Shown here: positions 1 to 33,590 of the stretch, in pieces
Layout of the letters: each line of letters opens with the position of its first letter
Position numbering within the stretch: position 1 is the stretch's first letter
Assembly: GCF_001428025.1 (NCBI RefSeq)
Contig: NZ_LMSC01000008.1
Coordinates: 190,545 to 224,134 of the forward strand
Source: Phycicoccus sp. Soil748
Lineage (GTDB): Bacteria; Actinomycetota; Actinomycetes; Actinomycetales; Dermatophilaceae
Length of the DNA: 33,590 bases
Reading direction: 5' to 3'
Made by a program: the position numbers and the translations under genes
The notes under the pieces: generated by a model
Told to the model about the DNA's origin: nothing
What the model saw: the letters and a program-made list of their open reading frames with translations, nothing else
Database searches by the model: none

Positions 1-2
1 CC

Positions 3-1760
3 AACATCGGCGGCGAGGTCGTGTTCGACGACTGCTACCAGGGCAACCCGCTCGTCAACGCCCTGTGCGTCGGCGCCATGCGCGTCGAGGACATCCACCT
101 CGCCAAGGCCTCCGGCGTCGGCAACAAGGTGATCCTGTTCGGCGCCAGGACCGGTGGCGACGGCATCGGCGGCGTCTCGGTCCTCGCGTCCGAGACCTTC
201 GACGAGGGCGGCCCCACCAAGCGCCCCGCGGTGCAGGTCGGCGACCCGTTCGCCGAGAAGGTGCTCATCGAGTGCTGCCTCGACCTGTATGCCGCGCACG
301 TCGTGGACGGCATCCAGGACCTCGGCGGTGCGGGCCTGTCCTGCGCCACCAGCGAGCTCGCGTCCAACGGTGACGGCGGCATGCAGATCGAGCTCGACCG
401 GGTCCCGCTGCGTGACGCCTCGCTCCGCCCTGAGGAGATCCTCATGTCGGAGAGCCAGGAGCGCATGATGGCCGTGGTCGAGCCGGGGAAGCTCGACGAG
501 TTCATGGCCATCACCGACCGCTGGGACGTCGAGGCGACCGTCCTCGGCGAGGTGACCGACGGCGACCACCTCGTCATCACCTGGCACGGCGAGGTCATCG
601 TCGACGTGCCGCCGCGCTCGGTCGCCCACGAGGGCCCGACCTACCACCGCCCCCTGGCGCGCCCGGACTACCTGGACCTGTTGCAGGCCAACGGGACCGG
701 CACGCTGGCCAAGCCGGTCGACGGCGAGGGCCTGAAGGCCGACCTGCTCACCCTGCTGGCCTCGCCCAACCTGTGCGACAAGTCCTGGGTCACCGACCAG
801 TACGACCGCTACGTCCTGGGCAACACCGCGCTCGCGATGCCCGACGACGCCGGGGTGGTGCGTGTCGACGAGGAGACGGGCCGCGGCGTCGCGATCTCCA
901 CCGACTGCAACAGCCGGTTCGCCAAGCTCGACCCCTACACAGGGGCCCAGCTCGCGCTCGCCGAGTCCTACCGCAACGTCGCCACCGCAGGTGCGACGCC
1001 GCTCGCCGTCACCGACTGCCTCAACTTCGGCTCGCCGGAGGACCCGGGCGTGATGTGGCAGTTCCGCGAGGCGGTCAAAGGCATCGCCGAGGGCTGCAAG
1101 ACCCTCGGCATCCCGGTCACCGGCGGCAACGTCAGCTTCTACAACCAGACCGGCGACACGGCCATCCACCCCACCCCGGTCATCGGCGTCCTGGGCGTCA
1201 TGGACGACGTCGCCCGGCGCACCCCGTCGGGCTGGAAGACGCCCGGCCAGGTCGTCTACCTCCTCGGCGCCACCCGCGACGAGCTCGCCGGTGGCGAGTG
1301 GGCGCACGTCGTCCACGGCCACCTGGGCGGCCTGCCGCCCAAGGTCGACCTCGGCGCCGAGCAGCTCCTCGGCGAGATCCTCGTCAACGCAAGCCGCGAC
1401 GGCCTCGTCGACGCGGCCCACGACCTCTCCGACGGCGGCCTCGCGGTCGCCCTCGCCGAGGCGACGATGAGGTACGGCGTCGGTGCGCGGATCTGGCTCG
1501 ACGAGGTGTGCGAGCGCGACGGCGTCGACGCCTTCACCGCGCTCTACAGCGAGTCGACCGCCCGGGTCGTCGTCAGCGTGCCCCGCTCGGAGGAGGTGCG
1601 GTTCACCGACATGTGCACCGCCCGAGGACAGGTCCACGCGCGCATCGGTGTCGTCGACGACCAGACCGACGGGATCGACGTCCAGGGCCACTTCTCGGTG
1701 GGTCTTGCCGCGCTTCGCGACGCCCACACCCGTACGCTGCCGGAGGTCTTCGGCAGGTAG
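3..1760 (+). CDS. purL: Phosphoribosylformylglycinamidine synthase subunit PurL (5'-truncated by window edge)
   Basis: ATP- and glutamine-dependent conversion of FGAR to FGAM, step 4 of de novo purine synthesis in the cytoplasm; this small-type PurL works with PurS and PurQ, which are not in view. The frame is open from base 3, so the N-terminal part lies outside the window; about 585 residues of a usual 740-780 are present. Visible are the end of the first AIRS half ([20 protein letters not shown]), the repeated AIRS fold with [17 protein letters not shown] and [10 protein letters not shown], and the C-terminal [15 protein letters not shown] segment typical of the ATP-binding region. The GTG at 21 is internal, not a start. 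Identification is secure. A histidine kinase follows about 50 bases later on the same strand. Confidence 0.97.
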
Positions 1761-1812
1761 GCGGCCGGAGCGGGGGCGACCAGGTAGGGGGGAACGCAAC
1801 CGAGGAGTGTCG

Positions 1813-2994
1813 TTGAGCTCAGTGCAGGACCTCGCGCGCCGCGAGGCGATCGACGAGTACGAGGTGCTGGGGCGGGAGCCCGAGCCGGAGCTGCAGAGGC
1901 TGGTCGAGCTGGCCGCCGCCGTGTGCGACGTGCCCACGGCGGTGATCAACATCATCGACGACCGGCACCAGCACCAGGTCGCGGCCGTCGGCCTCACGGC
2001 GAGCGTGTGCGCCCGTGAGGACTCCATGTGCGCCCGGGTCCTCGGCGACGCCGAGCTGGTGGTGGGGCCGGACGCGCGCCTCGACGCGCGGTTCGCCACG
2101 AACCCGTTCGTCACCGGCGACATCGCGTCGGTGCGCTTCTACGCCTCGAGCCCGCTGGTGACGCCGACGGGGGTGCCCATCGGCACCCTCTGCGTCTTCG
2201 ACGACGTCCCGCGTGGCCTGTCCGCCTCGGGGGCCCGGGCGCTGGAGGTCCTCGCGGAGCAGGTCGTCGACGTCCTCGAGCTGCGACGCCTGAGCCGGGA
2301 GCTCGCCCGGTCCAACGAGCAGCTCACCCAGTTCGCCGGACAGGTCAGCCACGACCTGCGCAACCCGCTCGCGGCGCTCGTCGGGTTCCTCGAGGTCGCG
2401 GCCGACACCCCCGGCGTCTCGGAGGTGCCCGACGCCGCTCGCGCACTCGCCCGCGCCGAGTCGTCCGCCGCGCGCATGACGGCGATGATCGGCGACCTGC
2501 TGGCCTTCGCCCGCGTCGGCGGGGGAGCGCGGCTCGCCCCGGTGGACCTGCAGCAGGAGGCCAAGGCGGTGCTGGAGGACCTGTCCGCGGAGGTCGTGGC
2601 GCGGCGAGCCGAGGTGGAGGTGGGCGCCCTGCCCACGGTCACCGGTGACGGCACCCTGCTGCGCGCCCTGCTGCAGAACCTCCTCGCCAACGCCGTGAAG
2701 TTCAGCGCCGGGCACGGGCAGCGGCCTGTGGTGGGCGTCGGCGCAGAGGCCGTTCCCGGCGGGTGGCGCGTCACGGTCGACGACAACGGGCCGGGCGTCG
2801 CCGTCGAGGACCGCGACCGGGTGTTCGAGCTGCTGGCGCGCGGCGAGGACCAGGAGTCGGTCGACGGCCTGGGCATCGGCCTGAGCACGTGCCGCCGCAT
2901 CGTGCAGTCGCACGGGGGGCGCATAGGCATCACGGATTCTGAGCTGGGCGGGGCCTGCGTCTGGGTCTTCCTGCCCCAGCGCAAGGCCGCCTGA
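1813..2994 (+). CDS. GAF-domain sensor histidine kinase
   Basis: Probably a cytoplasmic sensor kinase: no membrane segment is seen. An N-terminal GAF domain (about residues 15-150, with VINIIDDRHQHQVAAVG and VRFYASSPLVTPTGVPIGTL) precedes a HisKA dimerisation helix with phospho-accepting His near residue 180 (QVSHDLRNPLAAL), an N box (LLQNLLANAVKF), a G1 box (DDNGPGV) and a G2 box (GLGIGLS), so all ATP-binding motifs look intact. Start: TTG 1813 has GAGGAG five bases upstream; GTG 1807 and GTG 1822 are alternatives. The length of about 393 aa is normal. No response regulator gene is adjacent, so its partner is unknown. Its last 14 bases begin a 20-bp tandem repeat that contains the stop codon. 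Confidence 0.88.
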   Translation: MSSVQDLARREAIDEYEVLGREPEPELQRLVELAAAVCDVPTAVINIIDDRHQHQVAAVGLTASVCAREDSMCARVLGDAELVVGPDARLDARFATNPFVTGDIASVRFYASSPLVTPTGVPIGTLCVFDDVPRGLSASGARALEVLAEQVVDVLELRRLSRELARSNEQLTQFAGQVSHDLRNPLAALVGFLEVAADTPGVSEVPDAARALARAESSAARMTAMIGDLLAFARVGGGARLAPVDLQQEAKAVLEDLSAEVVARRAEVEVGALPTVTGDGTLLRALLQNLLANAVKFSAGHGQRPVVGVGAEAVPGGWRVTVDDNGPGVAVEDRDRVFELLARGEDQESVDGLGIGLSTCRRIVQSHGGRIGITDSELGGACVWVFLPQRKAA

Positions 2995-3040
2995 CCCACC
3001 GCAAGGCCGCCTGACCCACCGCAAGGCTGCCCGACCCGAC
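2981..3040. repeat. Three tandem copies of a 20-bp unit spanning a stop codon
   Basis: The unit GCAAGGCCGCCTGACCCACC occurs at 2981-3000 and, identically, at 3001-3020. A third copy at 3021-3040 has about four mismatches. The first copy encodes the last residues and the TGA of the histidine kinase. Because 20 is not a multiple of three, copies two and three do not extend the reading frame. It looks like replication slippage. Confidence 0.9.
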
Positions 3041-3169
3041 GCGGCGAAACCACCCGTACCGGCCCGTGACGTGCGAGCGGTCCGGTCGCGCTCCCCCTCC
3101 GCGCGGCCGGACCGTTCGTCCCCTTGGTGTCCCCGCCTCGAAGACTACGGCCGGGTGCCGACAGCGTCG

Positions 3170-3187
3170 ATGGGTAGAACTACCCAT
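3170..3187. promoter_or_regulatory. 18-bp perfect palindrome, operator-like
   Basis: ATGGGTAGAACTACCCAT consists of ATGGGTAG and its exact reverse complement around AA. It lies in the 286-base gap between the histidine kinase and the sterol-carrier-like gene, about 80 bases before that gene's -10. The half TACCCAT fits the NarL-type heptamer TACYYMT, but here the heptamers point outward around GAAC rather than in the 7-2-7 order. Binding by a regulator is inferred. Confidence 0.5.
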
Positions 3188-3268
3188 GGAGTGACCATGT
3201 CCGGACGAGGACGAGGCATGTGTCAGGCACGTGTCAGGCGCCGTGGCAGGCATCGCGTCCACGCCACC

Positions 3269-3274
3269 TACGAT
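3269..3274 (+). promoter_or_regulatory. -10 element TACGAT, leaderless type
   Basis: TACGAT ends six bases before ATG 3281 and there is no Shine-Dalgarno sequence, so transcription should begin at or next to the start codon. This fixes the start of the sterol-carrier-like gene. Confidence 0.6.
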
Positions 3275-3280
3275 GCCGGT

Positions 3281-3643
3281 ATGCCGCCGCGTCGCCGAGT
3301 CCCCGTCGCCGCCGGCCGCGCCGCCGTGGAGCGGTGGCGCGCTGAGCGGCTCGACACCTCGCGGGACGACCTGGCCACGGCTGTGCGCTACACCCTCGAG
3401 GAGCTGGCGACCGTCGCCCCCGGACGCAGCGTGGAGGTGCGCGTGCCACCGTTCGGGGCGGTGCAGTGCGTCGCAGGGACCACCCACACCCGCGGCACGC
3501 CGCCCAACGTCGTCGAGACCGACGCCCAGACGTGGCTCGAGGTGGCCACCGGGCTGGTGAGCTGGCAGGCGGCCTGGGACGCCGGGAGCCTGCGCGTCAG
3601 CGGGCACCGCGCCGACCTCGACCAGCACATGCCCCTGGCCTGA
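3281..3643 (+). CDS. Sterol-carrier (SCP-like) family protein
   Basis: A 120-residue soluble protein resembling the actinobacterial sterol carrier family proteins found near purL and purF. Sequence signs: a basic N-terminus (PPRRRVPVAAG), RYTLEELATVAPGRSVEVRVPP, then the conserved FGAVQCVAGTTHTRGTPPNVVE and ETDAQTWLEVATGLVSWQAA, ending with a segment like SCP2 tails (AGSLRVSGHRADLDQHMPL). The ligand is unknown; the SCP2 fold suggests a hydrophobic molecule, which is inference. ATG 3281 is chosen because a TACGAT -10 lies six bases upstream, making a leaderless message likely; the longer open frame upstream is arginine-rich and unlikely to be coding. It converges with the Gfo/Idh oxidoreductase gene, whose stop lies 10 bases away. 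Confidence 0.75.
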   Translation: MPPRRRVPVAAGRAAVERWRAERLDTSRDDLATAVRYTLEELATVAPGRSVEVRVPPFGAVQCVAGTTHTRGTPPNVVETDAQTWLEVATGLVSWQAAWDAGSLRVSGHRADLDQHMPLA

Positions 3644-3652
3644 GCGACGCGC

Positions 3653-4693
3653 TCACTCGCCGGGGAACGTGACGCCCAGCTGGCGGCGTACCGAGTCCAT
3701 CGCGGCCATGACCGCCACGGTCTCCGACCACGGCATGAGGGGCGACTCGGTCGCGCCGGCGGCGATGCACCGCGCTGCCTCCGCGGCCTCGAAGTGCAGC
3801 CCGTGCTCGCGGTCGCTGGGCTCCAGCACGTCGAGCACCTCGTCGTCGGGGCCGACCAGGCGCAGGGTCGACTGGGCGAAGAACGGGGTGGCGAGCTCGA
3901 GCCGCGCGATGGTGCCGGCGATCGACGCCGTCGTCGGGGTGCTAGCCACCATGCTCGACCCGACCAGGCCGATCGCGCCGTGCTCGTTGCGGACCACGAC
4001 CGACTCCTGCGCGTCGACCCCCAGCCCGGTGAGGGAACCGGTGGCCGTGACGTCGGTCAGGGTGCCCAGCACCATCGAGGCGAACGAGAGCGGGTAGACC
4101 CCGAGGTCGAGGAGGGCGCCACCGGCGAGGGCGGGGTCGGACAGCCGCTGGGGACCGTCGGGGTGCAGCAGCTGACCGTGGTCGGCAGCGACCATGTGCA
4201 CCTCACCGAGCAGTCCCTTCTCGAGGCACTGGCGCACGACGTCGAGGTGCGGCAGGAAGCGCGTCCACATCGCCTCCATCGCGAACAGGCCCCGGCCCCC
4301 GGCCGCCTCGAACACCGCGCGGGCCTCGGCGGCGTTGCGGGTGAAGGCCTTCTCCACGAGGACCGGTTTGCCCGCACCCAGCGCCAGCAGCGCGTGGGCG
4401 GCGTGCTCGCTGTGCGGCGAGGCGACGTAGACGACGTCGACCTCGGGGTCGGCCACGAGCTCCTCGTACGATCCGTACGCCGCCGGCACCCCGAAGTCGC
4501 GGGCGAAGGACTCCGCCCGGTCGGTGCTGCGGGAGGCGACCGCGACGACCTGCTGACGGGTCCTGGCCTGCAGGGCCGCGACGAACGACCGCGCGATGCC
4601 GCCGGGCGCGATGACGCCCCAGCGCAGGACAGGCGCCTCCATGGGGTCGGGGGTGCGGGTCGTCGGCAGGCGCAGGCCAGCGGCAGTCGTCAT
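3653..4693 (-). CDS. Gfo/Idh/MocA family NAD(P)-dependent oxidoreductase
   Basis: A soluble dehydrogenase of about 346 aa. The N-terminal Rossmann fold shows RWGVIAPGGIARSFVAALQ and VVAVASRSTDRAESFARDFGVPAAYGSYEELV; the usual EKP motif of the family appears as VLVEKAF, with the catalytic-site lysine present. The C-terminal substrate domain has FLPHLDVVRQCLEKGLLGEV and GGALLDLGVYPLSFASMVLG. The substrate, probably a sugar or polyol, cannot be told. Start ATG 4693 is preferred; ATG 4726 would overlap the upstream gene's end, and ATG 4642 is a third option. CAGGAT six bases upstream resembles the leaderless -10 of neighbours. It is the last gene of a minus-strand set behind the spermidine-synthase-like gene, 17 bases away. 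Confidence 0.9.
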   Translation of the reverse strand: MTTAAGLRLPTTRTPDPMEAPVLRWGVIAPGGIARSFVAALQARTRQQVVAVASRSTDRAESFARDFGVPAAYGSYEELVADPEVDVVYVASPHSEHAAHALLALGAGKPVLVEKAFTRNAAEARAVFEAAGGRGLFAMEAMWTRFLPHLDVVRQCLEKGLLGEVHMVAADHGQLLHPDGPQRLSDPALAGGALLDLGVYPLSFASMVLGTLTDVTATGSLTGLGVDAQESVVVRNEHGAIGLVGSSMVASTPTTASIAGTIARLELATPFFAQSTLRLVGPDDEVLDVLEPSDREHGLHFEAAEAARCIAAGATESPLMPWSETVAVMAAMDSVRRQLGVTFPGE

Positions 4694-4710
4694 GGCCTCA
4701 TCCTGCCGGG

Positions 4711-5511
4711 TCAGCGCACGCGCCAACGATCGACCACCGGTGGCTCCGGCGACGCCTGGGCGTCCTCGTCGCCGAAGGGCTGGGCCGATCCGAGTGACCT
4801 GGTGAGCTGCGGCCCGTGGAGCAGCGTCGCGGAGAACGCCGTCATCGCGATGCGGCGCGTCATCGCCTCCAGCGGCAGCGGCTGGGCGCTCGCGGCAAGG
4901 ACGGTGTTGCCGAAGCGGCGGCCCTTGCGCACCTCCGAGGTGGCCACGGCTGCGGTATGCGGTAGCACCTCGCTGATGGATGCGTGCAGCCGCGCGAGGT
5001 GGCGGCGGTTCGGCTCGTCAGCGGTGTTCATGAGCAGCAGCCCGCCGGGGCGCAGCACCCGGCGCACGTCGGTGAACCACGGGGTCGACGCCAGCTCGGC
5101 GGGCACCCGGCCGCCGGCGAACGCGTCGACGACCACGACGTCCGCGCTGGACTCCGCCAGGGCGCTCAGCCCGCTGCGGCCGTCGACCGGGCGCACGCGG
5201 ATCCGGTGACCGCGCGGGAGGGGGAGCTGGTGGCGCACCGCCTGGGTGAGGTCGGCGTCCGGCTCGAGGACGACCTGCGGCGAACCGGGGCGGGTGTGGG
5301 CGAGGTAGCGCGGAAGGGTCAGTCCGGCCCCGCCGAGGTGGGTGACGACCAGCGGTCCCTCGGGCAGGGCGTCGAGGAGCGCAGCGAGGAACTGGACGTA
5401 CTCGAAGACGATCAGGCGCGGGTCGTCGAGCTGCACGTGCGACTGGGGGTGGCCGTCCATCATCACGACGGTCCCGCCGCTCCCGTCGTCGACGAGCTCG
5501 ACCGACGACAC
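4711..5511 (-). CDS. Spermidine-synthase-like (fused-type) methyltransferase-fold protein
   Basis: About 266 aa with the polyamine synthase/methyltransferase fold. It opens with a beta-strand tetramerisation-like segment (VELVDDGSGGTVVMMDGHPQSHVQLDD), then FEYVQFLAALLDALPEGP, the nucleotide-site glycine loop THLGGAGLTLPRYLA, VVLEPDADLTQAVR with the acidic residue that grips the ribose, and ADVVVVDAFAGGRVPAEL. These match actinobacterial proteins annotated as spermidine synthase, although many of them do not make spermidine; real activity is unknown. The GTG start at 5511 lies two bases after the stop of the upstream alcohol dehydrogenase, so the pair is probably co-transcribed and translationally coupled. 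The C-terminal tail is rich in Glu, Asp and Pro and is probably disordered. Confidence 0.82.
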   Translation of the reverse strand: MSSVELVDDGSGGTVVMMDGHPQSHVQLDDPRLIVFEYVQFLAALLDALPEGPLVVTHLGGAGLTLPRYLAHTRPGSPQVVLEPDADLTQAVRHQLPLPRGHRIRVRPVDGRSGLSALAESSADVVVVDAFAGGRVPAELASTPWFTDVRRVLRPGGLLLMNTADEPNRRHLARLHASISEVLPHTAAVATSEVRKGRRFGNTVLAASAQPLPLEAMTRRIAMTAFSATLLHGPQLTRSLGSAQPFGDEDAQASPEPPVVDRWRVR

Positions 5512-5513
5512 CG

Positions 5514-6560
5514 TCAGGGCCGCAGCAGCGACTTGATGGCGCGACGCTCGTCCATCGCCGCGTAGCCCTCGGCGACCTCGGCCAGCGGGAGCTCGAGGTC
5601 GAACACCAGGCCGGGGTTGATGGCGCCGGCAAGGACGTCGTCGCGCAGCTCGGGCAGGTACTGCCGCGCCGGGGCCATGCCGCCGGCGACGCCGACGTTG
5701 CGCACGAACATGTCGCGCACGGGGTACTCGACACCGTGGGGGGCGCCGACGTAGCCCACCGTCGCACCGGGCCGGGCGGCCGCGATCGCGGTGAGCATCG
5801 ACTCCTTGGTGCCCACGCACTCCAGGACGGCGTCCGCGCCGACGCCGCCGGTGAGCTCGAGGACGGCCGCGACCGCCTCGTCACCACGCGCCTCGACCAC
5901 GTCGGTGGCACCGAACTCGCGCGCCACCTTCTGCCGCGGCTCGTGGCGTGACATGGCGATGATGCGCTCGGCCCCCATCCGGGCCGCCGCGAGGACGCCG
6001 CTCAGCCCCACCGCGCCGTCGCCGACGACGACGACGGTGTCGCCCTCGGCCACCCGGGCGGCCACGGCGGCGTGCCAGCCGGTGCCCATCACGTCGGACA
6101 GCGTCAGCAGCGACGGCACCAGCGCGTCGTCGGGGACCTCACGGGTGGAGACCAGGGTGCCGTCGGCGAGCGGCACGCGGACGTACTCGCCCTGGCCGCC
6201 GTCCGCCATCACACCGTCGCGGTCCGGCCCGCCCCAGAACCCGCCGTGGTCGCACTGCGACTGGATGCCGACGCGGCAGTGCGGGCACGTGTTGTCGGAG
6301 TACATGAACGGCGCGATGACGAAGTCGCCCGCGCGCAGGCTGCGCACCTCGCTGCCGACCTCCTCGACGATGCCGACGAACTCGTGGCCGATGCGCGACG
6401 GCTCGGTCACGTCGTTGATGCCGCGGTAGGGCCACAGGTCGCTGCCGCACACGCAGGCAGCGGTCACCCGCACGATCGCGTCGGTGGGCTTGGCGATGGT
6501 CGGGTCCGGGACCTCGTCGAGTCGGACGTCTCCGGGGGCGTGCAGCACGGTGGCCTTCAT
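5514..6560 (-). CDS. Zinc-dependent alcohol dehydrogenase (MDR superfamily)
   Basis: About 348 aa, cytosolic, NAD(P)-linked medium-chain dehydrogenase. The catalytic zinc ligands are visible in AACVCGSDLWPYRG and GHEFVGIVEEVG. The structural-zinc lobe is NTCPHCRVGIQSQC, in which only three cysteines are obvious and an Asp sits where the first usually is. The coenzyme fold has VVVVGDGAVGLSGVLAA and IIAMSRHEPRQKVAREFGA; the absence of an acidic residue after the second strand plus MSRHEPR hints at NADP use, which is inference. ATG 6560 is chosen for the family-typical opening KATVLHAPGDVRLDEVPDP. It is the first gene of a minus-strand operon and divergent from the luciferase-like gene, with an 18-bp palindrome in the shared promoter region. 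Confidence 0.92.
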   Translation of the reverse strand: MKATVLHAPGDVRLDEVPDPTIAKPTDAIVRVTAACVCGSDLWPYRGINDVTEPSRIGHEFVGIVEEVGSEVRSLRAGDFVIAPFMYSDNTCPHCRVGIQSQCDHGGFWGGPDRDGVMADGGQGEYVRVPLADGTLVSTREVPDDALVPSLLTLSDVMGTGWHAAVAARVAEGDTVVVVGDGAVGLSGVLAAARMGAERIIAMSRHEPRQKVAREFGATDVVEARGDEAVAAVLELTGGVGADAVLECVGTKESMLTAIAAARPGATVGYVGAPHGVEYPVRDMFVRNVGVAGGMAPARQYLPELRDDVLAGAINPGLVFDLELPLAEVAEGYAAMDERRAIKSLLRP

Positions 6561-6573
6561 GGGCCCAGCCTCC

Positions 6574-6591
6574 CACGCCACCGGTGGCGTG
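6574..6591. promoter_or_regulatory. 18-bp perfect palindrome between divergent genes
   Basis: CACGCCACCGGTGGCGTG is its own exact reverse complement. It sits in the 86-base gap between the alcohol dehydrogenase and the luciferase-like oxidoreductase, 14 bases from the first gene's start. It is where an operator for one or both promoters would be. No regulator gene is adjacent. Confidence 0.5.
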
Positions 6592-6634
6592 CCTCGGCGG
6601 AGGTGTGGCGCGTGGGCCCGCCCCCGGGACGGGA

Positions 6635-6640
6635 TACGGT
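6635..6640 (+). promoter_or_regulatory. -10 element TACGGT, leaderless type
   Basis: TACGGT ends six bases before ATG 6647 without a Shine-Dalgarno sequence, supporting a leaderless transcript and this start codon. Confidence 0.6.
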
Positions 6641-6646
6641 CGCGAC

Positions 6647-7519
6647 ATGCGCGTCGGCATCACGATCCTCCCGGAGCACCGCTGGACCGAGGCCGCGCCG
6701 TTGTGGCGCCGCGCCGAGGAGTACGGGTTCGACCACGCGTGGACCTACGACCACCTCGTGTGGGCGGGGCTGCCCGACTCCCCCTGGTTCGGCGCGTTGC
6801 CGACCCTGACCGCGGCGGCCACGGTCACCTCGCGGATCCGGCTGGGCACGTTCGTCAGCTCACCCAACTACCGCCACCCCTATGCGTTCCTGCGCGACCT
6901 GCTCGCCGTCGACGACGTCTCGGGTGGGCGCCTCGTCGTCGGCCTCGGCACCGGCGGCGACCTCGACTCGCGCATCCTCGGGGAGGACCGGCCGCTCAGG
7001 GAACGGGTCGACCGGTTCCACGAGTTCGTCGAGGTCCTCGACCGGCTCCTGCTCGAGGACCACGTCGACCACCGCGGCGAGCACTACACGACTGCCGACG
7101 CCCGGACGCTGCCCGGCGCGGTGCAGCAGCCGCGCCTGCCGTTCCTCGTGGCGGCCAACGGCCCGCGGTCGCTGCGCCTGGCGGCTCGGTACGGTCAGGG
7201 CTGGGTGACCTACGGCCGCGGTGGCGACACCCTTGAGGACTGGTGGTCGGGCGTCGAGGCGCTCGGTCGGCTGCTCGACGAGGCGGAGGCCACCGCGGCC
7301 CGGGAGCAACCGCTGGACCGCTACCTGTCGCTCGACGGCTCGCCACGGTTCTCCCTGGAGTCCGTGGGCCTGTTCGAGGACATGGTGGGCCGGGCGGGGC
7401 GCCTCGGGTTCACCGACGTCGTCACGCACTGGCCGCGCGCCTCCGAGCCCTACTCGGGCTCGGAGGCGGTGCTGGAGCAGGTCGCCGAGAGGCTCGACGA
7501 CCTGCGCTCGCTCAGCTGA
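6647..7519 (+). CDS. LLM-class (luciferase-like) F420/flavin-dependent oxidoreductase
   Basis: A 290-residue TIM-barrel oxidoreductase of the bacterial luciferase-like family; in actinobacteria such proteins often use coenzyme F420, but the cofactor is not proven here. Seen are the opening strand RVGITILPEHRW, EEYGFDHAWTYDHLVWAGL, IRLGTFVSSPNYRHP, the family-typical DDVSGGRLVVGLGTGGD, RERVDRFHEFVEVLDRLL and LPFLVAANGPRSLRLAARYGQGW. The C-terminal region holds VTHWPR and a helical end. The start is fixed by the leaderless-type -10 at 6635. Its last eight bases overlap the end of the convergent anti-sigma gene. Confidence 0.88.
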   Translation: MRVGITILPEHRWTEAAPLWRRAEEYGFDHAWTYDHLVWAGLPDSPWFGALPTLTAAATVTSRIRLGTFVSSPNYRHPYAFLRDLLAVDDVSGGRLVVGLGTGGDLDSRILGEDRPLRERVDRFHEFVEVLDRLLLEDHVDHRGEHYTTADARTLPGAVQQPRLPFLVAANGPRSLRLAARYGQGWVTYGRGGDTLEDWWSGVEALGRLLDEAEATAAREQPLDRYLSLDGSPRFSLESVGLFEDMVGRAGRLGFTDVVTHWPRASEPYSGSEAVLEQVAERLDDLRSLS

Positions 7520-8360
7520 AGGAGAACAGCGCCAGCGGAGCGCTCGTCGGCGCGGTCGAGCCCCCGGCCGGCTCGAGCGTGACCCCGGCAGCCGAGGCCG
7601 TCGAGGCGTCGCCCTCGAGCATCACCGTCAGGGTCGAGGCGCTGCCGTGCGGCATGACGCCGGCGTTGACCATTCCCTTGCCGGGCTGGTCGAACCAGAA
7701 CTGGTAGTCCTTGCCGGTGGGCGCGGCAGCCATGTTGTCGGCGACCACGACGGCCTTGTGCAGCGAGGCGCTGCGCACGATGGTCACCTTGGCGTCACCG
7801 ATGTTCTTCACGACCCGCTGGGCGTCGGGTGCCTCGAGCACCTGCTCGGACGCCGACACGGGCGCCTTGGCCGGCCCGTTGTCCCAAGGGCTCCACGCGA
7901 TGCCCCCGGCGATGAGGGCGACGGCGGCGGCGGCGCCGACGAGCCACTCCGCCACCGGGCGACGGCGACGACGCAGGGGGACCACGTTGGCCGGCAGGTC
8001 CGGGGCCCGGGCATCGGGTGCCGGCTCCGGGTCGTCGTCGATGACGACGGGGATGCGTGCCGCAGGGGCGTCGGGGTCCGGGGCGTCGTCGTCCTGGAGC
8101 CCGCGCCCGCCGGCTTCCGGCTGCTCGAGCGGCGGCAGGGGGCGGACGGTGCGGATCCTGGCGAGGACCGCGGCCCGCATGCCGGGCGGGGGAACGGCCT
8201 CGCTGACGAGGGAGAGGTGGGCGCCGGCCTCGACCAGGCTGGCGACCTCGGCGCGGCACTCGGGGCACTCGGCGAGGTGGCGCTCGAACGCGGCGCGCTC
8301 CTGCTCGTCGATCGCGTCGACCGCGTAGGCGCCGACCAGGCTGTGGACGTCGGCACTCAT
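7512..8360 (-). CDS. rskA: Anti-sigma-K factor RskA-like, membrane anchored
   Basis: Membrane-bound inhibitor of the sigma factor encoded immediately upstream. The cytoplasmic N-terminus (DVHSLVGAYAVDAIDEQERAAFERH) carries a zinc-type anti-sigma motif HLAECPECRAEV. A Pro/Asp-rich linker follows, then one membrane segment near residues 140-158 (WLVGAAAAVALIAGGIAW). The extracytoplasmic RskA domain has VKNIGDAKVTIVRSASLHKAVVV, YQFWFDQPGKGMVNAGVM and LTVMLEGDASTASAAGVTLEPAGGS, the usual RskA signature. At 282 aa it is a little longer than mycobacterial RskA. The ATG overlaps the sigma-factor TGA (ATGA, 8357-8360), so the pair is translationally coupled. Release probably needs regulated proteolysis, known from the family but not visible here. 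Confidence 0.92.
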   Translation of the reverse strand: MSADVHSLVGAYAVDAIDEQERAAFERHLAECPECRAEVASLVEAGAHLSLVSEAVPPPGMRAAVLARIRTVRPLPPLEQPEAGGRGLQDDDAPDPDAPAARIPVVIDDDPEPAPDARAPDLPANVVPLRRRRRPVAEWLVGAAAAVALIAGGIAWSPWDNGPAKAPVSASEQVLEAPDAQRVVKNIGDAKVTIVRSASLHKAVVVADNMAAAPTGKDYQFWFDQPGKGMVNAGVMPHGSASTLTVMLEGDASTASAAGVTLEPAGGSTAPTSAPLALFSFS

Positions 8361-8968
8361 TGCTGCACCCCCAGGGTGTCTCTCAGGCGGATCAAACCGT
8401 CACGTATTCGGGTCTTGGCCGTCCCCAGCGGGACGCCGAGGAGGGAGGCCACCTCGGTGTGGGTGTAGCCGCCGAAGTAGGCGAGCTCCACGGCCTTGCG
8501 CTGGGTGTCGGTGAGCACGTCCATCGCGTTGCGGACCCGCTGGGCGTCCAGGCGCCGCTCGACCGTCTCGACCGTCTGGTCGAACGAGCGTTCCTGGTTG
8601 CGGGAGCCGTAGCTGTCCTCGCGGTCGGTGGAGGCCTGCGCGGACCGCACCCGGTCGACCGCCTTGCGATGGGCGATGGTGAGCATCCAGCTCACCGCGC
8701 TGCCACGCTCGGGGTCGAACCGGGCGCTGGTGCGCCAGATGTCCAGCAGGGCCTCCTGGGCGACCTCCTCCGACTGCGCCGGGTCACGCACGACCCGCAG
8801 CACCAGCCCGTAGACGCGTGAGGACACTGCGTCGTAGAGCCGGGCGAACGCGGACTCGTCGCCGAGGGCGCACGCTCGGAGGAGCTCGGAGAGGTCCGGC
8901 GCCACGGCAGGACCTCCCCATGCCGGGGCGGGGCCTGGGGACGTCGCTGCCATGGACACCATCATCAC
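8357..8968 (-). CDS. sigK: ECF RNA polymerase sigma factor SigK
   Basis: Group IV sigma factor. Region 2 is seen as LLRACALGDESAFARLYDAVSSRVYGLVLRVVRD, SEEVAQEALLDIWRTSARFDPERGSAVSWMLTIAHRKAVDRVRS; region 4 as LTDTQRKAVELAYFGGYTHTEVASLLGVPLGTAKTRIRDGLIRLRDTL, the helix-turn-helix that reads the -35. The short linker fits ECF factors. About 203 aa if begun at ATG 8968; ATG 8965, ATG 8962 and ATG 8953 are also possible and no strong Shine-Dalgarno decides. It starts 10 bases after the fasciclin gene's stop and overlaps the RskA-like gene by ATGA, so all three are probably one transcript. The neighbours (fasciclin lipoprotein, RskA, molybdo-enzyme) support the SigK assignment. Confidence 0.92.
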   Translation of the reverse strand: MMMVSMAATSPGPAPAWGGPAVAPDLSELLRACALGDESAFARLYDAVSSRVYGLVLRVVRDPAQSEEVAQEALLDIWRTSARFDPERGSAVSWMLTIAHRKAVDRVRSAQASTDREDSYGSRNQERSFDQTVETVERRLDAQRVRNAMDVLTDTQRKAVELAYFGGYTHTEVASLLGVPLGTAKTRIRDGLIRLRDTLGVQQ

Positions 8969-8977
8969 TGATCAGGC

Positions 8978-9625
8978 TTACTTCGGCAGCAGCACGCCGT
9001 CGATGATGTACACCGTGGCGTTGGCGGTTTGCACGTTGCCGCAGATCACGTTGGCCTCGCCGACCTTGAACGACTCGCCGGAGCCGGAGACGGTGATGGT
9101 CCCGCCACCCAGGGTCTTGTGGTCGCCGGCCAGCTGGTCGGGGGTCAGGCGACCCTCGACGACGTGGTTGGTGAGCACCTTGGTGAGCAGGCCCTTCGGG
9201 TCCTTCATCGCGGCGTCCATGGTCGCCTTCGGCACGGCCTTGAAGGCGTCGTTGCTCGGCGCGAAGACGGTGATGTCCTTGGCGGAGTTGAGGGTCTCGC
9301 CCAGGCCCGCCTCACCGACCGCGGTGACCAGGGTGGACAGGACCGGGTTGTTGCTGGCGGCGGTGGCGACCGGGTCGGTGGCCATGCCCGAGAAGGAGCC
9401 CTTGCCGTCCGCGGGGACCGCGGAGCAGCCGGCCCCGAACGGCTTGGCCATCATGTCGTCCGAGGAGGACGACGACGAGGAGGAGGAGCTCGAGCTGCTG
9501 GAGCTCGGCATCGAGGACGACGAGGACGAGGCAGCGGTGTCCGAACCGGAGTTCCCACAGGCCGCGAGGGACAGGGGGAGGGCGAGGCTGAGGGCAGCGA
9601 TGGTGCTGCGGCGGGCGAGTCGCAT
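8978..9625 (-). CDS. Fasciclin (FAS1) domain lipoprotein, MPT70/MPT83-like
   Basis: Exported protein anchored by lipid. Signal peptide with lipobox LAAC, Cys 23 being the predicted acylation site. Residues about 30-56 are a nearly pure serine linker, then one FAS1 domain: PVLSTLVTAVGEAGLGETLNS, DITVFAPSNDAFKAVP, VLTNHVVEGRLTPDQLAG, and the closing NVQTANATVYIIDGVLLPK. This matches the mycobacterial MPT70/MPT83 family, which is SigK-controlled in Mycobacterium tuberculosis. ATG 9625 has AAGGAG seven bases upstream. A motif CAATCC-N15-GCGAAT at 9664-9690 is a probable SigK promoter, so the module would be autoregulated. About 215 aa. Confidence 0.93.
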   Translation of the reverse strand: MRLARRSTIAALSLALPLSLAACGNSGSDTAASSSSSSMPSSSSSSSSSSSSSSSDDMMAKPFGAGCSAVPADGKGSFSGMATDPVATAASNNPVLSTLVTAVGEAGLGETLNSAKDITVFAPSNDAFKAVPKATMDAAMKDPKGLLTKVLTNHVVEGRLTPDQLAGDHKTLGGGTITVSGSGESFKVGEANVICGNVQTANATVYIIDGVLLPK

Positions 9626-9663
9626 GACGTGGCTCCTTGGTGGGTGACGTTCTTACACCCGGT

Positions 9664-9690
9664 ATTCGCCTCTACTGGGAGGATGGATTG
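9664..9690 (-). promoter_or_regulatory. Probable SigK-type promoter of the fasciclin-sigK-rskA operon
   Basis: On the minus strand CAATCC (9690-9685), 15 bases, then GCGAAT (9669-9664). The same layout, CCATCC-N15-ACGAAT, precedes the molybdo-enzyme gene. From memory the mycobacterial SigK consensus is CCATCC and CCGAAT about 16 bases apart. A transcript from here would have a leader of about 30 bases with AAGGAG. Confidence 0.6.
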
Positions 9691-9739
9691 GCTTCTGCCG
9701 CAACTATTTCCAGAAATCCCTACGTCTCTTCGTCGACAC

Positions 9740-9779
9740 AGGAATCCCCTGCCACCGCGAAGGGTGACAGGGGATTCCT
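9740..9779. terminator. Long hairpin after the molybdo-enzyme gene
   Basis: AGGAATCCCCTG (9740-9751) pairs exactly with CAGGGGATTCCT (9768-9779), and the 16-base loop can pair further (CACC with GGTG). It lies 20 bases beyond the stop of the minus-strand oxidoreductase and upstream of the fasciclin promoter. There is no clear U tract, as is common in actinobacteria. Confidence 0.75.
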
Positions 9780-9798
9780 TGTGGCAGTAGTGGATTCG

Positions 9799-11382
9799 TC
9801 AGGACACGATGACGACGATCGAGTGGTAGCCGGATGCCCCACCGGGGAACGGGTCGGCGCGCTCGGCAGTCTGGACCGTGCCGGTGCCGTCGGTGGCGCG
9901 CACCGTGAGGTCGTGCCGGCCGCTCTTGGCGTCCCACGCCCAGTACCACTGCCGCCAGTAGTCGGTGCCGCCGTCGGGTCCCAGGGTCGCCTTCTGCCAC
10001 GGGCCGTCGTCGACGCGCACCTCGACCTCCTTGATGCCGCGGCCCTGGGCCCAGGCGACACCACCGACCACGATGCGTCCGGGGGCGTACGTCGCCAGCC
10101 CTCGGGGGGTGTCGATGCGGGCCTGCGTCTTGACCGTGCCGTCGATGGCCCAGTCGCGCTGGGTCCAGTACGCCTTGTCCTTGGCGTAGGTGGTGGCGGT
10201 CAGCCTGGTGAGCCACTTCGTGGCACCGACGAACCCGTACAGTCCCGGCGTGACGAGTCGGGCGGGGAAGCCGTGGCGCGCGGGGAGCGGCTGGCCGCCC
10301 ATGGCGACGGCCACCATGGCGTCGCGGTCGTCCGTGAGCGCCTCGACCGGGGTGGAGATCGTCATGCCGTCGGTCGACTCGCTGAAGATCTGGTCGACGC
10401 CCTGCTTGACGCCTGCGCGCTCGAGCAGGTCGCGGACGAGCACGCCCTGCCAGCGGGTGGAGGAGATGTAGGGACCGCCCACCTCGTTGCTGACGCAGTT
10501 GAGGGTGATGTCGCGCTCGACCATGGGCATCTTCACGAGCTCGTCGAAGGTGATCGAGAACGGCCGCTCGACCATGCCGTCGACCTCCAGCTTCCAGCTC
10601 TCCACGTCGACCCGCGGGATGACCAGGGCCGTGTCGACGCGGTAGAAGTCCTTGGGGTCGGTGACGAACTTGGTGATGCCCTTGACCTTGCCGTCCAGGC
10701 CGGTCGGCAGCGGGTCCGCCGTGCTCGCGGGGGCGGGGAGGCTCACCGAGGCCGGCAGCGTCGGGGCCGCGGCGAGCCGCTGGCCGAGGGCACCGACCGC
10801 GGCCGCGCCCACCGTGGCGCCGGCGGCGCCGACGAGGAAGGTGCGGCGACCGGTCGTCGACGGCACGCCGTCGGCCTGGGCCGAGTGGTCGAGCGGTGAC
10901 TCGTGGTGGTCGCCCGCGGATGCGGACGCGGCTGCCCGGTGGCCGGGGAGCAGTCGTAGAAGTCCGTGGAGCACGGCGACACCGACCACTGCGGCGGCGA
11001 ACGCGGGCAGGACGTCGACCGGCGAGGCGGTCGGCCGCAGCAGGGCGGCCAGGCCCGCAAGGCCCGCGAGCACCACGACGAGCGCGCCGGCGAGTGACGG
11101 CCTGCGTCGCGCCACCAAGCCGATGCCCAGCGCGGCCAGCGCGGTGACCACGGCGACGCTGCTGAGCAGGACCGCCTTGTCTGCGGTGCCGAACGTCCGC
11201 ACCGCCCACTCCTTGACCGGTGTGGGCGTCGCGTCGACGACGGTCGAGCCCACCGCGAGCACGGGCGATGACGCGGGGTCGACGAAGGCAGCGACGAGGT
11301 GGCCCACCGCCATCCCGGTGAGGGCGGCGAGGAGGCCGCACACGGCGTACCCGAGGCGCTGGGTCTTCGTGGTCGGCTGCAT
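9799..11382 (-). CDS. Membrane-anchored molybdopterin-dependent oxidoreductase (sulfite-oxidase fold)
   Basis: About 527 aa. The N-terminal third holds roughly four membrane segments (about residues 9-33, 68-90, 97-115, 122-145). A twin-arginine-like RRTFLVGAAGATVGAAAVGALG near 179 follows and probably delivers the rest outside. The catalytic domain is of the sulfite oxidase/nitrate reductase type: FYRVDTALVIPRVDVESW, LEVDGMVERPFSITFDEL, and DITLNCVSNEVGGPYI, in which Cys 296 should ligate molybdenum. Later motifs are GFPARLVTPGLYGFVGATKWL and a C-terminal Ig-like dimerisation part (VRVDDGPWQKATLG). ATG 11382 lies seven bases from the SigK-type -10, so leaderless translation is likely; ATG 11391 is upstream and possible. 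The substrate is unknown. Confidence 0.9.
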   Translation of the reverse strand: MQPTTKTQRLGYAVCGLLAALTGMAVGHLVAAFVDPASSPVLAVGSTVVDATPTPVKEWAVRTFGTADKAVLLSSVAVVTALAALGIGLVARRRPSLAGALVVVLAGLAGLAALLRPTASPVDVLPAFAAAVVGVAVLHGLLRLLPGHRAAASASAGDHHESPLDHSAQADGVPSTTGRRTFLVGAAGATVGAAAVGALGQRLAAAPTLPASVSLPAPASTADPLPTGLDGKVKGITKFVTDPKDFYRVDTALVIPRVDVESWKLEVDGMVERPFSITFDELVKMPMVERDITLNCVSNEVGGPYISSTRWQGVLVRDLLERAGVKQGVDQIFSESTDGMTISTPVEALTDDRDAMVAVAMGGQPLPARHGFPARLVTPGLYGFVGATKWLTRLTATTYAKDKAYWTQRDWAIDGTVKTQARIDTPRGLATYAPGRIVVGGVAWAQGRGIKEVEVRVDDGPWQKATLGPDGGTDYWRQWYWAWDAKSGRHDLTVRATDGTGTVQTAERADPFPGGASGYHSIVVIVS

Positions 11383-11389
11383 GGACGTC

Positions 11390-11416
11390 ATTCGTACCCC
11401 GCCCCGCTGTGGATGG
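11390..11416 (-). promoter_or_regulatory. Probable SigK-type promoter of the molybdo-enzyme gene
   Basis: On the minus strand CCATCC (11416-11411), 15 bases, ACGAAT (11395-11390). The spacing is identical to the promoter before the fasciclin gene. The -10 ends seven bases before ATG 11382. It lies about 30 bases from the divergent TAGCGT element of the small membrane protein gene. Confidence 0.65.
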
Positions 11417-11446
11417 GTACGGGTCCGGCGCCCTGCGGTGGGCGGG

Positions 11447-11452
11447 TAGCGT
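11447..11452 (+). promoter_or_regulatory. -10 element TAGCGT, leaderless type
   Basis: TAGCGT ends six bases before GTG 11459, with no Shine-Dalgarno sequence, so the small membrane protein is probably translated from a leaderless message. Confidence 0.6.
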
Positions 11453-11458
11453 GACAGT

Positions 11459-11692
11459 GTGCCTCCCACCCGTCGTCGCCGGCCCAACTTCGTCGCCTTC
11501 ATCGCCACGGGGGCGATCCTCGGCTTCGTGGTCGGGTCCGCCTACGCCTACCTCGGCGGGAGCCAGGACACGACGGAGTACGGCCGCAGCTTCAGCGACT
11601 CCTCGGCCGTGCTCTTCCTCGGGCTTCTGGGCGCTTGCGTGCTTGGGCTGGCGGCTGCGGTCCTCGCGGTCCTGCTGGAACGCCGCGACTGA
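11459..11692 (+). CDS. Small two-segment membrane protein
   Basis: A 77-residue protein with a basic N-terminus (PPTRRRRPNF), a membrane helix about residues 10-31 (FVAFIATGAILGFVVGSAYAYL), a short hydrophilic loop (GGSQDTTEYGRSFSDSS), a second helix about 49-72 and a charged end LLERRD. Both termini are predicted inside. Similar small proteins sit just upstream of purF in related actinobacteria, but no function is known to me. GTG 11459 is supported by the leaderless -10 TAGCGT. The gene ends 30 bases before purF. Confidence 0.8.
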   Translation: MPPTRRRRPNFVAFIATGAILGFVVGSAYAYLGGSQDTTEYGRSFSDSSAVLFLGLLGACVLGLAAAVLAVLLERRD

Positions 11693-11722
11693 GGCCTCCG
11701 CCGCTGTGGGAGACTGGCGCAC

Positions 11723-13261
11723 GTGGCACGCGGCGACGGACAGCTGACGCACGACCTCCTCCCTGGTGAGAAGGGCCCGCAGGACGCCTGTGGGGTCTTC
11801 GGCGTCTGGGCTCCCGGCGAGGAGGTGGCCAAGCTCGCCTACTACGGCCTCTACGCGCTGCAGCACCGCGGGCAGGAGTCCGCCGGCATCGCGACCTCCG
11901 ACGGCCGCTCGATCCTCGTCTACAAGGACATGGGGCTGGTGTCCCAGGTCTTCGACGAGCGCTCGCTCGCCTCGCTGCGCGGCCACCTCGCGGTCGGGCA
12001 CTGCCGCTACTCCACGACCGGTGGCTCCACCTGGGAGAACGCCCAGCCCACCCTCGGCGGCCACGCCGAGTCCACCGTTGCCCTGGCGCACAACGGCAAC
12101 CTCATCAACTCCGCCGAGCTGCGCGACCTCGTCGCGGACCGCAAGGCCGAGGGGTTCAACCACGGCGGCGGCGAGCTGGTGCGCGGCAACACCACCGACA
12201 CCGCGCTGGTGACCGCGCTGCTCGCCGATGACCCCGACCGCTCGCTCGAGGCCGCGGCGATGGACCTGCTGCCCCGGCTCCGGGGTGCCTTCTGCTTCGT
12301 CTTCATGGACGAGCACACCCTGTATGCCGCCCGCGACCCGCAGGGCATCCGCCCGCTGGTCCTGGGCCGCCTCGAGCGCGGCTGGGTCGTCGCCTCCGAG
12401 ACCGCGGCGCTCGACATCGTCGGCGCCTCGCTGATCCGCGAGGTCGAGCCGGGCGAGCTCATCGCCATCGACGAGGACGGCCTGCGCTCGCAGCGCTTCG
12501 CCGAGACCGACCGCAAGGGCTGCGTCTTCGAGTACGTCTACCTGGCCCGCCCCGACACCACCATCAACGGCCGGGGCGTCCACGAGTCGCGGGTCGAGAT
12601 GGGTCGCGCCCTCGCGCGGGAGCACCCGGTCGAGGCCGACCTGGTGATGCCGACGCCCGAGTCCGGCACCCCGGCCGCGATCGGCTACGCGCAGGAGTCC
12701 GGCATCCCCTACGGCCAGGGCCTGGTCAAGAACTCCTACGTCGGCCGCACCTTCATCGCCCCGTCGCAGACCATCCGCCAGCTCGGCATCCGGCTCAAGC
12801 TCAACCCGCTGCGCGAGGTCATCAAGGGCAAGCGCCTCGTCGTGGTCGACGACTCCATCGTGCGCGGCAACACCCAGCGGGCCCTGGTGCGGATGCTGCG
12901 CGAGGCCGGCGCAGCCGAGGTGCACGTGCGGATCTCGAGCCCGCCGGTGCGCTGGCCCTGCTTCTACGGCATCGACTTCGCGACCCGGGCCGAGCTCATC
13001 GCCACCGGCATCGGGGTCGAGGAGGTCTGCACCTCCATCGGCGCCGACTCCCTCGGGTACATCAGCGAGGAGGGCATGGTGGCCGCCACCGAGCAGCCGC
13101 GCGACCAGCTGTGCACGGCGTGCTTCTCGGGCCAGTACCCGGTCGAGCTGCCCGACTCCAGCCGCCTCGGCAAGAACCTCTTCGAGACCCTGCCGCTCGA
13201 CGTCGACGGCGTGAGCCTCGGGGTCTCCGGCGGGGCCGCCGACGCGCTCACCCGCCCCTGA
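11723..13261 (+). CDS. purF: Amidophosphoribosyltransferase PurF
   Basis: First committed step of purine synthesis: PRPP plus glutamine to phosphoribosylamine. 512 aa. The N-terminal glutaminase begins with a short propeptide; Cys 23 (DACGVFG) becomes the nucleophile after cleavage. Other motifs are LQHRGQESAGIA, GHCRYSTTGGSTWENAQP, AHNGNLINSAELR, and GELVRGNTTDTALV. The phosphoribosyltransferase half has the PRPP loop VVVDDSIVRGNTQRALVRML. C-terminal cysteines (WPCFYGIDF, QLCTACFSGQYP) fit the iron-sulfur cluster type of PurF. GTG 11723 follows GAGACT at a leaderless-like distance (7 bases). purM lies 1.16 kb downstream; the usual purF-purM adjacency is interrupted by a decayed gene. Confidence 0.98.
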   Translation: MARGDGQLTHDLLPGEKGPQDACGVFGVWAPGEEVAKLAYYGLYALQHRGQESAGIATSDGRSILVYKDMGLVSQVFDERSLASLRGHLAVGHCRYSTTGGSTWENAQPTLGGHAESTVALAHNGNLINSAELRDLVADRKAEGFNHGGGELVRGNTTDTALVTALLADDPDRSLEAAAMDLLPRLRGAFCFVFMDEHTLYAARDPQGIRPLVLGRLERGWVVASETAALDIVGASLIREVEPGELIAIDEDGLRSQRFAETDRKGCVFEYVYLARPDTTINGRGVHESRVEMGRALAREHPVEADLVMPTPESGTPAAIGYAQESGIPYGQGLVKNSYVGRTFIAPSQTIRQLGIRLKLNPLREVIKGKRLVVVDDSIVRGNTQRALVRMLREAGAAEVHVRISSPPVRWPCFYGIDFATRAELIATGIGVEEVCTSIGADSLGYISEEGMVAATEQPRDQLCTACFSGQYPVELPDSSRLGKNLFETLPLDVDGVSLGVSGGAADALTRP

Positions 13262-13274
13262 CGCCCAACCTTCT

Positions 13275-13327
13275 CTCGTTCGAGGTATTCGCCTACCCGG
13301 ACCTGGTTGCCGAATACCTCGAACGAG
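13275..13327. terminator. 17-bp perfect inverted repeat after purF
   Basis: CTCGTTCGAGGTATTCG (13275-13291) and its exact reverse complement (13311-13327) surround 19 bases. It lies 14 bases after the purF stop and overlaps the end of the convergent pseudogene, so it can act as a bidirectional terminator. Its core TCGAGGTATTC/GAATACCTCGA recurs at 14287-14333. Confidence 0.8.
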
Positions 13328-14202
13328 GCTGGGCCGAGGACGGTCGGCGCCGGGCTGACAGCCGGGCATGGGCGGCGACCACCTGGTCCATGAACCGCCG
13401 TTCCTCCAGCCGCAGCCCCACGAGGTCAATGCGCAGGACGGTGTGGTCGGCCAGCGCGAGCTCGTTCTGGCGCAGGTTGTCGTCGGTGACGGCCAGCCCG
13501 AACCGGTGGCCGACGCCGTCGATCTCCACGGCGAGACCGATGTCCTCCCACGCCGCATCGAGGTAGACCCGTCCGCGAACGCCGTGGCGCAGCGCCTGTC
13601 GGGTCGGCTCCGGCAGGCCGCGGGCGCGGCACAGGCGTGCGAAGTCGAGCTCCCCGAGCGACTGCGCACCGAGGGCGACGTCACGGGCGATGACCGCTAT
13701 CAGGCGCCGCCTCGTCCGCCCTCGCGTCGCCTCGGCCGCCTGGAGCAGCTGCGCACCGGTGCAGAGCCGCTGCCAGCTCGCCCTCCACCCGTCGCGCGAG
13801 CTTGTGCACCCGCAGCCCGTCGACCGCCCGGACCGCAGCCGTGTGCCTGACCGACACGTGGACCACGTCGTCCTCGAAACCGGTGAGCCCGGCCGCCTGG
13901 AGTGCGCTCACCCCGTCGAGGGCGGCGATGCCGGCACCCACCTCCCACACGGCTCGTCGCCGCCACGCGCCGGGGCCCAGAGGGCCCGTGTGGACCGCGA
14001 CGGTCTGCCTGCCGTGCAGGCGCCAGCGCCCGGCCGACACCTCGCGACGAACCATGCGGTCGTCGACCCCGATCCCGGCGAGCGTGTCACGGGACAGCAC
14101 GCCGTCAGTGGCCTCGGCCAGCCGAGTAGCAGCGGCACGCCGCCAGCTCGTCGTCCGAGATGCCGGGACGCCCGTCGTGGTCATGCGACGACGCTGGCTC
14201 AT
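13293..14202 (-). pseudogene. Broken DUF559/AbiEi-like gene with internal frameshifting deletion
   Basis: The 5' part (from ATG 14202 or 14184) reads as an intact N-terminal winged-helix type domain: ATDGVLSRDTLAGIGVDDRM, VWEVGAGIAALDGVSALQAAGL, VVHVSVRHTAAVRAVDGL, LARRVEGEL. At about 13772 the frame must change to continue as QRLCTGAQLLQAAEATRG, RRRLIAVIARDVALGAQSL, then the endonuclease-like DUF559 end YLDAAWEDIGLAVEIDGVGH. The original frame instead runs to a stop at 13681. Relative to the family about 30-35 residues before QQRL are missing, and the present frame offset means the loss was not a multiple of three. The stop lies inside the loop of the 13275-13327 palindrome. Inference: a decayed accessory gene inserted between purF and purM. 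Confidence 0.72.
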
Positions 14203-14286
14203 GGAACGGCCGCGGGGTGGTCGTCCACCGCCGACGTGTGGACGCCCGGGCGGTGGGCGACCCCCTGTGGACGGCGACTCCCCACC

Positions 14287-14333
14287 GGTCGAGGTATTCA
14301 ACGACCCGATCGTGGTCGGCGAATACCTCGACC
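14287..14333. repeat. Second palindromic hairpin, related to the one after purF
   Basis: GGTCGAGGTATTC (14287-14299) pairs with GAATACCTCGACC (14321-14333); an inner stem CGACC/GGTCG forms around CGATCGT. It lies between the pseudogene start and purM. It shares the 11-bp core TCGAGGTATTC with the palindrome after purF, so the pseudogene sits between two related inverted repeats. Confidence 0.75.
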
Positions 14334-14409
14334 CGGGGGGCTACGGGGGGCAACCAGGACAACAGGGCAACAGGGCGGACGGGCGAACCGAGGGGCGGCG
14401 GGCGGGGAC

Positions 14410-14415
14410 TAGGCT
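14410..14415 (+). promoter_or_regulatory. -10 element TAGGCT, leaderless type
   Basis: TAGGCT ends seven bases before GTG 14423. purM thus seems to have its own promoter and not to depend on read-through from purF. Confidence 0.6.
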
Positions 14416-14422
14416 GGCCCGC

Positions 14423-15535
14423 GTGAGCGAACCGATCACCTATGCCTCCGCCGGTGTCGACGTCGAGGCCGGTGACAGGGCGGTCGAGCTCATGAAGGCC
14501 TCCGTGCGCCGGGCCACCCGGCCCGAGGTCCTCGGCGGCCTCGGCGGGTTCGCGGGCATGTTCGACGCGAGCGCCATCGCACGGATGACCCACCCGGTCC
14601 TCGCCACGTCCACCGACGGTGTCGGCACCAAGGTCGCGATCGCCCAGGCGCTCGACCGCCACGACACCATCGGGTTCGACCTCGTGGGCATGGTCGTCGA
14701 CGACATCGTCGTGTGCGGCGCCGAGCCGCTGTTCATGACCGACTACATCGCCACCGGCCGCGTGGTGCCCGAGCGGGTCGCGGCCATCGTCTCCGGGATC
14801 GCGGCGGCCTGCGAGCAGGCCCGCGTGGCCCTCGTGGGCGGCGAGACCGCCGAGCACCCGGGGCTGCTGGACCCCGACGAGTACGACGTCGCCGGCGCCG
14901 CCACGGGCGTCGTGGAGCACGCCGACGTGCTGGGACCGGACCGTGTCCGGGCGGGTGACGTCGTCCTGGCGCTGGGTTCGAGCGGGCTCCACAGCAACGG
15001 CTACTCCCTCGTCCGACGTGTCGTGGCCTCGGCCGGCTGGGCCCTCGACCGTCACGTCGAGGAGTTCGGCCAGACGCTGGGGGAGGAGCTGCTCACCCCG
15101 ACCCGGGTCTACTCCGCGGACCTGCTCGACCTCATCCGGACCGACGGCATCGACGTCCACGCCCTGTCGCACGTCACCGGTGGCGGACTGGCGGCCAACC
15201 TCGCCCGCGTCCTGCCGCAGGGCGTCCTCGCACGCCTCGACCGCTCCAGCTGGACGCCGCCCGCGGTGTTCTCCACCGTCGGCGCCCTCGGTCAGGTGCC
15301 CCGCGCGGACCTCGAGCGCACCCTCAACATGGGCGTCGGGTTCGTCGCCATGCTGCCGGCCGACCAGGTCGACGCCGCGACCCGCGAGCTGTCGTCCCGG
15401 GGCATCCCCGCCTGGGTCCTCGGCGAGGTCGAGGCGCTGGAGGGCGCGTCCCTCGAGCCCGGGGTCGAGGTCGTCCACGGAGCCAAGGGCGTCGACGGCG
15501 GCGCCGTCCAGGTCGTGGGTGACCACCCCGCCTGA
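14423..15535 (+). CDS. purM: Phosphoribosylformylglycinamidine cyclo-ligase PurM (AIR synthetase)
   Basis: ATP-dependent closure of FGAM to AIR, step 5 of purine synthesis. 370 aa. Motifs: ITYASAGVDVEAGDRAVELM at the N-terminus, GGFAGMFD, LATSTDGVGTKVAIAQAL, GFDLVGMVVDDIVVCGAEPL, DYIATGRVVPE, LVGGETAEHPGLLDPDEYDVA, GDVVLALGSSGLHSNGYSLV, HVTGGGLAANLARVLPQGV and NMGVGFVAMLP. All AIRS signature loops appear intact. GTG 14423 is chosen from the leaderless-type promoter; upstream frame extension runs through pseudogene antisense. Downstream genes are a small membrane protein and two paralogous unknown proteins. Confidence 0.98.
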   Translation: MSEPITYASAGVDVEAGDRAVELMKASVRRATRPEVLGGLGGFAGMFDASAIARMTHPVLATSTDGVGTKVAIAQALDRHDTIGFDLVGMVVDDIVVCGAEPLFMTDYIATGRVVPERVAAIVSGIAAACEQARVALVGGETAEHPGLLDPDEYDVAGAATGVVEHADVLGPDRVRAGDVVLALGSSGLHSNGYSLVRRVVASAGWALDRHVEEFGQTLGEELLTPTRVYSADLLDLIRTDGIDVHALSHVTGGGLAANLARVLPQGVLARLDRSSWTPPAVFSTVGALGQVPRADLERTLNMGVGFVAMLPADQVDAATRELSSRGIPAWVLGEVEALEGASLEPGVEVVHGAKGVDGGAVQVVGDHPA

Positions 15536-15584
15536 GTAGCGGCACGGATGGGGCGGCCCGTGGGGCAGGCTCCACACTGTCGCC

Positions 15585-15962
15585 ATGGACAGCGGGCCCA
15601 CCACGGACAGCTGCCGCGGCGCCCGTTCGACGACGACCTGGTGCTGGTCGGCAGCCGTCGGCACCCTGGGCGCCCTCGGCCTCGTGTTCGTGGCCATGGC
15701 GTTCACGGCCCTGCTGGGCATCGTGGGCACCGTCGCCGGCGCGGTGACACCCGGGCACCCGCTCGACACCACGCCGGTCACGGTCGTCACGACCCTCGCC
15801 GTCCTGCTGTGCCTCGGGGTCTCGTGGGGACTGGGCTGGGTCGTCGCCGGAGCCGCCGAGGGCCTCACCCCGCGCTGGCTCGCCGGGCTCACCACCGGCC
15901 TGCTCGGCGTCGGGGCCGGTGCGGTGGTGCTGTCCCTCGGGCTCGGGCTGCGCCCCTTCTAG
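15585..15962 (+). CDS. Small membrane protein, three predicted helices
   Basis: 125 aa, unknown function. After a Thr/Ser-rich start (DSGPTTDSCRGARSTTTW) come hydrophobic helices about residues 20-54 (AAVGTLGALGLVFVAMAFTA then LLGIVGTVAGAV), 65-90 (TVVTTLAVLLCLGVSWGLGWVV) and 97-122 (LAGLTTGLLGVGAGAVVLSL). No catalytic motif is visible. ATG 15585 has CACACT six bases upstream, close to but not matching the leaderless -10 of its neighbours. It lies 49 bases after purM and 29 bases before the first of the paralogous pair. Confidence 0.7.
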   Translation: MDSGPTTDSCRGARSTTTWCWSAAVGTLGALGLVFVAMAFTALLGIVGTVAGAVTPGHPLDTTPVTVVTTLAVLLCLGVSWGLGWVVAGAAEGLTPRWLAGLTTGLLGVGAGAVVLSLGLGLRPF

Positions 15963-15979
15963 GACGGGACGCAGCGGCG

Positions 15980-15985
15980 TACCGT
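15980..15985 (+). promoter_or_regulatory. -10 element TACCGT, leaderless type
   Basis: TACCGT ends six bases before ATG 15992; no Shine-Dalgarno sequence is present. Confidence 0.55.
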
Positions 15986-15991
15986 CAGCAG

Positions 15992-16486
15992 ATGGACGCG
16001 GAGCGGGCCGAGCGCGAGGACGTCGTCGTGCGCCAGTACCGGTTCCTGCTGCGCACCGCCCCCGCCGACGCCCTTGAGATGGCGCACGTGGAGGCGCTCT
16101 CGGGGCTCGGGTGGCGCGACCGCGGGCAGGTCCTCGCCGCGGTGCAGGACGGGCTCGTCGCCGGCCTGCGGCTCGACCGTGGCGACGTGCGGGCCCTCGC
16201 CCACCTCGTGACCCTGGGCGAACGCCGAGCGCCCGGCGCCTTCCTCGCGGCCATGCACCCGCCCACCCTGCGCCGGCTCGCGGACCTCGTCGTCCTCGCC
16301 GAGGCCTCCTTCGGGCTCTTCGGCGGGTATGCCGCCTGGGACGGCAGCGACCCCGTGGCCGCCGAGGAGCCGTGGACCGACAGCGGGTTCGCCGAGCGGT
16401 GGAGGACCCCCCTCACCGTGCGGGTCAGCTACCTCGACTACGCGGGCGGACCCAGCACCCCGGACTCCTTCGGCCGCGGCCGCTGA
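15992..16486 (+). CDS. Conserved hypothetical protein, first of a tandem paralogous pair
   Basis: 164 aa, soluble, not recognised as any characterised family. It shares three blocks with the next gene: VVRQYRFLLRTAPADALEMAHVEALSGL at residues 11-38, GERRAPGAFLAA near 78-89, and FGLFGGYAAWDGSDP near 108-122. The middle is alpha-helical and rich in Leu, Ala and Arg. Its C-terminal tail (RWRTPLTVRVSYLDYAGGPS) differs from the paralogue. No signal peptide, membrane segment or metal-binding cluster is visible. Start from the TACCGT -10. Each copy has its own leaderless-type promoter. Confidence 0.75.
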   Translation: MDAERAEREDVVVRQYRFLLRTAPADALEMAHVEALSGLGWRDRGQVLAAVQDGLVAGLRLDRGDVRALAHLVTLGERRAPGAFLAAMHPPTLRRLADLVVLAEASFGLFGGYAAWDGSDPVAAEEPWTDSGFAERWRTPLTVRVSYLDYAGGPSTPDSFGRGR

Positions 16487-16534
16487 GCCGGGCGGACTCG
16501 CCTCGTTCGCGCCCGCACGCCCGTCGTGGCGTCC

Positions 16535-16540
16535 TACCCT
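16535..16540 (+). promoter_or_regulatory. -10 element TACCCT, leaderless type
   Basis: TACCCT ends five bases before ATG 16546, supporting that start and separate transcription of the second paralogue. Confidence 0.5.
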
Positions 16541-16545
16541 GAGGC

Positions 16546-17082
16546 ATGACGAGCAACCGGTGGGGTGGGGACGGACGTCGAGCTGACGCGGCGGGAGCTG
16601 AGGAGGACCCGGTGGTCCGGCAGTACCGCTACCTGCTGAGGACGGCTCCGGCCGACGCCCTCCAAGCGGCCCACGACGAGGCGCTGTCCGGTCCGGCCGC
16701 CGGCGTCCGCGGGCCGGTGCTCGAGGCCGTGCGCCAGGCGTTCGTCGCCGGTCAGCGGCTCTCGCCGGACGCGACCTCCGCGACGGCTCGGCTCGTCGTC
16801 GTCGGCGAACGCCGCAGCCCCGGTGCGTTCCTCGCGGCCTGCGAACCGGGCGTGCTCCGGGTCCTGGCCGAGGCGGTGGTCGGCTCGGACGCGGTGTTCG
16901 GCCTCTTCGCCGGGTATGCCGCGTGGGACGGCGCCGACCCCGCGCCCGCGGACCCCGGGGTCGACCAGGGCGGAGCCCGCGTCATCGGCACACAGCCGGA
17001 CCCGGCCGCGGAAGCCAAGGCCTTCGCGACCGGCCACGGGAGCTCCATCCTTCCCTGGGGCGGCGCCGGGGCAGGCTACTGA
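16546..17082 (+). CDS. Conserved hypothetical protein, second of the tandem pair
   Basis: 178 aa and clearly homologous to the preceding gene: VVRQYRYLLRTAPADALQAA with HDEALSG, GERRSPGAFLAA, and FGLFAGYAAWDGADP are shared. It has a longer polar N-terminus (TSNRWGGDGRRADAAGAEED) and a different C-terminal tail ending in GSSILPWGGAGAGY, glycine-rich and likely flexible. The function is unknown. The start is fixed by the leaderless-type TACCCT element. The gene converges with the cysteine hydrolase gene across 86 bases. Confidence 0.75.
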   Translation: MTSNRWGGDGRRADAAGAEEDPVVRQYRYLLRTAPADALQAAHDEALSGPAAGVRGPVLEAVRQAFVAGQRLSPDATSATARLVVVGERRSPGAFLAACEPGVLRVLAEAVVGSDAVFGLFAGYAAWDGADPAPADPGVDQGGARVIGTQPDPAAEAKAFATGHGSSILPWGGAGAGY

Positions 17083-17140
17083 CTTCTGGTCCGAGCCTCG
17101 GGGGATGCGTGCATCTGGCGCCCCTGGGACCGCCTCGGTG

Positions 17141-17174
17141 GCGTAGCGGGCTGCCGGCCGTGACCGTGCTACGC
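17141..17174. terminator. Inverted repeat between convergent genes
   Basis: GCGTAGC (17141-17147) pairs with GCTACGC (17168-17174) around 20 bases. It overlaps the TAG stop of the hydrolase gene and follows the second paralogue, so it may end both transcripts. The stem is short. Confidence 0.4.
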
Positions 17175-17717
17175 GAGGCTGGCGAGCAGCTCGTCGGTGG
17201 TGGCGAGGGTGACCAGCGGTCCGTAGAGGGCCATGACGTCGAGCGCCTTGGCGTGGTTGTCGTCGGTCGAGCCGGCGCACGCGTCGGCGACGACGGTGAC
17301 CGAGGCGCCTGCGTCCGCGGCGGCCAACACCGTCGAGATGACGCAGCAGTCGGTGGCCACCCCCGTCACCACCAGGCGTGGGCGCTCGCCCACCACCGGC
17401 AGCAGCTCGGCCCACTTGCCGAACGTCGGCGCCGTCACGACCCGGCCGGGCAGGTCGGCCACCTCGTCGGTGAGGGCGTAGAGCGGGTCCTCGTCACCGA
17501 CCAGGGCCCACGGGAACTCCTCGTAGTACGGCGCCCACGCGCCCTCGGGACGCTGCGGTGCGACGAAGCGGGTCAGCACGGTCCGGTCACCGAAGGCGCG
17601 CGCGAGCCGGGCCACCTGGGCGGCCGCCGCGCCGTACCGGGGGGCGCACCAAGCGCTCGCGGGGTCGCCGAAGACGTGCTGGAGGTCGATGCCCACCAGC
17701 CAGGCCGGCTGGGTCAC
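17169..17717 (-). CDS. Isochorismatase-family cysteine hydrolase
   Basis: 182 aa, cytosolic. The catalytic triad of the family is visible: Asp in WLVGIDLQHVF, Lys in PTFGKWAEL, and Cys in VTGVATDCCVISTVLAAADAG (the cis-peptide before TDCC is typical). The end VVADACAGSTDDNHAKALDVM is also characteristic. Such enzymes are amidases (nicotinamidase, N-carbamoyl-amide hydrolases, ureidoacrylate hydrolase). The exact substrate is unknown, but coupling to an NCS1 permease suggests an imported amide or pyrimidine/hydantoin catabolite. GTG 17717 overlaps the permease TGA as GTGA (17714-17717), indicating translational coupling. Confidence 0.88.
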   Translation of the reverse strand: MTQPAWLVGIDLQHVFGDPASAWCAPRYGAAAAQVARLARAFGDRTVLTRFVAPQRPEGAWAPYYEEFPWALVGDEDPLYALTDEVADLPGRVVTAPTFGKWAELLPVVGERPRLVVTGVATDCCVISTVLAAADAGASVTVVADACAGSTDDNHAKALDVMALYGPLVTLATTDELLASLA

Positions 17718-19255
17718 GCGCCGACCCCGGCTCCCGGCCCCTGCTGCGGGTGGCCCTCCCCGTGGCCTTCGAGGTGGCCTTCGAGGCCGGTGTCGAGGTG
17801 CTCCTCCTGGCGCCGTACGGTGCCGCGCCGCAGGGCGAGCGTGCCGACCAGCCCGATCACCAGGGCGAGCAGCACGCCGAGGTTGGCGTAGGCCCAGTCG
17901 CCGTCCTTGCCTCCGAGGCCGAGCGGACCGAGTAGGTAGCCCTGCCAGTTGTTCCACGAGGCGTCGTCGGCGAACAGGTTGACGACCAGCCCCCAGCCGA
18001 CGACCGAGGCCACGACCATCAGGCCGATCGACACCCAGTCCCACGCGCCGTAGCGGCCGCGGGCGTCGAACAGCGCCTCCTCGTCGTAGTCGCGACGGCG
18101 GAGCCAGATGTCGCCGATCATGATCCCGGCCCAGGCGGCGAGCGGGACGCCGAGGGTGATGAGGAACGACTGGAACGGGCCCAGGAAGTCCTGGGCGAAG
18201 AAGACGACCCAGATCGTGCCGAGGGTGAGGATGACGCCGTCGACGAACGCGGCGCTCGGCCGGGGGATGCGGACGCCGAGCGAGAGCAGGGTGAGGCCCG
18301 AGGAGTAGATGCCGAGGACCGCGCCGCTGACGAGCGCGAGTATCGCGGCGACGAGGAACGGCACGAGCACCCAGGTGGGCAGGATGGTCGCCAGGGTGCC
18401 GACCGGGTCGGCCGAGATGCCGTCCATGAGCTTCTGGTCAGAGCCGGCGAGCAGCAGGCCGTAGAGGACGAGCAGCACCGGCGCGAGCGCCCCACCGAAG
18501 GTGTTCCACCAGACGATCGAGGCGCCCGAGGCGTCGCGGCGCTGGTAGCGCGACCAGTCGGCGGCGATGTTGATCCACCCGAGCCCGAACCCGGTCATCA
18601 CCAGCACCAGCGCGCCGACCACCTGCTGGGTGGTCCCCGCCTTCAGGGCGCTCACGGCGTCCCAGTGCACGTGGTCGACGGTCATCGCGACGTACACCAC
18701 CGTGACCACGCCGGTGATCCAGGTGAGCCACGACTGGAGCCGCATGATCACGTGGTAGCCGGCGACGGAGGCCAGCACGACGAGTGCGGCGGTGACCAGT
18801 GCGGCCACGACCTTCGTCGCGGTGCCACCGCCCCACCCGAGCTCGCGAAAGATCGTCGCGGTGGCCAGGGTCGCGGTGATCGCGAGGAAGGTCTCCCAGC
18901 CGATCGAGGTCAGCCACGAGATGACGCCGGGCACCTTCTGCCCGGTGACCCCGAACGCCGCCCGCGACAGCACCATGGTCGGCGCCGAGCCGCGCTTGCC
19001 GGCGATCGCGATGACCCCGCAGAGCAGGAATGACACGACGATGCCGACGACGGCGACCAGGACGCCCTGCCAGAAGGAGATGCCGAACTGGAGGGCGAAC
19101 GCGGCGTAGCTGATGCCGAAGACCGACACGTTGGCCGCGAACCACGGCCAGAAGAGGTCGAACGGGCGGGCGGTCCGGTCGGCCTCGTCGATGATCTCGA
19201 TGCCGGTCGTCTCGACCCCGAGGCGCCGCGTCTGCTCACGCGTGTCTGTGCTCAT
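17714..19255 (-). CDS. NCS1-family purine/cytosine-type permease
   Basis: 513 aa, inner-membrane transporter with about 12 hydrophobic helices. It starts with a polar segment (GVETTGIEIIDEADRTARPF) then DLFWPWFAANVSVFGISYAAF, the family's TM1 with the WxxxN-type substrate residues, and GKRGSAPTMVLSRAAFGVTG, a hallmark NCS1 loop. Later come GLGWINIAADWSRYQRRDASG and GIMIGDIWLRRRDYD. Likely a cation symporter of cytosine, allantoin, hydantoin or a related compound; specificity is not decided. The C-terminus is unusual, with repeating EGHLEGHGEGHPQQ, a His/Gly/Glu tail that could bind metal. The start is supported by leaderless -10 TACGCT (19267-19262). The hydrolase follows with overlap. Confidence 0.9.
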   Translation of the reverse strand: MSTDTREQTRRLGVETTGIEIIDEADRTARPFDLFWPWFAANVSVFGISYAAFALQFGISFWQGVLVAVVGIVVSFLLCGVIAIAGKRGSAPTMVLSRAAFGVTGQKVPGVISWLTSIGWETFLAITATLATATIFRELGWGGGTATKVVAALVTAALVVLASVAGYHVIMRLQSWLTWITGVVTVVYVAMTVDHVHWDAVSALKAGTTQQVVGALVLVMTGFGLGWINIAADWSRYQRRDASGASIVWWNTFGGALAPVLLVLYGLLLAGSDQKLMDGISADPVGTLATILPTWVLVPFLVAAILALVSGAVLGIYSSGLTLLSLGVRIPRPSAAFVDGVILTLGTIWVVFFAQDFLGPFQSFLITLGVPLAAWAGIMIGDIWLRRRDYDEEALFDARGRYGAWDWVSIGLMVVASVVGWGLVVNLFADDASWNNWQGYLLGPLGLGGKDGDWAYANLGVLLALVIGLVGTLALRRGTVRRQEEHLDTGLEGHLEGHGEGHPQQGPGAGVGA

Positions 19256-19261
19256 GGCGGG

Positions 19262-19267
19262 AGCGTA
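19262..19267 (-). promoter_or_regulatory. -10 element TACGCT for the permease-hydrolase operon
   Basis: On the minus strand TACGCT ends six bases before ATG 19255, giving a leaderless-type transcript. Confidence 0.6.
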
Positions 19268-19297
19268 GACCCGCGGGCGCGCTCCGACGCCGCAGCG

Positions 19298-19329
19298 CCG
19301 CGGCACACGCGCATGGCGGTGTGCCGCGG
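19298..19329. terminator. 11-bp hairpin between DUF3073 and the permease
   Basis: CCGCGGCACAC (19298-19308) pairs exactly with GTGTGCCGCGG (19319-19329). It lies about 66 bases beyond the DUF3073 stop and just upstream of the permease promoter, so it may be a terminator for DUF3073 or an operator for the permease operon; sequence alone does not decide. Confidence 0.55.
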
Positions 19330-19394
19330 GACTGCGGTGACACACGGGCCCGAGGGCCCGCGCATGAGGTGAGGTGGTTGGTCAGGCGCTCAGG

Positions 19395-19592
19395 TCATCG
19401 CTGACCCGACGCCCACTTCCCGTACTCGTCGTACTCGTCCTCGCCCGCGGAGTCGTTGGAGACTCGCTCCGGCTCCGCGTAGGAAGACCCGTGCAGTTCT
19501 TGCTCAAGCGAACTGAAGTCGGTGTTCGGGGAGAAGTACTTCAGCTCCCGAGCAACCTTCGTCTGCTTGGCCTTGGCCCGGCCGCGCCCCAT
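19395..19592 (-). CDS. DUF3073 family protein
   Basis: 65 aa, a small conserved actinobacterial protein. It has the hallmark start GRGRAKAKQTKVARELKYFS, then PNTDFSSLEQELHG and an acidic, Asp/Glu/Tyr-rich end (EDEYDEYGKWA). Its function is unknown; the basic head and acidic tail suggest nucleic-acid or ribonucleoprotein contact, which is only inference. A GAGGGGG Shine-Dalgarno lies upstream of ATG 19592. In Streptomyces it sits between purM and a valine dehydrogenase gene, as here apart from inserted genes. Confidence 0.93.
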   Translation of the reverse strand: MGRGRAKAKQTKVARELKYFSPNTDFSSLEQELHGSSYAEPERVSNDSAGEDEYDEYGKWASGQR

Positions 19593-19685
19593 GGCGTGAC
19601 CCCCTCATGCGTCTGGCGGGACGGCATCGCTGGGTACGAGTCGTCAAAGTGACGGCTCGACTCCGCGGAGCGGTCCCGGGAATCG

Positions 19686-19691
19686 TGTATA
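19686..19691 (-). promoter_or_regulatory. Possible -10 TATACA for DUF3073
   Basis: TATACA on the minus strand lies in the only AT-rich stretch of the 167-base gap upstream of DUF3073, about 94 bases from its start. No convincing -35 at the right distance was found, so this is tentative. Confidence 0.35.
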
Positions 19692-19739
19692 TGTCGTGGG
19701 GCCAACGCTACAGGAGCGTGGCAAGTTTGGCCGCAGGAC

Positions 19740-19754
19740 TCCCGTCTTGCGGGA
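19740..19754 (-). terminator. Short hairpin after the amino-acid dehydrogenase
   Basis: TCCCG-TCTTG-CGGGA begins six bases beyond the stop of the minus-strand dehydrogenase. Only five base pairs, no U tract; tentative. Confidence 0.35.
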
Positions 19755-19759
19755 CGACT

Positions 19760-20869
19760 TCAGCGGGCCGGCAGCCAGATCCCGCCGGCCGCCTTGGCGG
19801 CCATCCGCTCCTCGGCGATGTGGTCCGCGGCCGCCGCCGGGGTGCTGCCGTGGGCGTCGGCCGTCCGCAGCACCTCGAGGGTGTGGTCGAAGATCGCCGT
19901 GGCCGCCTTCTTGGCGCGCTCGAAGTCGAAGCCGTGGAGCTCGTCGCTCACCTGGATGACGCCACCGGCGTTGACCAGGAAGTCGGGGGCGTAGGTGATC
20001 CCGCGCGCCTTGAGCTGGTCGGCGGTGCCGCCGGGGCCCTCGGTGACGAGCTGGTTGTTGGCGCCGCCACAGACGACGGTGGCCTGCAGGGCGGCCACGG
20101 TCTGCTCGTCGAGGGCGCCGCCGAGGGCACAGGGGGCGTAGACGTCGATGTCGGACCGCACGAGCGCGGCGGTGTCGGCGACCACCTCGACCTCGGGGTG
20201 GGCGGACCGGAGCGCGGCGACCGCGTCCTGGTTGACGTCGGTGACGACGACCTTCGCGCCGTCCTCGAGGAGGTGGCCGGCGAGGATGTGCCCGACCTTG
20301 CCGACCCCGGCGATGCCGACCGTGCGTCCCTCGAGGGTGGGCTTGCCCCACAGGTGCTGGGCGCACGCGCGCTGGCCCTGGAACACGCCGTACGCGGTGA
20401 GCACCGAGGAGTCGCCCGCGCCGCCGTTGGCCTCGGACCGGCCGGTGGCGAAGCGCGTGGTCTCGCTGACGACGTCCATGTCGGCGACGTAGGTGCCCAC
20501 GTCGCAGGCCGTGACGTAGCGGCCGCCCAGGCTCTCGACGAAGCGTCCGTAGGCGCGCAGCAGCTCGGGCGTCTTGTCGGTCGCCGGGTCACCGATGATC
20601 ACGGCCTTGCCGCCGCCGAGGTCGAGGCCGGCCACGGCGTTCTTGTAGGCCATCCCCTTGGACAGGCGCAGCATGTCGCTGAGCGCGGCCTCCTCGGAGG
20701 CGTACGGGTAGAAGCGCGTGCCGCCGAGGGCCGGCCCGAGGGCCGTGCTGTAGATGCCGATGATGGCGCGCAGGCCGGTCTCCCGGTCGTGGCAGAACAC
20801 CACCTGCTCGTGCTGGGACATGGAGGCGACGGCGGAGGTGGCGGAGGACGGCGCGGAGGACGTGGTCAC
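19760..20869 (-). CDS. Leucine/valine dehydrogenase (Glu/Leu/Phe/Val family)
   Basis: NAD-dependent oxidative deamination of branched-chain amino acids, cytosolic. 369 aa. Motifs: [19 protein letters not shown], the catalytic Lys 76 in [36 protein letters not shown], the Rossmann loop [35 protein letters not shown] and CGGANNQLV. The closeness to bldC and DUF3073, as for valine dehydrogenase in Streptomyces, favours a valine or leucine substrate. GTG 20869 is chosen: CAGGAG lies eight bases upstream, and an earlier GTG or ATG would add a poorly conserved stretch. The promoter is TACGCT (20943-20938), with a palindrome next to it, so regulation is likely. Confidence 0.93.
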
Positions 20870-20937
20870 GGTGGTGACTCCTGGAGCTCGGGAGGGCGCT
20901 GACGGGTTGGCTCGGCGCGGGTCGCGCGCCTGCGCAC

Positions 20938-20943
20938 AGCGTA
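20938..20943 (-). promoter_or_regulatory. -10 element TACGCT for the amino-acid dehydrogenase
   Basis: TACGCT on the minus strand, with a leader of about 60 bases to GTG 20869 containing CAGGAG. The palindrome at 20948-20962 falls between this -10 and the expected -35. Confidence 0.45.
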
Positions 20944-20947
20944 TTGC

Positions 20948-20962
20948 GACCACATGGTGGTC
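20948..20962. promoter_or_regulatory. Operator-like palindrome in the dehydrogenase-bldC gap
   Basis: GACCACATGGTGGTC is a perfect inverted repeat of GACCAC around ATG. It overlaps the spacer of the dehydrogenase promoter. Repression by a regulator is inferred. Confidence 0.45.
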
Positions 20963-20977
20963 GGGTGACTAGTCCCA

Positions 20978-21002
20978 ACGGACCATTACGGACCACCCGT
21001 AA
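20978..21002. promoter_or_regulatory. Direct and inverted repeats upstream of bldC
   Basis: ACGGACCA occurs at 20978-20985 and 20988-20995, one helical turn (10 bp) apart. The inverted repeat TTACGG (20986-20991) and CCGTAA (20997-21002) overlaps it. Such phased repeats are typical of MerR-like or BldC-like cooperative binding; autoregulation by BldC is a guess. Confidence 0.4.
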
Positions 21003-21068
21003 GGAATGTTCCCAAGAGGTCCCGCTTGTCCGATTATTGAAAGACGTCCCCTGCACGAGGAGAAAGTC

Positions 21069-21257
21069 ATGGTTACTCGCACCACCGAGGTCGAGAAGTT
21101 GCTCACCCCCGCGGAAGTCGCGTCGTTGTTCCGCGTGGACCCCAAGACCGTCACGCGTTGGGCGAAGGCCGGGAAGCTCAACTCGATCCGCACGCTCGGA
21201 GGCCACCGCCGCTACCGGGAGGCTGAGGTCAGGGCACTTCTCTCCGACGTCATCTGA
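21069..21257 (+). CDS. bldC: BldC-like MerR-type DNA-binding regulator
   Basis: 62 aa, one winged-helix-like MerR/excisionase DNA-binding domain with no effector domain. LLTPAEVASLFRVDPKTVTRWAKAGKLNSIRTLGGHRRYREAEVRALL covers the helix-turn-helix and wing and closely matches Streptomyces BldC (68 aa). In Streptomyces BldC represses entry into development and binds DNA in a cooperative head-to-tail array; in a non-sporulating relative its targets are unknown. AGGAGA precedes ATG 21069. The gene is divergent from the amino-acid dehydrogenase; the 200-base shared region holds several repeats. A strong hairpin follows. Confidence 0.93.
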   Translation: MVTRTTEVEKLLTPAEVASLFRVDPKTVTRWAKAGKLNSIRTLGGHRRYREAEVRALLSDVI

Positions 21258-21260
21258 GCC

Positions 21261-21300
21261 GCTGGCCGACCCCCGGGGGCAGGGCCCGGGGATCGGCAGC
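21261..21300 (+). terminator. Hairpin terminator of bldC
   Basis: GCTGGCCGACCCCCGGG pairs with CCCGGGGATCGGCAGC with one mismatch and one bulge, starting three bases after the bldC stop. No U tract. Confidence 0.7.
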
Positions 21301-21345
21301 CAGCGCTCGTCGTCGTCCGTCACCCCACGGGACGGTCGCATTCGC

Positions 21346-21351
21346 TAGGTT
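21346..21351 (+). promoter_or_regulatory. -10 element TAGGTT, leaderless type
   Basis: TAGGTT ends six bases before ATG 21358; no Shine-Dalgarno sequence. Confidence 0.55.
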
Positions 21352-21357
21352 GCCCCG

Positions 21358-22518
21358 ATGGCGCCTGACCCGGATACCGTTTCAGCACAAGCGGTCCCAC
21401 GTCCAGGTCACGGTCCGCTCGCCGGGCTGAAGGTCGTCGAGATCGGGGGCATCGGTCCCGGGCCGTTCGCGGCAATGCTGCTCGCCGACCTGGGCGCGGA
21501 CGTCGTGCGCGTCGACCGGCCGCAGGAGGACCTGCGTGGCACCCACGCCGTCCTGCTGCGCGGCCGTCGATCCGTGGTGCTCGACCTGAAGTCGGCCGAC
21601 GGGCTGCGCGCCGTCATGGAGCTCGTGGGTCGCAGCGACGTGCTCGTCGAGGGTTTCCGTCCGGGAGTCGCCGAGCGCCTCGGCTTCGGACCCGACGAGG
21701 CGCTGCGCCGCAACCCCCGCCTCGTCTACGGCCGCATGACCGGCTGGGGCCAGAGCGGGCCGTATGCCGCGCTGGCCGGCCACGACATCACCTACCTCGC
21801 CGTGAGCGGGGTCCTCGACGCCTTCGCCGGTGACGACGGGCGCCCGGTGCCGCCCCTCAACCTCCTGGGAGACTTCGGTGGCGGCGGGGCGATGCTCGCC
21901 CTAGGGGTGGTGTCGGCAGTCCTGCACGCGCGCGCGACCGGTGAGGGGCAGGTCGTCGACGCCGCGATCGTGGACGGGGTCGCGAGCATGACGGCCATGC
22001 ACCAGTCCATGCTGGCCTCCGGCCTCTGGTCGGCGCCGCGCGGCGAGAACCTCCTCGACGGCGGAGCGCCGTTCTACCGCTGCTACCGGACGCGCGACGA
22101 CCGGTGGGTGGCGGTCGGGGCGCTCGAGCCGGCCTTCTACGCCCGGCTCCTCGAGGGACTCGACCTGTGGTCGCCGGAGCGCGTCGCCGGGCAGCTCGAC
22201 CGCCAGTGGTGGCCGCGGATGCACCGTGAGCTCGAGATGCGGTTCGGCCTGCGCACCCTGGCCGAGTGGACGCGGGTGTTCGCCGGGCTGGACGCCTGTG
22301 TGGCACCGGTCCTCACCATGGAGGAGGCGCGCACCGACGCCCACCTGCGGGCCCGCGGCACGTACGCCCACGAGCCGGGTGGTGGGCCCGCCGCCCACCA
22401 GCCGGGCGCCGTACCGAGGTTCTCGGCGACGCCCGGACGACCGGGCGAACCGGCGCGCGAACCGGGTGCCGACACCGACGAGGTGCTCGGCGAGCTGGGG
22501 CTTGGGAGGACGGACTAG
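21358..22518 (+). CDS. Alpha-methylacyl-CoA racemase-like family III CoA-transferase
   Basis: 386 aa. Family III fold: GLKVVEIGGIGPGPFAAMLLADLGADVVRV, VLLRGRRSVVLDLKS, LVEGFRPGVAERLG. Three residues sit at His 142 (GHDITYLAVSG), Asp 172 (NLLGDFGGGG) and Glu 257 (VGALEPAFY). These correspond, with one constant offset of 16, to His 126, Asp 156 and Glu 241 of the mycobacterial racemase. This favours racemisation of 2-methylacyl-CoA esters over CoA transfer, where the catalytic Asp differs in context. The C-terminus is Pro/Gly-rich. ATG 21358 is supported by the leaderless -10 TAGGTT. Probably acts in branched fatty-acid or sterol side-chain oxidation; no other such gene is nearby. Confidence 0.9.
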   Translation: MAPDPDTVSAQAVPRPGHGPLAGLKVVEIGGIGPGPFAAMLLADLGADVVRVDRPQEDLRGTHAVLLRGRRSVVLDLKSADGLRAVMELVGRSDVLVEGFRPGVAERLGFGPDEALRRNPRLVYGRMTGWGQSGPYAALAGHDITYLAVSGVLDAFAGDDGRPVPPLNLLGDFGGGGAMLALGVVSAVLHARATGEGQVVDAAIVDGVASMTAMHQSMLASGLWSAPRGENLLDGGAPFYRCYRTRDDRWVAVGALEPAFYARLLEGLDLWSPERVAGQLDRQWWPRMHRELEMRFGLRTLAEWTRVFAGLDACVAPVLTMEEARTDAHLRARGTYAHEPGGGPAAHQPGAVPRFSATPGRPGEPAREPGADTDEVLGELGLGRTD

Positions 22519-22605
22519 CCGCGCTCACCCGAACGGGGGACCGGACCTTCAAGGGTTGGCAAAGTCCGACCATTCAACATCCCCCATCCCTGTTTCATCA
22601 TCACG

Positions 22606-22611
22606 TAACTT
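22606..22611 (+). promoter_or_regulatory. Possible -10 TAACTT
   Basis: TAACTT lies in the AT-rich stretch before the XRE-like gene and would give a leader of about 20 bases with AAGGAG (22626-22631). No clear -35. Confidence 0.4.
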
Positions 22612-22637
22612 GCGCACGTGAAACCAAGGAGTGACCA

Positions 22638-23018
22638 GTGACCAACAGCCTCGGCGTCTTCGTGCAGGACCAGATGAACCTGCTCGGGTGGAACCGTGCC
22701 GTCCTCGCCGAGCGCACCGACATCGACGAGTGGATGCTCGCCACGATCCTCGACTCCCCGGTGCTGGCCGGCTGGCCCGAGGGTGAGGACATGCTGGCCC
22801 TCGCCCGGGCGCTCTCCGTGCCGGTCCGCGAGATCGTCCTGCGGGCTGCCGAGGGCTGCGGCCTGCACGTCATGGCTCCGATGAGCCCCACCGAGACCCT
22901 TCTCCTCGCGTCCAACGAGGAGCTCATGCGCGAGGTGCGCCGGCGGCTGGCCCTCGGGGCCCGTACCGGTGGCTACCTCGCCACCCCGGTCCAGCGCTGG
23001 GACGTCGAAGCGGTCTGA
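22638..23018 (+). CDS. Small XRE-like helix-turn-helix protein
   Basis: 126 aa, probably cytoplasmic. Its N-terminus (SLGVFVQDQMNLLGWNRAVLAERTDIDEWMLATILDSP) reads as a lambda-repressor-like helix-turn-helix, followed by GWPEGEDMLALARALSVPVREIVLRAAEGCGLHV, the usual closing helix. The C-terminal 40 residues (LLLASNEELMREVRRRLALGAR) are helical. Such proteins regulate genes or act as small DNA-binding partners; no toxin partner is adjacent. GTG 22638 has AAGGAG six bases upstream. Its 3' end converges on the hybrid histidine kinase with two strong hairpins between. Confidence 0.72.
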   Translation: MTNSLGVFVQDQMNLLGWNRAVLAERTDIDEWMLATILDSPVLAGWPEGEDMLALARALSVPVREIVLRAAEGCGLHVMAPMSPTETLLLASNEELMREVRRRLALGARTGGYLATPVQRWDVEAV

Positions 23019-23031
23019 CGGGCGGCACGCC

Positions 23032-23055
23032 GCGCGAGCGTGACCACGCTCGCGC
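23032..23055 (+). terminator. Hairpin terminator of the XRE-like gene
   Basis: GCGCGAGCGTG and CACGCTCGCGC are perfect complements separated by two bases, starting 14 bases after the stop. Confidence 0.7.
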
Positions 23056-23088
23056 CGAGCACCCCCGGGCTCGGTACCGGTCGACCCG

Positions 23089-23113
23089 CCTCCGTGGTGG
23101 GGCCTGCGTGTCC

Positions 23114-23132
<19 letters not shown>
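23089..23132. terminator. 18-bp perfect hairpin overlapping the hybrid kinase stop
   Basis: CCTCCGTGGTGGGGCCTG (23089-23106) pairs exactly with 23115-23132 around an 8-base loop. The right arm encodes the last residues (ALRGGA) of the kinase, so it serves as a bidirectional terminator between convergent genes. Confidence 0.85.
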
Positions 23133-26401
<3,269 letters not shown>

Positions 26402-26493
26402 CGATCAACGCCACCCAAGCACGGTCAAACACTCGTTTTCGAGACCAGACATCTGCACGCGGGCGAGCCTTCCGACAACCTGACCGCCGCCGC

Positions 26494-26499
26494 TAGCGT
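26494..26499 (+). promoter_or_regulatory. -10 element TAGCGT before the patatin gene
   Basis: TAGCGT would start transcription near 26506, leaving a short leader with GGGGG six bases before ATG 26534. Confidence 0.45.
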
Positions 26500-26533
26500 G
26501 GACGACCAGCCGACGCACCTCCGGGGGATGCCC

Positions 26534-28792
26534 ATGAGCACGGACCAGAACCCTCCGCTGACGGTCCCCGAGCCGCTCGGCCGGCCCGAGGCCTACGCGA
26601 GCCCTCCCGCCACCTGCGACGTCGTCATGAAGGGCGGCATCACCAGCGGCATCGTCTACCCGTGGGCCGTGTGCGACCTCGCGACCCGCTACCGCCTGGT
26701 CAACGTGGGTGGCACCTCGGCGGGGGCGATCGCTGCGGCGGCGGCCGCGGCAGCGGAGTACGGGCGGCACCGGCCCGGCGCCGGGTACCCGGTGCTCGCG
26801 GGGCTCCCGGGGGTGCTGGGTGGCACGCACCAGGGGCGGTCGCGGCTCTTCACGCTGTTCCAGCCCCAGCGCCGTACCGCGCCCCTGCACGCCCTGTTCG
26901 TCGCCTCGCTCGGAGGCGGTGGCGGTGGGTCACGGACCGGGCTGGCCCTGCGTGGCCTCCGCTCTGCCGCCATGGCCGCGGGCGGGTGGTGGCGCCTGCT
27001 CCTGGGGGCGCTTGCGGGCCTGCTGCTGCTGGTCGCCGCGGGCGCGTCCGGCGCGGCCTGGGGGCTGCTCGCCGTGGTGGCTGCCGTCGTCCTGGGTGCG
27101 GGGGTCGGGCGCCTGGTCGGTCGCGCGCCGGTGGCCCTGGGTGTCGCGGTGCTGGTCCTCGTGGCGGTCGTGGTCGCTGTCGGGGTCTCCGGGGCGGGGA
27201 CCTGGGCGACGACGCTCGTGGGCGTGCTCGGCTGGCTGCTCCTCGTGGTCGGACTGCTGGCCGGGACGGTCTGGGTGCTCGGCCGGGTGCTCCTGCGCGA
27301 CGTGCCCGACAACCTCTACGGGATGTGCAGCGGTATGGAGGGCGACGGGTTCGAGGGCAGCGCCGCGCTGACGCCCTGGCTCACCGACCTCCTCGACCGG
27401 GCGGCCGGCCTGCGGTCCGGTGCGGCGTCGGGTGCGGCGGCGGGTGCGGCGGAGAGGGGGCCGCTGACGTTCGGGCACCTCTGGGCCGGACCCGGTGCGC
27501 CTCGCATCGCGGGCACGGCTCGTCCCGAGTCGCCGGCGATCAACCTCGAGGTGATGACGACCTGCGTGACCCGCAGCCGTCCCTACCGCATGCCCTTCGA
27601 GTCCGTCGGGTTCTACGTCGACCCGGGGGGGCTGCGGCGGCTCTTCCCCCCGGCAGTGGTCGACTGGGTGCTGGCGCACCCCGCCCCGGTGGGCGGCTCG
27701 CCCACCGACCGCCGGCGCCGCCGGGTGGCCGACGAGCTGCTGGCCCCCCTCGTGCCCTTCCCCGCGGCAGCTGACGTGCCGGTCGTGGTGGCGGCCCGCA
27801 TGAGCCTGTCGTTCCCCGTCCTCATCAGCGCCGTGCCGCTGCACGCGGTGGACCGGGCCACCAACACCGAACCGCTCGACCGCATCAGCGCCGCCCTCAC
27901 GGCGGTCGCCACCGAACAGGCGACCGAGGCGGACGCCGCCCCGGGCGACCTGGTCTCCGAGGACGCGGTCGTGCGCGAGGCGGTCCGCCGGCTGCGGGCC
28001 GAAGGAGTCTCGCTGCGTGCCGACCGGGTGTGGTTCTCCGACGGCGGGATCACGAGCAACTTCCCCATCCACTTCTTCGACAGCTTCGCCCCGACGCGGC
28101 CGACGTTCGGCGTCAACCTGCGACCGCACCACCCGGCGCATCCGCCCGTTCCCGGTGACGAGTCGAGCTCGGTCTACCTGCCGATCGGCAACGGCGCGGG
28201 CCGCGCGCAGGCGCCCAACCTCTTCGACGCGGCGGGGCCGACGCTGCCGGGCTTCGCCAAGGCGATCCTGGACACCATGCAGAACTGGAACGACCTGCTC
28301 CAGCTGCCACTGCCGGGCTTCCGCGACCGGATCGCCCACGTCAGCCTGTCGCCCGAGGAGGGCGGCATGAACCTCGCCATGCCGCCTTCACGGATCGCGG
28401 CGCTCGCGCGCCGGGGTCAGCTGGCCGGCCAGGTCCTGCGGGAGCGGTTCTCGCTGCCCGGGGAGAACGGCTGGACCGGTTGGGAGAACCACCGGTGGCT
28501 GCGGCTGCGTACCAGCCTGTCACTGGTGGAGGTGGCCGGAGGACAGGTGGAGCGGGCCCTCGGCCCGGCCGGCAGCCACCCGGACGGAACCCACTCGTTC
28601 AAGGACCTGCTCGACCTGCCGGTGGGTGGCGCGCCGTCGTACAACTGGGAGAACCAGACGCAGCGCCGTCGCGCCCGTACTGCGGTCGCGGCGCTCGCCG
28701 GCGCCTCGCCGACCGACGTCCCGGAGACCCAGCGCCTCGGCCACAAGGCGCCGCAGCCCATGCCGGCGCTGCGGATCACCCCGCGCGAGTGA
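26534..28792 (+). CDS. Membrane patatin-like phospholipase
   Basis: 752 aa. Patatin parts: VVMKGGITSGIVYPWAVCDL (oxyanion loop), LVNVGGTSAGAIAAAAAAAA with nucleophile Ser 62 in GTSAG, ARMSLSFPVLISAVPL, and VWFSDGGITSNFPIHFFDSF with catalytic Asp 503 in DGG. About four hydrophobic helices (residues 152-170, 172-191, 198-218, 226-248) sit between the nucleophile and the Asp, an arrangement unlike soluble patatins. Activity should be lipid acyl hydrolysis at a membrane; the substrate is unknown. ATG 26534 has GGGGG at the right distance; ATG 26528 is also possible. The gene is divergent from the hybrid kinase and followed closely by a DUF2231 gene. Confidence 0.85.
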   Translation: MSTDQNPPLTVPEPLGRPEAYASPPATCDVVMKGGITSGIVYPWAVCDLATRYRLVNVGGTSAGAIAAAAAAAAEYGRHRPGAGYPVLAGLPGVLGGTHQGRSRLFTLFQPQRRTAPLHALFVASLGGGGGGSRTGLALRGLRSAAMAAGGWWRLLLGALAGLLLLVAAGASGAAWGLLAVVAAVVLGAGVGRLVGRAPVALGVAVLVLVAVVVAVGVSGAGTWATTLVGVLGWLLLVVGLLAGTVWVLGRVLLRDVPDNLYGMCSGMEGDGFEGSAALTPWLTDLLDRAAGLRSGAASGAAAGAAERGPLTFGHLWAGPGAPRIAGTARPESPAINLEVMTTCVTRSRPYRMPFESVGFYVDPGGLRRLFPPAVVDWVLAHPAPVGGSPTDRRRRRVADELLAPLVPFPAAADVPVVVAARMSLSFPVLISAVPLHAVDRATNTEPLDRISAALTAVATEQATEADAAPGDLVSEDAVVREAVRRLRAEGVSLRADRVWFSDGGITSNFPIHFFDSFAPTRPTFGVNLRPHHPAHPPVPGDESSSVYLPIGNGAGRAQAPNLFDAAGPTLPGFAKAILDTMQNWNDLLQLPLPGFRDRIAHVSLSPEEGGMNLAMPPSRIAALARRGQLAGQVLRERFSLPGENGWTGWENHRWLRLRTSLSLVEVAGGQVERALGPAGSHPDGTHSFKDLLDLPVGGAPSYNWENQTQRRRARTAVAALAGASPTDVPETQRLGHKAPQPMPALRITPRE

Positions 28793-28830
28793 CGGGTTTG
28801 GCGGGTGCGGTCCGGGGGCACTGGCCGGGC

Positions 28831-29463
28831 ATGACCTCCGCGACCGCCGACCACCTTCCCGACTCCACCCCGTCGGTCACCGTCGGGGCGCCGCTGCTCG
28901 TGCGCCTGGTGCAACAGCTGGAGCGCACCGCCGCGCTGGACCGCCTCGCCCCGGCCCTGGCAGGTCTGGCGTCACCCGCCGGGAGGGAGCCTCTGCAGCG
29001 GATCCTGCTGGGGCGGGACGTGGGGCATGCTCTGCACCCGTTCCTGACCGACCTGCCGATCGGGTTCTGGACCTCGAGCCTGGTCCTCGACCTGCTGGGT
29101 CATGGCAAGGACCGCCCAGCCTCCCGGCGCCTGCTGGCGGCCGGGTTGGCTGCGGCCGTGCCAGCCGCCGCCACGGGTCTGGCGGAGTGGCGGCAGACCT
29201 CGCGGCCGGAGACCAGGGTCGCGTCGGCGCACGGGACGCTCAACGTCCTGGCCCTGGGCCTGTATGCGGGTTCGCTCGCCACGCAGGAGCGGTCACCGCG
29301 CCTCGGCCTGGCGCTCAAGCTCGCCGGCACCGCGGTCACCGGGCTCTCGGGCTTCCTCGGCGGCCACCTCGTGGTGGCCCGCCGCACCGGCAGCCGCCAC
29401 CCTGCCTACCGGTCCGACGGCACCGGCCCCGTCCTCTCGCGCCCGGGCACCGCCACCGGCTGA
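28831..29463 (+). CDS. DUF2231 family membrane protein
   Basis: 210 aa with about four hydrophobic helices. The DUF2231 signature is HPFLTDLPIGFWTSSLVLDLLG; HGTLNVLALGLYAGSLATQER and GTAVTGLSGFLGGHLVVAR are typical later pieces, with the His residues in HGTLN and GGHLV resembling haem-ligand positions in distant homologues (inference). The N-terminal soluble part (SVTVGAPLLVRLVQQLERTAALDRLAPALAGLASP) is longer than in many members. It begins 38 bases after the patatin gene and is probably in the same operon. Redox or membrane-lipid roles are only guesses. Confidence 0.85.
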   Translation: MTSATADHLPDSTPSVTVGAPLLVRLVQQLERTAALDRLAPALAGLASPAGREPLQRILLGRDVGHALHPFLTDLPIGFWTSSLVLDLLGHGKDRPASRRLLAAGLAAAVPAAATGLAEWRQTSRPETRVASAHGTLNVLALGLYAGSLATQERSPRLGLALKLAGTAVTGLSGFLGGHLVVARRTGSRHPAYRSDGTGPVLSRPGTATG

Positions 29464-29473
29464 TCAGGCCGGG

Positions 29474-29800
29474 TCAGTGACGGCGCAGGACCGACCGCAG
29501 CACGAGGAAGAGCACGATCGCGAGGACCTGCCCACCGATCGCGACGCGGGTGACGTCGAGTGCCGGCTGCCACGAGACGTCGGGCCCCTTGACGACGAAG
29601 ACGCCGATCGGTCGCGCGTCCACCCCGCCTCCACCCCCCGACCCCTCGTTGGCCTCGGCCGTGCTGGTGCCCCCGCCCGCCCCTCCGCGGACACGGGCAA
29701 CCGGCACGATCAGCGTCCCGTCGTGCTCGATGGGTTCGCCGAACACACGCTTCACGGAGAGGTCACTGGTGACCTTCGACAGCAGTTCCTGGACGTCCAT
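29474..29800 (-). CDS. GerW/YtfJ family protein
   Basis: 108 aa. DVQELLSKVTSDLSVKRVFGEPIEHDGTLIVPVARVRGGAGGG is the hallmark of the sporulation-protein YtfJ/GerW family; the glycine-rich loop and VDARPIGVFVVKGPDVSWQPALDVTRV follow, then a C-terminal hydrophobic helix (VLAIVLFLVLRSVLRR) that probably anchors it. In Bacillus the relative is germination-linked, but in actinobacteria its role is not known to me. The start at ATG 29800 has TACGGT (29812-29807) six bases upstream, the same leaderless layout as other genes here. Converges with the DUF2231 gene, 10 bases apart. Confidence 0.88.
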   Translation of the reverse strand: MDVQELLSKVTSDLSVKRVFGEPIEHDGTLIVPVARVRGGAGGGTSTAEANEGSGGGGGVDARPIGVFVVKGPDVSWQPALDVTRVAIGGQVLAIVLFLVLRSVLRRH

Positions 29801-29806
29801 CCAGCC

Positions 29807-29812
29807 ACCGTA
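29807..29812 (-). promoter_or_regulatory. -10 element TACGGT, leaderless type
   Basis: On the minus strand TACGGT ends six bases before ATG 29800. Confidence 0.55.
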
Positions 29813-29833
29813 GGTCGGTCGAGGTGGACCGAC

Positions 29834-29853
29834 TCAGGGCCAAAGGGCCCTGA
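29834..29853 (-). terminator. Hairpin between the lipoprotein and GerW genes
   Basis: TCAGGGCC-AAAG-GGCCCTGA is an 8-bp stem with a four-base loop, about 29 bases beyond the lipoprotein stop and upstream of the GerW promoter. No U tract. Confidence 0.6.
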
Positions 29854-29881
29854 TGCTCAGGCGGCCGGTGAGGTCTGGCAC

Positions 29882-30268
29882 TCAAGAGCAGGTGCGGGTG
29901 AAGGCGGTGGCGCCCCGCCGCAGCTCGAACCGCTCTCGATGGCCCTTGTCGTCGGAGAAGATGATGACGCTTCCGCTGCGGGTGACCCGGCCTGCCTGGT
30001 ACGGGTTGTCCCATCCCCTGGGTGGGTTGCCGCTGCCGTCGTCGAGGAGCCCGCCCACACGCTCGTAGAACCTGCCGTCGACCTGCAGCTCGTCGATCCC
30101 GCAATGCGTGTAGAGCGAGAACGCCTGGCCGCCCGAGTCGACCGACCGGGGCGCCACCGGGCTCACGGGTTCGTTGGGCAGGTGGGTCGGAGCGCCGCCA
30201 CATCCGGTCAGCACGACCAGCAGCGCCGAGAGGGCAGAGCACCGGAGCGCGAGGGTGCGTGTCGTCAT
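29882..30268 (-). CDS. Small putative lipoprotein
   Basis: 128 aa, no recognised family. A signal peptide (TTRTLALRCSALSALLVVL) ends in lipobox LTGC with Cys 23, so it should be lipid-anchored outside the membrane. The mature part has SLYTHCGIDELQVDGRFYER, PPRGWDNPYQAGRVT, and IIFSDDKGHRERFELRRGAT, and ends with a second cysteine (FTRTCS); the two cysteines could form a disulfide. ATG 30268 is the likely start. Confidence 0.75.
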   Translation of the reverse strand: MTTRTLALRCSALSALLVVLTGCGGAPTHLPNEPVSPVAPRSVDSGGQAFSLYTHCGIDELQVDGRFYERVGGLLDDGSGNPPRGWDNPYQAGRVTRSGSVIIFSDDKGHRERFELRRGATAFTRTCS

Positions 30269-30335
30269 GCCGAAGGGACGCCCCGCTGGGGCCGGTGGTT
30301 CCCCACCCTCACGAGGGCCTCGTGTGGGCTGCCGT

Positions 30336-30382
30336 CAGGAAGGACGAGACCCGCAGGCCAGTGGTCTCGCCTGCGGGTTCAC
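30336..30382. repeat. Hairpin and imperfect direct repeat, left copy
   Basis: ACCCGCAGGC (30349-30358) pairs with GCCTGCGGGT (30369-30378). The whole 47-bp block resembles 33065-33111 (36 of the first 44 bases identical by eye, including the loop) in the same orientation. The right copy is the terminator next to the tRNA-Phe fragment. Confidence 0.6.
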
Positions 30383-30401
30383 AGGGGGCTGCTCGGCTAA
30401 T

Positions 30402-30432
30402 CGCAAGTGAAATTGCGCAAATCTGCTTGCGC
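30402..30432. promoter_or_regulatory. Two overlapping inverted repeats, likely regulator operator
   Basis: CGCAA-N6-TTGCG (30402-30417) and GCGCAA-N6-TTGCGC (30415-30432) share the half-site TTGCG with the same 6-base spacer. They lie about 50 bases before the ArsR-like regulator gene, the classic place for autoregulation. Confidence 0.6.
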
Positions 30433-30483
30433 GTTCGCTGCGTGCACGGCATCGTGGGCTTCGTGTCCGACGACTCTCCGCGC

Positions 30484-31110
30484 ATGTCCCCCACGAGGAT
30501 CTCCGACCCCAAAGCGGTCCTCGCGGTCACGCATCCGCTGAGAATGCGACTGCTCGGCGAGTTGTCGCGGCGGGGGACGGCTCGCGTCGTGGATCTGGCC
30601 AGTGGTCTTGGCGAGCCGGCGAACTCGGTCAGTTTCCATCTCCGGCAGCTGGCCAAGTACGGGTTGATCGAGGAGAACCCCGAGCGGTCCGAGAACGGGC
30701 GGGAACGCTGGTGGCGCATGACGTCCGACCGAGGCTTCGAGATCGACCTCGATGCGATGCGGCAGCTCGAGGGCGGGGAGGCCGCGGTAGGTGTCCTTCG
30801 CCGCGTCGCCGAAGGCCACGTGCTCGCGCTGCATCGCGCCATCCAGGAGCCACCGGCCCCCGCCGACCTCCCCAGCGGCCAGCAACGCACGATCAGCGAC
30901 GACTTCGCGGTGCGCCTCAGCGACACCGAACTCCAGCAGATGCGCCGCGAGTTCGCGGAGCTCCTCGACCGCTGGACCGACACCTCCCGCACCCTGAACG
31001 ACGTCGACGACGGCGTGGAGCGCCGCGCCTACTACGGAGTCGTCATGGCCGCCCTCGTCGAGGACATCGGCGCCACCACGTACGGACCTCCCAAGGAGCA
31101 GCAGCAATGA
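30484..31110 (+). CDS. ArsR-like winged-helix transcriptional regulator
   Basis: 208 aa. The N-terminal winged helix-turn-helix is clear: ISDPKAVLAVTHPLRMRLLGELSRR, ARVVDLASGLGEPANSVSFH and LRQLAKYGLIEENPERSENG, with the recognition helix at SVSFHLRQL. The C-terminal half is a long helical part (VLRRVAEGHVLALHRAIQE, DTELQQMRREFAELLDRWTD), not typical for small ArsR metal sensors, and no cysteine metal site is present. ATG 30484 is chosen; GTG 30463 would add seven residues and has no Shine-Dalgarno. Its TGA overlaps the ATG of the methyltransferase (31107-31110). Two operator-like repeats precede it. Confidence 0.85.
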   Translation: MSPTRISDPKAVLAVTHPLRMRLLGELSRRGTARVVDLASGLGEPANSVSFHLRQLAKYGLIEENPERSENGRERWWRMTSDRGFEIDLDAMRQLEGGEAAVGVLRRVAEGHVLALHRAIQEPPAPADLPSGQQRTISDDFAVRLSDTELQQMRREFAELLDRWTDTSRTLNDVDDGVERRAYYGVVMAALVEDIGATTYGPPKEQQQ

Positions 31111-31820
31111 CCAGCACCGACGCCGTCACCTCTAGAGCCCCTGACTACGACGGCTTTGCGGCCACGTACGCCTCCGCCAACGACAACAGCCTGTTCAACG
31201 CCTGGTACGCCCGACCCGAGATGCTCCGCCTAGCCGGGGACGTCAGGGGAAAACGGGTCTTGGACGCAGGTTGCGGCCACGGCCCTCTCATGGTGGCGCT
31301 GCGCGACCACGGCGCCGTCGTGGCCGGGTTCGACCTCAGCCCAGCGATGATCGACATCGCTGCGGACCGCCTCGGCAGCGACTCGGACGTCCGGGTCGCC
31401 GACCTCTCCGCACCGCTTCCATACGACGACGATGAGTTCGACGTCGTCACCTGCTCACTGGCTCTGCACTACGTGCAGGATTGGGCACCGGCCCTTGCGG
31501 AGCTGCGCCGTGTGCTCAAGCCCGGTGGGCGGCTGGTGGTATCGATCATCCACCCCTTCGTCTACGCATTCTGCTACCAGGACGAGGACTACTTCGCCCT
31601 GACCCGGTACTCCGAGGACTACGAGCACGACGGCGCCACGTTCACCCTCACCTACTGGCACCGACCACTGCAGGACGTCATCAACGCGTTCCTCAACGCC
31701 GGCCTCGTCATCACCAGTGCCACCGAGCCTGCTGCGGATCCAGACACTCCCACCGAGCTCCTACCCTCTGAGGGGCGCCGCTTCATCTGCTTCTTGTTCT
31801 TCGCCCTCGAGTCGCCATGA
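31107..31820 (+). CDS. Class I SAM-dependent methyltransferase
   Basis: 237 aa. Motif I KRVLDAGCGHGPLMVALRDHG, motif II VVAGFDLSPAMIDIAADRLG, DLSAPLPYDDDEFDVVTCSL with ALHYVQDW (motif IV), and LAELRRVLKPGGRLVVSIIHP are all intact, so it should bind SAM. The C-terminal part (YEHDGATFTLTYWHRPLQDV, FLNAGLVITSATEPAADPD) resembles the Methyltransf_11/UbiE-like group acting on small molecules; the substrate is unknown. Translationally coupled on both sides: ATGA with the regulator and ATGA with the next gene (31817-31820). AAGGAG lies before the start. Second gene of the three-gene operon. Confidence 0.9.
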   Translation: MTSTDAVTSRAPDYDGFAATYASANDNSLFNAWYARPEMLRLAGDVRGKRVLDAGCGHGPLMVALRDHGAVVAGFDLSPAMIDIAADRLGSDSDVRVADLSAPLPYDDDEFDVVTCSLALHYVQDWAPALAELRRVLKPGGRLVVSIIHPFVYAFCYQDEDYFALTRYSEDYEHDGATFTLTYWHRPLQDVINAFLNAGLVITSATEPAADPDTPTELLPSEGRRFICFLFFALESP

Positions 31821-32416
31821 CGGGACCGGCCGTCGTCGACCTCGACCACCTCGAGCCCGGGCTGCGGGCATGGGTGGAAAGCCTGGCAACCTCCGGACCG
31901 GTGCTCCTTCGCCGCGACGGGCAGACCATCGCCACCCTCACGTACTCCTCCGCAGTTCTCGAGGGCACCATCGTCCCCGCCCCTGCGACCAAACACGCGA
32001 CTAAGGGCAGCGACCTGCGCGAGGGCGCCAAGGTCCTGGCGACGACGATGCGCCTCAGCGGTCCCGCACGCGAACTGCTGCGCCAGTCCTTCGGCCTGGA
32101 CTGGGTCGTCCTCGATTTCCACGACGCCCCGGACACCGCCGATGTCGTTCTCACCTGTGCGCACAGCCCTCAGCTCACCCACCGTTGGACCCTGCTCTTC
32201 CCGCACGCACAGATCATCGTCACCGAGATCCTCGACCCCGAGTTCGGCCTCGACATGCCGGGTCCCGTCGGCCGCTTGCTCGATGCGGGCGCCCACGCCT
32301 ACCTACCACCGAAACCACTCGAGCAGGTGGCCAAGAACGTGCAGCTCTATCTCGCTGGCCGAGCACACGGCGCACTCGGCTCGTCACCACCCGCGACCCA
32401 CCAGCTCGACTCTTGA
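31817..32416 (+). CDS. Unknown two-part protein coupled to the methyltransferase
   Basis: 199 aa, not recognised. Its first 45 residues (VDLDHLEPGLRAWVESLATS then GPVLLRRDGQTIATLTYSS) look like Phd/YefM antitoxin N-termini, where a helix is followed by a strand-turn RRDGxxxA element. A linker follows. The last 85 residues (DWVVLDFHDAPDTADVVLTC, PHAQIIVTEILDPEF, GRLLDAGAHAYLPPKPLEQV, AKNVQLYLAG) resemble a response-regulator receiver fold, with DAGAHAYLPPKP like the usual EAGADDYLxKP and Lys before Pro. The phosphoacceptor Asp is not certain. Both resemblances are inference from short motifs. ATG overlaps the methyltransferase stop, so the three genes should act together. Confidence 0.7.
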   Translation: MTGPAVVDLDHLEPGLRAWVESLATSGPVLLRRDGQTIATLTYSSAVLEGTIVPAPATKHATKGSDLREGAKVLATTMRLSGPARELLRQSFGLDWVVLDFHDAPDTADVVLTCAHSPQLTHRWTLLFPHAQIIVTEILDPEFGLDMPGPVGRLLDAGAHAYLPPKPLEQVAKNVQLYLAGRAHGALGSSPPATHQLDS

Positions 32417-32493
32417 CAGCATCGCGGCCCCCGGCGGATCGCGCCGAGCCGATCAAATCTCCCGGTCAACTGTCGCGCGGAAGGGCTCGAGGT

Positions 32494-32967
32494 ATGTCCG
32501 TCATAGGGCCACTTAACTTGGCAGACCTTGAGACCCTGATCGCAGTGCAGCGAGAGGGCGCGGTCGCGAGCCTCGGCCATATCTTCCCGCAGAAGACGCA
32601 TCCTTTCCCTGAGCACCAGGTTCGTGAGGGGTGGAAGCGTGAGATCGCTGACCCCGATGTTGACTGCTTCGTCATCAACGACGCCGGACGAGTGGCTGGA
32701 TTCGCCGCGACGCGAGCTGATGAGCTCCTGCACTTCGGTACGGCTGTCTCGACCTGGGGCACTGGGCTCGCCGGTCTCGCTCATACGGAGCTTCTGGAGC
32801 ACCTGAGGGCGAAAGGGCACCGAGAGATCTTTCTGAGAGTCTTCGACGAGAACACGCGCGCTACCCGCTTCTACCTACGGCGCGGGTGGGTCCGAACTGA
32901 CGAAACCACGCGAACCACCTTCCCCCCGCATCCGACGCTACGACGCTACGAGCAGCGACTCCCATGA
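32494..32967 (+). CDS. GNAT family N-acetyltransferase
   Basis: 157 aa. Seen are DLETLIAVQREGAVASLGHI, the beta strand CFVINDAGRVAGFAATRADE, the acetyl-CoA region STWGTGLAGLAHTELLEHLRAKGHREIFLRVFDENTRATRFYLRRG, ending WVRTDETTRT. The pyrophosphate loop WGTGLAG is a degenerate form of the usual R/QxxGxG/A, so activity is likely but not certain. ATG 32494 follows GGAAGG. Codon use is less GC-biased than in the purine genes (tta, ctt, cat and agg codons are seen), consistent with transferred DNA. The gene stands 77 bases after the three-gene operon. Confidence 0.85.
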   Translation: MSVIGPLNLADLETLIAVQREGAVASLGHIFPQKTHPFPEHQVREGWKREIADPDVDCFVINDAGRVAGFAATRADELLHFGTAVSTWGTGLAGLAHTELLEHLRAKGHREIFLRVFDENTRATRFYLRRGWVRTDETTRTTFPPHPTLRRYEQRLP

Positions 32968-33064
32968 CGTCCGGAACTCCCGCAGTCCGGTCGCGCCGAC
33001 GACTGCACGGTTCCCATACTGGCGAAGTGCCCGCCGCAAGAAAAAGCGTTAGCAGGAGCGACCC
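32968..33064. other. Intergenic stretch with one GTTAGCA copy
   Basis: No gene is seen. It contains AAAAAGCGTTAGCAGGAGCG at 33041-33060, including GTTAGCA (33048-33054), a word repeated on the other side of the tRNA fragment. Confidence 0.4.
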
Positions 33065-33111
33065 CGGGAAGCACGAAACCCGCGGGCCAGTGCTCTGACC
33101 TGCGGGCTTGT
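33065..33111 (-). terminator. tRNA-Phe terminator hairpin and right copy of a direct repeat
   Basis: CCCGC (33080-33084) and GCGGG (33102-33106) form the outer stem of a hairpin that begins immediately after the CCA end of the tRNA fragment on the minus strand. The block resembles 30336-30382. Confidence 0.55.
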
Positions 33112-33155
33112 GGTGGCCAGGGGCGGGGTCGAACCGCCGACCTTCCGATTTTCAG
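33111..33155 (-). tRNA. 3' fragment of tRNA-Phe (att site, no 5' half)
   Basis: Read on the minus strand the 45 bases begin in the anticodon loop CTGAAAA (anticodon GAA), continue TCGG, AAGGTC, then a perfect T arm GGCGG-TTCGACC-CCGCC and the acceptor strand CCTGGCC, A, CCA. They closely match actinobacterial tRNA-Phe, which starts GGCCAGG. Bases beyond 33155 do not supply the anticodon 5' stem, D arm or acceptor 5' strand, so the gene is cut at the anticodon. This is how tRNA-Phe appears at the far junction of an integrated element. It is not a functional tRNA. Confidence 0.85.
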
Positions 33156-33590
33156 GAGTTCGGAGGGGGTCTAGAGGGGCTTCGTTGGTCCGAATTCGTG
33201 CTCAGCAGAGGGAAGTCCAGTCCGGTGTCGTCCGTGATTTCGGATGTCCGTGTTAGCAAATCCGTTAGCAAGATCCGCCCTGGTGACCACGCGGGTCTGC
33301 GCAGTGACCCGGGCCAAACAGACGGAAGGGTGACCCGCTGCGATGCGGGTGTGGAGCCGGCCGAACGGGTCTGAGAACCACGCGACCGACGGCGGTGAGG
33401 GCTGGGGCTTGCGGCAGCCAGGCACGCGCCGGCCCCTGCCGTCACCAGCGCAGTAAAGGGTGAGGTGGCCGGAGCTGAGGGCGGCGTCCTGGTACTGGTC
33501 CGGGGCGCGACTTCTTTGTCTGTTGGTGTGGGGTGCGGTGGGGTGCGCGAGGACGGCGCGCCAGCGCCGCCCGCAGCGCGGGGCCCCATC
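33156..33590. other. Element-side sequence with two GTTAGCA copies; no gene seen
   Basis: GTTAGCA occurs at 33252-33258 and 33264-33270, 12 bases apart, matching the copy at 33048-33054. Minus-strand frames are open to the right edge in more than one phase, but none has a protein-like sequence, so no coding call is made. Inference: the left end of an integrated element. Confidence 0.4.

Follow-up and report, generated by a model that had tools for sequence, protein, structure and literature searches.

A tRNA-Phe 3' fragment as the far junction of an AICE-like element, probably within a layered island, in Phycicoccus sp. Soil748

A tRNA gene fragment that lacks its 5' half raises the questions of what was inserted beside it, on which side the insertion lies, and where the native chromosome begins. 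We addressed these questions for a piece of tRNA-Phe near the right edge of a 33,590-nucleotide stretch of Phycicoccus sp. Soil748 DNA (the window; G000:C8:190545-224134), which comes from a genome of 3.97 Mb in 12 contigs. An initial annotation, made from the letters of the window, had read this piece as the end of a target gene displaced by an integrated element, with chromosome to its left and the element to its right, outside the window. We followed the locus beyond the window (L003, C8:222500-241500, in which a position equals the window position minus 31955) and compared it across 11 genomes of the genus, the source genome G000 included. The features inside the window are collected in Table 1.

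Table 1. Features at and around the tRNA-Phe fragment, in window coordinates
Feature	Position	Strand	Basis or remark
PAS-domain gene, native neighbour of tRNA-Phe in short-interval relatives	23114..26401	-	ORF; PAS Pfam matches in the first 234 residues
Further non-native block (patatin-like, DUF2231, HTH, methyltransferase and GNAT genes)	26436..33050		Missing in G003, G004 and G009; left edge approximate
Third copy of the terminator hairpin, possible older scar	30344..30377	-	Pattern search
Probable remnant resembling the last part of a related integrase gene (20 codons plus a stop); overlaps the terminator; GTTAGCA at 33048-33054	33036..33098	+	tblastn
Terminator hairpin behind the fragment	33073..33106	-	37/40 bases as in the intact tRNA-Phe terminator, 39/40 as in the G003 terminator
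45-base tRNA-Phe 3' fragment at the far junction, the target gene's displaced end	33111..33155	-	45/45 identity to the intact gene
Left end of the 13.3-kb element	33156..33590		Remainder beyond the window, to C8:237015
GTTAGCA repeat pair a short way into the element; probably an integrase arm site	33252..33270	+	Pair pattern found twice in the genome

ARAGORN called no tRNA gene in the window, which identifies the window copy as a fragment, and it called an intact tRNA-Phe at L003:14472-14548 (C8:236971-237047, minus strand). Identity between the two runs from the first base of the anticodon loop (CTGAAAA) through CCA and into the terminator hairpin, and the full match covers 105 bases at 92% (E 1.9e-38). 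Because a 27-base core pattern, with up to three mismatches allowed, occurs at only two places in the 3.97-Mb genome, the match is not a chance one. Both copies have the same strand and orientation, the intact gene lies to the right of the fragment, and their anticodon-loop starts are 13,316 bp apart. The fragment was therefore correctly named from the outset, and the intact tRNA-Phe predicted for the other end of the element, which is also the second copy of the 45 bases sought within about 200 kb, was found 13.3 kb to the right.

Between the intact tRNA-Phe and the displaced 3' fragment lies an element of 13.3 kb as assembled, four assembly Ns included. The tyrosine recombinase gene expected nearby encodes 423 aa (L003:13188-14459), ends beside the intact tRNA-Phe, and has Pfam arm-binding, SAM-like and catalytic domains (PF00589, 66.8 bits). 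Upstream of it are an excisionase ORF (L003:12955-13188, TIGR01764) and a RepSA initiator (PF20199, 458 bits), which scored 319 bits with the NCBIfam RepSA model, under the cut-off of 700; the rep gene is interrupted by an N. An apparent fusion of Rep and excisionase in a 686-aa ORF was rejected because this N falls where the RepSA match stops; the excisionase stands alone, and, by reading of the translation, a Rep-like C terminus appears to continue past the N in another frame. The cargo consists of a Na/Ca exchanger-type protein, a DUF1622 protein, a MarR regulator, an SDR oxidoreductase and a GH15 protein, and there is also a QcrB-type respiratory cytochrome b (L003:4200-6062; NF050120, 726 bits against a cut-off of 500), which is unusual as cargo. 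By its predicted genes, namely a site-specific tyrosine integrase, an excisionase, a RepSA-type replication gene and cargo, the element is AICE-like and of the pSAM2 type.

A search for an FtsK/SpoIIIE-like transfer gene with PF01580 gave 10 matches genome-wide and none inside the assembled element, where the four Ns could hide sequence; the sole match on this contig, at C8:255392, is outside the element. That match and an integrase-like one about 3 kb away (G000:C8:255392-258912) lie roughly 18 kb to the right of the element and possibly represent a second AICE able to supply transfer functions. A similar FtsK/SpoIIIE-like and integrase-like pair is present at C6:470165-473776. Collections of plasmids and phages (98 and 857 records) held only distant integrases, every best place being under 60% identity, and a scan of genome contigs confirmed one relative among 31 candidate stretches, with 65% in its best segment, in a Micrococcales metagenome-assembled genome (MAG).

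The initial annotation had relied on the native terminator for the direction of the insertion. The fragment does retain CCA and a terminator, but this observation was incomplete, as a near-identical terminator (37 of 40 bases) is found at the intact tRNA-Phe, inside the end of the element. Of the two copies of the tRNA 3' half with its terminator, the one at the intact gene is on the element's side, and the integrase reading frame passes through this terminator to a stop 12 bp before the intact tRNA. Since the element brings its own copy and both ends carry a terminator, the terminator is uninformative on direction. Hairpins of this type number three in the genome, counted within three mismatches of a pattern written from the three copies themselves.

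Direction was established by synteny, by the position of the integrase and by paired GTTAGCA repeats at both ends, all of which agree with the earlier placement of the element to the right of the fragment. The integrase gene is left of the intact tRNA-Phe, and right of that tRNA the DNA is conserved in four relatives; tRNA-Asp and tRNA-Glu genes follow about 1.2 kb beyond it, as they do in L011, L013 and L025. Blocks of C8 are collinear with G001, G003, G004 and G005. On the left side, G001, G003 and G004 align up to C8 216891-216905 (window 26347-26361) and G005 up to 213533, and on the right alignment resumes between C8 236930 and 237207, leaving conserved synteny on both sides of a gap from C8 216905 to about 236930.

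GTTAGCA occurs five times in L003 against 0.39 expected, a count that none of 200 shuffles reached, and the pair pattern (TGCTAAC-N5-TGCTAAC on the tRNA strand) occurs in this genome at two places, the one in the window and one at the integrase end. The pairs start 101 bp (integrase side) and 115 bp (opposite side) from the anticodon-loop start; in the relative G002 the values are 104 and 114 bp. Across 98 genomes the pattern was found at 17 places in nine genomes, against three for a reversed control pattern. At 11 of the 17 places the fetched locus contained a tRNA gene (five Phe, one site being counted twice since it has two pairs, two Met, two Gln, one Arg and one Thr), with 57-71 bp from tRNA end to pair in nine of these and 94 and 98 bp in the other two. 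A relative of the element's integrase, or a piece of one, was likewise present at 11 of the 17. Two of the six places without a tRNA gene, in G000 and G002, are far junctions beside tRNA-Phe fragments; the others are in G005, G017, G025 and G066. pSAM2 has arm sites. The pairs described here are probably integrase arm sites, with excisionase sites as a possible alternative.

The claim that chromosome lies left of about 33155 did not withstand comparison with the genus. The PAS gene, which could be placed in 10 of the 11 genomes, is 0.2-0.4 kb from tRNA-Phe in G003, G004 and G009 and 20 kb from it here; because these two genes adjoin in those three genomes, the roughly 6.6 kb between the fragment and the PAS gene is further non-native DNA. 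GC content is 67.9% in the element, 70.9% in the 6.6-kb block, and 72.7% and 72.3% in the flanks. G003, G004 and G009, which are other species, provide the empty site for which related genomes were to be searched. Among the 11 genomes the PAS-tRNA-Phe interval is short in these three, longer in four (G000; G008, 4.4 kb; G007, 4.9 kb; G001, 41 kb), and not measurable in G002, G005, G006 and G010. Extra tRNA-Phe fragments were found in the examined regions of four of the 11 (G000, G002, G006 and G010), that of G010 being upstream of its tRNA and so a misfit to a simple far junction, and no second fragment was found in the examined regions of G001, G007 and G008, three of the four genomes that have a longer interval on one contig, which counts against the reading that we favour.

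Two of these relatives have arrangements of their own. In G002 (C11:42082-101631), 59 kb separate an intact tRNA-Phe from a fragment of 47 bases; each end has arm pairs, and the integrase is at the far end, away from tRNA-Phe. In G006 (C7:42197-63265), three consecutive tRNA-Phe 3' fragments precede the PAS gene, which suggests a deeper array of insertions.

We also considered the genes of the 6.6-kb block individually. The GNAT gene, which lies left of the fragment, was rejected as a native neighbour: it has matches in 10 of the 11 genus genomes, G000 included, and only the copy in G000 is near tRNA-Phe. Matches to the patatin-like gene were found in three of 39 genomes, the source genome included, and in G003 the match is about 0.4 Mb from tRNA-Phe. 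The product of this gene is a 753-aa protein (window 26531-28792), whose longer ORF gave a weak patatin match of 23.5 bits, under the Pfam cut-off, and no PADLOC or NCBIfam match. PADLOC, run on nine proteins, returned weak CRISPR-regulator matches for the HTH protein and a mad2 match of 77 bits limited to the methyltransferase region, which we do not read as a defence system.

The DNA directly left of the fragment resembles the end of the integrase gene. By tblastn the match is 66.7% over residues 403-423, in the frame of the integrase end, with an E-value of 4e-5 that is not independent of the att repeat, the tail partly overlapping the terminator. Agreement outside the hairpin is 27 of 36 bases, compared with a score of 26 for the element's own pair at 33252 and 21 for the best unrelated place in the window; in G003, where the interval is short and the terminator agrees at 39 of 40 bases, there is no GTTAGCA at the corresponding place. 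This tail is probably the remnant of an earlier related element, which would make the fragment's left flank itself a scar. The third terminator may be an older scar; it was rejected as an att site of its own, having no adjoining tRNA sequence. Two results count against reading the 6.6-kb block as an older element: no tRNA-Phe fragment was found at its outer edge, and no integrase or Rep remnant was found within it (best E 0.41). Site-specific integration is accordingly given here as a candidate route for the arrival of the block. A comparable array is present in the Micrococcales MAG (L122), where an integrase is accompanied by two arm pairs and by another two tRNA-Phe-like fragments.

These observations bear on three other explanations of the locus. 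A simple junction would have one element on the right and native chromosome immediately to the left of 33155. In its favour, the terminator that follows the fragment agrees with that of the short-interval genome G003 at 39 of 40 bases, and no second fragment was found further left. Against it, the 6.6 kb is missing from the PAS-tRNA-Phe interval of G003, G004 and G009, and the left flank holds the integrase-like tail with its GTTAGCA. The explanation is already weakened, and we consider it distinctly unlikely. The tail might instead have arisen by gene conversion between the two att repeats, with no older element. The repeats exceed 100 bp, share a strand and are 13.3 kb apart, which favours exchange; differences, however, rise gradually away from the tRNA (45/45, 37/40 and then 27/36 bases in agreement), whereas recent conversion would leave a sharp edge, and conversion leaves the 6.6-kb block unexplained. 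On balance, gene conversion seems rather improbable.

A scaffolding error would have the DNA to the right of the window misplaced. A single N directly follows window base 33590, and at C8:190544 such an N takes the place of about 64 bases present in relatives. Against this, the GTTAGCA pair at 33252-33270, which lies left of the N, has its match at the integrase end, the pattern occurring nowhere else in the genome, and conserved blocks keep their order on both sides of the island. We hold misplacement to be very improbable indeed.

We conclude that the fragment is, with high probability, the far junction of a 13.3-kb element of the AICE kind at a site that had been used before, and that this junction lies within a layered island. 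At the anticodon loop of the tRNA-Phe gene, the integrase would have recombined this gene with attP, acting through a core in the anticodon stem-loop and through GTTAGCA arm pairs that start 101-115 bp from the loop start. Earlier use of the tRNA-Phe site has good support, because the integrase-like tail and about 6.6 kb of further non-native DNA follow the fragment; it would place the junction within a layered island rather than at the boundary of the native chromosome. More tentatively, the paired GTTAGCA could be a conserved arm address of a group of integrases, with arm sites and spacing constant while the core target varies among tRNA-Phe, Met, Gln, Arg and Thr, and the element, having replication and integration genes and no transfer gene, could be moved in trans by resident FtsK-bearing AICEs, a proposal that we think may well prove wrong.

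The kind of element, the kind of site and the accretion are already known, and this locus is an ordinary but well-resolved example of them. pMEA100 and pMLP1 also use tRNA-Phe. AICEs are described with RepSA, a tyrosine integrase and sites at tRNA 3' ends, tandem insertions among them, and closely related AICE integrases use different tRNAs (PMC3218068). The element is like the RepSA/pSAM2-type AICEs of that account in its integrase, excisionase, RepSA and insertion at a tRNA 3' end, and differs in its metabolic cargo and in having no FtsK-like gene in the assembled sequence, with its four Ns (PMC3218068). Accretion of AICEs at one tRNA, including a remnant without traB, is described in Streptomyces (PMC9513070); both cases have successive elements and a remnant without a transfer gene beside one tRNA, which is tRNA-Arg there and tRNA-Phe here, and for the older layer at the present locus no outer repeat was recognised. 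Displaced tRNA fragments and an anticodon-loop subsite are catalogued in Islander, and the present island, with a regenerated tRNA, a displaced 3' fragment, that subsite and an integrase, differs in nothing essential (PMC4383910). A similar 45-bp tRNA 3'-end repeat appears in PMC2647930. The locus has what defines a tRNA island: an intact tRNA, a fragment in the same orientation, an integrase between them and an empty site in other species.

What the analysis adds is modest, a paired repeat beside five different tRNA genes, for which a single word search of the literature brought up no printed counterpart. The paired motif could serve as a signature of element ends. The presence of a terminator behind a tRNA fragment is not enough to separate chromosome from element, as an element may carry a terminator together with the tRNA 3' half, and the DNA past a displaced fragment may be an older insertion.
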